NCBI GenBank assembly: GCA_002082305.1
Contig: LSNO01000119.1
Span: 1 to 64,000 of the forward strand
Length of the DNA: 64,000 bases
Direction of reading: 5' to 3'
Source: SAR324 cluster bacterium SAR324-CTD7B
GTDB taxonomy: Bacteria > SAR324 > NAC60-12
Shown here: positions 1 to 64,000 of the stretch, piece after piece
Position numbering within the stretch: position 1 is the first letter of the stretch
Layout: each line of letters opens with the position of its first letter
The notes under the pieces: model-generated
Database searches by the model: none
Told to the model about the DNA's origin: nothing
The model's input: only the letters and a program-made list of their open reading frames with translations
Made by a program: the position numbers and the translations under genes

Positions 1-62
1 CACAATTCTGCGTCAGCATGTATCGCAAGCATCAATGAGTTCCATGCTGACGCAGAATTGTG
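1..62. repeat. Perfect 20-bp inverted repeat at the window edge
   Basis: Bases 1-20 are the exact reverse complement of bases 43-62, separated by a 22-base loop. The right arm lies within the phosphoesterase gene. A perfect hairpin exactly at the end of the sequence is typical of a fold-back artefact at a contig end, though a genuine repeat cannot be excluded. Confidence 0.9.
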
Positions 63-732
63 TATCATAACCGGTGATCTGACCGATCGAGGTTATCGGA
101 AAGCCTATCATGATTTTCGTGAAATTCTCCAGCAACTCCCAATGCCTTTTCATCCTTTAATCGGCAACCACGATCATCGGAAAATATTTTCTGAGGTTTT
201 TCCGGAAGTGCCACTGGACGAATACGGATTTGTGCAGCAAATGCTGGAAACTCCACTTGGACAATTTCTGCTGCTGGACACAGTTGAGCATGGAAAGCAT
301 TGGGGATCTTATTGTGAAAAACGAGGTGCATGGCTACGGTCTCAGTTGGAAACAGCCGGAAGTAAAGCCGTTTATCTTTTCATGCACCATCCCCCATTTA
401 AGATTGGTATTCCATCTCTGGACAGGATCAGTCTTCGGGAAGACGCACAGCGCATTCAACAAATCGTGAGCAATTTTTCCAACATTAAACATCTCTTTTT
501 TGGACACGTTCACCGACCGGTCAGCGGCAGTTGGCACGGAATTCCTTTCACCACCCTTCGCGGCACCAATCATCAAGTACAGTTGGATCTAAAGGCCGAG
601 GATTATTTACCCATCAGCCATGAGCCTCCGGCTTACTGCGTGATCTTTCTGGAACCGCAACAGACGACCGTGCATTTCCATGACTATCTGGATGATTCCC
701 TGTACATGAAAAGCCCTCGACCTAAGGAATGA
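1..732 (+). CDS. Metallophosphoesterase, cyclic-nucleotide/glycerophosphodiester phosphodiesterase-like (5' partial)
   Basis: The reading frame is already open at base 1, so the N-terminus lies outside the window; the TTG near 58 is not a credible start because it lies inside the metal-binding domain. Calcineurin-like motifs are visible in order: GDLTD, GNHDH, HHPP and GHVHRP, which bind a di-metal centre in CpdA/GpdQ-type phosphodiesterases. The first DxH motif is missing with the N-terminus. A second family member lies at 31373-32218. Substrate (cAMP or glycerophosphodiesters) cannot be told from sequence; a sugar/glycerol-phosphate-type ABC importer nearby (6.5-10.9 kb) makes a glycerophosphodiester plausible, by inference only. 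The first 20 bases may be an assembly or amplification fold-back (see findings), so the first residues should not be trusted. Confidence 0.85.
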   Translation, partial: HNSASACIASINEFHADAELCIITGDLTDRGYRKAYHDFREILQQLPMPFHPLIGNHDHRKIFSEVFPEVPLDEYGFVQQMLETPLGQFLLLDTVEHGKHWGSYCEKRGAWLRSQLETAGSKAVYLFMHHPPFKIGIPSLDRISLREDAQRIQQIVSNFSNIKHLFFGHVHRPVSGSWHGIPFTTLRGTNHQVQLDLKAEDYLPISHEPPAYCVIFLEPQQTTVHFHDYLDDSLYMKSPRPKE

Positions 733-799
733 ACAAAATATAATTACATAGTGCTCTTAGTTCCAATTATTCAAAATATCCAAGGTACGATCACGTCTT

Positions 800-1588
800 T
801 CATGACGGGATTCGGCGAAAATTTCCAAACCAATCCAGGCTCTCGAGGGTCGAAACGCTTGGTCTGTATTCTGCTCCAAGCCATCCCTGATAACCAGATG
901 CGTCAATTGCATTAAAAAGGCTGACAAAGTCAATTTTACCTGTTCCTGGCTGATGCCGCCCGGGTGCATCAGCGAACTGTATATGTCCAACTTTTTCCGC
1001 GTAGCGTTGAAAGAAAGCACGATGGTTTTCGCCCATGATCTGCATATGGTAAATATCATATTGAAGGTAAATATTTGGATGATTCAGATCTTCCAGCACT
1101 TGAATCTGTTGTTCAGTATTGTAAATCAGGAAACCAGGCATGTCTTTTGTGTTGACTGCCTCGAACACAGTCTTGATACCCTGCTGAAAGAAAACATCGG
1201 CGGCGTGACCCAAGTTACTTTTGAAGGTTTCCATGTATTGGGCGAGACGGTAGGTCTCAGAGCAGCATCCAGGAAGAACGTTGATGAATTTTGGGCGGAG
1301 GATATCTGCATATTCAGTGGCTTTAATAACGGCATCCATAAAGTCTATGCGCTTTGACGGAACAGCGGCAAGCCCTTCACCTCCTTTCATCAGGTCGCCC
1401 GCCGGTACGTTGATCAGAACAAGTTCCAGCCCCGTTATATCGATTTGAGACTTGATGAGTTCTGCTGGAGTATCATATGGAAATTGGATTTCAACGCCCT
1501 GAAATCCGCATTCTCTCGCAGCTCTGAAACGTTCCAGCAAGGGTAGTTCGGTAAACAATAAGCTTAGATTGGCAGAAAAACGTGGCAT
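800..1588 (-). CDS. hyi: Hydroxypyruvate isomerase family protein (TIM-barrel sugar isomerase)
   Basis: A 262-residue protein of the xylose-isomerase-like TIM-barrel superfamily, the usual length for Hyi/OtnI. The N-terminus with FSANLSLLFTELPLLERF, the central FEAVNTKDMPGF, the HIQFADAPGRHQPGTG segment and the late GAEYRP (metal-binding Glu) are typical of hydroxypyruvate or 2-oxo-tetronate isomerases, which interconvert hydroxypyruvate and tartronate semialdehyde. It is the last gene on the minus strand of the catabolic cluster, separated from the alcohol dehydrogenase by about 380 bases of decayed sequence. Its exact substrate is unknown; a role in C2-C4 acid catabolism is inferred from family and neighbours. 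Confidence 0.85.
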   Translation of the reverse strand: MPRFSANLSLLFTELPLLERFRAARECGFQGVEIQFPYDTPAELIKSQIDITGLELVLINVPAGDLMKGGEGLAAVPSKRIDFMDAVIKATEYADILRPKFINVLPGCCSETYRLAQYMETFKSNLGHAADVFFQQGIKTVFEAVNTKDMPGFLIYNTEQQIQVLEDLNHPNIYLQYDIYHMQIMGENHRAFFQRYAEKVGHIQFADAPGRHQPGTGKIDFVSLFNAIDASGYQGWLGAEYRPSVSTLESLDWFGNFRRIPS

Positions 1589-1778
1589 TGTTCTCTGTCT
1601 CTGGTTTCGTTAAAAGAGTAACAACGGTATTTAAGTTAGGAATTTTTGCAAGGGTATATAAACCGGCCAATATAGAAGAATACTGGTCCGGGAATTAATT
1701 ACCCGATCGGATTTGCATCAGCTAGGCAACCAGTCCGGACATAGGAACAGTTTTACCCGTACTCGCGCCTTTTATGGC
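1589..1778. other. Gene-free stretch upstream of the hydroxypyruvate isomerase gene
   Basis: About 190 bases between the isomerase start and the ASKHA-domain remnant. It probably holds the isomerase promoter, but no convincing -35/-10 pair or operator was identified. Small frames antisense to the remnant, on the plus strand, show no protein-like character. Confidence 0.5.
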
Positions 1779-1970
1779 CTACCCGGCCATCTCGCCCACA
1801 CTTTGAGGTTTTGCCACCACGTAAGACACCCGACAAATCAAGTCTTCCCCAAAACTAATTTGCGGATTCATTGCGCCGGCCACCGCAAGTACTTCTCCAG
1901 AACTTAGATCGACCAGCTGGCAGGACACCGTGGTGGTAACCACGTCTACCACCAGGCCAACATGAATACC
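1779..1970 (-). pseudogene. Remnant of an ASKHA-domain corrinoid-activation protein (RACo/RamA-like, DUF4445 type)
   Basis: Read on the minus strand, codons 1970 to 1782 encode about 63 residues including VDVVTTTVSCQLVDL, SSGEVLAVAGAMNPQ and SFGEDLICRVSY, ending at TAG (1779-1781). This matches the start of the ATP-binding ASKHA domain of corrinoid-reductive-activator proteins, whose conserved pattern is roughly VDIGTTT...L.DL.TGE.L...NPQ..FGEDVI.RI.Y. The phosphate-loop IGTTT is changed to VVTTT and the roughly 300 following residues of the domain are absent, so it is a fragment. It is in the same frame as the alcohol dehydrogenase, directly behind that gene's TGA stop, which is probably coincidence of a deletion junction. 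No start codon is evident. Confidence 0.7.
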
Positions 1971-3095
1971 TCATAAAATTAAAATCTGCCTGAGCGCCTC
2001 ACCATCAGCCAGTCGGTCAAAAGCCTCATTCAGTCCATTAAAACTAAACCGATCACCAAGGAGTTGGTCGACCGGAAGGCTATCCTTCTTGTAGAGGCCA
2101 ATGTAGCGTGGAATGTCTCGACTTGGTATACAACTTCCCATGTAACTCCCTTTGATGATTCGCTCCTCTGCTGAAAGAGAGAGGTGAGAAAGTGTGATTG
2201 TGGCTTCAGGGCCAGGCATGCCTGCGACGACAGTCATCCCCCCCCGGCGGGTAATCTTATACGCCAGATCCAAGGCTGGAGAAACACCAGCAGTCTCGAA
2301 AGCGAAATGGACACCACCGTCAGTGAGCTCAAGTATTTGCTCCACACAATTTTCAAGGGTCGAGTTAAAAGTATTGTGTGCACCTAACTGGCTGGCGATC
2401 TTCAGTTTTTTTTCTTTGACATCAACTGCGATAACTCTTCCAGCACCTGACGCTATAGACGCAAGCAAAGCGTTAAGACCAACACCTCCCAATCCTACAA
2501 TCGCGACAGACTCCCCCGGACTGACATTGGCAGTATTGACCACCGAACCAACACCAGTGACTACCGCACAACCGAAAAGAGCAGCTACTTCGAACGGAAT
2601 CTTTGGATCAATCTTGACCAGAGCATTTTGGGATATCACTGCATATTCACTGAAGGCGGCAACACCTGAATGATGATAGATGCGCTGGCCGTTATTGTGT
2701 AGTCTTGTCGTTCCATCAATCAATGTCCCAGCTTTATTTGCCTCGGTTGCCGGATGACAAAGAGCAGGACGTCCCTCCTGACACATATCGCAACGGCCAC
2801 AGCTAGCCACATAGCTCGGTACCACGTGATCACCCACGGCTAAACCCTCCACTTCAGGTCCAAGCTTGCAAACGATACCGGCGGCCTCGTGTCCGATGAC
2901 CATCGGCATTGGTTTCGCACGCTCGCCATCGATGGCAACCAAGTCCGAATGGCAAAGACCTGCAGCCTTAATCTGTACCAGAACCTCACCACTCTGCGGC
3001 GGGTCTAATTCAACCTCCTCGATGCTCAGTGGAAGGCTGTTCGCATATGGTAGCGGTTTACCGGATTCGCGCAACACCGCAGCTTTAACTTTCAT
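1971..3095 (-). CDS. Zinc-dependent alcohol dehydrogenase (medium-chain, class III-like)
   Basis: 374 residues, full length for the medium-chain dehydrogenase family. Catalytic zinc ligands are C48, H69 (GHEAAG) and C176. The structural-zinc cysteines are C99, C102, C105 and C113. The Rossmann loop GLGGVG lies at 201-206 for NAD(H). It oxidises a primary alcohol or hemithiol adduct to an aldehyde; the class III features leave S-hydroxymethyl-glutathione (formaldehyde) or a simple alcohol possible. It shares the minus strand with the URO-D-fold gene and the aminotransferase. Directly downstream and in frame is the corrinoid-activase remnant. The start ATG at 3095 is the first good one; a short EamA-transporter relic lies immediately upstream on the other strand. 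Confidence 0.9.
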   Translation of the reverse strand: MKVKAAVLRESGKPLPYANSLPLSIEEVELDPPQSGEVLVQIKAAGLCHSDLVAIDGERAKPMPMVIGHEAAGIVCKLGPEVEGLAVGDHVVPSYVASCGRCDMCQEGRPALCHPATEANKAGTLIDGTTRLHNNGQRIYHHSGVAAFSEYAVISQNALVKIDPKIPFEVAALFGCAVVTGVGSVVNTANVSPGESVAIVGLGGVGLNALLASIASGAGRVIAVDVKEKKLKIASQLGAHNTFNSTLENCVEQILELTDGGVHFAFETAGVSPALDLAYKITRRGGMTVVAGMPGPEATITLSHLSLSAEERIIKGSYMGSCIPSRDIPRYIGLYKKDSLPVDQLLGDRFSFNGLNEAFDRLADGEALRQILIL

Positions 3096-3122
3096 CGTTG
3101 TTTCCTTTTGGAGTCATGCATT

Positions 3123-3272
3123 GATACCAGTATTGTTATTCCAATTGCAAACATGAGCCTTGTGATAGCTCTTGTAATTTCAGTTTGCTTGAAAATGGAA
3201 ACTCTCACAGCAAAAAAAATGAGTGCCATGGCCTTTGCTATAGTTTCAATCTTGTTGCTAGCACAAAGCTAA
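3123..3272 (+). pseudogene. C-terminal relic of an EamA/DMT-family transporter
   Basis: From 3123 the plus strand reads DTSIVIPIANMSLVIALVIS, then a turn rich in K and M, and a final helix ending in SILLLAQS before TAA (3270-3272). This is the last two membrane helices of an EamA permease and closely resembles the end of the longer relic at 11349-11754. No start codon or upstream helices are present, so it is a stranded 3' end. It abuts the alcohol dehydrogenase start, in the opposite direction. Confidence 0.65.
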
Positions 3273-3437
3273 ACAAGGCAATTTTGCATTTTGTAGTTTT
3301 GAATCAGAAGTTACTCTGTAAAACGCATGGATATTTCACGATTCAAAATCTCACTGTTCTATGGCCTTAAAGCATCGGCCCCTCTAATTAGTACATTTAA
3401 TGCCTGTCCACCTTCTCCGTGATCCGTGTGAGGACCA

Positions 3438-4742
3438 TTAGGACCGTTCAATCGGCGCGGATTTATAGACCTCGTCGAGGATGATCTCGACCAGCTTGAA
3501 TTGCGACTCCCCGTTGACGTCTTCAAAATAAACATGACTTGGCCAGGACGCACTGACATGATTGTCCTTGGGCAGGTCAATGGTCTCACAAACGCGTTTG
3601 ATCGCTTCGACAAACGACCGCGCCTCTTTGCGGAACTCCACCTTTGCCGCCTCCAGGTTCTCGATGCTGTTGCGGTCGATCTGGGACGAACCGATGCCCG
3701 ATGTCAGGGGCATGTTGCGGTCGATGGCCTGTTTTTCGTAGAACGAGATATCCACCTTGTCCGCCTCAAGCCGCATGATGAAGACCGGGTTGACGCTGAC
3801 CTTGGCCTCGGTCAGCTCGATCAGTTTATCCTTGTCCGGTGCCATGCTCTCCGGAGCCTTGCGCCGTGAGGCGCGAACCTTCTTCTTCACCTCGGCCACA
3901 AAATCTCCGCGAAAGTTGTTGTCGAACACCCGGTCGGCATAGGGTTTGTCCCGCAGCATGTGCCGGATCGAACGGATCGACATGGTCTTGCAGTTCTCCG
4001 GCCCGATGAAGAAGGGCGATCCCGATGCATCCGACAATTCCACCCATCCATTCGGAAAGTTCTCGAAATGATGATCCATCCATGGTGCCAGAACCTTGTC
4101 GCCGAGATGGTCCAGCATGGCATTCACGGTGTCCGGGTCATTCACCAAATCTGCTAGCAGTGGCTCCTGCCCATAGATGTCCGCTGCAAGGCTATAGGGC
4201 GCGGAAATCTGCAGAAGAGGCGGCATCCCTGTCAACTCTTCAGTAACGCGCAGGATGTCATCGATCGCCTTGGGCACGCCTGTGGTAAAATCCGGCGTCT
4301 CAAGCAGGTGCCAGTTGTCCTTGTTGATCAGAATCGAATCCGGATCCGCCCCCGGCGGGAACCTGTCGGGGTACATCATCTTTTGCTCCAGCGTCTCGCA
4401 GGTAAAGGCATAAAGTGCCCATGTCATGTAAAACTTGTGCACCCCCAAAAGGCGGCTCACGGCCAGATTGGTGCGGACATAGCGATAAGGATCAGTGTTG
4501 TAGTACTCCCGGGACTCGATTCTATAGAGATCGTGCAGCACCGCCAGCGCCAGCATATGTACCGATGCGGTGGAATTGACCCGATCGGGCGGCGCGAGGA
4601 TGGCAAAGTTCTCGTCGAACTCGCCCGCGATGGCCTCATCAAAGATCCGGGTCATTTCCTCTTTTGCACCCTTATCGCCGGCTTGCCAGCGCGTCAAAAG
4701 GTGAAGCCCGGTTGGAAAGGCATAGTTTTCAATCTTGGTCAT
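3438..4742 (-). CDS. Uroporphyrinogen decarboxylase-fold protein (corrinoid methyltransferase-like)
   Basis: 434 residues, longer than HemE (about 350) and similar in size to methyltransferase-type URO-D proteins. Family-like segments include LLQISAPYSLAADIYG, VNDPDTVNAMLDHLGDKV, ASGSPFFIGPENC and the C-terminal EIILDEVYKSAP. In known methylcobamide:CoM or CmuA-type enzymes zinc is held by an HxC...C set; I see no clear HxC here, so methyltransferase chemistry is uncertain. The gene is visibly GC-rich compared with its neighbours, with many GCC/CTG/CGG codons, suggesting recent transfer. The nearby corrinoid-activase remnant supports an ancestral corrinoid-linked methyl-transfer module. Start ATG at 4742; no strong ribosome site was seen. 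Confidence 0.75.
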   Translation of the reverse strand: MTKIENYAFPTGLHLLTRWQAGDKGAKEEMTRIFDEAIAGEFDENFAILAPPDRVNSTASVHMLALAVLHDLYRIESREYYNTDPYRYVRTNLAVSRLLGVHKFYMTWALYAFTCETLEQKMMYPDRFPPGADPDSILINKDNWHLLETPDFTTGVPKAIDDILRVTEELTGMPPLLQISAPYSLAADIYGQEPLLADLVNDPDTVNAMLDHLGDKVLAPWMDHHFENFPNGWVELSDASGSPFFIGPENCKTMSIRSIRHMLRDKPYADRVFDNNFRGDFVAEVKKKVRASRRKAPESMAPDKDKLIELTEAKVSVNPVFIMRLEADKVDISFYEKQAIDRNMPLTSGIGSSQIDRNSIENLEAAKVEFRKEARSFVEAIKRVCETIDLPKDNHVSASWPSHVYFEDVNGESQFKLVEIILDEVYKSAPIERS

Positions 4743-4885
4743 GGGTCAGCCTATATCTAATTCTTGTGAGATATAAATTTTCATTTTGTCCTTTATGTGA
4801 GGCTAGCTATACATGAAACACAAAAAAATTCTATTATAATCATCGGAGCCTATTACGCATTTGTTCAATGTGCTGATACGTTCTA

Positions 4886-6181
4886 TCAGGATGCCTGAGA
4901 CACGGCCTCGCTGATTGATGTCTCAAGAATACTCATTCCTTCGTCAATAATTTCTGTTGATACGGTCAATGGAACAAGTATGCGTATGACATTCCGCGCC
5001 GACCCTGCCGTCACCAGGATTAAGCCTTTTGAAAGTGCTACCTTGACGATCTCAGCTGTGAGTTCGCCAGCCGGTTCACGAGATTTGCGGTCACTAACTA
5101 TTTCGATTGCATTCATGCATCCCAGCCCTCGTATATCCCCAATACAATCCCAAGTGTTCTTTTCAGCCATTTCTCTGAAGTGAGTGTCAATTTGAGTACC
5201 CAACCTGAGTCCCTTTTTGAGCAGACTCTCTTCATCAATAACATCAAGAACGGCTAGCGCAGCAGCACACGCAACAGGGTTACCACCGAATGTGCCACCA
5301 AGACCACCTGGCGGGACACTATCTATGATACTTGAGCGTCCAACAATACCTGACAAAGGGAGACCTCCACCAATGCTTTTGCCTACACATGTTAAATCAG
5401 GCACAATACCAAAGTGCTCCATAGCAAACATCTTACCGGTGCGTCCAATCGCTGACTGAATCTCGTCTGCTACCATGACGATTTCATGTTCATCACAAAG
5501 TTCGCGCAGATATTCTAAGAACGCTGGCTCGGCAACGTTGTAGCCTCCTTCTCCTTGAACGGGCTCAAAAATGGCAGCGGCGATTTGCGTAGGTTCAATA
5601 TCACTTCCAAACAATGTTCCAAATGCTCGCTTGGTGTCATCAAGCGTTATCTTGTGATACTTGTCCGGAAATGGAATTCGATAAATTTCTGTTGGGAAAG
5701 GCCGAAATCCAATCTTAAAGGGATTCATCCGTGCACTTAAACCCATCCCCATGTAGGAACGACCATGATAGCCATTGGTAAAAGTAATCAACCCGGGACG
5801 TTGAGTGAAATACCGGGCAATTTTAACAGCATTTTCGACAGCCTCCCCACCCGCGGAAAAAAACAACGATTTCTTTTGGAAGTCCCCGGGCGCCAACGCA
5901 TTCAGTCGTTCCGCAAGCAAGATATAATTTTGATAGGGGCTGATCTGAAAACAGGTATGGGTAAAGTTCTGTGCTTGTTTTTCTATAGCGGATATCACTT
6001 TGGGATGCCCATGTCCTACATTTTGACATCCAATGCCTCCAGCAAAATCGATAAAGCGATTGCCTTCCACATCCCAAACTTCTGCTCCTATGGCTCTGTC
6101 AGCAACAAATGTTGAAGAGTAAGCTAGAGCACGAGCAACGCTTGCATTTCTACGCAGATCTATTTCAGCGTTAGTTGTCAT
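4886..6181 (-). CDS. gabT: Class III pyridoxal-phosphate aminotransferase (4-aminobutyrate aminotransferase family)
   Basis: 431 residues, matching GabT. Visible are the cofactor-binding GGEAVENAVKIAR (111-123), YHGRSYMGMG, the invariant Asp in VADEIQSAIGRTG (D239) and the Schiff-base lysine in CVGKSIGGGLPLSG (K268). It transfers an omega-amino group (for example from GABA or another diamine or amino acid) to 2-oxoglutarate. It sits between the URO-D-fold gene and the sugar-type ABC importer on the same strand, probably with its own promoter in the 310-base gap upstream. The agmatinase-family gene at 12690 and this enzyme could act in one polyamine/GABA route, but that is inference. Confidence 0.88.
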   Translation of the reverse strand: MTTNAEIDLRRNASVARALAYSSTFVADRAIGAEVWDVEGNRFIDFAGGIGCQNVGHGHPKVISAIEKQAQNFTHTCFQISPYQNYILLAERLNALAPGDFQKKSLFFSAGGEAVENAVKIARYFTQRPGLITFTNGYHGRSYMGMGLSARMNPFKIGFRPFPTEIYRIPFPDKYHKITLDDTKRAFGTLFGSDIEPTQIAAAIFEPVQGEGGYNVAEPAFLEYLRELCDEHEIVMVADEIQSAIGRTGKMFAMEHFGIVPDLTCVGKSIGGGLPLSGIVGRSSIIDSVPPGGLGGTFGGNPVACAAALAVLDVIDEESLLKKGLRLGTQIDTHFREMAEKNTWDCIGDIRGLGCMNAIEIVSDRKSREPAGELTAEIVKVALSKGLILVTAGSARNVIRILVPLTVSTEIIDEGMSILETSISEAVSQAS

Positions 6182-6430
6182 CTTGAATCCATTTTACAGT
6201 ACAGTACACCTTCATGGCGATATCGCGCGTTTACAACATTTTTAAACAATACACTTGTACCGCAATGATTTTTTATGCAAATATTTTTGTAAATTACTCG
6301 CTGTGAAAGCAAGACTGTAAGGGTTTACTGATAATTATCCAATATATTGAAATTCTTTCAAACCACATTCTAAGGCCGCAACCAACCAACCTAAAATTCT
6401 TTGTTAATCATTTTAAGAATTTTAGCAAAT
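6182..6430. other. Intergenic region upstream of the aminotransferase gene
   Basis: About 250 AT-rich bases that probably contain the aminotransferase promoter, reading leftwards. A 10-base palindrome GCGATATCGC lies at 6217-6226, about 40 bases upstream of the start codon, and could be an operator. Nothing coding was recognised. Confidence 0.4.
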
Positions 6431-6462
6431 CGGCCGGAGAAATGGCTCCGGCCGTTTATTTT
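6431..6462. terminator. Strong rho-independent terminator hairpin
   Basis: A perfect 9-base GC-rich stem (CGGCCGGAG at 6431-6439 with CTCCGGCCG at 6446-6454), a 6-base loop and a following TTTATTTT on the plus strand. It lies just beyond the stop of the ABC binding-protein gene and so most likely ends that minus-strand operon, although the better T tract is on the plus strand; it may work in both directions. Confidence 0.75.
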
Positions 6463-6492
6463 GGTTGATCAATTATTGTTGAAAGCTACCTT

Positions 6493-7737
6493 CTATGGAA
6501 GCATTGAGGCAACTTCCTCAGACAACTCCTGTTGTAGTGCTTCCATATCGTCTGAATCACCTGTCACAATCGACTCTAGACCATCATAGATGACTTGAGT
6601 AATTGCGAGGCTGTTGTCCCCAGGATAAGCAATCCACTCTCGGAGAAGACCTGCCTGGCGTACAGCAGTGTGCTTGTTGGGATTATCCTTGTAAAAGTCT
6701 CCCAACATCTCATTGGCAGCTTTATTTGGAGGCATATAGCCGGTGGTTCTCGCAACAACAGCAGCACCTTCACCTGATGTACAGAACTTGACGAACTTCC
6801 ATGCCGCATCAATTTCTGCATTACTACCAGTGGAAACCAACATAACTGAGTTCCCACCTGCGGGTAATCCCATTGGAGGTCTTCCCATTCCGGGAAATTC
6901 AGATGTTTTATAAACAAAATCACCTTTTGCCCTTTCAATGGCTCCAACTGCTGAAGTTGACCAGAAGAACATTGCCACTTTGGCTGCATTAAAAGGCTTT
7001 CCTGCATCACCCGCTGCAAGGTTCTGCATTCTACAGCCTCTGAATAATTTCTTCATGGTTTTCAGGGCATTTAAGCCTGCAGGTCCATCAAAGTTTACCT
7101 TACCATTTTTAAGAATAGGCTCTCCCTGGCTCCACATCAAAGCCTGAAAAAACCAGTTGCCTGTTATATTCCAACCCCAGAAAAGTGGGTTATCGTATCC
7201 GACTGCCCTTAGCTTATCACAAGCAACAATGACTTCATCCCAAGTGGTAGGAAAATCTTTTATCCCCGCCTTGTTCAATGCATCCATGTTGTAGTTACCA
7301 ACAGGGAGTGAAACTGAAAAGGGTAATCCATATACTTGGCCATTAAATGTCCCAAGATCCAACATAGCCTTGTGATAGCCATCCTTAGCAAAATTCGCCT
7401 CTTTTGCTATGAAGGGTTCAAAGGACTTTGCAATCCCCTTTTCTACAAACATAGACTGACGATTAAGCCCCTGAAAAGTTACGTCAGGCAGTTTACCTGC
7501 TACTGATTCACGCAGAATCGTATTGGCCGCATCTTCATAGTTATCATAGGTGGCGCGCAGCTTAACCTTGATACCAGGGTGAGCTTTTTCGAACATTGGT
7601 ACGATTGTATCCTTAATAGTCACATCGAACAATGAAGAATAAGGATAGCCCACCTCAATAGTCACTGCATAAGCAACTGATGATGATAGCGCAACTGAGG
7701 CCGCAAAGATTACAGCCAGTGCTATTTTGACTTGCAT
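6493..7737 (-). CDS. ABC transporter substrate-binding protein, family 1 (UgpB/MalE-like)
   Basis: 414 residues beginning with a typical signal peptide (MQVKIALAVIFAASVALSSS, cleavage near VAYA). The ATG at 7737 is preferred over an upstream TTG at 7755 because AAGGAG lies 7 bases before it. Motifs such as FEKAHPGIKVKLRATYDNYE, YGLPFSVSLPVGNYN and the C-terminal AWKFVKFCTSGEGA are those of extracellular sugar/glycerol-3-phosphate binding proteins. It is the last gene of the four-gene importer operon and is separated from the permease by about 120 bases holding a hairpin. The ligand is not predictable; sugar, polyol or glycerol-phosphate are the family options. Confidence 0.88.
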   Translation of the reverse strand: MQVKIALAVIFAASVALSSSVAYAVTIEVGYPYSSLFDVTIKDTIVPMFEKAHPGIKVKLRATYDNYEDAANTILRESVAGKLPDVTFQGLNRQSMFVEKGIAKSFEPFIAKEANFAKDGYHKAMLDLGTFNGQVYGLPFSVSLPVGNYNMDALNKAGIKDFPTTWDEVIVACDKLRAVGYDNPLFWGWNITGNWFFQALMWSQGEPILKNGKVNFDGPAGLNALKTMKKLFRGCRMQNLAAGDAGKPFNAAKVAMFFWSTSAVGAIERAKGDFVYKTSEFPGMGRPPMGLPAGGNSVMLVSTGSNAEIDAAWKFVKFCTSGEGAAVVARTTGYMPPNKAANEMLGDFYKDNPNKHTAVRQAGLLREWIAYPGDNSLAITQVIYDGLESIVTGDSDDMEALQQELSEEVASMLP

Positions 7738-7823
7738 AAAGCAACTCCTTCTCAAGAGGTCCCGTTAAAAAAGGTCGACAGAATGGGACCCCGCTGGTTC
7801 TGTCTTCCCAAAACGGTGAAAAG

Positions 7824-7849
7824 ATCTAAGAGAAACCTATCTCTTAGAT
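7824..7849 (-). terminator. Intercistronic hairpin between permease and binding-protein genes
   Basis: A perfect 10-base stem (7824-7833 paired with 7840-7849) with a 6-base loop and no long T tract. Its position between the permease stop and the binding-protein start suggests partial termination or mRNA stabilisation that sets the ratio of binding protein to permease. This is inference from position only. Confidence 0.5.
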
Positions 7850-7860
7850 TGAACTCACCG

Positions 7861-8757
7861 TCATTTCATGCCCGTTAGTGTTATCCCTTCTATAAATCTA
7901 CGTTGAGCTAATAAAAAGGCTACGACTAATGGAGCAACAATCACAGTTGCAGCAGCCATCATGGGACCGTATTCATTACCATCCATATCTGACTTAAACA
8001 TTCTAAGTCCTAACGGAGGTGTCATCAGGTCACGGTCACCAGTGATAACAATACGTGGCCAATAATAATCGTTCCAATGAGCTACAACTGAGAAAATTGC
8101 AAAAGCAAGCAAGGCTGGTATTGCAGATGGAAGCATAACTTTCCAAACTATTGAGAACTCACTCATACCATCCATTCTGGCAGCATTGATTAAGTCATCA
8201 GGTATGGTCTTAAAAAACTGACGCATTAAAAAAATCCCGAAAACTGATATTGTCCAGGGAATCACAAGAGCTGCAAAAGTATTTGTTAAACCAAACTTAG
8301 CCAGCATCAGATATAAAGGAAGAGCTATGGCATGGACAGGAATTAGAAGACAAAAAATTACCAATCCAAAGACAACATCTCTACCCCAAAACTTCAATTT
8401 TGCCAAAGCATATGCACAGGGAAGAGCAATTAGAACCTGAATTGCAAAAATAGATAAAGTTACTATAACACCGTTCAAAAGATAGCGTAACAAAGGCGCT
8501 TCTTCAAAAGCTGCCCTGTAATTATACACAATTGGAAGCATGGTACATTCTACTTCAGACCGCCCTGCCTTTAAACATCTGTGATCAGTCATCATTTCCT
8601 GAGCACCAAAAAAACCACCTGAAATACTTTGTATTTCTGAAGGTGATTTGAATGAAAATGATATCATCAAATAGAAAGGTAAGATTACAACTAAGGCACC
8701 TACTATTAAAACAATATGTTTCCCAGCCTCTGAACCCAACTTAGTTCGTTGTTTCAT
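7861..8757 (-). CDS. ABC transporter permease (UgpE/MalG-like)
   Basis: 298 residues with about six membrane helices; the cytoplasmic EAA loop reads DLINAARMDGMSEFSIVWKVMLP, which docks to the ATPase. The first periplasmic loop after helix 1 (about residues 45-80) is extended and contains a cysteine pair (DHRCLKAG...VECTML), possibly a disulfide. It overlaps the upstream permease gene by 4 bases, indicating translational coupling. It is the inner-membrane half of the carbohydrate-type importer with the gene at 8754-9707. Confidence 0.9.
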   Translation of the reverse strand: MKQRTKLGSEAGKHIVLIVGALVVILPFYLMISFSFKSPSEIQSISGGFFGAQEMMTDHRCLKAGRSEVECTMLPIVYNYRAAFEEAPLLRYLLNGVIVTLSIFAIQVLIALPCAYALAKLKFWGRDVVFGLVIFCLLIPVHAIALPLYLMLAKFGLTNTFAALVIPWTISVFGIFLMRQFFKTIPDDLINAARMDGMSEFSIVWKVMLPSAIPALLAFAIFSVVAHWNDYYWPRIVITGDRDLMTPPLGLRMFKSDMDGNEYGPMMAAATVIVAPLVVAFLLAQRRFIEGITLTGMK

Positions 8758-9707
8758 GAATAATGTACCTTTCTGTTAATGAAATAGACTTGGGTCATGG
8801 TAAGTACTAGAACAAAACCAAGAAAAACAATGGTCAAGGTGGATCCCATGCCAATTAAATTTTGTTTCACGCCTTTTTCATACATGGCGTAAACCATCAT
8901 GTACGTTGATTTGCTTGGCCCGCCTCGAGTGAGTGCTTCAACTGTATCAAAAACTTGAAATGAACGAATTGAAGTTATTGTTACCACGAACACATGAGTT
9001 GGACCTAACATCGGCCAGGTTACAAGTTTAAATTTCTCCCATGTGGAATTTGCACCATCTATCTCCGCTGCCGCGTATAAATCCCGTGGAATTGAAGTTA
9101 ATCCTGCCAAATAAAGTACCATGTTGAAACCGAATGCCTGCCAAATTCCTATAAATGAAATGCTTCCAAGTGCATATTTTTTGTTCCCCAGCCAATTAGG
9201 CATTCTATCGCTACAAATTCCTCCATACCAACTTTCTGTTGGATTGAATCCCAACCATGATCCAGTAAAAAATTTATAAAACCACCCAACACTACATCCA
9301 TCATCAAGAACTTTGTTTATAACTCCCATAACAGGATCAAGGGCGAATTCCCAAGCATATGCCATTGCTAAAAGAGTCGCCATGACAGGTAAGAAGAAAA
9401 TTGCTTTATATAATTCTCCTCCAAAACGCAATGATGAGATAAGCATTGCCGAGCCTAACCCAAGAAGGACTGAAACAGGTACTACGATGACTACATAGGT
9501 CAAAGAGGCCGTAAACATTTTGCTATAACTTGAAAATTTACCCAGTGACTCATAATTTTTCCAGCCAATCCATTTAAAGTCCGTGCTGCCAAGATTATAA
9601 TCAGTAAATGAAAACGTCGCCGCTACAAAAATAGGCAAAATTAAGATTACAAACATAAGTATAACGGCAGGACTAACAAACCAGAAATGAGAACGTGTGT
9701 GGCCCAT
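8754..9707 (-). CDS. ABC transporter permease (UgpA/MalF-like)
   Basis: 317 residues with an N-terminal helix (HFWFVSPAVILMFVILILPI) and five more membrane segments. The EAA loop is DLYAAAEIDGANSTWEKFKLVTWPML. A periplasmic loop of about 50 residues (roughly 130-180) contains two cysteines (DDGCSVGW and GGICSDRMP), mirroring the cysteine pair in the partner permease. It is 17 bases downstream of the ATPase gene and overlaps the next permease by 4 bases, so it is one operon. It forms the transmembrane heterodimer with its neighbour. Confidence 0.9.
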   Translation of the reverse strand: MGHTRSHFWFVSPAVILMFVILILPIFVAATFSFTDYNLGSTDFKWIGWKNYESLGKFSSYSKMFTASLTYVVIVVPVSVLLGLGSAMLISSLRFGGELYKAIFFLPVMATLLAMAYAWEFALDPVMGVINKVLDDGCSVGWFYKFFTGSWLGFNPTESWYGGICSDRMPNWLGNKKYALGSISFIGIWQAFGFNMVLYLAGLTSIPRDLYAAAEIDGANSTWEKFKLVTWPMLGPTHVFVVTITSIRSFQVFDTVEALTRGGPSKSTYMMVYAMYEKGVKQNLIGMGSTLTIVFLGFVLVLTMTQVYFINRKVHYS

Positions 9708-9724
9708 AATTTAAATCTTAATTT

Positions 9725-10864
9725 CTATGATTTACTTTTAGTAGGAAGACTTTGTCCATTTCTCTCAAATGCCATGACCTTATCTACCATCCATCCAATC
9801 TTAACCATATCACCAATTTTTGCATCAAGTGCTTTGTCCGGTTCACTCCTAACAATCATTTTATGCTGATCTTCTTTCAGATTTACATGAAGATAAATAT
9901 CGGAACCAAGATTTTCTTTGTAGGTAATTTTTCCCTCAAAACAATTATTACTGTTTGATGAAAGCAACTCAGTATGTTCAGGCCTAAAACCGAGCATAAT
10001 GCTTCCTTGTTTTGGAGTTTTCATAGAAAGAGATATTGGAAGCCCCATACAAGTGATTCCTCCCTTGCTGTCACTTTCTGCCGGGAGAACATTGATTTTT
10101 GGACTACCAATAAATTCTGCAACCTGGAGGTTAACAGGGTTATTGTAAATTTCAGATGGTGTGTCATGTTGGAGGATCTCACCATCCATCATGACAGCCA
10201 TTCGATCTGACATGGTCAGAGCTTCGGCTTGATCATGAGTAACGTAGACAAATGTTGTCTTTAGTTTGCGGTGCAGCTCAGAAATTTCTGCACGCATATG
10301 AACTCTCAGTGCAGCATCAAGATTGGATAATGGTTCATCCATCAGGAAAGCAACTGGTTCTCTAACCATTGCCCTACCAACAGCTACCCTTTGCTGCTGG
10401 CCTCCGGAAAGTTGTCCTGGTTTACGCTCCATAAGATGTGTTATTTGCAGGGTTTCAGCAGCTTGAAGAACTTTCTCATTCAATTCAATCATCTTGGAAC
10501 TTCGTTTGGGTAAAAACCAGTTTAACAATGGAAAACGTTCCAATCTTGACAGTCGCCGAAGTTTAAGAGGCACCATCAAATTTTGCTGAACAGACAAATG
10601 AGGATAGAGTGCATAGCTTTGAAAGACCATAGCCAAATCACGTTCACTGGCTCTTACATTATTGACTTCACGTCCATCAATGATTACATCACCCGATGAC
10701 TGAGACTCAAGACCCGCTATGATTCTTAAAAGTGTAGATTTCCCGCATCCCGACGGCCCTAGAACGGTAATGAATTCACCGTTGGCAATCGATAGGTCCA
10801 GAGACTTGATAACTTTATTGTCATCAAATGACTTTGAGATTCCTTTAAGTTGTATTTCGGCCAC
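9725..10864 (-). CDS. ABC transporter ATP-binding protein (UgpC/MalK/MsmX-like)
   Basis: 379 residues. Walker A GPSGCGKST, signature LSGGQQQRVAVGRA, Walker B AFLMDEPLSNLDA and the switch THDQAEALTMSD are all intact. The C-terminal 120 residues form the TOBE-type regulatory domain with GFRPEHTELL, typical of carbohydrate importers. An insert around residues 105-125 (RLERFPLLNWFLPKR) lengthens the helical subdomain. It is the first gene of the operon ATPase-permease-permease-binding protein, unlike the more usual binding-protein-first order. It energises import at the inner membrane. Confidence 0.92.
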   Translation of the reverse strand: MAEIQLKGISKSFDDNKVIKSLDLSIANGEFITVLGPSGCGKSTLLRIIAGLESQSSGDVIIDGREVNNVRASERDLAMVFQSYALYPHLSVQQNLMVPLKLRRLSRLERFPLLNWFLPKRSSKMIELNEKVLQAAETLQITHLMERKPGQLSGGQQQRVAVGRAMVREPVAFLMDEPLSNLDAALRVHMRAEISELHRKLKTTFVYVTHDQAEALTMSDRMAVMMDGEILQHDTPSEIYNNPVNLQVAEFIGSPKINVLPAESDSKGGITCMGLPISLSMKTPKQGSIMLGFRPEHTELLSSNSNNCFEGKITYKENLGSDIYLHVNLKEDQHKMIVRSEPDKALDAKIGDMVKIGWMVDKVMAFERNGQSLPTKSKS

Positions 10865-11348
10865 TATAGATTTTTCTTGTTTAAGCTAAAAGAACCCATA
10901 AATTTTTCAAAACTAAATGATAAGTAAAAAATCCACTATGTAAACTAATTGATAAACAATCAATTCGTGTTTCGTGCTTCGCCCATAGAAACTGACACAT
11001 TCTGTTTTTTTAATCAAGAAAAAATGCAGACATTAAGTATTAGCGTTTACCGTGCTTATGTTCCAGCAAGGTTCCTGTTTTTCTCCCTCATTCATATAAT
11101 AATTGTTTACCATAAGTTATGGTGAAGATTTAAAGTGATGATTATAACACTCTAAATATCTGTAAAATATAAATTATAAATTCCAAATATTGAAAATAAC
11201 AATAGTCTCGGAGTAATTTTGCACTCCTAATTTCTTTTTGCACAAACCTTTAGGCTGGACGAAGAGATTTGGTATTTTGCTAGGATTGCTCGGAATAATC
11301 TTAACTTAATCTAAGGACAAAACTCCGTTTCATATCAAAATCAATTGC
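10865..11348. other. AT-rich intergenic region upstream of the ABC importer operon
   Basis: About 480 bases without a gene. It should contain the importer promoter reading leftwards. A 15-base palindrome ACCATAAGTTATGGT at 11109-11123 is a candidate operator; on the minus strand an AT-rich TATTAT block follows it. No regulator gene is adjacent, so the assignment is tentative. Confidence 0.4.
11109..11123. promoter_or_regulatory. 15-base palindrome, candidate operator
   Basis: ACCATAA-G-TTATGGT is a perfect 7-base inverted repeat around a central G, about 245 bases upstream of the importer ATPase start. Size and symmetry suit a dimeric repressor site (LacI/GntR size class), but no regulator is linked and the site occurs once as far as I can see. 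Confidence 0.3.
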
Positions 11349-11754
11349 TTTATGGCAGCAGCAGTTGCTTCTTTTTTAAGAGCTGCATATGGAGTGTGAG
11401 TACCAAAATGGGGCTGTTGGAAGGCGGCAACCGGAATACAATGCTCCTGATTATTTCATCTAGTTGGATCGTTGGTGGTGCAGTTTATGCCTTTTTGCAT
11501 GAGAAAAGATTCAGGATCACCTAGGAGAAAGCACATATTATCTTCCTCTCTTCTTTGCTGGTACTGTGAATCGTCAACTTTTTGATGCTTGCAGTTCAAC
11601 ATGGTGATGCCAGCACTGTAATTCCGATTGCAAATATGAGCTTTGTAATTGCACTCTTACTTTCAGTTGCCTCGAAAATGGAGAAACTTGCAGCAAAAAA
11701 ATGGGTGCAATGGCCTGTGCGATCAGCTCAATTATTTTACTTGCCCAAACATAA
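11349..11754 (+). pseudogene. Frameshifted EamA/DMT-family transporter relic
   Basis: Pieces of the C-terminal half of an EamA permease can be read across three frames: FMAAAVASFLRAAYGV, then LEGGNRNTMLLIISSSWIVG and GAVYAFLHEKRFRIT, then MLAVQHGDASTVIPIANMSF, and after a one-base shift in an A tract MGAMACAISSIILLAQT to TAA at 11752-11754. In-frame stops and at least two frameshifts separate them. The final part is closely similar to the shorter relic at 3123-3272. The protein is an inner-membrane metabolite exporter/importer in its intact form; here it is dead. Confidence 0.7.
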
Positions 11755-11858
11755 TGAACTGCTAGAATGTCAACATATAATCTAGTTCGTTTTCATAACC
11801 TGTACATCTTGAAATTAAATACTGTTTTGCGCCCCAACTTTAACCATACACTTAAAGC

Positions 11859-12701
11859 ATGAGTACTTACGAAAATTACCATCAGACGAGCCAGGTTTAC
11901 GATAAAACCCGTTCTGCAGGCGGGGTTAAAATCATTCGCAGCGCATTGGCAGAAAGTAAACTTCCTCTGGAAAAACAAATACTTGTTGATGCAGGATGCG
12001 GTACCGGTTTATTTGCGGCGGCAATGGTTAATCATGTCCAGCGTGTAGAAGCAGTTGACCTGAATTCCGGAATGCTGGCCAAGGCACAAGAGAAAATGCT
12101 TTCTGAAGAAAAATCCGGACGTATCAATTTTCATCAATCTACCATAGACGCACTGCCGCTTCCGGATGAAAGCGTGGATGCTGTGATGACTAATCAGGTT
12201 CTGCACCATCTTCCAGACGATGAATCTTCCGGTTGGCCGAAACATTACAAGGTTTTTCAAGAGTTTTCAAGAGTCTTAAAACCAGGCGGGAGCTTGATTA
12301 TCAACAGTTGCAGTCATCAACAACTGGAACATGGATTCTGGTTTTATCGTTTCATTCCGAAAGCTTTACGAGCCGTAAAAGAAAAACATGTAGATCTTGA
12401 TATGTTGTCCGAGTTACTGCAACGGAGCGGTTTTACCAACACTCACCACAAAGTGCCGCTGGAAGTAGTAATGCAGGGTGAGGCGCTTTTTAATGCTGAA
12501 GGCCCTCTCGATCCGGATTGGCGGAGCGGTGATTCGATCTGGAGTTTGGTTTCAGATGAGGATCTGCCAGGAGTGCTTCAATATATAAAAACCTTGGGTG
12601 ATTCCGGAAAACTTGAAGCCTTCATGCAACAGCATGACAAACCGCGAGCCTCCATTGGCCAAATAACTTTCACCATTGCACGCAAACAATTATCTGCGTG
12701 A
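11859..12701 (+). CDS. Class I SAM-dependent methyltransferase
   Basis: 280 residues with the SAM-binding motif I VDAGCGTGLFA (about 43-53), motif II EAVDLNSGML and the post-motif DAVMTNQVLHHLPD typical of the Methyltransf_11/UbiE-like fold. A small-molecule substrate is likely but not identifiable. The gene is convergent with the ureohydrolase gene and overlaps its 3' end by 12 bases. ATG at 11859 follows the AT-rich leader; no strong ribosome-binding site is visible. Confidence 0.85.
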   Translation: MSTYENYHQTSQVYDKTRSAGGVKIIRSALAESKLPLEKQILVDAGCGTGLFAAAMVNHVQRVEAVDLNSGMLAKAQEKMLSEEKSGRINFHQSTIDALPLPDESVDAVMTNQVLHHLPDDESSGWPKHYKVFQEFSRVLKPGGSLIINSCSHQQLEHGFWFYRFIPKALRAVKEKHVDLDMLSELLQRSGFTNTHHKVPLEVVMQGEALFNAEGPLDPDWRSGDSIWSLVSDEDLPGVLQYIKTLGDSGKLEAFMQQHDKPRASIGQITFTIARKQLSA

Positions 12702-13649
12702 AAGTGATTGTGCGACCACGCAGAGGATTTCAAACATCAGCGTAGCACCCGTCAAAGCAGTGTTTCCGGTTGGATCAAAAGGCGGCGCTACTTCAACCAA
12801 ATCTCCACCGTAAAGATTCAGATCTCCAAGTTCACGAATCATCAATTGTGCTTCCAGATTGCTGAATCCACCGATTTCCGGAGTTCCGGTTCCCGGTGCA
12901 TATACCGGATCCAGACCATCGACATCAAAACTTAGATAAGCCGGTTCAGTTCCCACAATTGACTTTGCCTCATTGATGACATCTTTCCAGCCGCGCTCGA
13001 AAAACTCTTCGATGTAAATTACTCGCATTCCGGAATCATGACTGAATTTCCAAATATCCGGATCGTTGAGGGAACCGCGGATACCGATTTGCACGGTGCG
13101 CTTTGGATCGAGCAAGCCTTCTTCAACTGCTCTGCGGAAAGGTGCGCCGTGATGAAACTTCGATCCGAGATAGTCATCTCCGGTATCACAATGCGCGTCA
13201 AAATGAACCATTCCTAACGGTCTTTCTGCAGCAATCGCCCGAAAAATCGGTAAGGTTACCGAATGATCGCCACCAGCAGACACCGGTAATGCACCAGAAT
13301 TATGAATATCATGGAAGAATTCTTCAATTTCCTGATGACTTTGCTCCAGATTAAACGGGCCTTCCACCCATGCATCACCTACGTCTGCAATCTTTGCCAG
13401 AGCATAGGGATCAATTCCGCTTGCCGGATTCATTTTTCTGATAAGACTGCTCTGATTTCGTATTTCACGTGGACCGTGCCTTGCTCCCGGACGGTTGGTC
13501 ACTCCACCGTCAAACGGTACACCGACCAGAGCGATATCAAGTCCGGATGCAGTTTCCTGAAACGGAGTCCGGAAAAAAGTCGGAATTCCGGTGTAACGCG
13601 GACGAATCTGAGGGTCTTCAAATTCCGGATAGCGAAAAGTTCGTGACAT
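12690..13649 (-). CDS. speB: Ureohydrolase of the agmatinase/guanidinobutyrase family
   Basis: 319 residues, full length for bacterial agmatinases. All manganese ligands are visible: H129 (GGDHS), D151, H153 and D155 (DAHCD), D242 and D244 (SFDVDGLDP). The extra N-terminal stretch and RPGARHGPREIRNQSS resemble guanidinobutyrase/guanidinopropionase as well as agmatinase, so the guanidino substrate is uncertain. It releases urea and an amine from a guanidino compound in the cytosol. The 3' end overlaps the methyltransferase gene. A class III aminotransferase at 4886 could process the product, by inference. Confidence 0.88.
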   Translation of the reverse strand: MSRTFRYPEFEDPQIRPRYTGIPTFFRTPFQETASGLDIALVGVPFDGGVTNRPGARHGPREIRNQSSLIRKMNPASGIDPYALAKIADVGDAWVEGPFNLEQSHQEIEEFFHDIHNSGALPVSAGGDHSVTLPIFRAIAAERPLGMVHFDAHCDTGDDYLGSKFHHGAPFRRAVEEGLLDPKRTVQIGIRGSLNDPDIWKFSHDSGMRVIYIEEFFERGWKDVINEAKSIVGTEPAYLSFDVDGLDPVYAPGTGTPEIGGFSNLEAQLMIRELGDLNLYGGDLVEVAPPFDPTGNTALTGATLMFEILCVVAQSLSRR

Positions 13650-13672
13650 AATAACCTCTCATTTGTTTGTTA

Positions 13673-14170
13673 TTATTCTTGGGATTCCACCTGTCCTTCC
13701 AAATTGGAAGGAGCAAAAATGCTTAGATACTGATTTTTCGGAGTTTCAGGTGTTTCCTTCTTTTGTTTTTTGGATTCCACCTGACCTTCCAGATTAGTCG
13801 GTGCAAAGATACTTTGATATTGATTTTTCGGAGTTTCCGGTGTTTCCATCTTTTTTTCATCAGACTCCACCTGACCTTCCAGATTAGTTGGAGCAAAGAT
13901 GCTTCCATAATGATCTGTACCGGGAGCAGCTTTTTTTGCCTTAGTAGTACTACTTGTAGCAGAAGCAGCCTTTTGAGCTTCAAGCTTTTTCTGCATTTCT
14001 GCCAACCGTTTTTTGCTAAGTTCTTCCTGCATTTTTCGTTTTTCAGCAAATGCCTCAATTTTACACTGCTGAACATTGTATCCTCTGGCCATCCATGCAG
14101 TTCCCAACCCAGCAACAAAAATCAGTATTACAGCAACATCCACATCAGCAAGCAAAGCATGGTTGCCCAT
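13673..14170 (-). CDS. Membrane-anchored protein with three 30-residue tandem repeats, unknown function
   Basis: 165 residues. A short N-terminus is followed by one membrane helix (about 10-29, VDVAVILIFVAGLGTAWMAR), a charged Lys/Glu/Gln-rich helix likely to form a coiled coil (about 38-70), an Ala/Thr/Lys linker, and three imperfect repeats of 30 residues starting near 86. Each repeat carries Y.SIFAP(T/S)NLEGQVES followed by a KKxETPETPKNQ linker; the third stops after QVES. Repeats are about 80 percent identical, so they are either recently expanded or under homogenisation. It lies 56 bases beyond the ABC importer operon on the same strand, with the ureohydrolase gene downstream, and may be co-transcribed with either. 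I do not recognise the family. Confidence 0.7.
   Translation of the reverse strand: MGNHALLADVDVAVILIFVAGLGTAWMARGYNVQQCKIEAFAEKRKMQEELSKKRLAEMQKKLEAQKAASATSSTTKAKKAAPGTDHYGSIFAPTNLEGQVESDEKKMETPETPKNQYQSIFAPTNLEGQVESKKQKKETPETPKNQYLSIFAPSNLEGQVESQE
13684..13915 (-). repeat. Tandem 90-base coding repeats (three units)
   Basis: The DNA copy of the IFAP-NLEGQVES repeat occurs three times with a period of 90 bases, the last unit incomplete. Copies share long identical stretches such as GGTGTTTCC and CCACCTGACCTTCCA on the plus strand. Confidence 0.75.
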
Positions 14171-14226
14171 TTAGACCTGATTTGTTTTTATCGTTTAAGT
14201 GAGCTGTGTGTTTCCCATGACAGAAA

Positions 14227-15216
14227 TTAAACTTTTTCTGCAAAATGGCAAGCCACGGAGTGCCCATCGCTGAGTTCTCTCCACTCGGGGACCTCGGTGC
14301 GACAGCGGGCTTCGGCTACAGGACAGCGTGTGTGAAATTTACAACCAGGTGGAGGGTTTACCGGGCTGGGTATTTCTCCTTCCAGTTTTTGAGCTTTTGT
14401 CCGTTCATTTGGATCAAGGGACGGTATCGCCGAGAGCAAAGCTTTCGTATAAGGGTGACTGGGATTGGCAAACAGTTTACGTGTGGGAGCAGATTCTACC
14501 AGAGTTCCAAGGTACATAACCGCAACATGATCACAGATGTGAGCCACCACACTAAGATCATGGCTAATGAACAGGAACGTTAATCCCATCTCGTCCTGCA
14601 GGGACTGAAGCAGATTCAGAATGTCCGCCTGTATAGAAACGTCGAGTGCGGCTACGCTTTCGTCTGCTACCACAAAGTCCGGATTGCAGACTAGAGATCT
14701 GGCGATGGAAATTCGCTGACGCTGACCTCCGGAGAAGGCATGAGGAAAGCGCCGCAGGTGTTCAAGGTTGAGCCTGCATTTTGCCGCAATGTCACGTACA
14801 CGTTCGTCTGTTTCCTCACGGGTTTGAGTAAGACCCATAACTTCTAGCGGTTCAGCTATAATGTCGCGGACGGTCATACGCGGGCTTAATGCGGCATAAG
14901 GATCCTGAAAGATCAGTTGAGCAAGCTTGCGGTAGTTTTTGAGATCCTTTTTCAGCAAACTGCCTACATCGTAACAAACTTCGGCATCGTCAAAAGTTAT
15001 CTTCCCTGAACTGATCGGCACTGCCCGCAAAATGGCACGTCCAAGTGTGGTTTTCCCTGAACCGGATTCTCCAACAAGTCCGAAGAACTGACCAGGCATG
15101 ATGTCGAGTGAAACGTCGTTGACTGCACGCAGCATTGGAGGTTTTCCTAACCAGGTGCGGCCGAGGGCGAATTCTACGTTAAGGTTTTCAACCTGAATAA
15201 GCGGCTTATCCATCAT
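14227..15216 (-). CDS. Peptide/opine-type ABC transporter ATP-binding protein (DppF/OppF-like)
   Basis: 329 residues. Walker A GESGSGKTTLG, signature [14 protein letters not shown], Walker B DFVVADESVAALD, and the C-terminal OppF/DppF extension with PPGCKFHTRCP and CHFAEKV. Cysteines in this extension (C-x6-C type) are typical of the Dpp/Opp family, where they can bind an Fe-S cluster. It overlaps the preceding ATPase gene by 4 bases. With its partner it powers uptake by the importer at 14.2-20.7 kb. Confidence 0.92.
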   Translation of the reverse strand: MMDKPLIQVENLNVEFALGRTWLGKPPMLRAVNDVSLDIMPGQFFGLVGESGSGKTTLGRAILRAVPISSGKITFDDAEVCYDVGSLLKKDLKNYRKLAQLIFQDPYAALSPRMTVRDIIAEPLEVMGLTQTREETDERVRDIAAKCRLNLEHLRRFPHAFSGGQRQRISIARSLVCNPDFVVADESVAALDVSIQADILNLLQSLQDEMGLTFLFISHDLSVVAHICDHVAVMYLGTLVESAPTRKLFANPSHPYTKALLSAIPSLDPNERTKAQKLEGEIPSPVNPPPGCKFHTRCPVAEARCRTEVPEWRELSDGHSVACHFAEKV

Positions 15217-16211
15217 GCAGCCTTTCCTTTTGCTTCAAGAGCAAAACACGATGCGTCATGGCCTTTAGATACTTCAGTTCGTGTTGGAACTGTGGCATTA
15301 CAGCGATCGGCTATTACTTCAGGGCATCGGGTGTGGAACACGCATCCAGGTGGCCGCTCCAGAGGACTTGGAATATCACCCGGAATTGGAGTCAATGGTT
15401 CATCAATGGCATCAAGCTTGGGCAGAGCGTTGATTAGTCCCTTTGTATAAGGATGAGACGGAGAGCGCAGCACCTCAGCTACCGGACCGCTTTCGACTAT
15501 TCCGCCAAGGTACATTACTGCAACTCGATCAGCAACTTGGGCGATAACGCCAAGGTCGTGAGTGATGAAAAGGATTGCCATCCCAAATTCTCCCACCAGA
15601 TCTTTCATCAGGTCCAGCACCTGTGCCTGAATTGTCACATCAAGCGCAGTGGTCGGTTCATCTGCAATCAGTAATTTGGGCTTAGTCGAGAGAGCCATGG
15701 CGATCATCGCCCGCTGCCTCATTCCACCTGAAAGTTCGAAAGCGTACTGATTAAAGCGTTTTGCTGCTTCATTGATTCCAACCCGCTCAAGCATTTCCAC
15801 CGACAATGCCGCTGCTTCCTTCTTCGACATTGAAGTGTGTATCAACAATTGCTCAACCATCTGGCCGCCGATGGTGATAGCAGGCGCAAAACTGGCCATC
15901 GGCTCCTGAAAAATCATTGAAATGGCTCCGCCTCGCACGACCACCATTTCTTGAGATTTTTTCAAAGAAAGCACATCGACAGTTCCGCTTTCCAACTCCA
16001 ACTGAATATTGCTTTCCGGGCTGTAAACGGAATTTTCCGGATTGAGTTGCATCAAAGATTTTGCAGTGACAGATTTTCCGGAACCGGATTCACCGACCAA
16101 ACCTAAAACCTCACCGGCATTGATGGCAAATGAAACATTTTCCACTGCGGTAATTCGGCCTTCGTCCGTATCAAATTGCAGAGTTAGATTTTCGACAGTC
16201 AGCAGGCTCAT
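15213..16211 (-). CDS. Peptide/opine-type ABC transporter ATP-binding protein (DppD/OppD-like)
   Basis: 332 residues. Walker [13 protein letters not shown], signature ELSGGMRQRAMIAMA, Walker [15 protein letters not shown] and switch ITHDLGVIAQVAD are intact, followed by the family C-terminus PPGCVFHTRCPEV. It overlaps both neighbours by 4 bases, so the four downstream genes of the operon are translationally coupled. It is the second ATPase of the heteromeric importer. Confidence 0.92.
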   Translation of the reverse strand: MSLLTVENLTLQFDTDEGRITAVENVSFAINAGEVLGLVGESGSGKSVTAKSLMQLNPENSVYSPESNIQLELESGTVDVLSLKKSQEMVVVRGGAISMIFQEPMASFAPAITIGGQMVEQLLIHTSMSKKEAAALSVEMLERVGINEAAKRFNQYAFELSGGMRQRAMIAMALSTKPKLLIADEPTTALDVTIQAQVLDLMKDLVGEFGMAILFITHDLGVIAQVADRVAVMYLGGIVESGPVAEVLRSPSHPYTKGLINALPKLDAIDEPLTPIPGDIPSPLERPPGCVFHTRCPEVIADRCNATVPTRTEVSKGHDASCFALEAKGKAA

Positions 16212-17401
16212 TTCTTGACATGGGAATAAGGATCAGATGCGTCACGCAAGCCGTCACCAACAAAGACGAAAGCCAAAACAAAGGCGATAAAGAAAATAAC
16301 TGGAATAAAGTACCACTGGTAATTCAGCAGGACGTCTGCTTTGGAAACGTTCTGCATCAGTGCCCCTAGTGAATTGACCGGATCAACCAGGCCAAGACCG
16401 ATGAAACTAAGCGCAGTTTCCGAACGCACCATGTATGGAAAAGTAATCATCAAATCAACAATGATATAACTGGTGAAACTGGGCAGCAAATGTTTCCGGA
16501 TGATGTGTCCCGATGAAGCTCCGCAAAGTTGAGCCGCCAGTACATATTCCTGACTGCGTTCACTCAACAAATGTGTCCGGATGCGCCTCGCAAGTGTGGG
16601 CCAGCCTATCAGACCGAGAATCGAAGCAATGAAGAAGAAGCGTGTTTCAGCACTCCATTCGTCCGGCATGAATGCTGCCAGTGCCATGAATAACGGAATC
16701 GGCGGGATTGTCCGGACTGCATCTGTAATCATTTGCAGTACCTGATCAATCCAACCACCGAAATAACCAGCTACCCCGCCAATCACCAGTGACAGCACAA
16801 AAGCGATGAAGACCCCCAGCGACCCGACTGCGAGGGATGTGTAGATCGCGTGCAGTGTGCGTGAGTAAATATCCTTGCCGCTGCCATCCGTGCCGAACAG
16901 GTGGATGCCCCCCTTGTCGGTTCCGAACAAGTGTGTTTTGAAAGTTAAAGCCCTGAAATCAACATCGAAAATGTCTCCTGGCAAATCCCAACTTAGGTCG
17001 ATGTAACTGTACTGCCAGTCTTCTACGAAGAATTTTAAGTAGTAACGCTCTTCACGCTCAACCGTGATCACCCAGCGGAAGTTTGTCTTGATCGAGCGAT
17101 GGCGTTTAGTCGCATAGACGAAAGGCCTGAGAGAAAAACCGTTCTCATCCCAGAATTTTGGAATTTGCGGAGGGCCGTTCTCGTATTGCTTGTCCCGACC
17201 TGCCATGGATGGGGCATATGGTGAGAGGAATGGGGCGAAGAGTCCGGTTAAAATCATTATTGTAAGGGCCCAGCCCGCAACCATTGCAGTGCGGTTACTC
17301 TTGAAACGTGCCCGGATCAACTGCCCCTGTGAAGCCGTGAAATAGCTTTCCTTCAGTTTTTGACTCGTTTCAGCCGGTTTAGCTTTAGTAAAGATTCCCA
17401 T
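16208..17401 (-). CDS. Peptide/opine-type ABC transporter permease (DppC/OppC-like, long form)
   Basis: 397 residues, about 100 longer than DppC. The OppC N-terminal helix (residues about 39-60) is followed by a periplasmic insert of about 110 residues containing ENGPPQIPKFWDENGFSLR and repeated HLFGTD motifs, then five membrane helices with the EAA-like loop QEYVLAAQLCGASSGHIIRKHLLP. Long inserts of this kind occur in permeases that pair with large (600-700 residue) binding proteins, as here. It starts 4 bases after the upstream permease ends. Confidence 0.9.
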   Translation of the reverse strand: MGIFTKAKPAETSQKLKESYFTASQGQLIRARFKSNRTAMVAGWALTIMILTGLFAPFLSPYAPSMAGRDKQYENGPPQIPKFWDENGFSLRPFVYATKRHRSIKTNFRWVITVEREERYYLKFFVEDWQYSYIDLSWDLPGDIFDVDFRALTFKTHLFGTDKGGIHLFGTDGSGKDIYSRTLHAIYTSLAVGSLGVFIAFVLSLVIGGVAGYFGGWIDQVLQMITDAVRTIPPIPLFMALAAFMPDEWSAETRFFFIASILGLIGWPTLARRIRTHLLSERSQEYVLAAQLCGASSGHIIRKHLLPSFTSYIIVDLMITFPYMVRSETALSFIGLGLVDPVNSLGALMQNVSKADVLLNYQWYFIPVIFFIAFVLAFVFVGDGLRDASDPYSHVKK

Positions 17402-17405
17402 GGGT

Positions 17406-18413
17406 TTATCCGATCAGTCCTTGCCGGACACGCGGGTCCATCAAGGCCAGCAGAATGTCTGTAACAAAATTAACCAGGACAATGCTGGCTGTCAAAAGAA
17501 ATATAATCGCTCCTGCCAACTGCTGATCATTGGAGCGCGCAAGAGCTTCAATCAGCAAAGCGCCTGCCTCGGTAAGCGTCAGAATCAATGCGACCACCGG
17601 CAAATCATTGAAGATACGGTTGAGGTCGAAACCGAGTGAGTTGATCACCGGACCCAGCGAGTGACTCGCAGGGTAACGCCACAACAGGGTGCGCCCGGAT
17701 ATACCGCGTGCCGAGGCGGCGGTGACATAGAGTTTGCCTATTTCGTCGAGCATCAGCGCACGCACCGTCTGCATGGCAAAGGCCGTGGCTGACCAGCCGA
17801 GAATGAAAATCGGCAGCCAGGCCCGGGACAAAAAATCCATGAATTTGGCGTAAGACCAGGCGGCGTCGCGAAACTCCTTGGAGAACAGTCCAGTCAACGA
17901 ATCTCCAAACAGCACCGTCGAGGTCAGCATGATGATCAGCGCCAGCAGGAAGTTTGGCAGGGCAAGGCCAAGGTAGCTGATGAAACGCAGCGCGTTGTTG
18001 GCGAATGGATTTCTTGTTGAAGCCGAATAGATGCCGACGGGTATAGCAATAATGTAAGAGACGATCAATGCCGAGAGCGCAAGTCCAAGACTGATCCAGA
18101 ATTTGTCACTCAGCAACTGGTTGATATTGAGACGCAGGATACAGCTGTCGCCAAATTCTCCCTTGAAAAACACCTTGCCAACCCATGTTCCCCAACGGAT
18201 GACAAATGGTTTGTCGAGTCCCAGGCGGCGCTCCTCTGCCTGGATGTCTTCAATCGTGATCGATTGGCCTTGGGTGTTCTTGAAGGCAATATAACGTTCA
18301 GCGCAGTTGCCCGGCACCAGTTCCATCAGCGAGAACACGATCAGCGAGACAGCAAGCAGCGTGAACAGCGACATCACTGCCCGCATCATAGTGAACTGAA
18401 AGAACTTTAGCAT
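17406..18413 (-). CDS. Peptide/opine-type ABC transporter permease (DppB/OppB-like)
   Basis: 335 residues with an N-terminal membrane helix, a periplasmic loop of about 80 residues and five further helices; the EAA-type loop LYVTAASARGISGRTLLWRY is present. Coding sequence here is GC-richer than in the core genes, like the binding-protein gene upstream. It follows the binding-protein gene after about 225 bases containing a terminator-like hairpin, and precedes the second permease by 4 bases. Confidence 0.9.
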   Translation of the reverse strand: MLKFFQFTMMRAVMSLFTLLAVSLIVFSLMELVPGNCAERYIAFKNTQGQSITIEDIQAEERRLGLDKPFVIRWGTWVGKVFFKGEFGDSCILRLNINQLLSDKFWISLGLALSALIVSYIIAIPVGIYSASTRNPFANNALRFISYLGLALPNFLLALIIMLTSTVLFGDSLTGLFSKEFRDAAWSYAKFMDFLSRAWLPIFILGWSATAFAMQTVRALMLDEIGKLYVTAASARGISGRTLLWRYPASHSLGPVINSLGFDLNRIFNDLPVVALILTLTEAGALLIEALARSNDQQLAGAIIFLLTASIVLVNFVTDILLALMDPRVRQGLIG

Positions 18414-18576
18414 TATGTTGAATTAATAACCCGGTGAAGTCAGTACAATAAACGACTTTAATTTGACAAGGTCACATTGTAAAAATTTGGTGAGTCGGCT
18501 GTGAAGGGCATGAATGGAAAATATAATTACACATGGCTCTGGATGTGACTTTTTCAAATTAAAGTTTCTATAAAAA

Positions 18577-18604
18577 GGCTGGAGGCTTAATTCCCCCCCC
18601 AGCC
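18577..18604 (-). terminator. Attenuator hairpin between binding-protein and permease genes
   Basis: On the minus strand GGCTGGGGG can pair with CCTCCAGCC (one G-U pair) across a loop of about 10 bases, followed by TTTTTATAG. It lies just beyond the binding-protein stop and 164 bases before the permease start, fitting partial termination that makes more binding protein than permease. Confidence 0.6.
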
Positions 18605-18638
18605 CTTTCATTAATTTAATAATCGAGTAAAAAGATTA

Positions 18639-20714
18639 TTACTCGTCGAGATACCACTGGGTTCCGCGATACGGATAAGTCCGGTAGTACTCATAGGAAT
18701 GCGTTTTGAACTCAGTGAAGTTCTTCAACGCATTACGGTGATAAATTGGTGCCGGTGCCTGTGTGATTCCGATGAAAAGCAGGTTGCCCACCATGTTCTT
18801 GACAAGTCTTGCACCAAGTTTATTCGACTCCGCTGAGCCTGCAGGGGCAGACTGGAATGCATTGATGTCATCAATCATCTGCATCACATAAGCTGGAGGC
18901 TTCACGCCCTTGCTGCCGTTAGAATCAACATATTCAGCCCACAACATTCCTGTGCGGATTCCGAAGTAGTCGCTAAACGGTGGCACCCAAAGCTCGTTGT
19001 TGCCGAGCATGATCGCCATCGGCTGGCTCTTGCGCCAGATGGTAACATCAAGAGCGTTCGAGGACTGTGCAGAACGGAATTCGTCCGGCGTTACTTCCTT
19101 GACCGTCGTCTTGATGCCAACGTCTGACCAGTTCTGGGCGACAAGTTCGACCACTTGGCCAGCAATACCTTGAGTCGAGAATTGCAGGTTCAGAACAATT
19201 TTGTTGCCATTGGGAAGTTCGCGGGAACCATCGCCATCGGTGTCTTTCATGCCGATTTCATCGAGTAGTCTGTTGGCCATGCCCGGATCGAACTGGGCCA
19301 TGTGGCTTTCCCATTTCTTGTCCACAAAACTCGGAGTCGGTGAAAAACCGATGTACTGCTTGGGGGTTCCTTGACCGAAGTAGGCCACCTCGTTGATTTC
19401 CGCACGGTTGATCGCGACCGACATGGCCTGACGGAAACGCAGATCACCAAAGACCTTGCGCTTTTCCAGGTCTGCCGAGGTCACATTGAACGCAAAGGTC
19501 GATAGCGTGATCTCCGGCCGCAGGTGGATCGTATAGTCGCCCTTCTCCTGATTCTCCAGCAGCAAGGGTGCCGAAGCCAGCTGTAGCGACTGTTCCTTGT
19601 AATCCGCCTCGGCATTGACGAGCTTCAGGATCCGGACCTCGTTGTCATTGATGTACACCTCATCCTGCTCGCTGATGTAAGGCAACTGGTTGCCCTGCGT
19701 GTCAACGATGTGGAAGTATGGATTAGCAACGAGATGCCGACCTTCTGTGGTATCCGTGATGTAGATGTGACTTTCCAGTGTCGGAATCACGTCGGCAGGA
19801 AGCTTTGCTACCTTGTCCGGAGAATTCAGTAGAGGCGACGGAGTGTCGGTCCAGTCTGAATTACCAAAGTAGGCCTTGATCACTGCAAGACCATTCTCAA
19901 ATCCGGCTTTTTGCGCCAGCTTGTCAGCATTCGCACTCAGTTCCGGATGGAACGGAGCAAGGAAGTGCTTAGGCTGGAAACCCTGCGCGAACGAAGTCGC
20001 AAAGTGGGCCAGCAGTCCCGGCTTCGGGGCGGGCAGGTTGAAGACCACTGTCTGTGGATCGACCACCTCGACCGTCATGCGCTTGCCGGCGACCAGCAAG
20101 TAATCCTTCGGTTTCTCCATAACCAAGGGAGAAAGTCCGAGATGATCGTACCAGAATTTAACGTCCTCGGCGGTGAAAGGAGCACCATCAGACCATCTGT
20201 GGCCTTTGCGTAGGTAGAAGGTCAATTGCGTGAAATCGCTGTTCCACTTCCAGTCCTTGGCAATGTTCGGTACAATGGTCTGAAGATCATCGGAGTAACG
20301 TACGAGGTTTACGTGACGCACAGAAAGAAAGTCTGAAGTCCCTGCCTCAGTGGCATTCGACAGCACGTCCAACGTACCACCATATTTTCCAATCGAATCA
20401 TATGGTGCGTAAACTAACGGCTCTGACGGCAGTCGATTTGCAACGGAAGGAACTGAACTGGGGTTCCCACGGATTTTCCCGTTGAGTCTGGCAATATCCG
20501 GATTGCCCTGGAAGGTCATTTTGCAGCCCGCCAGTTTCTCGAACTCTGCAAGTTCGTACTGCTGCGGATATTTACCGGCTTTGACACCTTTCATATCCGC
20601 GACGGTCGATGCCGGACATCCAGCCCAGACCGTATTTGCTGCTGTCAGCAGCAAGATGGACACGGCGATAAAGCCTACACCCATCATGGTTCTTTTTATT
20701 TTCAAGTAAAGCAT
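18639..20714 (-). CDS. ABC transporter substrate-binding protein, family 5 (DppA/OppA-like, large)
   Basis: 691 residues, clearly larger than DppA (about 535). A signal peptide ends near NTVWA (about residue 32). The family signature region LVRYSDDLQTIVPNIAKDWK, FYLRKGHRWSDGAPFTAEDV and the FRQAMSVAINRAEINEVAYFG segment are clear. A calcium-loop-like DTDGDGSRELPNG lies near residue 490. ATG at 20714 is supported by AAGGAG 8 bases upstream. It is the first gene of the importer operon, divergent from an IclR regulator that may control it. The ligand (oligopeptide, opine or other amine-containing solute) is unknown. Confidence 0.9.
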   Translation of the reverse strand: MLYLKIKRTMMGVGFIAVSILLLTAANTVWAGCPASTVADMKGVKAGKYPQQYELAEFEKLAGCKMTFQGNPDIARLNGKIRGNPSSVPSVANRLPSEPLVYAPYDSIGKYGGTLDVLSNATEAGTSDFLSVRHVNLVRYSDDLQTIVPNIAKDWKWNSDFTQLTFYLRKGHRWSDGAPFTAEDVKFWYDHLGLSPLVMEKPKDYLLVAGKRMTVEVVDPQTVVFNLPAPKPGLLAHFATSFAQGFQPKHFLAPFHPELSANADKLAQKAGFENGLAVIKAYFGNSDWTDTPSPLLNSPDKVAKLPADVIPTLESHIYITDTTEGRHLVANPYFHIVDTQGNQLPYISEQDEVYINDNEVRILKLVNAEADYKEQSLQLASAPLLLENQEKGDYTIHLRPEITLSTFAFNVTSADLEKRKVFGDLRFRQAMSVAINRAEINEVAYFGQGTPKQYIGFSPTPSFVDKKWESHMAQFDPGMANRLLDEIGMKDTDGDGSRELPNGNKIVLNLQFSTQGIAGQVVELVAQNWSDVGIKTTVKEVTPDEFRSAQSSNALDVTIWRKSQPMAIMLGNNELWVPPFSDYFGIRTGMLWAEYVDSNGSKGVKPPAYVMQMIDDINAFQSAPAGSAESNKLGARLVKNMVGNLLFIGITQAPAPIYHRNALKNFTEFKTHSYEYYRTYPYRGTQWYLDE

Positions 20715-21306
20715 AATACTTTCTCCTTTTACTTGGTTAAACCAGATTTCACTGCAAACTGACCACCATGGTCAGGTGCAGACATTAAAGGGGTCTAGCT
20801 GATCTGGAACTCAGAAAGACCTCAGCCTACTAAAATCGAAAATATACCACAAACTTTTTAATGGATTGCCCCAAAAAAACAGGTTAATTTTTCGTACCAA
20901 CAAGCGTATAGAGAATTATAAAATATTTCAAGTATTTTTTAACAGCTTCCTTATTACCGTGAATTATCGATCCTACTCCAATGAACCAGTGAACCCTTAT
21001 ATCATTTTCAACCCTAGCATAAACTCCTTATAAAACATCTTCTGTAATTATGTTTCCTGGAACAAATTACTTCCCCACACCCCAGAAACAGCCCCCTTAT
21101 GGATATTCATTTGACCATATATTTAATGAGTAATCGAAAAGGACAACATTCAAATAATTTCAGCAACCATGTTTAATACCGATTCCATCTTGCATTTGAG
21201 AACCCGAACAATTTAATATACAATTCAGGAATGAGACTAAGAGTCCCATTTAGTAATTGTCCGAATAATTTTTCTCACTTTATCTCAAACAGGTCAAGAA
21301 AAAAAC
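20715..21306. other. Divergent intergenic region between importer operon and IclR gene
   Basis: About 590 AT-rich bases between two divergent genes. It should contain both promoters and the IclR operator. I found no convincing palindrome or promoter pair and no coding sequence. Confidence 0.45.
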
Positions 21307-22083
21307 ATGAAAAATATTTTTTTTGATAAAGGTTCTGCCATGCACCGTACTCTTGCCATCCTGGAACAAGTGGCAAACTCTGATCAACCCGTTACATCCA
21401 CTGAGATTAACGTTAATTTAAATCTCCCGAAAGCTACCATTCACCGCCTTTGTTCTAAACTTGAAGATGAACAATTTTTACAGCGTGAAATCGACGGCAA
21501 ACGTTTTCTGCCTGGACTTCGTCTGAGACAAATTGCTTTGGGAGTTTTCAGTAATGAACATTTTCGTACACAAAGACATGCTGTTTTAAAACTACTCTCA
21601 GAGGATATTGGAGAAACCTGTAACATTTCTGTTCCAGATGGGAGTCAAATGAGATATATGGACCGAGCTGAAACCCACTGGCCATTACGCATGCAGCTTC
21701 CAGTGGGCACGAAGGTTCCGCTTCACTGCACCTCCAGTGGTAAACTTTTTCTCAGCCTGATGCCTGAAGAACAACTGAACCGCTTGATTGGCAGTTTAAA
21801 TTTAGAACAAAAAACGGAGAATACACTGACAACCAGGAAAAGTTTGGAAAAAGCTTTGGAAAAAATTCGAAAAAAACAAGTTGGAACAGATAATCAGGAA
21901 TTTATTGAAGGAATGGTCTGTGTGGCAGTACCAATTTACGACAGACGGAAGCGCTTATTTGCCACTTTGTCAATTCACGCCCCGAGTTCCAGAATGACTC
22001 TGGAAGAGATTTCTCGTCATGTACCACGCTTACAGAAAGCTTCTCATGACTTGAGCTTGATTACTGATCCCGATGACAATTAG
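21307..22083 (+). CDS. IclR-family transcriptional regulator
   Basis: 258 residues: an N-terminal winged helix-turn-helix (about 13-70; VTSTEINVNLNLPKATIHRLCSKLEDEQF) and a C-terminal IclR effector domain (about 85-250) with VPLHCTSSGKLFLSLM, GTDNQEFIEGMVCVAVPIYD and ATLSIHAPSSRM. The family binds small acids or aromatics and represses or activates adjacent catabolic/transport genes. It is divergent from the family-5 ABC importer operon, which is its likely target. Confidence 0.9.
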   Translation: MKNIFFDKGSAMHRTLAILEQVANSDQPVTSTEINVNLNLPKATIHRLCSKLEDEQFLQREIDGKRFLPGLRLRQIALGVFSNEHFRTQRHAVLKLLSEDIGETCNISVPDGSQMRYMDRAETHWPLRMQLPVGTKVPLHCTSSGKLFLSLMPEEQLNRLIGSLNLEQKTENTLTTRKSLEKALEKIRKKQVGTDNQEFIEGMVCVAVPIYDRRKRLFATLSIHAPSSRMTLEEISRHVPRLQKASHDLSLITDPDDN

Positions 22084-22381
22084 TCTTCTTTTACAAATAG
22101 ATCACAAAAACATTTCGAACAGATTACTTCTTCTAAAACTCCGTGCCTCAGAAGCTACAAATATTTTGTCTAATTTCTATTGCGCCTAAAATCTTATTTA
22201 CTTTACTCGTGAGACATGAATTATTAAGATACTGCTATCATTAACTTATGCATATCATCTCGACTTAAGGGAGAGATCTGCTAAAGTACTGATATTTTAT
22301 AAGATCCCTCACATAGTTCGTAATGATACGTAAAACTAGTGACTGTCGAGTTACTTTAATAATTTAGTATTATTTGCTAAG
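22084..22381. other. Intergenic region upstream of mobA
   Basis: About 300 AT-rich bases after the IclR gene with no coding sequence or clear hairpin terminator. It presumably contains the mobA promoter. Confidence 0.4.
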
Positions 22382-22996
22382 ATGAAAAAACAATACGGAG
22401 CGATTCTGCTGGCCGGCGGACTGTCATCACGCATGGGGCGGGATAAGGCGAGCCTCGAAATAGGAGGCCGGACAATGCTTGAAAGACTATTGTTGATCTT
22501 GCGTCCACTCGTAGCTGAAACAGTTGTAATGCGTGCACCGGGACAGATTCTCCCTCGCATTTCCCGGGAGTTACAAGATTGGATCAAGCTTGGCACGGAC
22601 TCAGTGGCAGAACGTGGACCTCTCCAGGGTATTGTTGATGCCCTACCTCTTTTGAGTTCAGAGATCGACAAAGTGTTCCTGCTTACATGCGATTTACCCT
22701 ATTTAACTGAAGAGTGGCTTCAAACTTTGCGTGATATTATGACAGACGAGTATGACATTGTCTGCACAGAAGAGGAAAATATCACTAATCCGCTTTTAGC
22801 TCTTTATCGTCGTCCTGTTCTCGAACCAGCCGCAGAATTACTTGCCGAAGGAAAACGACGCCCAATATTGCTTTGGGAAGGATGGCGCATGGTTCGTCTT
22901 TCCTCTCCTGAAGAAACTCCATGGATTTGTCAGGATGTAAACACTCCGGATGAATTTAAAAAAGCACAATTATTTTTTCAAAGAAAGCATGATTGA
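22382..22996 (+). CDS. mobA: Molybdenum cofactor guanylyltransferase
   Basis: 204 residues, the normal MobA length. The nucleotide-binding motif [14 protein letters not shown] (about 10-23) and metal-binding TCDLPYL are diagnostic. The enzyme transfers GMP to molybdopterin to make the MGD cofactor for DMSO-reductase-family enzymes, none of which is encoded in this window. The last 8 bases overlap the start of the glutathione-transferase gene. Confidence 0.9.
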
Positions 22997-23660
22997 TTTA
23001 TACACAGCCCCTACTCCAAACGGTTACAAGGTTTCAATTTTACTCGAAGAACTCAAACTGCCCTACAATGTAGTCTCTATTGAACTCGAAAAAAAAGAAC
23101 AAAAAAAGACTGAGTTTCTCAAGCTCAACCCAAACGGCAGGATTCCTACCATTGTGGATCATGAAAACAATGATTTTACCGTTTTTGAGTCCGGAGCCAT
23201 TTTGATTTATTTGGCGGAAAAGTCCGGAAAATTTCTGTCTTCTGATCCCAATGGACGCTCCGTGACACTACAGTGGCTGATGTTTCAAATGGGCGGAATA
23301 GGACCGATGCAGGGACAAGCTCATGTGTTTTATCGCTATGCTCCGGAAAAAATTGAATACGCAATCGAACGCTACCAAAAAGAAACCCTGCGACTTTACA
23401 CTGTGCTGGATACACAACTCAAAGAACATGAGTATCTTACCGGTGATCTTAGCATTGCAGACATCGCCACCTGGCCCTGGGTCAGGAGTTATCGCTGGGC
23501 AGGTTTGGATATTGAAAATCTTCCTCATTTACAACGCTGGCTCGATGTTTTGGCCGAACGCCCGGCTTTTCAGCAGGGAATTGAGGTACCATACAAGATA
23601 GATCGAAGTAAGATGACTGCAGAGCAAACTCAGGAAAAAGGAAGTAAAATTTTAATATAA
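22989..23660 (+). CDS. Glutathione S-transferase family protein (YfcG/Ure2-like)
   Basis: 223 residues. Thioredoxin-fold N-terminus [23 protein letters not shown]-binding [13 protein letters not shown] and [12 protein letters not shown], and a C-terminal helical domain with [17 protein letters not shown] at 22989 gives the canonical family N-terminus and overlaps mobA by 8 bases; an upstream ATG at 22950 would add 13 unlikely residues. It has the Thr-Pro-Asn active-site region of the YfcG-type disulfide-bond reductases. Confidence 0.88.
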
Positions 23661-23671
23661 AAAAACTAATC

Positions 23672-25258
23672 ATGTCTTCCCCACTTCTTTCTGTAAAAAA
23701 TCTGTCAGTTGATTTCACACAAGGCGATCGAGTAACACATGCAGTGAGCAACGCCTCGCTGGAATTGAACAAAGGTGAAACGCTGGCTTTAGTAGGTGAA
23801 AGTGGATCCGGCAAATCTGTTACCGCCCATTCTATTCTGCGACTCCTGCCTGCTTCCTCATCTCATCCTGACGGCAATATAGAATTTGAAGGGGAAAATT
23901 TGCTCCAAATGTCTGAAGCAAAAATTCGTGGTGTCCGGGGTAACCGAATCGGGATGATTTTTCAGGAACCTATGAGTTCTCTGAATCCGCTGCACACGAT
24001 TGAAAAACAAATAAACGAGGTCTTGTTTGTCCATCAGGGTTTAGGTCGAAAACAGGCGCGCGAACGTACGTTGGAACTACTGGAAATGGTGGAAATTCAA
24101 AACGCAAAAAAACGTTTAGGCGCATTCCCGCATGAATTGAGCGGAGGTCAGCGGCAGCGGGTAATGATTGCCATGGCACTGGCCAACAAGCCTGATTTAC
24201 TAATTGCAGACGAACCGACTACTGCACTCGATGTTACAGTACAAGCACAAGTTCTTCAACTTCTTCGTCAACTTCAGGAGCAATTTAAGATGGCCATTCT
24301 GCTGATTACACATGATCTTGGCATTGTACGAAAACATGCTGACAGAGTTGCAGTGATGACTCAGGGCAAGATAATTGAGACCGGAAATACAGAAGAACTT
24401 TTTTTGCATCCTCAGCACTCCTATACAAAAATACTGCTGGAGTCAGAACCTGGCGGGCAGCCTGTAACAGTCACGGATTCTGCCACATATTTTGTCTCAA
24501 CCAGGAATTTAAAAGTCTGGTTTCCAATCCAAAAAGGTGTTTTGAAAAGGACCGTTGATCACGTTAAAGCAGTTGACGGCGTCAGTTTGGAAATCCGCAA
24601 AGGACACAGTCTCGGTGTTGTTGGAGAAAGCGGATCCGGAAAATCCACCCTCGGACTTGCTTTGCTCCGTCTGATAAAAAGTGAAGGGGAAATCCAATTT
24701 GGTGATGTTTACCTGGACGCTTTAAATCAAAAACAGATCACACCGATTCGGAAGGCAATGCAAATTGTATTTCAGGATCCGTTTGGAAGCCTTAGTCCAC
24801 GGATGACTGTGGAACAAATAGTGTCGGAAGGCCTGGAAATCCACAAACTTGAAAAAGAAGAAAATCGTGAAGAGCAGATTGTACAGGTTCTCAAAGAGGT
24901 CGATCTCGATCCTGAATTAAGACATCGCTATCCTCACGAGTTTTCCGGAGGACAGCGCCAGCGCATTGCCATAGCCCGTGCCCTGGTACTCAAACCCAGT
25001 TTTTTAGTACTGGATGAACCGACCTCCTCACTTGACCGCTCAGTACAGTCTCAGGTTTTAGAACTGCTTCGTAATTTGCAGAAAAAGCATAACCTGACTT
25101 ATCTGTTCATAAGCCATGATTTAAAAATAATCCAGGCACTTTGTCACGATATCATCGTCATGAAAGACGGAATTGCTTTGGAAGCAGGGCCTACCGCGAA
25201 AATTATGAATAATCCTCAGAATCCTTATACTAAAGCTCTACTGAAAGCAGCTTTTTAA
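23672..25258 (+). CDS. Double-ATPase ABC transporter protein (YejF/GsiA-like)
   Basis: 528 residues made of two complete ATPase units. The first has Walker [13 protein letters not shown], signature [15 protein letters not shown] and DEPTTALD. The second has [26 protein letters not shown] and DEPTSSLD. Such fused proteins power peptide, glutathione or microcin-C-type importers. No permease or binding protein is adjacent, so its partners must be elsewhere or shared with the 14.2-20.7 kb importer. It follows the glutathione transferase by 11 bases and may be co-transcribed with mobA and that gene. Confidence 0.9.
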
Positions 25259-25271
25259 AAGGAAAACATCA

Positions 25272-25778
25272 CTATTTCCGCGGATTTACATGCGACAACT
25301 GATCCATCTTTTCACCCGAAATTTCATAGGCTTTACCAAATCCTTTGACGAAAAGACCCGAATTCGGCTTCAGTCTAATCAACTGAAAATCGGCAAGCAT
25401 ACGTAATGTTTGCATCAGTTCACCGGCAAAATCGTCAAAAAGAGACATTATCCTCATCCAGTCTTGAGATTCACGCTCCACGATTTCCGCATCACAATCA
25501 AAAGTAAGTCGCTTTCTGGCAAATATATTTTCAGCCTGTTCTTCAGGTTCTATAAACATGATTCCAGCCCTTGAGTCATGAAGTAAATTTTTTGTATGAC
25601 GGGCCAGTGCGCTTATATAAATATAAAACTGATTATTTTGATCTACAACAAAGGGAGCGTAGCTGCTTTCCGGACGTCCATTTTTGCCGATTGTGGACAA
25701 CTGCAGACTGCGAAATTTTTTCAAAAAGTTCAAATATTCAGTTTTTGTCTTTGTAAGCAAAACTGCTGACTGATTCAT
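25272..25778 (-). CDS. HugZ-like pyridoxamine-phosphate-oxidase-fold protein
   Basis: 168 residues of the split-barrel flavin/haem-binding fold. The N-terminal SLQLSTIGKNGRPESSYAPF, YISALARHTKNLLHDSRA and NIFARKRLTFDCDAEIV, and the C-terminal GLFVKGFGKAYEISG, match HugZ haem-utilisation proteins. It may bind haem or flavin. The C-terminus lacks an extended haem-ligand loop that I can see. It is convergent with the ABC double-ATPase gene (13 bases between stops) and divergent from dnaA. Confidence 0.8.
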   Translation of the reverse strand: MNQSAVLLTKTKTEYLNFLKKFRSLQLSTIGKNGRPESSYAPFVVDQNNQFYIYISALARHTKNLLHDSRAGIMFIEPEEQAENIFARKRLTFDCDAEIVERESQDWMRIMSLFDDFAGELMQTLRMLADFQLIRLKPNSGLFVKGFGKAYEISGEKMDQLSHVNPRK

Positions 25779-26153
25779 TTTTGATTCCTGAAAAAGTGCT
25801 TTTTGAAATAAACATTAACACGAAAAAAATATTTATCATATTCATTTTTTTTGTATGCCTTAGATGCCTAATATTGAACGACTTTATTGCTCTTTGATTT
25901 AGTATATACAATAATATTTTTATTTTTTTGTAAAAAATCTTTAACTTATTTATCAGTTATTTATGGGTAACTTATTCATCTTTTTAGAAATCTTTTTTGT
26001 TGATTTTACCCTTCGATTTGCATTAAATTAGTGAGGCCAGTCTGGTACTGAAACCATTCCATGGACAGGAAAAATATTAAGCCTATCTCAAGCAAAATAT
26101 TAACTGATTTAGACTTGAGAAAAACAGCAAATGGATTTGAAATATAAGAAAAA
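25779..26153. other. Very AT-rich region upstream of dnaA, candidate replication-origin region
   Basis: About 375 bases between divergent genes, with long T/A runs from 25850 to 26000. Between 25945 and 25980 three loosely similar 9-base elements occur (TTATTTATC, TTATTTATG, TTATTCATC), each related to but not matching the consensus DnaA box TTATNCACA. Position next to dnaA and base composition suggest an origin or the dnaA promoter; box quality is poor, so this is tentative. Confidence 0.35.
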
Positions 26154-27638
26154 ATGGAGCTGAGTCATAATCAATCATTAGAATTTAAAGAGTGCCTTAG
26201 ACGTTCTTTGCCTTCTCATGTAAGCCAGTCATGGTTGGATTCTCTTCAGCTGCTAAAAATAACTCCTTCAAAGGTTGTATTAGGCGGAATTCAACACAAA
26301 ATATACCGTTACGAAATCAAGACTAATCACGAATCTCTCCTGAAAGAAGTCCTCAACGAACTTTTCCCTGAAAAAGCCCCATTTTCAGAGAAAAAATTCG
26401 AATACAAAATATTCAGTTGTACAGGTCGTAAGAAATCCGTACAAACTGAATTTGATCTTAATCAAGATCAAATTGCAAACAAAAATAACGATCTGGAAAT
26501 AAAAAATTCCAAGTCAGACTTTGCAACAGAACATGCTGCAGGAAGTACCAGCTCATATTCTCTGGATTCCTTTATCCCGGGTAAACGAAACCTATTGGCA
26601 AGCAGGGCTTGTAAAGCAGTCGTTGAAATGCCGGGTATAGCCTTTAATCCTTTTGTTATTTATGGTGAGTCCGGATCAGGAAAAACGCACTTGCTTGAAG
26701 GAATCAGCAATGAACTCCAGCAAAGCAATCCCAAAAAACAAAGAGTTCAGGTTTCTGCAGAAGATTTTTTGAATGATTTTGTTAATCATCTCAGATTAAG
26801 TAAAATGAAAGAATTCCGTGACCGTTACCGAAAGGCTGATGCTTTTCTACTGGATGATTTGCAGGCTCTGGTTCCATCTGCAAAGTGCCAAACGGAACTG
26901 CTCTACACAATTAATGCGTTACGCAAGAAAAAAGCGCAAATTGTTATAGCCTGTCAGGAAGCGCCAACACAGATTTCCGGACTAAGTTCCGGACTACGGG
27001 GAAAACTGGATTCAGGGCTGACGGTTGATATCGGAATTCCCGATGATCAAACCCGGATTGCAATTCTTGAGAACAAAGCTAAAGAACGTGGAATTCCACT
27101 GAACAACGAGCTGGCAAATTTTATCGTGAAGCATATTAAGGGAGGAATAGGACGCATGGAAGGAGTTCTGATGCGTCTCGGCGTACATGCTTCATTGCTG
27201 AATGAAGAGCTTACTATAGAATTGGCTCGTTATTCTCTGAAAGACTGGCTTGATGATTCTGCAAAAAAAACCAACTTTGAGCAGCACTCACATGGTAAAT
27301 CCACAGTTACTATAGAAAACAAAATCCTGCAGCATATCTGCATAATGTTTCAAATTTCTGAAGAAGGACTTCATTCATATCGTCGTGACAGAAAACACAT
27401 CAAAGCAAGACAGGCAGCCGTATTTTTGCTAAAAAAACTTACCTCACTGTCCCTGAGTGAAATCGGCAAAATCATAGGTCGTGACCATTCAACGGTCCAT
27501 GCTACCTTGAAAAAAGTCGACGAGAGAATGTTAAAAGATGATTTCTTTCAAAAACAAATGCAAACTTTCCTGCAGGAGTTTGAAGAAAAACCTGTTTCAA
27601 GGCGGACCCTTGAACAAAAACGCAGCTACCGTAATTGA
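26154..27638 (+). CDS. dnaA: Chromosomal replication initiator DnaA (divergent)
   Basis: 494 residues with the DnaA layout: domain I (about 8-88), a polar linker, the AAA+ domain (about 135-365) with Walker A GESGSGKT (171-178) and Walker B FLLDD (231-235), and the DNA-binding domain IV (about 385-480) with RDRKHIKARQAAVFLLKKLT and GRDHSTVHA (442-450). Two residues important in E. coli DnaA differ by my hand alignment: box VII reads SGLRGKLDSGL, placing K284 at the R285 arginine finger, and the sensor II arginine (R334 of E. coli) aligns with G333, with R334 next to it. The protein may be a lineage-specific DnaA or a paralogue. The next gene is a small lipoprotein-like gene. Confidence 0.85.
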   Translation: MELSHNQSLEFKECLRRSLPSHVSQSWLDSLQLLKITPSKVVLGGIQHKIYRYEIKTNHESLLKEVLNELFPEKAPFSEKKFEYKIFSCTGRKKSVQTEFDLNQDQIANKNNDLEIKNSKSDFATEHAAGSTSSYSLDSFIPGKRNLLASRACKAVVEMPGIAFNPFVIYGESGSGKTHLLEGISNELQQSNPKKQRVQVSAEDFLNDFVNHLRLSKMKEFRDRYRKADAFLLDDLQALVPSAKCQTELLYTINALRKKKAQIVIACQEAPTQISGLSSGLRGKLDSGLTVDIGIPDDQTRIAILENKAKERGIPLNNELANFIVKHIKGGIGRMEGVLMRLGVHASLLNEELTIELARYSLKDWLDDSAKKTNFEQHSHGKSTVTIENKILQHICIMFQISEEGLHSYRRDRKHIKARQAAVFLLKKLTSLSLSEIGKIIGRDHSTVHATLKKVDERMLKDDFFQKQMQTFLQEFEEKPVSRRTLEQKRSYRN

Positions 27639-27770
27639 GTCCCGGATCAATTAATTCAGCAAAAGCATTTTTCTCCTCTGTCTACTATAATTGCCTTTCC
27701 ATACAATTTCAGCTAAATTTATCTGCAGACACTATTTCCACTGGGAACAAACATTCAGTCTGATTGTTTA

Positions 27771-28067
27771 ATGAGTCTTAGATCAATCCTGATTCTTTTC
27801 AGATTGCAGGTTCTAATAATTTTTGCTTCTTCCGGATGTACAAGTTTGCAGAAAAAGATTTACATTAGCCATCCGGACAGTTTGCGCAAACAAGTTAACA
27901 TGGTTTGTTCAAACATAGATACGTCCAACTTCATTGTCAGAGATCTTCGAGTCTGGCTGAATCAGAAGGACGGCAAAGAGATTGAATTAAAACACTATAA
28001 TTCTCTTCTTCCTGACGGCTATTATTTCTGTACCCGGCAGCAACGGAAGTCATCAATTCTCGAATGA
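27771..28067 (+). CDS. Small exported (lipo)protein, unknown
   Basis: 98 residues. A hydrophobic signal segment (about 3-20) precedes SSGC with Cys at position 23. The residue three before the cysteine is Ser rather than Leu/Val/Ile, so the lipobox is weak and lipidation uncertain. The mature part has no recognised domain and contains two more cysteines. It lies 9 bases before the interrupted waaF gene, suggesting an envelope-related operon. Confidence 0.55.
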   Translation: MSLRSILILFRLQVLIIFASSGCTSLQKKIYISHPDSLRKQVNMVCSNIDTSNFIVRDLRVWLNQKDGKEIELKHYNSLLPDGYYFCTRQQRKSSILE

Positions 28068-28076
28068 ATATACTAA

Positions 28077-28550
28077 ATGCCTGAATCTGCTCCAGTAAAA
28101 ATTCTGATCCGCACACCAAACTGGCTGGGTGATATGGTTATGTCAAGCGGATTTGTCCGCGCTGTTCTTGAAGCCTTTCCAGAATCACAGGTTGATTTAA
28201 TCGTTAAATCCGGATTTGAAAAAATACCGCTTCCACATCGTGGACAAATAATTCCTTTTGATCCAAAAAAAGAAACTGCAGGAAATTTTGGAAAAACTTT
28301 GCGTGCTGAGAATTACGATTATTTTTATGTTCTGCCTCCAAGTTTTTCAGCTGCATGGATGGCACATAAGAGCAAAATACCGCACCGGATCGGCTATTCC
28401 GGAGAATTCAGAAGTTTTCTGCTGAGTTTGGCAAAAAAGCCGGAGGCTACCCCACGCTCACAACACTTACTCAAAGAGTACCTGAATTTATTGGCACCAG
28501 GGCTTTCTACAGAAAAATATCCTCCGCGGCTAGTACATCGTCAATCTTAA
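28077..28550 (+). pseudogene. waaF: 5' half of ADP-heptose:LPS heptosyltransferase II, interrupted by IS630 element
   Basis: Codons up to 28532 encode the N-terminal glycosyltransferase-9 domain (ILIRTPNWLGDMVMSSGFVR, HRIGYSGEFRSFLLS). From 28533 the frame runs into the insertion sequence and stops at TAA 28548-28550, giving a 157-residue truncated product. Removing 1,251 bases (element plus one TA) joins this part in frame with 29784-30347 to give a 339-residue WaaF, close to the usual 350. WaaF adds the second heptose to the LPS inner core. Loss would be expected to give deep-rough LPS unless another copy exists. Confidence 0.9.
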
Positions 28551-28557
28551 TTAGATA

Positions 28558-29181
28558 TTATTTAATCAGAGGATATAACCGTTTCAACTTAATACGGGCA
28601 TCTTCATTTTTGAAGCGCCAAATAATTTTACTTTCCTTTGAGTTTCGTTCTTCAGTCCAAGCATTAACTTCATTTATTAACGCTGTTTTATCTGGAATTC
28701 TTCTATCAAGACATTCGCGACCAAGAATGCTGAACTCAATTTCAGCCATGTTCAACCAACTCCCATGTTTCGGCGTATAATGGAAATCGAGTTTATCCAA
28801 AATTCGTCTTGCTTCTTTGGGGTTGAAAGTCTTGTACAAAGATGCCCCAACGTGTGTATTAAGATTATCCATAACGAGCGTAATTTTTTTTGCTTCAGGG
28901 TAATCTACATCGACCAATTGCTTGATTTGATGTGCCCAGTCTTTAGCTGTACGATTGTCGGTAATATCAACACGGCGCTTGCCCTCAATTGGGTTAAAGA
29001 ACATAAATATATTTGCGGTTCCATTACGTTCATATTCTGAATCATAATATTCGACATGATCTGTATTGGCTGGAATTGGAACTCTGGTTTCTTTTGTTAG
29101 CTGTTTACTGGTTTCATCCATACAAACTAAAGGATTTTGCACTGAATAATCAAGTTGATAGACATTGAGTATATCTTCCAT
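28558..29181 (-). CDS. IS630 transposase, catalytic part (orfB)
   Basis: 207 residues as counted from the first ATG, but the frame is open further upstream to the A8 tract at 29251-29258, reading WCIAPQNHAGFVCAMEDIL. It contains the DDE catalytic residues: Asp in VCMDETSKQ, Asp in VMDNLNTHVG, and Glu in LNMAEIEFS. It is expected to be made as a fusion with orfA through -1 frameshifting; a separate ATG start at 29181 is less likely. Confidence 0.9.
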   Translation of the reverse strand: MEDILNVYQLDYSVQNPLVCMDETSKQLTKETRVPIPANTDHVEYYDSEYERNGTANIFMFFNPIEGKRRVDITDNRTAKDWAHQIKQLVDVDYPEAKKITLVMDNLNTHVGASLYKTFNPKEARRILDKLDFHYTPKHGSWLNMAEIEFSILGRECLDRRIPDKTALINEVNAWTEERNSKESKIIWRFKNEDARIKLKRLYPLIK

Positions 29182-29213
29182 GGCACAAACAAAACCAGCA
29201 TGATTTTGTGGTG

Positions 29214-29699
29214 CTATGCACCATTCTTTGCATTGCCAAGGTTTAATCTCTTTTTTTTAAGTGTTTGCCGTACTGTTTCGTGAGAGATGCTGTCGACATA
29301 ATCTAAAGCGACCATACGCTCTGATAACAAACGTAATGACCAGCGTGCGTGACCTTCGGGGGCTTCAATGCAAGCCAGAGAAATTAATTTTGCTTCCTGT
29401 TCCGGATCAAGTTTTTTAGGATTCGGTCCTTTTTCTCTTTTTACACGTTCAAGAGTAAAGTCCAAGCCTTTTTCAATTAGACGTTGACGTGCTCTTTGCA
29501 CCGTTATCACAGATAGTTCCAGTTTTTTAGCTATTTGTGGATCTGATAAGCAAGGGCCATCATCTCCTTCGTCAGCGTACAAAAAAATTTGAGCACGGTA
29601 TCTTTTCGCTGCTGCAATCTTGCCGGTTTTCACCAGTTTGTTCAGCTTTTCTCTTTCACTTTTACTTAACTTGACGATGTATTTTGTCTTGCGAGCCAT
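29214..29699 (-). CDS. IS630 transposase, DNA-binding part (orfA)
   Basis: 161 residues with a helix-turn-helix (LSDPQIAKKLELSVITVQRARQ) and a second winged-helix region (HARWSLRLLSERM...SHETVRQTLKK). The ATG at 29699 is chosen over 29711 because GGAG lies 6 bases upstream of it. The frame runs through AAAAAAAAG (T8 at 29251-29258 on the plus strand) and ends 13 codons later; a -1 slip there enters the catalytic orfB frame and restores a canonical IS630 sequence. Confidence 0.88.
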   Translation of the reverse strand: MARKTKYIVKLSKSEREKLNKLVKTGKIAAAKRYRAQIFLYADEGDDGPCLSDPQIAKKLELSVITVQRARQRLIEKGLDFTLERVKREKGPNPKKLDPEQEAKLISLACIEAPEGHARWSLRLLSERMVALDYVDSISHETVRQTLKKKRLNLGNAKNGA

Positions 29700-29783
29700 G
29701 TTGTTCTCCATAAAAATTAATCATGGAAAACGAAATGCTATTTTCGCGCCAGATGATATCAATTTAAGAATGACGCTGTACTA

Positions 29784-30347
29784 GAAATAACTCATGAATG
29801 GGTGGAAAAACAACTTGGCTCCTTGGAAATTTCTCTTCCTGAATCTTTTTTTGTCTTCACTCCGGGGGCTATTTTTGGCCCGGCAAAACAGTGGCCTCTA
29901 GAACATTTTCGTACACTTGCTACACTACTGCACAATGTTTTTGGAGATCCAATTCTCATTTTAGGTACCGAAGCGGATGTAAAATCTGGTGCTGAAATTT
30001 CTCTGGGACTAGACTTTGTTCAAAATTATTGTGGACAAACTTCCCTTTCGGAATTGCTCGCAATTTTAGCAAAAGCCAAGTTACTGGTTGGGAATGACTC
30101 TGGAAGCATGCATTTAATGAGCGCATTGCAGCGTCCGCAAATTGCCATTTTTGGCTCAACCTCTCCCGACTGGACTGCACCAATCAATCCTAATGCGACT
30201 GTACTTAGCCGCAATTTATCCTGCTCACCCTGTTTTTCAAGAACTTGTCGTTTTGCTCACTATGACTGCCTGAAACTAATTGAGCCTGAGTTGGTACTTG
30301 AAGAAACACTAAAACTCCTCACTGAAAAAAACCAGACTGAAGCTTAA
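29784..30347 (+). pseudogene. waaF: 3' half of waaF after the IS630 insertion
   Basis: Starts EITHEWVEKQLG at the insertion point and contains the C-terminal glycosyltransferase-9 domain: VFTPGAIFGPAKQWPLEHF, ILILGTEAD and the donor-binding LLVGNDSGSMHLMSAL. It ends with LTEKNQTEA. A GTG at 29802 could start a separate 181-residue polypeptide, but no ribosome site is evident. Together with 28077-28532 it forms the disrupted heptosyltransferase II. Confidence 0.88.
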
Positions 30348-30555
30348 ATCAGCTTCCAGATTGATTATTCATTCAGTTCTGATGATAATTAATCTGAGAT
30401 GATTACATTTTTCTGAATTGTCGAATATTTATTTAACCTTAAATGTACAAAAGGATAAATCCTGAATTCTCTCAATTTTACATGTAGATAGGAAATGCAA
30501 ATTTTCACTTAGATTTCTTTGTACAGAATCATTATTTTCAGACATAAAAAAACCA

Positions 30556-31362
30556 ATGGATTGGATACAGGCCATAGTGCTGGGCATTGTTCAGGGATTG
30601 AGCGAATTTTTACCGATCAGCAGCACAGCTCACTTAAGAATTGTTCCGGAATTACTCGGCTGGAGTGATCCGGGGACAGAATTTTCTGCAGTTATTCAAC
30701 TGGGTACACTGGTTGCGGTGTTGCTCTTTTTCCGTAAGGATGTAGTCCAACTGTCCTCGGCGGCACTGGAAAGCCTCTGGCATAGGAACCTGTTTGAAAC
30801 TCCAGAATCAAAAATGGCCTGGAGTATTGCAGCCGGAACTATTCCAGTAGTCGTCTTAGGTTTGGGATTTAAGGATTTCATCAAAAACGAGGCACGTGAA
30901 CTCTGGGTGATCGGAACTGCATTAATAGTGCTGGCAATTTTTCTTTATCTTGCCGAAAGACTTTCGTCTCGCAACCGTGACATTAAACAATTAAGTTTTT
31001 TACAAATTCAATTAATCGGCCTGACACAGGCTTTGGCTCTGATTCCCGGCTGTTCCCGTTCCGGATCCACCATAATGGGTGGTTTGATGGTGGGTTTAAA
31101 TCGTGAAGCTGCTGCGAGATTTTCTTTTTTGCTGGGATTGCCTGCGATTTTTGGCAGCGGTCTATACGAATTGAAGGAACTAATGGAAATTGGAATCAGC
31201 AGTGACCAATACATAAATTTAATTCTGGGAATTCTAGCTGCATTTGTTGTGGGCTACCTTTCGATAGAGTTATTGCTGCGCTTTCTCCGTAATCACGGCA
31301 CTTTGGTTTTTGTAATTTACAGGATTGTGCTGGGAACTGGGATTTTAATTTTTTTGGTATAA
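30556..31362 (+). CDS. uppP: Undecaprenyl-diphosphatase
   Basis: 268 residues, the typical BacA/UppP size, with eight predicted hydrophobic segments. The catalytic signatures GLSEFLPISSTAHL (about 15-28) and PGCSRSGSTIMGG (about 162-174) are intact. The enzyme dephosphorylates undecaprenyl diphosphate in the inner membrane to recycle the carrier for peptidoglycan and O-antigen. It is preceded by about 210 AT-rich bases with no gene and followed after 10 bases by a phosphodiesterase gene. Confidence 0.93.
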   Translation: MDWIQAIVLGIVQGLSEFLPISSTAHLRIVPELLGWSDPGTEFSAVIQLGTLVAVLLFFRKDVVQLSSAALESLWHRNLFETPESKMAWSIAAGTIPVVVLGLGFKDFIKNEARELWVIGTALIVLAIFLYLAERLSSRNRDIKQLSFLQIQLIGLTQALALIPGCSRSGSTIMGGLMVGLNREAAARFSFLLGLPAIFGSGLYELKELMEIGISSDQYINLILGILAAFVVGYLSIELLLRFLRNHGTLVFVIYRIVLGTGILIFLV

Positions 31363-31372
31363 TAAATTAGTT

Positions 31373-32218
31373 ATGCTCATCGCTCAAATCAGTGATCTTC
31401 ATATACCCCGAAAAAACACAAAAACATACGGGATTGCGCCGATGGCAGAGAATTTAGTACTCTGTATCGACCACATAAATCAACACCTGCCAAAACCGCA
31501 CCTGGTTCTGGTCACAGGTGATATTACCAGTACGGGGCAAGCAGAAGAGTTCAATCATGCCGCCAATTTGCTAAACCGTTTCGAGATGCCCTTTTATGTC
31601 ATTCCCGGCAATCACGACGACCGAGACATACTTCGATCAACTTTTGGAAAACAAGCGTGTCCTGTTGAATCTGAGGGGAAAATTGACTATGTAATTGAAG
31701 ATTCAGATCTTCGTTTAATCGCTTTGGACAGCACCTTACCAGGAAGTCCGGGTGGTGAAATTACCGAAGCACAGGCGAGTTGGCTCGATGCCCGATTAAA
31801 CGAAAAACCTACTCAGCCGACAATGATATTTATGCACCACCCGCCGATAAAATGCGATGTCCTTGAAACTGATGTGGACGGTTTTATCGGGAAAGAACTT
31901 TTAGGCTCGGTTATCAGCAAGCATCATCATGTTGAAAAAATAATTTGCGGACATATTCATGTGCCGATCAATACCAGTTGGAACGATACTGTAATCAGCA
32001 CGGCTCCAAGTATGGGGATGCAGTTGGTACTCGATTTGACGCTGAAACGTGAATCCGAGTTTGTTTTGGAAGCACCAGCCTATCACTTACATTATTGGAC
32101 TACTGATAAAAATCTTATCACTCATGCAGTTGTTGTAAAACCAGTTGACGGACCTTATTTATTTGAAGAGCAGGACGTAATCCGCTCTCAACAACCCTAC
32201 ACTTTATTCTATCCATGA
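31373..32218 (+). CDS. Metallophosphoesterase, cyclic-nucleotide phosphodiesterase-like (CpdA/GpdQ family)
   Basis: 281 residues with the full motif set: ISDLHIPR at the N-terminus, GDITSTGQ, GNHDDRD, HHPPIKCDV and GHIHVPINT. These coordinate a di-metal centre that hydrolyses cyclic nucleotides or phosphodiesters. It is a paralogue of the partial gene at the left window edge. Its stop overlaps the start of the serine-protease gene by 4 bases, so it may be coupled to the protease pair; the biological link is unknown. Confidence 0.88.
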   Translation: MLIAQISDLHIPRKNTKTYGIAPMAENLVLCIDHINQHLPKPHLVLVTGDITSTGQAEEFNHAANLLNRFEMPFYVIPGNHDDRDILRSTFGKQACPVESEGKIDYVIEDSDLRLIALDSTLPGSPGGEITEAQASWLDARLNEKPTQPTMIFMHHPPIKCDVLETDVDGFIGKELLGSVISKHHHVEKIICGHIHVPINTSWNDTVISTAPSMGMQLVLDLTLKRESEFVLEAPAYHLHYWTTDKNLITHAVVVKPVDGPYLFEEQDVIRSQQPYTLFYP

Positions 32219-33747
32219 ATGGCTTTCGTTGTGAGTTTTTGTTAAAAGACAATCCACAATTCCGAAAATATTTTTGGATTATTCTTCTTATAGAATGTGT
32301 TTGGTTAGCTTTGGTCTCGTCTGTGCCTGCTTCACAGAATTCAATCGAACAATCCGTATTCCGTATCACAAATTATCAGCAAAGTCCGGACTGGAAATCT
32401 CCATGGAAAATGAAGCCCACGAGCCAAGGACAAGGAAGTGGATTTTTAATTCATGACAATTGGATTTTGACAAATGCACACGTGGTAAGTGATTCTCGAA
32501 TGCTGCTGGTGAATAAAATTTCAAGTCCGGAACCGTTTCTAGCAGACGTGCTGGCAATTGCTCACGACTCAGATTTGGCTTTACTTAAAGTACGTGATCC
32601 CAAGTTTTATCAGGATTTGAAACCGCTGGAGTTAGGTGGTATTCCGGAGTTACGCAGCAGGGTCCGGGCCTATGGGTATCCTGTGGGCGGAAAGGAACTA
32701 TCACGCACCGAAGGTGTTGTCTCACGTATCGAATTTGGAACTTATGTGCATCCTGGTATTGATTCACACCTGCTAATTCAAACAGATTCTGCAATCAATC
32801 CCGGAAACAGCGGCGGACCAGTAACACAATCCGGACAAGCAATCGGAGTTGCTTTTCAATCCAATTTGAGACTAAACGATGTTGGTTATTTTATTCCTGT
32901 TCCACTTATAAATCGTTTTCTGGCAGATATTAAAGATGGACGATATGATGGAGTACCTGAAATTGGAATAGAAACCAGTTCCCTTATCAATCAGCACTAT
33001 CGTCAATATTTGGGTCTTCCAGAAGATACCGGAGGAATACTTGTAGAACGGGTAGTTCCACATTCATCTGCAGACGGTGTTCTTTTAATCGGAGATGTAC
33101 TGACGAAAATTGAGGATTTGCAAATTGACGCAGCAGGAATGGTGCGTTACAGTGAGCAGCAAGTTACATTTTTTATTGAAGCAGAAAACCGACAAATCGG
33201 CGATTCCCTTCAACTGCAGGTTTGGCGAAAAGGCAAATTTATAAACCTGACACTCACACTCAAGGCACCGCCGTTTGGCTCAGAAATGCGAAACAGCTAT
33301 GATGAGCTTCCAGAATACGTTATTTTTGGCGGGCTGGTTTTTATTGCCCTGAATCGAAATTACATCCATTCTCCGGGGAACATAACTCCACCGCTGGCTT
33401 ATGAACACTGGTATCGTGAAATAGAACGACCGCGAACCCGTCACGAACAAGTAGTCATTGTTACACGTGTTCTGCCTTCTCCAGTCAATAGCGGCTACAC
33501 CAATTTACACAATTTTATAGTAAGTAGTCTGAACGGTAAACCAGTCCGATCGCTGGCACATTTGGAGAAGATGCTAAAGAATATGCCTCCAGAAACAACC
33601 AATGTTGTCTTTGGAAGCGAATGGCATAAAATCCCTTTAGTTCTGAATTTTAAAGAAAGTCTTGAGCAGCATAATTCAGTTCTCAAACGTTACGGAATTA
33701 TTGACGGTTCCCGTATTTATGCCGACAAAAACAAGGATTCTCAGTGA
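32215..33747 (+). CDS. Periplasmic trypsin-like serine protease with PDZ-like domain (HtrA/Deg-type)
   Basis: 510 residues. An N-terminal membrane/signal segment (about 19-36) precedes the chymotrypsin-fold domain with a complete triad: H89 (TNAHVVSD), D120 (AHDSDLALL) and S199 (PGNSGGP). A PDZ-like region follows (about 265-350; GGILVERVVPHSSADGVLLIGDVLTKI) and a long C-terminal region resembling a second PDZ (about 415-500). Plant Deg/DEGP2-type proteins share this overall plan. It overlaps both neighbours by 4 bases. It probably acts in the periplasm in protein quality control or processing. Confidence 0.87.
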   Translation: MNGFRCEFLLKDNPQFRKYFWIILLIECVWLALVSSVPASQNSIEQSVFRITNYQQSPDWKSPWKMKPTSQGQGSGFLIHDNWILTNAHVVSDSRMLLVNKISSPEPFLADVLAIAHDSDLALLKVRDPKFYQDLKPLELGGIPELRSRVRAYGYPVGGKELSRTEGVVSRIEFGTYVHPGIDSHLLIQTDSAINPGNSGGPVTQSGQAIGVAFQSNLRLNDVGYFIPVPLINRFLADIKDGRYDGVPEIGIETSSLINQHYRQYLGLPEDTGGILVERVVPHSSADGVLLIGDVLTKIEDLQIDAAGMVRYSEQQVTFFIEAENRQIGDSLQLQVWRKGKFINLTLTLKAPPFGSEMRNSYDELPEYVIFGGLVFIALNRNYIHSPGNITPPLAYEHWYREIERPRTRHEQVVIVTRVLPSPVNSGYTNLHNFIVSSLNGKPVRSLAHLEKMLKNMPPETTNVVFGSEWHKIPLVLNFKESLEQHNSVLKRYGIIDGSRIYADKNKDSQ

Positions 33748-35342
33748 AACAAAATAATTTTCTTTATACCCTTTTGAAATGGCCCATAACTGCTACGGTT
33801 TTTCTTTTTACTTCAGTATTACAGGCTGATCCTCCGGAAATAAAACCATGGTTTCAACAGGCCGTTCTCCTGAAATCTTATCAGCAGTCTTTTGACTGGC
33901 GCACTCCGTGGGAAAAACGCGAAATCCGGACACAATCCGGAATGGCCCTGGTTGTACGCCTACCCGTTTCTGTGAGAATTTCAGTATCTGAAAATGGAAA
34001 CAACAATAACCTGTACCTGCTGACAACAGCAGAAATTGTTTCCGATGCAACCCTGATTGAGGTGACACGTAAGGACATTCGCAGCCCCTTTCAAGCCAAG
34101 CTTGTGCTGATGGACTATGCTGCAAATTTGGCTTTACTTCAAATCAATAATTCAAAATTTTGGCGGAACCTAAGACCTGTGAAATGGACTCCTGTAAAAT
34201 CATCTACTGATCATGAGGCAAAAGATATTTATTCCCTGAAAATAAAATCTCAAGATGAGTGGACAATGGAGTCCGGAACAATAGACAGAATGGCAGTGGG
34301 ACACCGGGAAGTAAGCAATGCCTGGTTTCCTCTTTTAAGGCTGAACGGAATTTCCCAAAGCGGTCAGGGATACCCGCTTCTGCAGGATAATGAAACTGCA
34401 GGAATGATCCTGGATGCAGGTACTGGAGAAGCTAAGGCAATGCCTGCTGCAATGCTGCTTGAGTTTTTGAAGCACGCAGGCAGTAATCCTTACCGGAGCT
34501 TAGCACATCGTGGTTTTATATGGAGCAGATTACCGCAAAGCAGTACTTACAATCATTTTCAAATTCCTCCGGAAAAACCCGGAATCTGGATCAGCAGGGT
34601 TTTGCCTTACGGCACAGGTTCTGATGTTTTGATGCAAGGTGATTATTTGACCAAACTGGGAAAATGGACGCTTTCACACGATGGTAAAGTTGAGCATCCG
34701 GATTGGGGTATTTCCTTGTTTGATTTGCTTTTTTTAGCTCATTTGAAAGTGGGAGATTCAGTAAAACTGGAAGTAATCCGTGAGGGTAAGCCTGTTGTTT
34801 TGCAAACAAAAGTTTCTGCATACGAAGAGAATAGTCGATCAGTTCCCTTAAAAATTGTTGGAACAGCTCCGCGATATGTTATAGAGGGTGGTTTTTTATT
34901 TCAGGAATTGACCTTGAATTACCTCAGAATCTGGGGTGCAAATTGGCAAACACGTGCTCCTATGCGGCTGAGGTTGTTTTTGGAGCAAAACAAAGCTGTA
35001 TCGATTTACGAAAATAATAAAACTGATATATCTTCGACCGGAACAAAAATATCCTCCGAACATCCTCCCCGGATTGTTTTAGTGTCACAAGTTATTCCTG
35101 ACCCGCTGAACATCGGTTACCAAAAACTTTCTAATGCAGTGGTTTTGCAGGTAAACGGCAAGCAAATACGCCGCCTGGAAGATGTTAGCACAGCTTTTTT
35201 AAGTCCAATAAATAATTTTCATAGAATTGATTTCCTTCCAGGTTCAGAGCGTTTGAGCGTCATTTTGCCAGTTGCTGAGCTTGCTGATGCCAACCAGCGA
35301 ATTAAAAATAATTTCCGTATTCCAAAACTTCAATCGCTCTAA
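33744..35342 (+). CDS. Inactive paralogue of the upstream HtrA-type protease (pseudoprotease)
   Basis: 532 residues with a signal peptide (to about VLQA, 28). Its sequence follows the upstream protease: QSFDWRTPWE matches QSPDWKSPWK, and the PDZ part PGIWISRVLPYGTGSDVLMQGDYLTKL matches in order. The catalytic His is replaced by E97 (TTAEIVSD) and the Asp by N128 (YAANLALL); the Ser region reads SQSGQGYP with an insertion. It therefore should not cleave peptides. The frame is intact over its full length, so it is probably maintained as a binding or regulatory partner of the active protease. Confidence 0.8.
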   Translation: MKQNNFLYTLLKWPITATVFLFTSVLQADPPEIKPWFQQAVLLKSYQQSFDWRTPWEKREIRTQSGMALVVRLPVSVRISVSENGNNNNLYLLTTAEIVSDATLIEVTRKDIRSPFQAKLVLMDYAANLALLQINNSKFWRNLRPVKWTPVKSSTDHEAKDIYSLKIKSQDEWTMESGTIDRMAVGHREVSNAWFPLLRLNGISQSGQGYPLLQDNETAGMILDAGTGEAKAMPAAMLLEFLKHAGSNPYRSLAHRGFIWSRLPQSSTYNHFQIPPEKPGIWISRVLPYGTGSDVLMQGDYLTKLGKWTLSHDGKVEHPDWGISLFDLLFLAHLKVGDSVKLEVIREGKPVVLQTKVSAYEENSRSVPLKIVGTAPRYVIEGGFLFQELTLNYLRIWGANWQTRAPMRLRLFLEQNKAVSIYENNKTDISSTGTKISSEHPPRIVLVSQVIPDPLNIGYQKLSNAVVLQVNGKQIRRLEDVSTAFLSPINNFHRIDFLPGSERLSVILPVAELADANQRIKNNFRIPKLQSL

Positions 35343-35401
35343 AATCTAAACTCCATAACCGTTTATTAAGAAAACGTAATTTCCATTTAATAATAAACAA
35401 C

Positions 35402-36460
35402 ATGAAAATTTTCGCAAAAGATCATGTCCAACTAAAATCCTATTTAAAAGCCGCCAGTGAATGGATTGGAGAAGAGACTCTGCGCTGCATTCCGGATGGA
35501 GAACCAAAGGAATATCTTTATGATTTGATGCGTGATTATCCGCAGCGTGGAGGAAAACGATTTCGTCCTGCACTAGTTTTACTAAGTTGTGAATTATTTG
35601 GAGGTGATCCGGAAAAAGCCTTGACTTCTGCAGTTGCACTTGAATTGTTTCACAATTTTGCACTGGTTCACGATGATATAGAGGACGAGTCTTTATTACG
35701 TCGAGGAGAACAGACATTACATCTCCAACACGGAATCGCCCTTGCACTTAATGCGGGAGATGCTTTGCTGGGACTGGTACATGAAACTTTGCTAGAAAAT
35801 CATTCCAAATTAGACAGTAATTTGGCAGTAGAGGTCCATCAACATTTGAACAAAGTGATGCAGGCCACTTTTGAGGGGCAGGCACTAGATATAGGCTGGG
35901 TAGCAAACCAGACTTTTCCTGATCGTGCTGAATACCGTGAAATGATTAGCCGAAAAACAGGCTGGTATTCCGGTCGAGGACCCTGCATATGTGGTGCCTT
36001 GATTGCGGGTGCTTCCAAAACAGAGCTGGAAGCAGCCGGCAGATTTGGAGAAGCAATTGGAATCGGATTTCAGATTCGTGATGATTTGCTTAACTTAACT
36101 GAAAAAAGTGAAACTGAAGCTCCCAGCGCAGGTGCAGGCGGTTATGGTAAAGAGTATGGAGGTGACATTGCTGAAGGGAAACGCACCTTGATTTCAATTG
36201 AACTTCTGGAACGGCTTTCTGCAAAGGATGTCGAACGAGTACGCACAATTTTATTACAAACTCGAGAACACGTTACACATGCCGACATTGACTGGTTTAT
36301 TTCTCAAGCAGAAAGTACTGGGGCACTGGAATCTGTAGCAAGTTTTTGTCAAGAACAGGCATCTCTGGCTTCTGCAGCTTTGGAATATTTACCTGTTAAC
36401 CCTGCTAGTTCTTTGCTTGGAGAACTGGTGGAATATTTGACCATAGAACGAAAAGCTTAA
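35402..36460 (+). CDS. Polyprenyl (all-trans) diphosphate synthase
   Basis: 352 residues of the IspA/IspB family. The first aspartate-rich motif is DDIED (91-95), with the GGKRFRPALV substrate-binding segment at 50-59. The second motif reads DDLLN instead of DDxxD, a substitution seen in some family members. It condenses isopentenyl diphosphate with an allylic diphosphate; chain length cannot be assigned from the residues seen. It is on the same strand as the protease pair, with about 60 bases between. Confidence 0.87.
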   Translation: MKIFAKDHVQLKSYLKAASEWIGEETLRCIPDGEPKEYLYDLMRDYPQRGGKRFRPALVLLSCELFGGDPEKALTSAVALELFHNFALVHDDIEDESLLRRGEQTLHLQHGIALALNAGDALLGLVHETLLENHSKLDSNLAVEVHQHLNKVMQATFEGQALDIGWVANQTFPDRAEYREMISRKTGWYSGRGPCICGALIAGASKTELEAAGRFGEAIGIGFQIRDDLLNLTEKSETEAPSAGAGGYGKEYGGDIAEGKRTLISIELLERLSAKDVERVRTILLQTREHVTHADIDWFISQAESTGALESVASFCQEQASLASAALEYLPVNPASSLLGELVEYLTIERKA

Positions 36461-36562
36461 ACAACACAAAAAAAGAATCGACAAAGCATCTTTAAACAGA
36501 TAGAATCAAAGGTTAGTTTTTAATCAATTATTTAGCAACATCCTGAAATCTAAGCAGACCTG

Positions 36563-37030
36563 ATGACCCAGATTGCAGAAAAGTTGATAAATTTGCTTAC
36601 TGTACCGATCAAAAGTGAAGGTTATGAACTTCTAGATGTTGAATATAATAAACACGGATCTAACCAGACTGTTCAATTAATTATTGACAGTATTAATGGA
36701 ATTGGGATTGACGATTGTGTAGCCGTAAATCGAATCGCACAGGAAGTTTTGGACAATGAAAACCCAATTTCTGATTCTTACAGCATAGAAGTTTCGTCTC
36801 CGGGATTATTCCGTAAACTAAAGACTGCTGAACATTATAAGACTTTCACGGGAGAACGAATCAGAGTGCGACTGCAGCAAAAAATCCAGGGAGTAAAAAA
36901 TGCGGTTGGAAAATTAGAAGAAAGTACTGAACAGGAAATACGCTTAAAACTGGAATCAGATGGGTCTGAATTGGTAATCCCATATACCCTAATTAAAAAA
37001 GCTAATCTCGAACCTGAACTGAAATTTTGA
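36563..37030 (+). CDS. rimP: Ribosome maturation factor RimP
   Basis: 155 residues, normal RimP size. N-terminal KSEGYELLDVEYNKHGSNQ and VEVSSPG-like IEVSSPGLFRKL are diagnostic. It helps assemble the 30S subunit. It is the first gene of the conserved rimP-nusA-infB-rbfA-truB cluster and lies 47 bases before nusA. Confidence 0.92.
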   Translation: MTQIAEKLINLLTVPIKSEGYELLDVEYNKHGSNQTVQLIIDSINGIGIDDCVAVNRIAQEVLDNENPISDSYSIEVSSPGLFRKLKTAEHYKTFTGERIRVRLQQKIQGVKNAVGKLEESTEQEIRLKLESDGSELVIPYTLIKKANLEPELKF

Positions 37031-37077
37031 ATGTTTGTTATAACTTCATAAAAACATAACACAAAAAAAGGTGAATT

Positions 37078-38586
37078 TTGGAAGAAAACTTATTTGAAAT
37101 AATTAAAGACTTCTCTAGAGAGAAGGGTTTGGACCATGAAGTTGTGATAAAACTGGTAGAAGAGTCGCTTATTCAGGCTGCTCAGCGCAAACTGCCTTAT
37201 AGAGAAATTGAGGGACATATCGACGAAGATACCGGAAAAATAAACTTATTCCATTTTAAGGAGGTTGTTGAACTTGTTGAAGATCCTCACAATGAAATTT
37301 CTGTCGATGAAGTCTTTGAAATAGACCCTGATGCAGGACTTGGAGATGAGGTTGAGTATGAAATTAGTGATCGCGAGTTTCAGAGAATTGCTCATTCAAC
37401 ACGACCCATTATTTTTGGCAGTTTAAAGGAAGCAGAACGACAAATGGTTGTTTCCATCTTTACAGACAAAGTAGGAGATGTTTTAACCGGAACTGTCTTG
37501 CGGGTCGAACCAAACGGACGTGTTGCTTTCAGTTTTCAAAATAATGTCGAAGCCTATTTGTTCCGGAGAGAGCAAATATATGGTGAAAATTTTTCCTTTG
37601 GAGACCATGTCAGAGTGTTGCTGTTGGACGTAAATGATAATCCGCATAAAGATTCTCAACTTACAATTTCCAGGACACATCCTGGTCTACTGATCAAGCT
37701 GTTTGAGATGGAGGTCCCGGAAATTTATGATGGAATCGTCAAAATTGTCAATGCTTCAAGAGAACCTGGCCGCAGAGCAAAAATTTCAGTTTATTCTACA
37801 GATGATGATGTCGACCCAGTCGGCTCATGTGTTGGCATGCGCGGAAGTCGAGTGCAGGCTATTGTAAATGACTTAAATGGAGAAAAAATAGATATAGTCC
37901 GCTGGAGCGAAGACATTGACCAATATACCTGCAATGCATTGGCACCGGCCGAAATTGACAGTCTTGAAATTGACGAAGACGCACAACAAATTGATGTTGT
38001 TGTTGCACCAAGTCAATTATCACTTGCAATTGGACACAAAGGTCAAAATGTGCGTCTGGCTTCAAAATTAATCGGTTACAAAATCAATATTGTTGCCACT
38101 GAGGAAGATGAGCTTTCCATAGATGAGCAACTGGAAAAAGAATTTGCAAAAACTAAAGAAAATGGTCTCAAAAGTATAGACAAATCCGAGGATCTGCCTG
38201 AAAGTGACACTGACGAAGCTAAAGAAACTGCAACTGCACTGGAAAATCAAGATGATAACCAAGATTCTTCCCCCTTAACTGCTGAAGAATCTGAAACTAC
38301 AGAAGACAAAGATAAAGTTGAAGCTGAAGAGACTGATAATACAGAAGATACTAAAAATAATTCTAAAGATGCTCCTGCTGAGAGTAAAACTGAAGTTGAA
38401 TCTAAAGCCGAAACAAAGACTAAGACTAAAGCTGAAACAAAAACTAAGACTAAAGCTGAAACAAAGACTAAGACTAAAGCTGAAACAAAGACTAAGACTA
38501 AAGCTGAAACAAAGACTAAGACTAAAGCTGAAACAAAGACTAAGACTAAAGCTGGAACAAAGACTAAGACTAAAGCTAAATCTTAA
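37078..38586 (+). CDS. nusA: Transcription termination/antitermination factor NusA with repetitive C-terminal tail
   Basis: 502 residues. The TTG at 37078 is the start, supported by AAAGGTG 5-10 bases before it and by the canonical N-terminus. Domains: NusA N-terminal (about 1-125), S1 (about 134-200), KH1 and KH2 (about 230-345; VGMRGSRVQAIVNDLNGEKID and LSLAIGHKGQNVRLASKL). After about 360 comes an acidic low-complexity segment, then seven copies of an 8-residue AETKTKTK unit (about 444-499). The E. coli-type acidic AR repeats are absent. The basic tail may contact RNA or polymerase; this is inference. Confidence 0.9.
   Translation: MEENLFEIIKDFSREKGLDHEVVIKLVEESLIQAAQRKLPYREIEGHIDEDTGKINLFHFKEVVELVEDPHNEISVDEVFEIDPDAGLGDEVEYEISDREFQRIAHSTRPIIFGSLKEAERQMVVSIFTDKVGDVLTGTVLRVEPNGRVAFSFQNNVEAYLFRREQIYGENFSFGDHVRVLLLDVNDNPHKDSQLTISRTHPGLLIKLFEMEVPEIYDGIVKIVNASREPGRRAKISVYSTDDDVDPVGSCVGMRGSRVQAIVNDLNGEKIDIVRWSEDIDQYTCNALAPAEIDSLEIDEDAQQIDVVVAPSQLSLAIGHKGQNVRLASKLIGYKINIVATEEDELSIDEQLEKEFAKTKENGLKSIDKSEDLPESDTDEAKETATALENQDDNQDSSPLTAEESETTEDKDKVEAEETDNTEDTKNNSKDAPAESKTEVESKAETKTKTKAETKTKTKAETKTKTKAETKTKTKAETKTKTKAETKTKTKAGTKTKTKAKS
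38407..38574 (+). repeat. Seven tandem 24-base repeats in the nusA 3' end
   Basis: Seven units of GCTGAAACAAAGACTAAGAC-type sequence (24 bases each), in frame and nearly identical; unit 7 has GGA for GAA. They encode AETKTKTK. Near-identity at synonymous positions indicates recent expansion, for example by replication slippage. Confidence 0.92.
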
Positions 38587-38690
38587 AATAAAAACATTTT
38601 CACTATAATCACCGGAAACAGCAGGATGATTCTGCTAAGCCTATAAGTCATAGATTTATTTTAAACTGAATTACAACCCCAAAAGAATTC

Positions 38691-41372
38691 ATGTCCGAAG
38701 TTAGAGTATTTGAACTGGCGAAAGAGTTAAATCTGCCGGCAAAAGATTTGCTTGTCAAGATGCGCAAAGCCGGGATTCCAGTTACAGGCAATTTCTCTGA
38801 ACTGTCTTCCGAACAAGCTGAAATAGTAAGAAAGATGGGCAAGAGTGCCAAGGGTATTATCTTGCCAAAGTCTGCTAAAGGATCAGGGAAGATTCGTTTG
38901 AGGTCCACTGAAAAGAAACCGGAAGCAACTGATAAGGTCAAAAAATCTAAAACAACTAAGAAATCTAAAATAGTAACAATCTCCACTAAATCTAAATTAG
39001 ATGATGAAGAAGTTGTAGCAACCCCAAAAAGACGTGTACGCAAAAAAAGGACGGAGCCAGTACATTCATCAGAGGACTCAACAGTTCAAGTTGCCGATAA
39101 GTTAAAAACCGATTCTGAAATAGAAAGGATTTCTGCTGATGCAAAAAAAGACAGACCAGAAAAACCAGTCTTAGAAAGTGACCTCTCAAAAATAAGCACA
39201 TTGGAATCCCAGGAAACTTTACCTGAATCTGGAGATCCTGCTCCAGAAAACAAAGTTGAACCTGATGCTGACACAGTTGAGGACTCAAAACAATCTAAGC
39301 TTACTCCGCTGGAAAGAGATCCTGATAAGACAGTTTTACCTGATGATGAAAAGTCTGCAAAATTAGAAAAAAAATCAAAGAAAACTAAAATATTTTTCAA
39401 ACACCCTCAAACTGATGATGAAGAATTCTCATCAAAAAACAGAGGTTCCCGACCCTCGGAATTTGAGAACAAACGAAGGGGAGGTGGTGGACAGAGAGAT
39501 TATAATTATCTTCGTGAAAGAAGACCTCGCCGCCGCAGAAAAGACTTTCCAAAAAATCGATTGGATAGGAAAATTTCCAGCAAAGTTTCTGATACTAATG
39601 CACCAAAGCACGTATTCAATCCACGTAAAAAAAGCATCCGAATAGGAAATCAGGTTGGTGTTGCCGAACTGGCAGGCTTAATTGGTATAAAAGTTCCAGA
39701 AATCTTAAGAAAACTGATGTCCTTAGGCATCATGACAACTATTAACCAGACAATCACAGGAGAAACTGCAGAACTTATTGCAGCAGATTTTGATATTACA
39801 ATCGAAGTCGAATCGTTTGAGTTGTCTGACCACCTCAGAGAAGAAGAACTTGATGTTTCAGAGTTAGAGGAACGAGCACCGATTGTTACAATTATGGGAC
39901 ATGTTGATCACGGAAAAACATCCCTTCTTGATAAAATTCGCGAATCTCGAATCGCCTCTGGAGAAGCTGGAGGCATAACACAACATATTGGAGCATATCA
40001 TCTTGAAGTAAAAGGCAATCAGGTCACTTTTTTGGATACACCCGGACACGAAGCTTTCACATCAATGAGAGCCCGGGGGGCAAATATCACTGATATAGTG
40101 GTACTTGTTGTTGCGTCAGATGATAAGGTGCAGCCTCAAACAGTTGAAGCTATTCAGCATGCCAGAGCAGCGAATGTTCCGATTATTGTTGCAGTAAATA
40201 AAATTGATCGTCCCGAATCTGACCCAATAAGAATTCAACAGGAATTACTCTCACATGAATTAATTCCAGAAGATTTGGGTGGGAGCACTATTTTTGTAAA
40301 AGTGTCAGCAAAAACAGGTGACGGCATTGATGAACTACTGGAAATGATTCATTTACAGGCAGAAATACTTGAACTAAAATCGACCTCAAAAGGTTTTGCT
40401 CGTGGAACAATCATTGAGTCACGAGTCAGAAAAGGTCAGGGGCCAGTAGGTACTGTTCTTGTTCAACGCGGAACCCTTAAAATTGGAGATTATTTCGTCA
40501 TGGGCAGCATTCATGGACGAATACGGGCTATGTTCAATGAAGTTGGTGATACAATGATAGAAGCTGGTCCTGCAATTCCTGTTGAAATTTCCGGTTTAAG
40601 CAATGTACCCGAAGTAGGAGTAAATTTTGTTGTTCTTGAAGATGAAAAAATAGCACGGCAAATTGCTGAGGATCTTGAACAAAAACTTCGATCTGAAACC
40701 ATCCGGGAATACCAAAAAACCAGTTTGGACAATCTTTTCAGTAAAATTGATGAAGGTAAGGTTACTGAACTCCGATTGATTTTAAAAGGAGATGTACAAG
40801 GTTCCGTTGAAGCTCTCAAAACTTCTCTGCAACAAATCGGAGATGAACGGATTTCTCTAAGGTTCCTCCTTTGCTCAGTAGGTAACGTTACTGAGACCGA
40901 CATAACACTAGCTTCTGCTTCCGATGCAATTATTGTTGGCTTTAATGTGCAAATGGACGCAAAAGCCAGAGAAACGCGATCAAGTGAAGGTGTAGATGTG
41001 AGGCTTTATGATGTTATATACAACGCATTGGATGATGTAAAAGCAGCTATGGAAGGTCTCCTGGAACCAGAAATTAGAGAAGAAGTATTAGGTCATTTAG
41101 AAGTTCGTCAGGTTTTTTCTTCTGGAAAAAATGGCATTGTAGTCGGAGGTTTGGTTACAGATGGGAAGCTTCTCCGCAATAGCCTTATACGAGTATTACG
41201 TAAGAAAGAAAGTATCTTTGAGGGTTCAATCATTTCTCTGAAGCGCTTCAAAGACGATGTTCAGGAAGTTGCACAAAATTATGAGTGCGGAATAGTACTG
41301 AATTTTCTGGAAATTGAGAATGGCGATATTGTAGAAGCTTACGAGCAAATTGAAGAAAGTGCACGGCTGTAA
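38691..41372 (+). CDS. infB: Translation initiation factor IF-2
   Basis: 893 residues. An N-terminal IF2-N domain ([21 protein letters not shown]) is followed by a long charged linker (about 60-300), a second IF2-N-like segment ([18 protein letters not shown]), the GTPase domain from about residue 400 with [16 protein letters not shown] and NKIDRP, and the C-terminal domains that bind fMet-tRNA. It positions initiator tRNA on the 30S subunit. Its stop is 6 bases before the rbfA ATG. Confidence 0.95.
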
Positions 41373-41378
41373 TTGATT

Positions 41379-41762
41379 ATGCATAAAACAAGTAGAAGCA
41401 ATTTCAGCACTTTGGTGCATCGTCGTTTATCTGAAGTTCTTCTTTTTCAAAGCAGTGACCCGCGTTTCAGCAAAGTTACAATCAGCAGAGTTGAAACAAC
41501 TCCAAGTTTGACTTCAGCAAAAGTCTATGTTTCAATTTTTCCAACCAAAGGCAAAGAAGAATTGATTGCATCTTTAAATCATGCATCAGGATTTTTTAGC
41601 CGAAAATTGGGAAAAGTCCTCAAAACTAGAAACACACCACATCTGACTTTTGAGTACGACAGAGGATTTGACCACAGTGATGAAATTGAAATATTGTTGC
41701 GTAACGTTCTTCCGGAAGATACTGGACAGCAGCGAGAATCCGAATTTGACAAAAATGAATAG
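41379..41762 (+). CDS. rbfA: Ribosome-binding factor A
   Basis: 127 residues with the KH-type core DPRFSKVTISRVETTPSLTSAKVYVS and the FEYDRGFDHSDEIEILL C-terminal segment. The ATG at 41379 is 6 bases after the infB stop; a TTG at 41373 directly after the stop is an alternative. It matures 16S rRNA in the 30S subunit. Confidence 0.9.
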   Translation: MHKTSRSNFSTLVHRRLSEVLLFQSSDPRFSKVTISRVETTPSLTSAKVYVSIFPTKGKEELIASLNHASGFFSRKLGKVLKTRNTPHLTFEYDRGFDHSDEIEILLRNVLPEDTGQQRESEFDKNE

Positions 41763-41810
41763 AGTCCGGTTAATATCCTTTTTGATATTCGAATAAAAAT
41801 AAAGAATTAC

Positions 41811-42743
41811 TTGCGGATAATCAACATCAATAAGACTCAGGGATGGACTTCTTTTGATGTCGTTCGTTTCATTAAACGGAAGTTTAATGAAAAAAAAGTC
41901 GGGCATCTCGGCACTTTAGATCCCATGGCAACAGGAGTTTTACCTGTATTTTTGGGACAGGCAACACGCCTGATTCCTTTGTTCAATGATGTTGACAAAA
42001 CTTACCGTGCAGTATGTAAATTAGGTGAATCCACTGACACATTTGACGCAGAAGGTAGGGTCACTGAGCGTCATAATTTGGGTAATTTAAATCCGGAACA
42101 GGTTACAAAAGCTGTTCACACATTTCTAGGACCACAGAAGCAGCAAAATCCTGCATTTTCTGCGTCAAAAATCAATGGTATTCCTGCCTATAAACTTGCA
42201 AGACAAGGATTGAAAGTTCCTGCTAAAACCAGGTCGGTAATATTCCATGAATTAGACGTAGAAGCTGTAGATCTGCCCTTCGTTCAAATCCGGATACACT
42301 GTTCTAAAGGCACATACATCCGGGCATTGGCCAATGATCTTGGACAGAAGCTGAAAGTTGGAGCACATCTAACTTCTCTGGACCGTTTAGCTTGTGGAAA
42401 GTGGTTTAAAAGTGAAAACTCTATATCAATAGAAAAACTACAAGAAACAGTAACCGAAAATAATGTGCCGTGGATTTCTCCATTAGAGTTGCTGGATCAC
42501 CTTAACACAATCGTAGGTTCTGCTGAAATGGTTGTTTCCATCAAACAGGGACGTCGTGTTGAAGTTTTGCAACAAAACTGGACTGAAAGTGGCGTTAAAA
42601 TGACTGAAAATTGTGTAATAGAGTCAGAGACAAATTCAGTTAAAACCAAAGTTGTTGATTCTTGCCAAAATTTAGTTGCTATCGGCCACATTATGTGGGA
42701 GAATGAGGCAAGTTATTTTCATCCAATAAGGGTGTTTGTATAG
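41811..42743 (+). CDS. truB: tRNA pseudouridine(55) synthase TruB
   Basis: 310 residues. The catalytic aspartate is D37 in VGHLGTLDPMATG, with the preceding INKTQGWTSFDVV and later CSKGTYIRALANDLG. No ATG exists at the natural N-terminus, so TTG at 41811 is the start. It makes the universal pseudouridine 55 of tRNA. It lies between rbfA and rpsO as in many bacteria. Confidence 0.92.
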   Translation: MRIININKTQGWTSFDVVRFIKRKFNEKKVGHLGTLDPMATGVLPVFLGQATRLIPLFNDVDKTYRAVCKLGESTDTFDAEGRVTERHNLGNLNPEQVTKAVHTFLGPQKQQNPAFSASKINGIPAYKLARQGLKVPAKTRSVIFHELDVEAVDLPFVQIRIHCSKGTYIRALANDLGQKLKVGAHLTSLDRLACGKWFKSENSISIEKLQETVTENNVPWISPLELLDHLNTIVGSAEMVVSIKQGRRVEVLQQNWTESGVKMTENCVIESETNSVKTKVVDSCQNLVAIGHIMWENEASYFHPIRVFV

Positions 42744-42761
42744 AAAACAAAATAAACTTAT

Positions 42762-43031
42762 ATGCTGACAAAAAATCAAAAAGTCGAAATTGTAAACAAG
42801 TTCGGAAAAAATAATGCTGATACCGGATCTACAGAAGTACAGGTAGCATTACTTTCCGGGCGAATTAATTCATTGACAGACCATTTACGAAGCCAACCAA
42901 AGGACTTTAGTTCACGACGTGGTTTGTTGAAACTAGTTGGTCAACGACGAAATTTCATGAATTATCTTAAGAACAGAAATAGCGAGAGGTATGCCGCTAT
43001 TACTAAACAACTAGAGATTCGAGTCAAGTGA
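42762..43031 (+). CDS. rpsO: 30S ribosomal protein S15
   Basis: 89 residues, exactly the S15 size, with NADTGSTEVQVALLSGRINSLT-type core (visible as TGSTEVQVALLSGRIN), KDFSSRRGLLKLVGQRR and the terminal NSERYAAITKQLEIR. It binds 16S rRNA early in 30S assembly. It is 18 bases after truB and is followed by a hairpin and pnp, as in E. coli. Confidence 0.95.
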   Translation: MLTKNQKVEIVNKFGKNNADTGSTEVQVALLSGRINSLTDHLRSQPKDFSSRRGLLKLVGQRRNFMNYLKNRNSERYAAITKQLEIRVK

Positions 43032-43047
43032 CTCATACAAAACTTCA

Positions 43048-43079
43048 CAGAAGACTTGTCCACGGGGGCTGGTCTTCTG
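43048..43079 (+). terminator. rpsO-pnp intergenic hairpin
   Basis: CAGAAGAC at 43048-43055 pairs with GTCTTCTG at 43072-43079 around a 16-base GC-rich loop. There is no T tract. By analogy with E. coli it could be a partial terminator or an RNase III/processing site that controls pnp; this is inference. Confidence 0.45.
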
Positions 43080-43361
43080 CCAGGTATAATTTGGCAAAAG
43101 CTGAATTCTACCATTGCAATTCCCCCGTATCATGTAGCATCAAGTCTGCTTTCCTTCTTTCAGTACTTTTTTCAGATTGTTGAAAATTGATTTATGAGTA
43201 TTGCTTTTAGCACTGTCCAGAACTGGAAGATTATTTTTTCCCAAGTCAGGAAAGAAGAAAGAATTTGTATGCTGAAATTTAAAGAATACCGGAATTCAGA
43301 CATTAATAACAGGCAGTGCCGTTAAGTTAGAACCGGTAGAACGTTGATAATTAGGAGTAGA
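43080..43361. other. pnp leader region
   Basis: About 280 bases between the rpsO hairpin and pnp. No gene is seen. PNPase genes are often autoregulated through such a leader. The AGGAG at the 3' end (about 43353-43357) is the pnp ribosome-binding site. Confidence 0.4.
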
Positions 43362-45434
43362 ATGAAGATAGTAGAAAGAGAATTTGGACCAGCAACTATG
43401 AAGCTGGAAACCGGAAGAATGGCCAAACAGGCCAACGGATCCGTATTAGTAACATACGGTGACACAGTAGTACTTGTAGCTGCAACTGCAGCAAAAGGAT
43501 CAGGGACAGGAGCAGATTTTTTCCCACTTTCAGTTTTTTATGTTGAAAAAGGATATGCAGCCGGACGGATTCCTGGAGGTTTCTTAAAACGTGAAGCTCG
43601 ACTTTCAGATAGCGAAACTCTGATTTCACGCATTATAGATCGTCCGCTGCGTCCAGCATTTGAAGACAATTACCTGGCAGAAACAATGATTGCGGCAACC
43701 GTTTTAAGTCACGACCTGATACATCCATCTGATGTTGCTGCTATGAACGGCGCTTCTGCGGCGTTGGCTATTTCGGATATCCCTTTTCACAATCCTCTTG
43801 GAGGTGTCAGAGTTGGGAGAATTGATGGTAAATTTGTAACCAATCCTAGTCCGGAACAACTTGAAGTAAGTGAACTTAACATCTTTATGGCTGCATCCAA
43901 AGATGCAATTTTAATGGTGGAGGGTGAAGCTGTTGGTGTGAGTGAAGAAATTATGCTGGATGCACTTTGGTATGGTCAGGAAGCAGTTCTGCCAATCATT
44001 GAAATGCAGGAAGAGCTGATGAAGAGTGTTGGCAAGAAAAAACGTACTGTAGATGTGCCGGTTGTAGATTCAGAATTAAAATCAAAAGTTGAGGCAATTA
44101 CACCAAAACGACTTAATGAAGCTTTAAGGATTAAAGATAAAATAGAGCGGTACGAACGTCTGGACACATTAAAAGATGAAATAAACAACGAAATTCTTGG
44201 AGATTCACCTGATGCAGATTCTGCAAAAGAACTAAGTCAAATATTTGCTGACATCAAAAAAGATGAAATGCGCACACGTTTGATTAAAGATCAAATCCGG
44301 ATAGACGGACGAAAACCTACTGAAATCAGACCAATCACCTGCGAAACTAAAGTTTTGCCTCGAACACACGGTTCTGCCTTGTTCACACGCGGTGAAACAC
44401 AGGCTCTTGCTGTTACCACTCTTGGAGCGCGAGAAGATGAAAAAATGATTGAATCACTGGATGGTGTCTCTTTTAAAAGGTTCACGCTGCACTATAACTT
44501 TCCCAGTTTTAGTGTCGGTGAAGTACGTCCTCCTCGGGGACCCGGACGAAGAGAGATTGGACACGGAACCCTGGCTGAACGCGGATTAACTCCGGTTATT
44601 CCAACAAAAGCTGAATTTCCTTATACAATTCGTCTTGTTTCTGAAATTCTTGAATCAAATGGTTCGTCTTCAATGGCTACTGTCTGTGCTGGTTCTCTGG
44701 CCATGATGGATGCCGGTGTTCCTCTCAAGGAAGCAACCGCTGGTATTGCCATGGGGCTCATCAGTGAAGGTAAAAACAACGTTATACTTTCAGATATTCT
44801 TGGTGACGAAGATCATCTGGGTGACATGGATTTTAAAGTTATTGGTACAGAAAACGGAATTACCGCCCTGCAAATGGATATTAAAATCAAGGGACTTGGA
44901 CAGAAAGTAGTTGAACAAGCTCTGATGCAGGCACGCGAAGGCCGACTGCACATTTTGGGGAAAATGGCAGAAGCACTGAAAGAATCCCGTAGCGGTCTAT
45001 CTACTTATGCGCCCCGCTTTATCACTCATAAAATTGCACAGGATAAAATCGGTACGGTCATTGGACCTGGCGGTAAAATGATTAAGAGTATTGTTGAGAA
45101 AACCGGTGTAAAGATTAACATCGATGATGATGGTATTGTTTCCATCATGTCACGTGACCATCAAGCGGTGGATGATGCTCTGGAAATTGTGCAAAACCTG
45201 ACTCGAACAATTGAGATTGGAGAAACTTATACCGGACCTGTCAAGAAGGTGATGGACTTTGGCGCATTTGTCGAAGTTTTCCCTGGAACAGAAGGGCTTG
45301 TACACATTTCAAATCTGGCAGAAGGTAGAGTCGAAAAAGTTACAGATGTTTGCAAAGAGGGTGATATTGTCACCGTTAAAGCAACCGGTGTTGACAGACG
45401 AGGTAAAATTCAGCTCAGTATCAAAGACGTCTAA
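43362..45434 (+). CDS. pnp: Polyribonucleotide nucleotidyltransferase (PNPase)
   Basis: 690 residues, typical for PNPase. ATG at 43362 is preferred over TTG at 43344 because AGGAG sits 5 bases upstream. Two RNase PH domains are visible (GRMAKQANGSVLVTYGDTVV; PRTHGSALFTRGETQAL and FPSFSVGEVRPPRGPGRREIGHG in 18-residue blocks), then KH (VIGPGGKMIKSIVEKTG) and S1 (GPVKKVMDFGAFVEVFPGTEGLVHIS) domains. It degrades RNA 3'-5' by phosphorolysis, usually in the degradosome. Confidence 0.95.
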   Translation: MKIVEREFGPATMKLETGRMAKQANGSVLVTYGDTVVLVAATAAKGSGTGADFFPLSVFYVEKGYAAGRIPGGFLKREARLSDSETLISRIIDRPLRPAFEDNYLAETMIAATVLSHDLIHPSDVAAMNGASAALAISDIPFHNPLGGVRVGRIDGKFVTNPSPEQLEVSELNIFMAASKDAILMVEGEAVGVSEEIMLDALWYGQEAVLPIIEMQEELMKSVGKKKRTVDVPVVDSELKSKVEAITPKRLNEALRIKDKIERYERLDTLKDEINNEILGDSPDADSAKELSQIFADIKKDEMRTRLIKDQIRIDGRKPTEIRPITCETKVLPRTHGSALFTRGETQALAVTTLGAREDEKMIESLDGVSFKRFTLHYNFPSFSVGEVRPPRGPGRREIGHGTLAERGLTPVIPTKAEFPYTIRLVSEILESNGSSSMATVCAGSLAMMDAGVPLKEATAGIAMGLISEGKNNVILSDILGDEDHLGDMDFKVIGTENGITALQMDIKIKGLGQKVVEQALMQAREGRLHILGKMAEALKESRSGLSTYAPRFITHKIAQDKIGTVIGPGGKMIKSIVEKTGVKINIDDDGIVSIMSRDHQAVDDALEIVQNLTRTIEIGETYTGPVKKVMDFGAFVEVFPGTEGLVHISNLAEGRVEKVTDVCKEGDIVTVKATGVDRRGKIQLSIKDV

Positions 45435-45891
45435 TTCAGAGAATTCACCACAAACCCCGTATATAAAATTGTCTGCTCATCCTGTTTCAAAAACAGGAGG
45501 GCAGGCATCCCACCTGAAACTTTATTCTGTCCCATTAGTTGCTCTACTGTTACTAGTTTTATTGTGTCAGCCAGAACGTCTGTGAGGGATCTGATTATAT
45601 AGCAGTATTTATTAGATCTCATTCTTTGGTCGAGATTACAAGCCGAATACAATAATATCAGTACTTTACGACAAAACATGACTCACGAGTTATTTAAAGT
45701 CCCGCATAATTAAGACTTGCTGAAAAATAATATTATTCAATAATGTCAAAAAGTAATTAGTCAATTAACAGAGACAACTGCAGGGTATTTCCAGAAAAAA
45801 GCACTAAACACTCTGCTCTTCAGTTGTTTAAGTTCCTTTTCCAAAAAGGTGGCCTAACAAGATCAATAGTTATGCTTCTTTCGATTCTTCT
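45435..45891. other. Gene-free stretch after pnp
   Basis: About 460 bases with no credible coding sequence. A 7-base stem (CCTGTTT at 45481-45487, AAACAGG at 45491-45497) 47 bases beyond pnp lacks a T tract and is at best a weak terminator. Confidence 0.4.
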
Positions 45892-46009
45892 CCTTTGTCA
45901 TTCCGGGCGGTGCGTAGCATAGACCCGGAATCCAGGAGAAATGTTTCAGATCTTGTACTCAAGCTGAACGGTGACTCTGGATCCCGGATCAAGTCTGGGA
46001 TGACAAAGG
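45892..46009. repeat. 118-base palindromic intergenic repeat (REP/MITE-like)
   Basis: The outer ten bases CCTTTGTCAT are perfectly inverted at the two ends (45892-45901 and 46000-46009), and inner blocks GACCCGGAATCCAGG and CTGGATCCCGGATC are also near-inverted, so the whole folds into a long hairpin. The TCATTCCGGGC...CCCGGAATCCAG pattern is like dispersed palindromes found between genes in several proteobacteria. Only one copy was recognised in this window. Confidence 0.65.
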
Positions 46010-46149
46010 TAAAACTTTTTCAGTAAGACCTAAGTAATTCTACTCCAATATTCATACTGTAAACACTATTAGTTTGAATTTGGCCAAGTCTCAGGATAAG
46101 GTTAGATGCATTATTTCTGATCAACATCACCTGCCAATAAAATATCTTC

Positions 46150-47070
46150 ATGAAACTTGTTATCACAGACTCAGGACTTGGAGGTCTGTCTGTTTGTGCC
46201 AAGCTTCTGCAACTATTATCAGAACCTGCAGGGGCAAACCATCCAAATTATCCCGCTGACGATTTACAAATCACTTACATTAACGCTGTTCCTTCAAATA
46301 ATCGTGGATACAATTCCATGTCCGGAAGAGCGGAACAGCTTAAAACGTTTGAAATAATCCTCCGGAACACTGAAAAGATTTTTGCTCCGCATCACATTTT
46401 TGTCGCTTGTGGAACGCTGTCTGTACTATTGGATGACTTGGAGATTCCTTCTGAAAAAACTGTTAAAATTGAAGGGATTCTTCAAATTGGTGTCAAGATG
46501 CTTTTATCAAGTCTGCTCAATGATGCTCAATCATCGGCTATCATCTTTGGAACTCCCACAATGATTAATACCGAAACTTTTCAAAACGAACTGTTTAAGA
46601 AGGGTGTTGAGGAAATACGGATCATTTCCCAGGGTTGTCCGGATTTGGCAACCCAAATTTCTAATGATCCGGATAGCTCATTTGTAGAAGAACGTATCCG
46701 GCACTGGGTTCAAAAAGCCATGCTGAAATTGCCTGAAAAATACATAGATACTTTGCTGATTTTTCTTGCTTGTACTCATTATGGTTATCGTCAAGACCTT
46801 TTCCAAAAGGCTTTTAATGAAGAAGGATTCTGCAATATAACTCTGCTTAACCCAAATCTTGCTGCTGCTGAAAATTTAGTCAAAACCGTTTCTAATAATC
46901 TAAATCCCAGTTCAACTGAATCAAAGGCATTTTCTGTTGAGTTTGTAACACCTTATGCCATACCTGAACAGGAAATAATCACACTGACGCAATTACTGAG
47001 TCCTATCTCACCTGCAACGGCTGATGCACTTAATAATGCCAGGATTTGTCCAGAACTGCTTAATCCTTAA
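46150..47070 (+). CDS. Aspartate/glutamate racemase family protein (MurI-like, divergent)
   Basis: 306 residues. It begins MKLVITDSGLGGLSVCAKLL, like MurI (DSGVGGLSV), and has both catalytic cysteines: VACGTLSVLL (family IACNTAS) and LACTHYGY (family GCTHYP). The length is 30-40 residues greater than MurI. It may supply D-glutamate for peptidoglycan, or racemise another amino acid. It is 3 bases before the cupin-protein gene, so the two are probably co-expressed. Confidence 0.75.
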   Translation: MKLVITDSGLGGLSVCAKLLQLLSEPAGANHPNYPADDLQITYINAVPSNNRGYNSMSGRAEQLKTFEIILRNTEKIFAPHHIFVACGTLSVLLDDLEIPSEKTVKIEGILQIGVKMLLSSLLNDAQSSAIIFGTPTMINTETFQNELFKKGVEEIRIISQGCPDLATQISNDPDSSFVEERIRHWVQKAMLKLPEKYIDTLLIFLACTHYGYRQDLFQKAFNEEGFCNITLLNPNLAAAENLVKTVSNNLNPSSTESKAFSVEFVTPYAIPEQEIITLTQLLSPISPATADALNNARICPELLNP

Positions 47071-47073
47071 TCC

Positions 47074-48546
47074 ATGACTTCACGAGATTTTTCTATAAAA
47101 TACTTGCTTTCCTGTTTAGAAATTTCTCAGTTGCTTGAGTCTGAGTCAGGATCATCAATTTGGTTTGCACACCTCAATTTGCATGACTTTACTGAGGTTG
47201 AAATACCAGACGGAGGCAAAATCGCAGATTACTTACTTTCTGAAATGGACCTTCAGGAAGTTCAATTTTTCCTACTTTTAATCGAGCGAAAACGTTTAGA
47301 AACATGGACAGAAAACTCTGAACAGGTTTCCTTTCAGGAATTGATTGAAATCAAACTTCAAAAATCGAATCACAACAATAAAAACGCAACATTAAAAAAG
47401 CAAGGTAGTGTCTGGAAAAACAAGCTCGATCCGGAAACTCTCAAGGGAATAATCGTACAAAATCCTGATGCTCCACTCGAATCTGTGGCAAAAAACAGAC
47501 ATGCCGTAATAGTCAATCCGGAACAGTCTTTACGCCTCGAAGTCCTCAATATCCCAAAACCATGGGGACATGAAGGATGGTACACAGGAGTAGAAAAACG
47601 CGGTGTGGTGAAAGTTACAGACGAATATGGGAAAACAGAGTTACCTTATGCACTGAATATTTTTAAAAAACAAGTGCTTGCCGATCATCCGGAATCGCTG
47701 ATTTTGCTCAAAACACTAAATCCTGTTTCTGAGGATGTGATTGGAGATTTGTATTATGAAATGCATGAAAAGAAATGGGAAGTTTACGTGGTTACAGAAA
47801 TTGACCAAACAGCCTGGCCATCAGGAACAGGAATCATCAAGGCAGGACTGCATCCGGAGAAAATCAAGGATTATCAGGAAATACATGGGTCAAAATGGGT
47901 AGAAGTTCTGCTGAAAAATTTCAGGGAAACAATTGGTGAATATGAAAAAATACGACGCCAAATTGATGATTCTACCGAAGATATTCCGAATGAACTACAT
48001 GAACAGGAACTTAAACTAAGACAGAAAGCTTCAAATTTTGTTGGCGACTGTCAGGTAAAAGTTGGTGACATCATCAGCTTTCCGGTGTTTCAAATGCATT
48101 CTCTTCGACATGGAATTAAAGTCATTGAATTTCAAACACCGCACTACGAGCGTCTAATACTGATGTTCGCTCAAAAAGTTCTCACCCAAAATCATTGGGA
48201 TACTGATGACGCTTTAAACAAAATGCTCCCGGTAGTTTATGAACCTCCTGAACTTGAATGCTTACACAAATCCTCCGGTTTGCTGATAGAACGTTTTGTT
48301 GATTTTCCGCAATTTACGGCTGATCGAATTTGTTTGGAACCGGAAACTATTTGGGAGGATCAACTGGATGGAAAATACCATTTGCTAATTACCATCTCCG
48401 GACAGGCCAGTATTATACCTAAAAGTGGTTCTCCAGTTAAATTAAATCGTGAAGAGGCCCTGTTTTTACCTGTTGGTGTCGGTAGTTATCGGTTGGAAAG
48501 CACTGGAGAGATTCCACTAATTTGCTTAAAGGCAATACCGAAATAA
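47074..48546 (+). CDS. Phosphomannose-isomerase-like cupin protein
   Basis: 490 residues. The middle part has the type I phosphomannose isomerase feature PKPWGHEGWYTGVEKRG and the metal-site segment ISFPVFQMHSLRHGIKVIEFQTP, and the C-terminus is a second cupin barrel ending in LITISGQASIIP. The N-terminal 130 residues are unfamiliar. It could be a sugar-phosphate isomerase or a cupin regulator; the exact reaction is unclear. It is tightly linked to the racemase-like gene and to priA (3 bases). Confidence 0.65.
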   Translation: MTSRDFSIKYLLSCLEISQLLESESGSSIWFAHLNLHDFTEVEIPDGGKIADYLLSEMDLQEVQFFLLLIERKRLETWTENSEQVSFQELIEIKLQKSNHNNKNATLKKQGSVWKNKLDPETLKGIIVQNPDAPLESVAKNRHAVIVNPEQSLRLEVLNIPKPWGHEGWYTGVEKRGVVKVTDEYGKTELPYALNIFKKQVLADHPESLILLKTLNPVSEDVIGDLYYEMHEKKWEVYVVTEIDQTAWPSGTGIIKAGLHPEKIKDYQEIHGSKWVEVLLKNFRETIGEYEKIRRQIDDSTEDIPNELHEQELKLRQKASNFVGDCQVKVGDIISFPVFQMHSLRHGIKVIEFQTPHYERLILMFAQKVLTQNHWDTDDALNKMLPVVYEPPELECLHKSSGLLIERFVDFPQFTADRICLEPETIWEDQLDGKYHLLITISGQASIIPKSGSPVKLNREEALFLPVGVGSYRLESTGEIPLICLKAIPK

Positions 48547-48549
48547 TAC

Positions 48550-51006
48550 ATGATCGTTGAAGTTGCCCTAAATTTACCAATTCGAAAATCGTTTGATTAT
48601 CACTGGCCGGATAAACTTACTCTAGTTCCGGAAAAAGGATTACAAGTTCTTGTGCCTTTTGGAGCACAGAAAAAGGGTGGAGTCATCGTTCGTGTTAAAA
48701 AACATTCCGGAATTACTAGGCTAAAAAATGTTGAAACACTGGTCGACGAGGAACCACTTTTTTCTGAAGAATTACTGAAACTCACAAAATGGACTTCTGA
48801 GTACTATTTTTGCGCATGGGGTGAAACTCTTAATGCTGCAATTCCAGGTGGACTTGCCTTGCGTTTACGTACAACTTATACTCCCCAAACAACCTCACTT
48901 CCCGGCCTGGACACTCTGAGCCAAAAACCCCAGATCCTGATAGATACCCAATCAACATGGACACAACAGGAATGGCTTCAGTGCAACCCTGATGAACGTG
49001 ACCACCAACAACTGCGTAACTGGCTTTCCAAAGATCATGTTCAATCAACTCAGGTGTTACTTGGGCAAAAGACAAAGCCAAAAATGGAACGCTGGATACG
49101 TCTGCTCAAACCTGATAATCCGAAAAATTCCGTTTCTCGGCGTAAAACAAAAAGACAGCAAATATTTGAAATATTGAATGAAAATCGTGAAATATGTTGG
49201 AGCGACGTTCAAAACCGAGTCAATGCTCCATCACAGGCGTTAAAAAAACTAAAAGAAGAAGGTCATATTGAATTTTTTGAAAAAAGAGTTTACCGCCGAT
49301 TTATGGAAGGAGGACTTCCTGAAATAGAACCATTTAAGGAGTTAACTCCGGAACAGAAATCAGTTTTTGAAAAGCTTTCAGATTCACTGCAAAACGGAAC
49401 TTACCGTACTTATTTACTGGAAGGTATAACAGGAAGCGGAAAAACAGAGGTTTATCTTCATGCAGTCCGAGAAGCCCAGAAATTAGGGAAATCATGTTTG
49501 ATACTAGTACCTGAAATATCACTGACACCACAACTTGTGAACCGGTTCCGTTCACGTTTTGGGGACCACGTAGCAATCTTACATAGTGGTATGGATGATG
49601 GTGAACGCTTTGATGAGTGGTCAAGGGTACGTCATGGATTTGCATCAATTGTAATTGGAGCACGCAGTGCAGTCTTTTCTCCAATGAAAAACCTGGGACT
49701 GATTGTGATAGATGAAGAACATGATCCTTCCTACAAACAGGGCGAGACTCCGCGTTATCACGGACGAGATGTAGCTATTTTTCGCGGATATGAGGCAGGT
49801 GCAACAGTTTTACTTGGTTCGGCCACTCCTTCACTGGAATCTTCAAACAATGTAAGCAACGGTAAATATGAGCTTTTAAGCTTACCTTCACGCATTAATC
49901 AGGCACTCTTACCGGAAGTCAGGTTATTGGATATGAAAACGGTACCCGGACAGAAAGGAAGTCCGTACTTTTCCAGCGAGTTGGTTGAAGCCCTGCGCCT
50001 ACGTTTACTGAAGAAGGAGCAAAGTATTGTTTTTTTGAATCGTCGCGGATTTGCGCCTTTAGTCCGTTGTTCAAAATGCGAATCGACATTCACTTGCCCC
50101 AACTGCAGTCTGAGTTTGGTTTACCATCAAGTAGCAAATCAGGTGCAATGTCATCAATGTGACTTTGTTAAACCTCTGGTTCAGAGATGCCCTGAATGTG
50201 GAAGTGATCACGCACCAATAATAATAGGTACCGGAACCGAGCAAGTTGAAGAAAATCTTAAAATGTTTTTTCCTGCGGCCCGTATTTTACGCATGGATCG
50301 GGACACATTGCACGGCAAACATGCTCTTTCTAAAATGCACGATCGTATCCGCAGACACGAAGTAGATATCGTAATTGGAACACAATTAGTAACCAAAGGC
50401 CATGACTTCCCGGAAGTGACTCTTGTAGGAGTAATATTATCTGATTTATCGCTAAACATTCCGGATTTCCGTGCAAGTGAACGGACATTTCAACTATTAA
50501 CGCAAGTAGCTGGACGTGCCGGACGAGGTTATAAACCAGGTGAGGTGCTGATTCAAACTCATAATCCCAGGCACCATAGTTTACTTTGTGCAAAAGAACA
50601 CGATACCAGGCAATTCCGGGAACTGGAGCTTGAACGACGTCAGAATCTCCGGATGCCGCCTTTTCATTCACTGACTTTGGTTGTCTGCAGCAGTCCTCAT
50701 GAAAAACGAGCTGAAAATTTGATTTGGGAAATAGCCGAAAAGATTCAAAAGTTTTCTTCTAACAAAAACTATTCAAACACTGCCCAGTTTACCAGTGAGA
50801 TCAAACCGATTGATTCAGTACAAGTCATTGGACCGATAGAAGCACCGATGAAAAAATTGCGCAACCGTTTTCGCTGGCAGCTTTTACTGAAAGCAGATAA
50901 TGTACGACCCATTTTGCGTTTGTTAAAACAGGTTTTAGAAACACCACCTTCAACGAGACGTGATGAGTTGATTCAGATTGATGTAGATCCTCATCATTTG
51001 ATGTAA
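48550..51006 (+). CDS. priA: Primosomal protein N' (replication restart helicase PriA)
   Basis: 818 residues. An N-terminal DNA-binding domain is followed by the helicase core with Walker A GITGSGKTEVYL (about 294) and DEEHDPSYKQ, then the zinc-binding insert with paired cysteines (CSKCESTFTCPNC...CHQCDFVKPLVQRCPEC) and the C-terminal helicase motifs VTKGHDFPEVTLVG and QVAGRAGRG. It reloads the replicative helicase at stalled forks. Confidence 0.95.
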   Translation: MIVEVALNLPIRKSFDYHWPDKLTLVPEKGLQVLVPFGAQKKGGVIVRVKKHSGITRLKNVETLVDEEPLFSEELLKLTKWTSEYYFCAWGETLNAAIPGGLALRLRTTYTPQTTSLPGLDTLSQKPQILIDTQSTWTQQEWLQCNPDERDHQQLRNWLSKDHVQSTQVLLGQKTKPKMERWIRLLKPDNPKNSVSRRKTKRQQIFEILNENREICWSDVQNRVNAPSQALKKLKEEGHIEFFEKRVYRRFMEGGLPEIEPFKELTPEQKSVFEKLSDSLQNGTYRTYLLEGITGSGKTEVYLHAVREAQKLGKSCLILVPEISLTPQLVNRFRSRFGDHVAILHSGMDDGERFDEWSRVRHGFASIVIGARSAVFSPMKNLGLIVIDEEHDPSYKQGETPRYHGRDVAIFRGYEAGATVLLGSATPSLESSNNVSNGKYELLSLPSRINQALLPEVRLLDMKTVPGQKGSPYFSSELVEALRLRLLKKEQSIVFLNRRGFAPLVRCSKCESTFTCPNCSLSLVYHQVANQVQCHQCDFVKPLVQRCPECGSDHAPIIIGTGTEQVEENLKMFFPAARILRMDRDTLHGKHALSKMHDRIRRHEVDIVIGTQLVTKGHDFPEVTLVGVILSDLSLNIPDFRASERTFQLLTQVAGRAGRGYKPGEVLIQTHNPRHHSLLCAKEHDTRQFRELELERRQNLRMPPFHSLTLVVCSSPHEKRAENLIWEIAEKIQKFSSNKNYSNTAQFTSEIKPIDSVQVIGPIEAPMKKLRNRFRWQLLLKADNVRPILRLLKQVLETPPSTRRDELIQIDVDPHHLM

Positions 51007-51154
51007 AACATGACTAAGTTAAGAACAGATTTTAAGCCTGCAGTTAAAAGCAGTTTGCTGTATGGCAATTGTCTGCTACTCGGAAAACTTAACCAGTAAT
51101 TACGAATTTAATGTTTCAATGACAAATTTGTACGGTAAAATATAGAGTAAACAA

Positions 51155-51790
51155 ATGGATTTTACACAATGGAGCCAGTTAGCTTTAATCTGTGTCATGG
51201 GTGCAATGTCACCCGGCCCAAGTCTTGCGGTAATTTTACGAAATACTATCTCCGGAGGTAGGACTCAGGGTTTAATGAGTGGAGTCGGTCACGGTCTGGG
51301 TATTACATTCTATTCCGTGGTTGCGATAACTGGCCTGGTTGCTCTGTTAAAGACTGTTCCTAATTTTTTCCTGATAGCCCAAATAATTGGATCATTGTTT
51401 TTAATATTGCTTGGCGGCAAAATGATTATTTCCGGTATTGGTGGCGAACAGGATAATGGGGAACTAAAACAATCAACAATAACCGGGTACCGTGGTTTCA
51501 GTGAAGGTTTTTTGATTGCTTTTCTGAATCCTAAAATTGCAGTCTGGTTATTGGCACTTTTCAGTCAATTCGTACAGCCTGATGCTGACTTTACTGAACA
51601 GTTGGTAATGGTCTCAACTGTGGGGGGTGTTGATACAAGCTGGTACTGTCTTGTTGCATTTCTTGCTTCCTCCGGAGGACTTGTAAAAGCGCTGCAGCGC
51701 AATGCTAAACGTATAGACCTAATAATGGGTGTACTGCTGATTTTATTGGCTGCAGGGATGCTCTGGCGAGCATTTACACTTTTGAGTTAA
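51155..51790 (+). CDS. LysE/RhtB-family amino-acid exporter
   Basis: 211 residues with about six hydrophobic segments and the family motif GAMSPGPSLAVILRNTISGGRTQGLMSG near the N-terminus (shown by GAMSPGPSLAV). LysE/RhtB proteins export amino acids or small solutes across the inner membrane. It is 14 bases before a GNAT gene, possibly an operon. Confidence 0.87.
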   Translation: MDFTQWSQLALICVMGAMSPGPSLAVILRNTISGGRTQGLMSGVGHGLGITFYSVVAITGLVALLKTVPNFFLIAQIIGSLFLILLGGKMIISGIGGEQDNGELKQSTITGYRGFSEGFLIAFLNPKIAVWLLALFSQFVQPDADFTEQLVMVSTVGGVDTSWYCLVAFLASSGGLVKALQRNAKRIDLIMGVLLILLAAGMLWRAFTLLS

Positions 51791-51804
51791 AACGGACAAC
51801 ATTC

Positions 51805-52287
51805 ATGAAAATTCGTGAAGCTGTAAAAGAGGACTTTGAACAGATTTGGATTATTTTTCAGCATATTGTTTCTGCAGGTGAAACCTATGCTTATCCCGTA
51901 GAGACAAGTAAAGAAGAAGCTTTTCAAATTTGGATGGAGCAGCCACACAAAACCTTTGTCTGCGTTGAACAGCAGCACATTTTTGGGACTTACTATCTAA
52001 AACCAAATAATCCCGGCCAAGGCAGTCATGTTTGCAACTGCGGTTATATGGTTTCGCCCGACGCCAGAGGGAAAGGATTGGCGACACTGATGTGTGAACA
52101 CTCACAAAAAGCAGCCAAAGAGCTGGACTACAAAGCAATGCAATTCAACCTCGTAGTAGTCAGTAATGAGCAGGCAATCCGCTTATGGACCAGATTGGGA
52201 TTTGAAACTGTCGGAAGAATTACCAAAGCATTCCTGCATCCAAAACTTGGTTATGTGGATGCATTGCTCATGTACAAATGGCTCTAA
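51805..52287 (+). CDS. GNAT-family N-acetyltransferase
   Basis: 160 residues. The acetyl-CoA-binding region is VSPDARGKGLATLMCEHSQ, and the C-terminal NEQAIRLWTRLGFETVGR is the typical beta-alpha end. The acceptor is unknown. Confidence 0.87.
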   Translation: MKIREAVKEDFEQIWIIFQHIVSAGETYAYPVETSKEEAFQIWMEQPHKTFVCVEQQHIFGTYYLKPNNPGQGSHVCNCGYMVSPDARGKGLATLMCEHSQKAAKELDYKAMQFNLVVVSNEQAIRLWTRLGFETVGRITKAFLHPKLGYVDALLMYKWL

Positions 52288-52381
52288 AAAGAAAATGTAT
52301 CTGTCCTTTAAGGTTGTCATACCATATGCTTAATATACTTAAATTAAGCCTGATATCAATCTTTTGTAACTAAAAACACCT

Positions 52382-52633
52382 ATGCTGAAGGCTATAAGTG
52401 AATTAGTGGCGAAACTTCCATGGTCGATGATAATCCTGTTTTGTCTTACTTTGGGACTTGCTCCATTTTTCCCTATACCCCACGTGTGGGAAAAATTAAA
52501 AATGTTTTCTTCGGGACCCCTTGTCAGGCCAATCGATTGGTTCGATTTAATAATGCATGCTGCACCATGGATTTTACTTTTGATTAAAATAGTTTTAACT
52601 ATGAAAGAAAATGGTGTTACAGATAACAGTTGA
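52382..52633 (+). CDS. Small two-helix membrane protein, unknown
   Basis: 83 residues with two hydrophobic segments (about 13-29 and 58-73) around a conserved-looking polar loop HVWEKLKMFSSGPLVRPIDW. Proteins of this form are often auto-annotated as 'RND transporter', which is not supported by size; the function is unknown. Confidence 0.7.
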   Translation: MLKAISELVAKLPWSMIILFCLTLGLAPFFPIPHVWEKLKMFSSGPLVRPIDWFDLIMHAAPWILLLIKIVLTMKENGVTDNS

Positions 52634-52727
52634 AATTGTTCCCAGTCTTTGAATTGAAGTCAATAATCCAAATTTATAACGACTTCTGCTGAATTTAGCT
52701 GTCAGTGACTCCGTTAGAATTACAACA

Positions 52728-53537
52728 CTAATTAATATTAAGATTTTGAAAAGAATTTTCACGTTCCGAAATCATTTTCAATTCTTCAACACTCCAGAAC
52801 TGACGTTTCCATTTTAATTGAAAAGTTTCCTGCAGGCAGTCCAGAAACATCTGTCTTAATTTTTTTTGGGCAAGTCCTGGATAAACCCCCGCAGTTTCAA
52901 GTGAGTGCATTTCTCTACGCAGATCATCCTCTGCTGCATGTGGGAATATTTGGATTATCTGGGGTATAGAATCTTTGAGAGGAATAGAACCATGCTGAAG
53001 AAACACTCTGCATGAAGATGAATGAGAACTGCGTAAATTTCTTACACGTTGTGCATTGCCAATAATTTTTCTACCTTCAACCAATATTTCATATACAGCA
53101 GGATCTGCAAAGCAGATATGCGAGTCAGATTTTTTCTTTTGACGGTCTATGGCTTTCAATACAGGATTAAGTCCCAACTTTTTAAAAAAGGCATAAAATC
53201 CTTTTGCCAGATAGCGGTAGTTGTCTAATACACCTCCGGAAAAATGCTGATCCAGGACTCCGCCAACAATGGAGTAAGTCAGGTCAAAACCATGTAAAAC
53301 AGCTTTTCCGCCCGTTGAACGGCGGACAATTGGGATTTCAAGTCTCCCGCATACATCCAAATCAATTAGATTGTCCAATATTTCATTACGCCCCAGTGAA
53401 AGAGTAGTACATTCCCAGTCATAAATTCTAAATACTGGATTAGCATCCTGAGAATAATTTTCTAACAGCACCTGATCTGCTGCCATATTGAAACTGCCGG
53501 TACGGGGAATGTCCTCGATCAGACGCCAGATTCGCAT
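52728..53537 (-). CDS. Lipoate-protein ligase/octanoyltransferase (LplA/LipM family)
   Basis: 269 residues of the BPL/LplA/LipB fold. Visible are VRRSTGGKAVLHG (about 71-83; the family RRxTGGGAV), a cysteine in HICFADPAVYEI (as in LipM-type octanoyltransferases) and the catalytic-lysine motif GRKIIGNAQR. It attaches octanoyl or lipoyl groups to dehydrogenase or GcvH domains. It is transcribed toward the small membrane gene; ebfC lies 236 bases upstream. Confidence 0.85.
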   Translation of the reverse strand: MRIWRLIEDIPRTGSFNMAADQVLLENYSQDANPVFRIYDWECTTLSLGRNEILDNLIDLDVCGRLEIPIVRRSTGGKAVLHGFDLTYSIVGGVLDQHFSGGVLDNYRYLAKGFYAFFKKLGLNPVLKAIDRQKKKSDSHICFADPAVYEILVEGRKIIGNAQRVRNLRSSHSSSCRVFLQHGSIPLKDSIPQIIQIFPHAAEDDLRREMHSLETAGVYPGLAQKKLRQMFLDCLQETFQLKWKRQFWSVEELKMISERENSFQNLNIN

Positions 53538-53773
53538 TTTTAATTAACAAATAGTGTAATAACAAAATTATAAGCAATAATAACAACCCTTTTTATCTGT
53601 GATTTCAACAATATAGATTTAACAAAAAATCTTTCAGCAGTCAGCTTATTTGCTATTATATTTCAACCTGAGCTGACAGCTGAAAACTGACAGCTAAATC
53701 TTTGGCTATTACAAACCTACTTAAAACTGGAAAAAAGTCCGGCTGTTTGAATTTTCGTTCAGACAATATTTGA

Positions 53774-54109
53774 TTATGATTTTGGATTGAGAATACTTGA
53801 TAAATCCAGTCCTCCTGTCATTTTTCCTATTTGCTGCCCAAGAGAGTTCTGCATATTTTGCTGGCTTTGTCTGAGTCCTTCATTGACTGCAGAAAGGATT
53901 AAATCCTGTAGAGTCTCAATGTCATCTGCATCTACAACTTCCGGATCAATTTCAATGCTTATTGCTTCCTGCTTTCCATTGAAAGTCATCTTCACCATCT
54001 CTCCACCAACAGAAACAGAAAAAATCTGTTTGGCAAGTTCCTCCTGTTGCTGTTTCATAGTCTCAGAAAGTTCCTGAGCCTTTTTCATCATTTCATTCAT
54101 ATCAATCAT
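53774..54109 (-). CDS. ebfC: Nucleoid-associated protein YbaB/EbfC
   Basis: 111 residues. N-terminal MNEMMKKAQELSETMKQQQEE coil region and VKMTFNGKQEAISIEIDPEV core are diagnostic. A dimeric DNA-bridging protein usually found behind dnaX, as here (60 bases from the dnaX stop). Confidence 0.92.
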   Translation of the reverse strand: MIDMNEMMKKAQELSETMKQQQEELAKQIFSVSVGGEMVKMTFNGKQEAISIEIDPEVVDADDIETLQDLILSAVNEGLRQSQQNMQNSLGQQIGKMTGGLDLSSILNPKS

Positions 54110-54168
54110 AATTTTATCCCTTAGTTTAAAGTTTAATCTATTTTAAATTATTGTGGTTCAAATTATCT

Positions 54169-56163
54169 TTATGCATCAGACAATTCTATATTTGTAATTC
54201 TGCTGTTTGTAAACACAGAAAGAATATCTTTGACCTGCGGAAATGCTCTTGCATTCTTTCGCTTAAGTTCATTTTTTCTCTCTAAAAGTATTTGTTCATG
54301 TTCTACTATAGTTAGCTGAGATGCAGATATTGGAGTAATTTCACAACTAACGTGAACTGAATGGCCAGTCCAGTCGGAAGCAATTTTTTCCAGTAACTCT
54401 CTGTTATCTTCAGTCAGCATAGATGCATAATTTCCGCTTTTGAAAGAAAGTATTAATTGTGATCCTGTCAAATTATGAGGGACCGCATTGCGAACAAAAC
54501 TGGCCAGCTTTGATGACAGTTTTTGAACTTCTTCTGAAAAGTTACACCATTCTTCCGGAGGTTCCATTGAAGTTTCTTCAATGTTTTTTTTGGCAGCAAG
54601 TTTTACAATTTCTTGATTTTGATTAATATTATTCTGAGCTTCCGGTGACATTTCCTTATCTGCATTTTCAGTTTGTTCAGCTTTTACCTGGGATACTTCT
54701 GTTTCTGCAACATATGGGTTTTCTTCATCAACATGAGAATAATTATCTTGATTTGTAACAGAATGCTGCTTTTCAGTCATTTTTGGTTCAGGAGAACTTT
54801 CATTCAACTTGGCAGGTTCAGCAGCAGCTGACTCCGTCTTGTCTGACTTCAAAATGTTTTTAATTACAGTTGCGTCCGTTAATGGTTTATGGGCTCCGGA
54901 CATTTTTAAAAATGAGTGCTGCTGATTTGCTCCGGAATTATCTTTTTCCGGCCCTGAGAGTTCCGCTGGACCTTCAATTACTGAATCTGTATTTTCTGTA
55001 TTTGAGTTTCCGGCAGACTTACTTTTACGTATATTTTGTATTTCACTGATAATCTCCGGAAGGCCGACAAGAGGCTCAATGGATGCAATCTGGAGAATAG
55101 CCATTTCAAAACAAATCTTAGTATGTGCACTACGCTTCATCTGTTCTTCCAACTCCAACAGAATATGAAAAATCTGTTGTAACTCATCGGCACTGACAAT
55201 TTTGCTTAAAGTAGAAAATGTTTCCAGATCATCAGCAGGAATATCTTGAAAAAGAGCTTGATTCATCCCAAGTGTCCGCACAAGTGCGATGGTTTTAATG
55301 GTTTGTAACAAATCAGATAATACATCATTTACATCATGTCCATGTTCTTGAAGTTTCTGAAAATAACTTATGGCCTCACCATCCTTTTTTTCCAGAAGAG
55401 CCTCAATAAATGCAAACCTGGATTCACTGTCCAGTATCCCCAAAATCTGGGCTACTTTCTGATCAGTCGCAGATGTTCCCGTAAAACTTAGAATTTGATC
55501 AATTGCAGTCAATGCATCCCTCATTCCGCCTACTGAATTCCTGCAGATCATTTCAATAGCCTTGCGTGACAACTCGAGATTTTCATTCTTGACAACTGTT
55601 TCCAGAAAATCTGCCATTTTTTTTATTGAAATTCTTAAAAAATCATAGCGTTGACAACGCGAAATAATAGTCGGAGGAATTTTATGGGGATCGGTGGTTG
55701 CGAAAATAAATTTCACATACGGAGGTGGTTCTTCCAGTGTTTTAAGAAGCGCGTTAAAAGACTCGAGAGTGAGCATGTGCGCCTCATCAATGATATATAT
55801 TTTGTAGCGGCATTTTGCCGGTACATAATTTACGTTTTCACGCAACTCACGAATATTTTCAATTCCACGGTTGGAGGCAGCATCTATCTCGATAACATCT
55901 GCAGATGCGTTTTGATTGATTTCAGTACAGTTTTCACATCTATTGCACGGGTCCCCATTGTCGGGATTCAAGCAGTTGACAGCCCTTGTTAAAATTCTGG
56001 CTGCACTGGTTTTTCCAACTCCTCGTGATCCAGTAAATAAAAAGGCATGAGCAACTCTGTCTGAAAGAACTGCATTGCGTAAAGTCTGGGCTGTAGTTTC
56101 TTGCCCAATCAGATCGTCAAAACGTGAAGGGCGTAACTTGCGCGCCAGAACGACATAAGACAT
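54169..56163 (-). CDS. dnaX: DNA polymerase III subunit gamma/tau
   Basis: 664 residues. The ATG at 56163 gives the canonical MSYVVLARKLRPSRFDDLIG; an upstream ATG at 56211 would run through the SRP RNA and is rejected. Walker A GSRGVGKTSAAR, the zinc-binding cysteines (CLNPDNGDPCNRCENC), DEAHMLTLESFNALLKTLEE and sensor 1 FATTDPHKIPPTIISRCQR are present. A long polar linker (about 370-530) precedes the C-terminal region. An A8 tract (plus-strand T8 at 54584-54591) has a -1 frame stop two codons later, allowing a shortened gamma-type product. Confidence 0.93.
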   Translation of the reverse strand: MSYVVLARKLRPSRFDDLIGQETTAQTLRNAVLSDRVAHAFLFTGSRGVGKTSAARILTRAVNCLNPDNGDPCNRCENCTEINQNASADVIEIDAASNRGIENIRELRENVNYVPAKCRYKIYIIDEAHMLTLESFNALLKTLEEPPPYVKFIFATTDPHKIPPTIISRCQRYDFLRISIKKMADFLETVVKNENLELSRKAIEMICRNSVGGMRDALTAIDQILSFTGTSATDQKVAQILGILDSESRFAFIEALLEKKDGEAISYFQKLQEHGHDVNDVLSDLLQTIKTIALVRTLGMNQALFQDIPADDLETFSTLSKIVSADELQQIFHILLELEEQMKRSAHTKICFEMAILQIASIEPLVGLPEIISEIQNIRKSKSAGNSNTENTDSVIEGPAELSGPEKDNSGANQQHSFLKMSGAHKPLTDATVIKNILKSDKTESAAAEPAKLNESSPEPKMTEKQHSVTNQDNYSHVDEENPYVAETEVSQVKAEQTENADKEMSPEAQNNINQNQEIVKLAAKKNIEETSMEPPEEWCNFSEEVQKLSSKLASFVRNAVPHNLTGSQLILSFKSGNYASMLTEDNRELLEKIASDWTGHSVHVSCEITPISASQLTIVEHEQILLERKNELKRKNARAFPQVKDILSVFTNSRITNIELSDA

Positions 56164-56191
56164 GAGAGGAATTCCAATATTTACGAAGAGA

Positions 56192-56282
56192 GGCTGAGGA
56201 ATGCGGCACATCTACGAAATCTTAGTGCTGCTTCCGCTAGGATCTGACACGGTTCGAAATTTTCGATTGCGCACCCCCAGCC
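56192..56282 (-). ncRNA. ffs: Bacterial signal recognition particle RNA (4.5S-type)
   Basis: On the minus strand, 91 bases run from GGCTGGGGGTGCG to CCGCATTCCTCAGCC. These ends pair in a 13-bp helix with a single bulged base. The middle contains the conserved SRP core GTCAGATCCTAGCGGAAGCAGC, including the apical GGAA tetraloop region and the AGCAGC that contact Ffh. Location just upstream of dnaX-ebfC is the usual place for the gene in many bacteria. No Alu domain is present, as in the short proteobacterial form. Confidence 0.85.
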
Positions 56283-56567
56283 ACAAGAAGTCTTTATCTA
56301 AAGTTTTTAGGCTAATATCAAGACATTGGATTTGAAATAGTGTCTTTTTTATTAATTTAACCTTTCAATTGCCTTTGAATTTCTTTCTAAGTAACTTTTT
56401 GTTAGAAAATTGTAATTGATTTTCATAAATAATGCACCAATTTTCAACTCTTAATAATTTAATTTATATAGATTCCACTTCTTCACAAAGACAGTTAATA
56501 CTGTTAAACTAGTTACTCCAAATATTATAACCCTTTTTCATTAAATATTTTTGTCTTTCAATTATAC
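56283..56567. other. Divergent intergenic region between SRP RNA and HTH-EIIA gene
   Basis: About 285 very AT-rich bases; presumably the promoters of the SRP RNA/dnaX transcript and of the HTH-EIIA gene. No specific site was identified. Confidence 0.4.
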
Positions 56568-57248
56568 ATGTCTAAATGGTTGGTTGTTTCAGATGTCGTT
56601 CAGTTGCTGCATGTTCCTGAAGCAACTATTTATCGTTGGATACGTCAGGGTGATATTCCCTGCATCATTCGTCGCGGGAAATATTACTTTAATCAATCTA
56701 CTCTAATTTCCTGGGCTGATTCAAAACACATACACCTTGAAGAACACAAAAGAAGATCCCGCAAGAGCAAAGAACAAGTTTCTCAGTCACGCCTGATTGA
56801 AGCTCTCAAAGCAGGAAATGTTTTTCATGCTGTTCCATCAAGTTCAATAGAATCACTTTTTCAGCAAGTTTCAGTACAAATGGATTTGCCTCAACCTATT
56901 GGAGACTCATTAGCCGAATTGCTTTTGCAAAGGGAACATCTTTCTTCAACCGGAATTGGTAACGGAATTGCGATTCCGCATTGTAAAACACCACTAGGTA
57001 AACAAATAAATAAATCCATGGTAGGTACATTTTTTTTGGAAAACTCATTGGATTTTATGGCACCGGACGGTTTACCTGTTTTTGTTGTATTTGTACTTTT
57101 GAGTGTTGATTCTTTTCACCATCTTCAACTTATTTCTCAACTTGCCCGTATTCTAAGTCAATCGCAGATGATTGACTTTCTCAACAATTCACCTTCATTA
57201 GATAATCTAGTTGAACAATTTCAAAAAACACTGGCAGAGAAAGCTTAA
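56568..57248 (+). CDS. HTH domain fused to PTS EIIA domain (PtsN-like)
   Basis: 226 residues. An N-terminal MerR/excisionase-type helix-turn-helix (about 1-52; VVQLLHVPEATIYRWIRQGD, IIRRGKYYFNQSTLISW) is joined by a basic linker to a PTS EIIA-type domain (about 75-224) with the phosphorylatable H138 in GNGIAIPHCKTP. PtsN signals nitrogen/potassium status through phosphorylation. The fusion suggests DNA binding or partner binding controlled by phosphorylation. Its 3' end overlaps the CLC-channel gene by 38 bases. Confidence 0.87.
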   Translation: MSKWLVVSDVVQLLHVPEATIYRWIRQGDIPCIIRRGKYYFNQSTLISWADSKHIHLEEHKRRSRKSKEQVSQSRLIEALKAGNVFHAVPSSSIESLFQQVSVQMDLPQPIGDSLAELLLQREHLSSTGIGNGIAIPHCKTPLGKQINKSMVGTFFLENSLDFMAPDGLPVFVVFVLLSVDSFHHLQLISQLARILSQSQMIDFLNNSPSLDNLVEQFQKTLAEKA

Positions 57249-58977
57249 CAAATTCCTTTCGCGCGGTTTGGCTGGATCTGACACCGATCTACTTTCACGT
57301 TACCAGGCTGTTTCTGCCAGGGAAGCTGTGGTGATGATGACTGCAGCATTGGCAATCGGTCTGGGTTGCGGAGTTCTTGCCGTCGGACTTAACTGGAGCG
57401 TACATTCTCTAAGACTCTTCATAAGCGACTTAGACTTAGGTTGGCGAGCCATATTTTTTCCTGCTCTGGGAGCCGGAATTGCTGTATTTTTGGTGCGATC
57501 TCTCATGCATGACTCTGCAGGACATGGAGTGTCAGATGTAATAAAGGCCATAGCAATGGGATCAGAAGGTCTCAGGAGACGCATGATTTTCTCGCGATTT
57601 TTCGGAAGCTTTCTGACAGTAGGTAGTGGAGGTTCAACCGGTTTGGAAGGTCCAATAGTGAGTATTGGTGCAGCACTGGGTTCAACACTGGGACGCTGGC
57701 TTAACATGAATGAGCGTCACAAAAAACTTCTTGTTGGTTACGGAGCAGCAGGTGCAGTTGCAGGAATTTTCAATGCCCCACTTACAGGTCTTATTTTTTC
57801 ATTAGAAATAATTATAGGAGAATGGACGTATTTAACTATTTTACCCACGATCATTGCAGCTGTTTCTGCAACAGAACTCAGTCGCTGGATAACTGGAAAT
57901 AAGATTGCTTTCTTTCAGGAAATAGCTGGTTTTTCCCTCACCTCGTTACTTGCCTGCTTTGTACTTGGGGCCTTGACAGGAGTCATCTCCATATTGTTTG
58001 CCCGAAGTTTGTTGTTATGGGAAAAATTTTTTACAAAAGTCTCTCTTCATCATTGGATACGTGCCGCAATTGGTGGGCTGTTTGTAGGAACATTAGGTTT
58101 TTTTATGCCTGAAGTGTTGTCAGAAGGATACTCAGCTACTCAAGTCTTTCTGACTGATTCAATACGTCCGGAACTTGCTTTTGTTCTGCTTTTTGTACTG
58201 CTCAAATTTCTTGCCTGCGGGATGACACTCGGTAGTGGCGGCATCGGAGGAGTTTTTGCGCCCAGCCTTGTGATTGGCAGTGGTGTGGGTTTGGCTTTTG
58301 GAATGATCATGCATTCACTCCCACTGGACGGGGTTGCTGAAGATGCTGCTTTTGCTCTAGCAGGTATGGCAGGAATGGTTGCAGGTGTCATGCACGGACC
58401 ACTGACGGGGATTTTCCTTGTTATGGAAGTAACTCGAGGTTATTCAATGATTTTGCCGCTGATGTTAACTGCAAGCAGTGCAATGGTTGTAAGTTCATTT
58501 TTCGAGATCGGTTCAGTCTATACCCAGGATTTGATTAAACAGGGTAGTTTGATCAAGCGTGGAACTGATCGTTACTTGCTGCATCATCTGAATATTGGAG
58601 ATATTTTGGACAAGGATTTCATAACTATTCGTGAAGATCTGCTTTTGAGAAATTTTATTGAGGAATTCAAGAAGGCACGTCGAAACTATTTTCCTGTTCT
58701 GAATAAAGAAAATAAATGTGTGGGAGTTGTTTTTCTTGATGACATCCGTCCTCATCTTTTTGACAGAAGTCTTTATGATTTAGTGACAATGGGATCAGTC
58801 ATGCGTAATCTGCCCTTAATCAGCCTAAATGAGCCAATCAGTGCTGCCTTAGACAAGTTTGAAACCTCTAAAGCCTGGTCATTACCTGTAGTAGAAGGTG
58901 ATCAATTTTTAGGTATGCTTTCTAAATCAACTCTCTTCGACCATTATCGTCGTGAACTGCAAATTCAATCAATATAA
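57211..58977 (+). CDS. CLC-family chloride channel/transporter with C-terminal CBS pair
   Basis: 588 residues. The CLC pore motifs are GSGGSTGLEGP (with the gating glutamate), the later GSGGIGGVFAPSLVIG, and MAGMVAGVMHGPLTG. About ten hydrophobic segments span residues 35-435, and two CBS domains follow (about 460-580; DFITIREDLLLRNF and LPLISLNEPISAALDKF). The start is uncertain: TTG at 57211 overlaps the previous gene by 38 bases, and TTG at 57268 is an alternative; neither has a good ribosome site. It exchanges chloride for protons or conducts chloride. Confidence 0.88.
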   Translation: MNNFKKHWQRKLNKFLSRGLAGSDTDLLSRYQAVSAREAVVMMTAALAIGLGCGVLAVGLNWSVHSLRLFISDLDLGWRAIFFPALGAGIAVFLVRSLMHDSAGHGVSDVIKAIAMGSEGLRRRMIFSRFFGSFLTVGSGGSTGLEGPIVSIGAALGSTLGRWLNMNERHKKLLVGYGAAGAVAGIFNAPLTGLIFSLEIIIGEWTYLTILPTIIAAVSATELSRWITGNKIAFFQEIAGFSLTSLLACFVLGALTGVISILFARSLLLWEKFFTKVSLHHWIRAAIGGLFVGTLGFFMPEVLSEGYSATQVFLTDSIRPELAFVLLFVLLKFLACGMTLGSGGIGGVFAPSLVIGSGVGLAFGMIMHSLPLDGVAEDAAFALAGMAGMVAGVMHGPLTGIFLVMEVTRGYSMILPLMLTASSAMVVSSFFEIGSVYTQDLIKQGSLIKRGTDRYLLHHLNIGDILDKDFITIREDLLLRNFIEEFKKARRNYFPVLNKENKCVGVVFLDDIRPHLFDRSLYDLVTMGSVMRNLPLISLNEPISAALDKFETSKAWSLPVVEGDQFLGMLSKSTLFDHYRRELQIQSI

Positions 58978-59112
58978 AAATAATTTACTAAATCACTTGA
59001 TATTTTTTCATTTTACCCTAACTTTACATCATCAAGTTTTTTTCAAAGAAGAATCCGATTGAAATCCAAGAGTTTTCAGATTTTAATCAACTAACCTTAA
59101 ATACCATGAGTT

Positions 59113-59388
59113 ATGAACAAATCAGAATTAATAGAAGAGTTAGCGGCTAAAACAGGATACAATCCAAAATTAACGGACAAAATGGTTCGTATCTTTTTTG
59201 ACCGTATCAAAGCTGCACTAAGTGCCGGTGATAAAGTAGAAATCCGCGGATTTGGTTCTTTTACACTGAAAAAATATAAAGGATATATTGGAAGGAATCC
59301 TAAGACAGGAGAAACTGTGGAGGTCAAACCAAAGCAACTTCCAGTGTTCCGGACAGGCAAAGATTTGCGCAGTCGAGTCAATCAGTAA
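59113..59388 (+). CDS. Integration host factor/HU-family DNA-binding protein
   Basis: 91 residues, the typical size. The signature VEIRGFGSFTLKKYKGYIGR followed by NPKTGETVEV and KQLPVFRTGKDL places it in the IHF/HU family, closest to IHF-beta by the GRNPKTGE arm. It bends DNA as a dimer. It converges on fliM with only 13 bases between the stops. Confidence 0.92.
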   Translation: MNKSELIEELAAKTGYNPKLTDKMVRIFFDRIKAALSAGDKVEIRGFGSFTLKKYKGYIGRNPKTGETVEVKPKQLPVFRTGKDLRSRVNQ

Positions 59389-59401
59389 CAGTTTAGATAT
59401 A

Positions 59402-60427
59402 TCATGAATCTTCCGCAGTATCTTTTGCTGGTTGATCCAGTAAGTCACTAAAGCGTGGAGGAGGCTCTATTAGCTTGGTTATTTGAACTGCATTTTTCCC
59501 TTTGTAAGCACCCTGAGTAGCCAAATATTTCAGCTTGTCCTGTACCAGAACTTTAAGCGGTTTATTTTGATCCTGATTTAAGAGAATTCTATCACCCTCT
59601 TTCAAAGTTAGAAAACTCCGAAGGGACATGCGGGCTTCCCCCAGGTCAACCTTTACACCAACTTTTGAATTAAGCAAATTTTCTTCAAGACGACTTACAT
59701 TAACTGCATTGACCTCTTCATCATAGCTTGTTTTTCCTGCCTCAAGTTGGGTACGTACTGGGTCAAGCATTGAATAAGGCAGACAAAGGCTCATTGTGTA
59801 AGGGACACGGTTGATTTCTACATCGAAAGTAGTACTTGCCACAACCTCATCCGGAGGAACAATAGCTGTAAATTTAGAATTGACTTCCATGCGGTCAAAA
59901 TAAGGTTCCAGCGGAGTCAATCTCTTCCAGGCTTTACCTAGATCTTCAAGAGCACTGTGGACGACTTTGGACAGCATTTTAATTTCGATACCGGTAAGCT
60001 CACGTTTTGGAGGTGGATTTTCAAACCAGCCGTTTCCTCCGAAAAGCATATCAATCAGTATGTACACCAGATGATGTTCAAAAACAAACAGGGCGTGTCC
60101 ATGAAGCGGATTCATGCCAAAAACTGTCAGTGAAGCCGGAGTAGAAATGGCAGCAAGATAATCGCGAAAACTGACTAACTCCGTAGCACGCCGTGTCATA
60201 GTAACCGGACGTCTCACATGATGTGAAAAAGTTTGAGCATAAATTCTAGCAAAACGGTCATAAACTGCTTCCAGTCCCGGCATACGACCGCGAATAATTG
60301 GAGCCTGAAAACCCAATTCGTACGGCAACACCACTGTTTTTTCATCTTCTTCCGGGTTCAGTCGTTTGTCTTGTTCAACTGAAATGCGTTTCAGAATCGC
60401 ATTTAATTCTTTTTTCGACTGAGGCAT
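59402..60427 (-). CDS. fliM: Flagellar motor switch protein FliM
   Basis: 341 residues. The middle domain has the core GRMPGLEAVYDRFARIYAQT, ALFVFEHHLVYILIDMLFGG and RELTGIEIKMLSKV, and the C-terminal SpoA-like domain LEENLLNSKVGVKVDLGEA. The N-terminal CheY-binding motif usually LSQxEIDALL is represented only by a divergent SKKELNAILKR. FliM forms the rotor C-ring with FliN and FliG. No other flagellar gene is in this window, so it is a solitary locus. It is divergent from the Nudix gene. Confidence 0.9.
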   Translation of the reverse strand: MPQSKKELNAILKRISVEQDKRLNPEEDEKTVVLPYELGFQAPIIRGRMPGLEAVYDRFARIYAQTFSHHVRRPVTMTRRATELVSFRDYLAAISTPASLTVFGMNPLHGHALFVFEHHLVYILIDMLFGGNGWFENPPPKRELTGIEIKMLSKVVHSALEDLGKAWKRLTPLEPYFDRMEVNSKFTAIVPPDEVVASTTFDVEINRVPYTMSLCLPYSMLDPVRTQLEAGKTSYDEEVNAVNVSRLEENLLNSKVGVKVDLGEARMSLRSFLTLKEGDRILLNQDQNKPLKVLVQDKLKYLATQGAYKGKNAVQITKLIEPPPRFSDLLDQPAKDTAEDS

Positions 60428-60446
60428 AAATTTTTGGAGTAAAGTT

Positions 60447-60926
60447 GTGAAATTAGGTGTTCTGGTTTATCTTGAAAATAATGATGAACATGTTCTGATG
60501 ATTCATCGTGAAAAAGAAGACGAACATAAGGGCCTCTGGTTAGCTCCCGGAGGGAAAGTTGAACCTAATGAAGCTCCGTTTGAAACTGCAGTCCGTGAAA
60601 TGCTGGAAGAAACCGGACTGAAAATTGAAGATCCGGAACTAAAAGCAGTACTTTCTTTTCCTGATCAGGGCGACTCACCTTTTGGTGATGAGTGGCATGT
60701 TTTTGTTTTTTACTCAAACTGCTATTCTGGTACTCTAACAGAAGATTGTCCGGAGGGTCAACTTGAATGGATTCCCAAAGACAACCTGACTGAACTTGCC
60801 TCATGGGAAGGCGACCGGCTGTTTACGCCCAAAATTCTGGAACCCGGATGCTTTTCAGCTAAATTTCTTTATTCTGGTAAAACTTTACTGGATTACACTT
60901 TTTCAAAGTCTAAACTAAGATTGTAA
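60447..60926 (+). CDS. Nudix hydrolase (MutT/8-oxo-dGTP diphosphatase-like)
   Basis: 159 residues from GTG at 60447. The Nudix box GGKVEPNEAPFETAVREM followed by LEETGL is complete. The N-terminus MKLGVLVYLENNDEHVLMIHR and the WIPKDNLTEL segment match the human MTH1/bacterial YjhB-like 8-oxo-dGTP group. It hydrolyses nucleoside diphosphate derivatives. Confidence 0.88.
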   Translation: MKLGVLVYLENNDEHVLMIHREKEDEHKGLWLAPGGKVEPNEAPFETAVREMLEETGLKIEDPELKAVLSFPDQGDSPFGDEWHVFVFYSNCYSGTLTEDCPEGQLEWIPKDNLTELASWEGDRLFTPKILEPGCFSAKFLYSGKTLLDYTFSKSKLRL

Positions 60927-60979
60927 ATTCGAAATTTTTGAAACGCAAGGCAAGACAATATTTTTCCAAAATTAGTACT

Positions 60980-61276
60980 ATGCTCCGTTATTACTGTCTG
61001 ATTTTAATTTTCGCTCTATTCATTGGAGGATGCCAAGTTCAGGTACGCTATCCTACAGAATTTCCTTCAAAAACTACTGTAACCCATGAAGAAAATTATT
61101 GGTTTTGGGGTTTAGTAGGTGAAAAAAAATACGAAGTTTATGACCTCTGCCCCCAGGGTAGAGTTTATGAGATACTCATTTACAGCACATACATGCAAAG
61201 TACATACACAGTACTTTCACTGGGAATCTACAGTCCACGAACTGTCCTCATTGTTTGTTCAATCAGAGGAGAATAG
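60980..61276 (+). CDS. Bor-like lipoprotein
   Basis: 98 residues. A signal peptide with lipobox LFIGGC (lipidated C18) precedes a domain with THEENYWFWGLVGEKKYEV, a conserved-position Cys in DLCPQGRVYEI, and LSLGIYSPRTVLIVCS. This resembles phage lambda Bor/Iss, an outer-membrane lipoprotein with related chromosomal copies. ATG at 60980 is preferred over TTG at 60938 because it gives the normal signal-peptide length. Surface or serum-resistance-type roles are known for Bor but are not implied here. Confidence 0.65.
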   Translation: MLRYYCLILIFALFIGGCQVQVRYPTEFPSKTTVTHEENYWFWGLVGEKKYEVYDLCPQGRVYEILIYSTYMQSTYTVLSLGIYSPRTVLIVCSIRGE

Positions 61277-61306
61277 CCTGAAACCGGAAACAACCGGCTA
61301 TTCAGG
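61277..61306 (+). terminator. Weak hairpin after the Bor-like gene
   Basis: CCTGAA-A-CCGG (61277-61287) pairs with CCGG-CTA-TTCAGG (61294-61306), a 10-pair stem with an internal loop. There is no strong T tract, so termination is uncertain. The rest of the stretch to 61563 (about 257 bases) shows no gene and should contain the promoter of the downstream dehydrogenase. Confidence 0.4.
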
Positions 61307-61563
61307 GGCTATTTGCAAAAAATAATTCCACATTTGTTGTGTCACAGGACCAACCGGACGACCTGTTTTTATAAGGAGATGAATGACAAACTGTTCTAGT
61401 TTCCTTGGATCACTGCGTCAAATACATTGAGTTAATCCAAACCATTGACTGCCTTCATATAAAATCTTACCAGTAATTTTTATATAATTTACTTTTATTT
61501 TTGATAAAACAAAAGTATATTTCTGGAAGCACAATCCCGTAAACTCACTATGTTAAAGTATTA

Positions 61564-64000
61564 ATGAAATCACACACACAAGTAGTTGTCATCGGCGGCG
61601 GCGTGGTCGGATGCAGTGTTTTATATCACTTGACCAAATTAGGCTGGAAAGACGCAGTTTTGTTGGAACGCTCAGAATTGACATCCGGCTCCACATGGCA
61701 CGCCGCAGGCGGAATGCACACCATCAACGGTGACCCGAATGTTGCCAAACTGCAACAATATACGATTGATCTGTATCAGGAAATTCAAGAAATATCCGGA
61801 CAAGATATCGGGAAACATGTGACGGGCGGAATTATGTTGGCTGCGACTAAGGAACGCTTTGAATGGCTCAAAAGCATTCACGCGAGAGGGCGTTACCTCG
61901 GCTTGGAGACTGAAATCATCAGTCCCAAAGAAGCACAGAAAATCATGCCGCTCATCAATCCGGAGCATTTTGTGGGAGCCTTACACGATTCAATTGAAGG
62001 CCACTTAGACCCTTACGGAACAACTTGGGCTTATGCCAAAGCCGCAAAAAAACAGGGTGGTGAAATTTATCAAAATGTACGAGTTACCGATCTTCAAATC
62101 CATCCACAAGGCGGTTGGCGGGTGATTTTGGAAAATGGAGATTCCGGAGAACCGGAACATCCGGTGCGGGTTGAGGAAATCCACGCCGAACATGTTGTTA
62201 ATGCCGGAGGACTTTGGGCGCGGGAAGTCGGGCGTATGGTTGGTTTGGAGTTGCCGGTTTTGGCGATGGAACACATGTATTTTTTGACTGAGGATATGCC
62301 GGAAGTGATGGCCTTTAATCAGGAAAATGAACTGGAACTTCCGGCGGTAATCGATTTTGACGGCGAAATTTATTTGCGTCAGGAGCAACAAGGAATGCTG
62401 ATGGGAACTTATGAAAAAGCCTGCAAACCATGGTCGCCCAAAGTAACTCCGTGGGACTTCGGACAGGACTTATTGCCTCCGGATTTAGAGCGGATTGCTC
62501 CTTCTCTGGAAGTTGGTTTTGAGCATTTTCCGGTTTTTGAGAATGCCGGAATTAAAAAAGTAATCAACGGACCCTTCACTTTTGCGCCGGATGGGAATCC
62601 ACTGATCGGACCGGTTCGGGGGCTTCCGGGATTTTGGTGTGCCTGTGCGGTGATGGCAGGATTCAGTCAAGGCGGCGGAGTCGGTTTGGCACTCGCAAAT
62701 TGGATGATTGAGGGCGATCCCGGTTTTGATGTTTGGGGCATGGATGTCAGCCGTTTTGGAGATTGGGCCACGCTTTCCTACACCAATACCAAAGTGCAGG
62801 AAAACTATTCCCGCCGCTTTTCGATTCGTTTTCCGAACGAAGAATTGCCCGCCGGACGACCGCTCCGGACAACTCCGGTTTATGACAAAATGCTAACCGA
62901 AGGAGCGCAAATGGGGAGTTCGTTTGGTTTGGAAGTTCCTCTCTGGTTTGCCCCAAAAGGCGTAACAGACAAATTTTCATGGCGGCGTTCCACCGATTTT
63001 GAACACGTTGCTGAGGAAGTTCGAGCCGTGCGTGAAGGTGTCGGTGTGCTGGAGATTTCCGGATTTGCTAAATATACGGTAGTTGGTTCCGGAGCCTCTG
63101 ATTGGCTGGATCAAATTCTGGCTTGCCGAATTCCAAAATCCGGCCGCATGACTCTGGCACCAATGCTCAACGAAAACGGAAAATTGATTGGTGATTTTAC
63201 TTTGGCGAATCTTGATGATGACAAATTTTTTATTGCTGGTTCCGGAATTGCGGAGGAATATCATTTACGATGGTTTGAACAACATCTTCCGGAATCCGCA
63301 AATTTGGAGGTTATTCCGCACAGAGCTGACATTCTCGGACTATCGATTGCCGGGGCAAAGTCCCGTGAATTGCTGGCCAAAATTACGGATGAAGATGTTT
63401 CCCGAGATGCCTTTCGTTTTATGGACATCCGTGAAATGAATATCGGGATGGTTTCCTGTTTGGTGGGGCGTGTGAGTTACACCGGCGATTTGGGTTTTGA
63501 ATTGTGGATGGAAGCAGATGTTCAACGATATGTGCTGGAACTGTTACTCCGGGAAGGCGAAGAATTCGGCATCCGTTTATTCGGTCTTCGGGCGTTGAAT
63601 GCTTTGCGTTTGGAAAAAAACTATGGTTCATGGGCCACAGAATATCGTCCGCTTTACGGGCCGCTTGAAGCCGGTTTAAGCCCCTTTGTAGCTCTGAATA
63701 AAGATGCGGACTTTATCGGCAAAGACGCCGCCATTCAGGAAAAATCGGACGGCGGAATTTTGCGTTTATGCACCTTTGTTGTCGAAGCGAAAGATGCTGA
63801 TGTGATTGGCGATGAACCGATTTGGTTCGGAAACGAGGTCAAAGGCTGGGTAACTTCCGGAGGCTTTGCTCACAATTCAGGAGTTTCAGTAGCGATGGGT
63901 TATGTGTCGAAGGAAATTGCTGACGAAAAACAAGGCTGGTTTGTGGAAATTCTTGGAGAACGCTATCCGGCTACTTTGCAGACAGAACCGCTTTTTGATC
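61564..64000 (+). CDS. Dimethylglycine/sarcosine dehydrogenase family protein (3' partial)
   Basis: 812 codons from ATG 61564 are open to the window edge with no stop; family members are about 800-860 residues, so only a few residues are missing. The FAD-binding GGGVVG is at 11-16, and H46 in SGSTWHAAGG is the position of the covalently bound FAD in dimethylglycine dehydrogenase. The FAD oxidase domain (about 1-380) is followed by aminomethyltransferase (GcvT-like) domains (about 430-812; SRVSYTGD-type GRVSYTGDLGFELW and AGLSPFVALNKDADFIGKDA). It demethylates N-methyl glycines and passes the one-carbon unit to tetrahydrofolate. Confidence 0.9.
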   Translation, partial: MKSHTQVVVIGGGVVGCSVLYHLTKLGWKDAVLLERSELTSGSTWHAAGGMHTINGDPNVAKLQQYTIDLYQEIQEISGQDIGKHVTGGIMLAATKERFEWLKSIHARGRYLGLETEIISPKEAQKIMPLINPEHFVGALHDSIEGHLDPYGTTWAYAKAAKKQGGEIYQNVRVTDLQIHPQGGWRVILENGDSGEPEHPVRVEEIHAEHVVNAGGLWAREVGRMVGLELPVLAMEHMYFLTEDMPEVMAFNQENELELPAVIDFDGEIYLRQEQQGMLMGTYEKACKPWSPKVTPWDFGQDLLPPDLERIAPSLEVGFEHFPVFENAGIKKVINGPFTFAPDGNPLIGPVRGLPGFWCACAVMAGFSQGGGVGLALANWMIEGDPGFDVWGMDVSRFGDWATLSYTNTKVQENYSRRFSIRFPNEELPAGRPLRTTPVYDKMLTEGAQMGSSFGLEVPLWFAPKGVTDKFSWRRSTDFEHVAEEVRAVREGVGVLEISGFAKYTVVGSGASDWLDQILACRIPKSGRMTLAPMLNENGKLIGDFTLANLDDDKFFIAGSGIAEEYHLRWFEQHLPESANLEVIPHRADILGLSIAGAKSRELLAKITDEDVSRDAFRFMDIREMNIGMVSCLVGRVSYTGDLGFELWMEADVQRYVLELLLREGEEFGIRLFGLRALNALRLEKNYGSWATEYRPLYGPLEAGLSPFVALNKDADFIGKDAAIQEKSDGGILRLCTFVVEAKDADVIGDEPIWFGNEVKGWVTSGGFAHNSGVSVAMGYVSKEIADEKQGWFVEILGERYPATLQTEPLFD

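Follow-up and report, generated by a model that had tools for sequence, protein, structure and literature searches.

Why would a bacterium keep, immediately behind the gene for an HtrA-type serine protease, a second full-length copy from which the catalytic residues have gone? Work on HtrA proteases has generally treated them as homo-oligomers whose own PDZ domains provide the regulation. The question is raised by a stretch of 64,000 nucleotides from the SAR324 cluster bacterium SAR324-CTD7B (contig LSNO01000119.1; the whole stretch is hereafter the window), in which, at positions 31373-35342, genes for a phosphodiesterase, an active protease (ProtA) and its dead paralogue (ProtB) follow one another on the + strand with a 4-base overlap at each junction, ProtA starting from the ATG within ATGA and ProtB from the GTG within GTGA. 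An earlier description, made without database searches (the sequence-only reading), had reported this arrangement, and every coordinate and overlap checked out, as did the residues it had named, which were exact: H89-D120-S199 in ProtA, and E97 and N128 in ProtB. The features are listed below, A and B denoting the families of ProtA and ProtB.

31373..32218, + strand: metallophosphoesterase, class III cyclic-nucleotide phosphodiesterase-like; outside the conserved unit
32215..33747, + strand: ProtA, active HtrA-type serine protease, 510 aa; signal/anchor, Trypsin_2, PDZ and PDZ_3
32401..32406, + strand: ProtA N-terminal Pro63-Trp64 motif, common to A, B and stand-alone enzymes
32479..32481, + strand: ProtA catalytic His89 (sequence and alignment)
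32572..32574, + strand: ProtA catalytic Asp120 (sequence and alignment)
32809..32811, + strand: ProtA catalytic Ser199, in GNSGGP (sequence and alignment)
33292..33699, + strand: ProtA PDZ_3 domain (Pfam PF17815, E 2.5e-28)
33744..33747, + strand: GTGA overlap of the ProtA stop and ProtB start, 4 bases
33744..35342, + strand: ProtB, dead full-length paralogue, 532 aa, GTG start; signal peptide, degenerate trypsin domain, PDZ and PDZ_3
33906..33911, + strand: ProtB N-terminal Pro55-Trp56 motif, invariant in B
34032..34034, + strand: ProtB Glu97 in place of His (sequence and alignment)
34125..34127, + strand: ProtB Asn128 in place of Asp; Asn in 56/74 B copies
34365..34367, + strand: ProtB Gln208 in place of Ser; Ser in 0/74 B copies
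34842..35336, + strand: ProtB PDZ_3 domain (Pfam PF17815, E 9.9e-24)
35109..35120, + strand: N-I-G-Y motif in the ProtB PDZ_3 domain, retained by most B copies and every stand-alone enzyme, lost from A of other phyla

Both proteins are assigned from their sequences to the PDZ_3 (Deg2/Deg9-type) branch of HtrA. The trypsin-like domain of ProtA (PF13365) scores 74.5 bits against a cut-off of 27.6, and its C-terminal PDZ domains match PF13180 and PF17815; the latter, PDZ_3, reaches 99.1 bits in ProtA and 84.2 bits in ProtB against a curated cut-off of 22.8. Plant Deg2 and Deg9 are the nearest solved structures of ProtA (1e-68) and of ProtB, and the B-family profile covers Deg9/Deg2 end to end (E = 3e-68), which bears out the description of ProtB as a full-length paralogue. 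As both proteins carry a hydrophobic N-terminal stretch of the signal-peptide or anchor kind, both are probably exported and periplasmic. Structure prediction from three-sequence alignments gave a pLDDT of 34 for A and 27 for B, too low for either model to be used.

Loss of the active site in ProtB extends to its third residue. The segment SQSGQGYPL aligns with NPGNSGGPV of ProtA and places Gln208 at the position of the serine; since this adds to Glu97 and Asn128, no triad residue is left, and where an active HtrA/Deg protease has His-Asp-Ser, ProtB has E/N/Q. A different intact triad, which the sequence-only reading had named as a refuting finding, was sought at the aligned positions of ProtB and none was found; on the alignments, the idea that ProtB is active through a triad that has moved was rejected.

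How widely, then, is such a pair kept? Among 52 genomes of the SAR324 phylum, all those positive for A and B fall within one order of 41 genomes, of which 33 carry A and 33 carry B, the latter at strong scores. Genomes have both genes or neither, except for the fragmented assemblies G006 and G039, and genus g2 is without either, including in genomes that are 93-99% complete. The triad is present in every SAR324 A with readable positions, neither His nor Ser is present in any B, and the 4-base overlap recurs in about 21 of the 29 readable pairs. The gene order in the window's family is dnaA-waaF-bacA-A-B-ispA-rimP-nusA-infB; in a second SAR324 family the pair sits in a different gene context, and the pair therefore outlasts its neighbourhood. 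Two draft genomes contain in-frame stops, a TGA in ProtA of G012:C101 and a TAG in ProtB of G039:C91, which could be assembly errors or decay. In the window itself, the waaF-like heptosyltransferase gene, a single unbroken frame in several relatives, is cut into 28077-28550 and 29802-30347 by an IS630-like element (28558-29711, - strand, with HTH_32/HTH_29 and DDE_3 transposase ORFs), and NusA (37078-38586, + strand) is prolonged at its C-terminus by a long segment of tandem KTKTKAET-like repeats.

The pair is not confined to SAR324. A search for PDZ_3 in 383 genomes, and then in the phyla of G184, G239, G267 and G306, identified pair-type genomes (two PDZ_3 proteins, nearly all adjacent) in about 56 of 241, 1 of 2, 26 of 58 and 2 of 40 cases, respectively, counts that were taken by hand from tables, with part of the pairs read residue by residue. 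A-then-B pairs thus occur in SAR324 and four further phyla, five in all. The phylum of G184 apparently includes Akkermansia (Verrucomicrobiota), and one of its genomes, G402, has a secretin above the cut-off of the Amuc_1098 family, which points that way when taken with its size and G+C content. Outside SAR324, all 47 pairs read have A first and B second on one strand; the two genes overlap or nearly touch in most pairs, and 21 of the 47 have a possible -4 start for B. No conserved neighbours were found outside SAR324 besides A and B themselves, nor any A-B fusion among the loci read. Where lone hits to A or B outside SAR324 were checked, they proved to be contig edges or of the stand-alone type. 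The only genome seen with the genes unlinked is G594, which keeps both, on different contigs (L192, L193) and not near a contig end. In family f250 of the phylum of G184 (L187-L191), stand-alone PDZ_3 proteases with long frames, divergent PDZ_3 domains and no B form a clade of their own with full support.

In alignments spanning SAR324 and the other phyla, the triad of H, D and S is invariant in 72/72 A copies. Among 74 B copies, Ser occurs in none and His in one, the Asp position is mostly Asn, and the Ser position is often occupied by a bulky residue (W, F, Y, Q, H). Stand-alone PDZ_3 relatives (n=27) retain His and Ser in 27/27 and Asp in 26/27. Conservation of the pair and of its inactive site in relatives, which the sequence-only reading had put forward as a check, is therefore seen well beyond the window's own lineage, and retention in SAR324 and four other phyla makes the A/B pair more than chance.

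In the full tree, a branch with 100% support separates all B from the rest, and paired A copies lie apart from the stand-alone enzymes, bar one long-branched row. A tree of the PDZ columns only, without the catalytic domain, groups the B copies in one clade (99%) and the A copies in another (90%), and a tree of the protease columns minus the catalytic neighbourhoods again has one B clade, the longest B rows being excluded; all are to be read with a quick method and long B branches, longer than those of A, in mind. Of 66 branches, 42 are common to the A and B trees, deep groups among them, and A-B distances are correlated far beyond permutations (r = 0.965 in SAR324, 0.855 elsewhere). Beyond background, the A-B rate correlation is 0.57, only slightly above the 0.41 of a control gene pair. 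The simplest reading of these trees is a single duplication with a single loss of catalysis, after which the two genes would have been inherited or transferred together. The comparison of dN/dS that the sequence-only reading had called for gives about 0.1-0.2 for B in most cases, close to A, with one very close pair at 0.8-0.9 on few changes; judged by its substitutions, B is under purifying selection. Frame decay of B in relatives, which would have counted against a maintained pair, was not what was found: the frame is open in nearly all of them. A protease and pseudoprotease maintained in tandem, as first proposed, is what the relatives display.

The two paralogues have diverged in different places. 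The trypsin domain is the best-conserved part of A and is far less conserved in B, while PDZ_3 is equally conserved across A and B, that of B being on par with the stand-alone enzymes. The N-terminal Pro-Trp is found in nearly all copies of A, B and the stand-alone groups. All 27 stand-alone enzymes carry an N-x-G-Y motif in PDZ_3, as do 65/74 B copies, and none of the 48 A from other phyla has it at that site, the three matches scored there automatically falling in another part of the segment. As the A of the window's SAR324 family retains the motif, the window does not itself show the complementary loss. Beyond that family, each paralogue has lost a feature that its twin kept, A having dropped N-x-G-Y and B the triad, as expected of, and fitting, two subunits that share one job. 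Hydrophobic residues are common at the B C-terminus in the window's SAR324 family and not in other phyla, and the idea that this terminus serves as a PDZ ligand for A was rejected.

Given a conserved pair, a single B clade, mirrored trees, purifying selection and complementary losses, we consider it the best explanation, at a probability of about 0.6, that ProtB is an ancient, maintained pseudoprotease that serves as a non-catalytic periplasmic partner of ProtA, most likely in a mixed assembly. ProtA would do the cutting. ProtB, unable to cut, would keep the HtrA shell, the N-terminal PW segment and the PDZ/PDZ_3 domains, and the two might form mixed trimers, or stacked trimers of A and of B, of the Deg2/Deg9 type. 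Within these, B may control assembly, or activate A and supply PDZ docking, in a manner comparable to MamO for MamE. We infer physical contact between A and B, and activation rather than inhibition, activation being rather more likely. In favour of a partnership, neither gene is found alone in SAR324, fragmented assemblies aside, and MamE/MamO, CspB/CspC and the Deg5/Deg8 hetero-oligomer offer precedents; against it stand the unlinked genes of G594, a rate correlation hardly higher than that of the control pair, the N-x-G-Y motif retained by A of the window's family, and the dependence of MamO's activation of MamE on a transporter domain that B does not have.

A ProtB that worked alone in the periplasm, binding peptides or serving as a chaperone, and was only co-expressed with ProtA since both serve envelope quality control, would also account for a PDZ_3 domain conserved like that of the stand-alone enzymes beside a poorly conserved trypsin domain, and G594 indicates that adjacency is dispensable. 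However, B has never been found clearly without A, the A and B trees match, and order and tight spacing are kept across phyla; this solitary role is, on balance, rather unlikely. A further possibility casts ProtB as inhibitor, decoy or substrate of ProtA, holding it off until stress: as the Ser position of B is often bulky, a filled pocket beside intact PDZ domains could set B in competition for the partners or substrates of A. Nothing specifically favours inhibition, however, and the bacterial pairs described, MamE/MamO and CspB/CspC, are activating, so that we regard an inhibitory ProtB as improbable.

The sequence-only reading had also counted the phosphodiesterase as part of the unit, and the 4-base overlaps on either side of ProtA in the window would suit a single module tying cyclic-nucleotide turnover to proteolysis. 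This part of the proposal did not survive comparison. In the nearest relative (L036, G004), whose A and B are 96-97% identical, a 563-bp internal deletion has left only the ends of the phosphodiesterase gene, and in other SAR324 relatives the gene is absent here and bacA directly precedes ProtA. Being largely deleted in the one and absent from this position in the others, the phosphodiesterase lies outside the system; the three-gene coupling is local, the conserved part is the A-B pair only, and a three-gene module is very improbable indeed. The deleted copy of L036 lies between bacA and ProtA at about 10.7-11.1 kb (- strand), that of the window being intact, and a second calcineurin-like phosphoesterase at window positions 1-729 (+ strand) distantly resembles the one at 31373..32218. 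That ProtB is a decaying, functionless duplicate, as its lost triad and longer branches might suggest, can hardly be squared with a frame open in nearly all relatives over great divergence, a dN/dS of about 0.1-0.2 in most comparisons and a single ancient origin.

A dead twin inherited with its active protease in five phyla is thus very likely a working partner and not a broken gene. More tentatively, and at somewhat under an even chance, a single ancient duplication may have given rise to an obligate active/dead HtrA pair that, in SAR324, Verrucomicrobiota (Akkermansia) and no fewer than three other phyla, assembles into a hetero-oligomeric periplasmic protease. One subunit would then catalyse and the other provide PDZ_3-based assembly or docking, which would make this a widespread kind of bacterial HtrA protease, two-subunit by design. 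If this is true, the dedicated dead subunit inherited in five phyla would imply an ancient transfer of regulation to a second subunit. As the pair makes up the only two Trypsin_2 matches found in G321, one genome of the Akkermansia-like genus, the question is open to test in culturable, non-pathogenic gut bacteria.

The sequence-only reading had known of no described system with this exact arrangement, which appears to hold for the PDZ_3 pair itself but not for comparable systems, namely MamE/MamO, CspB/CspC and Deg7. Open-licence literature on HtrA of Akkermansia and Verrucomicrobia, and on pseudoprotease operons, yielded no description of the A/B pair; active proteases paired with dead ones are known already, whilst the PDZ_3 pair appears undescribed in that literature, as do its single origin and its occurrence in five phyla. 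In domain order and as best-matching structures (PDB 4fln, 5il9; A 1e-68, B family 3e-68), plant Deg2 and Deg9 come closest; they are, however, single active proteins, whereas here active and dead paralogues stand in tandem. In magnetotactic bacteria, one cluster encodes the active HtrA-type MamE and its inactive relative MamO, which is required for MamE activity and needs its transporter domain for this activation (PMC4794232). MamO is magnetosome-specific and has a TauE transporter domain where ProtB has PDZ and PDZ_3, and ProtA scores 58.7 bits against the MamE family NF040960, for which the cut-off is 800. The pseudoprotease CspC of Clostridioides difficile activates the related active protease CspB (PMC4619724); these are subtilisin-family proteins of spore germination and analogous only. 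Arabidopsis Deg5 and Deg8 form hetero-oligomers (PMC4877387) and are encoded by separate genes, Deg5 having a catalytic triad and no PDZ domain. In plant Deg7, an active protease unit is followed by an inactive one, each with PDZ domains, and the inactive half mediates trimerisation (PMC3473262), an active-then-inactive order that matches A-B in 47/47 loci outside SAR324. Deg7 is a single fused eukaryotic chain of two protease and four PDZ domains, whereas A and B are separate genes, and the likeness is one of layout.
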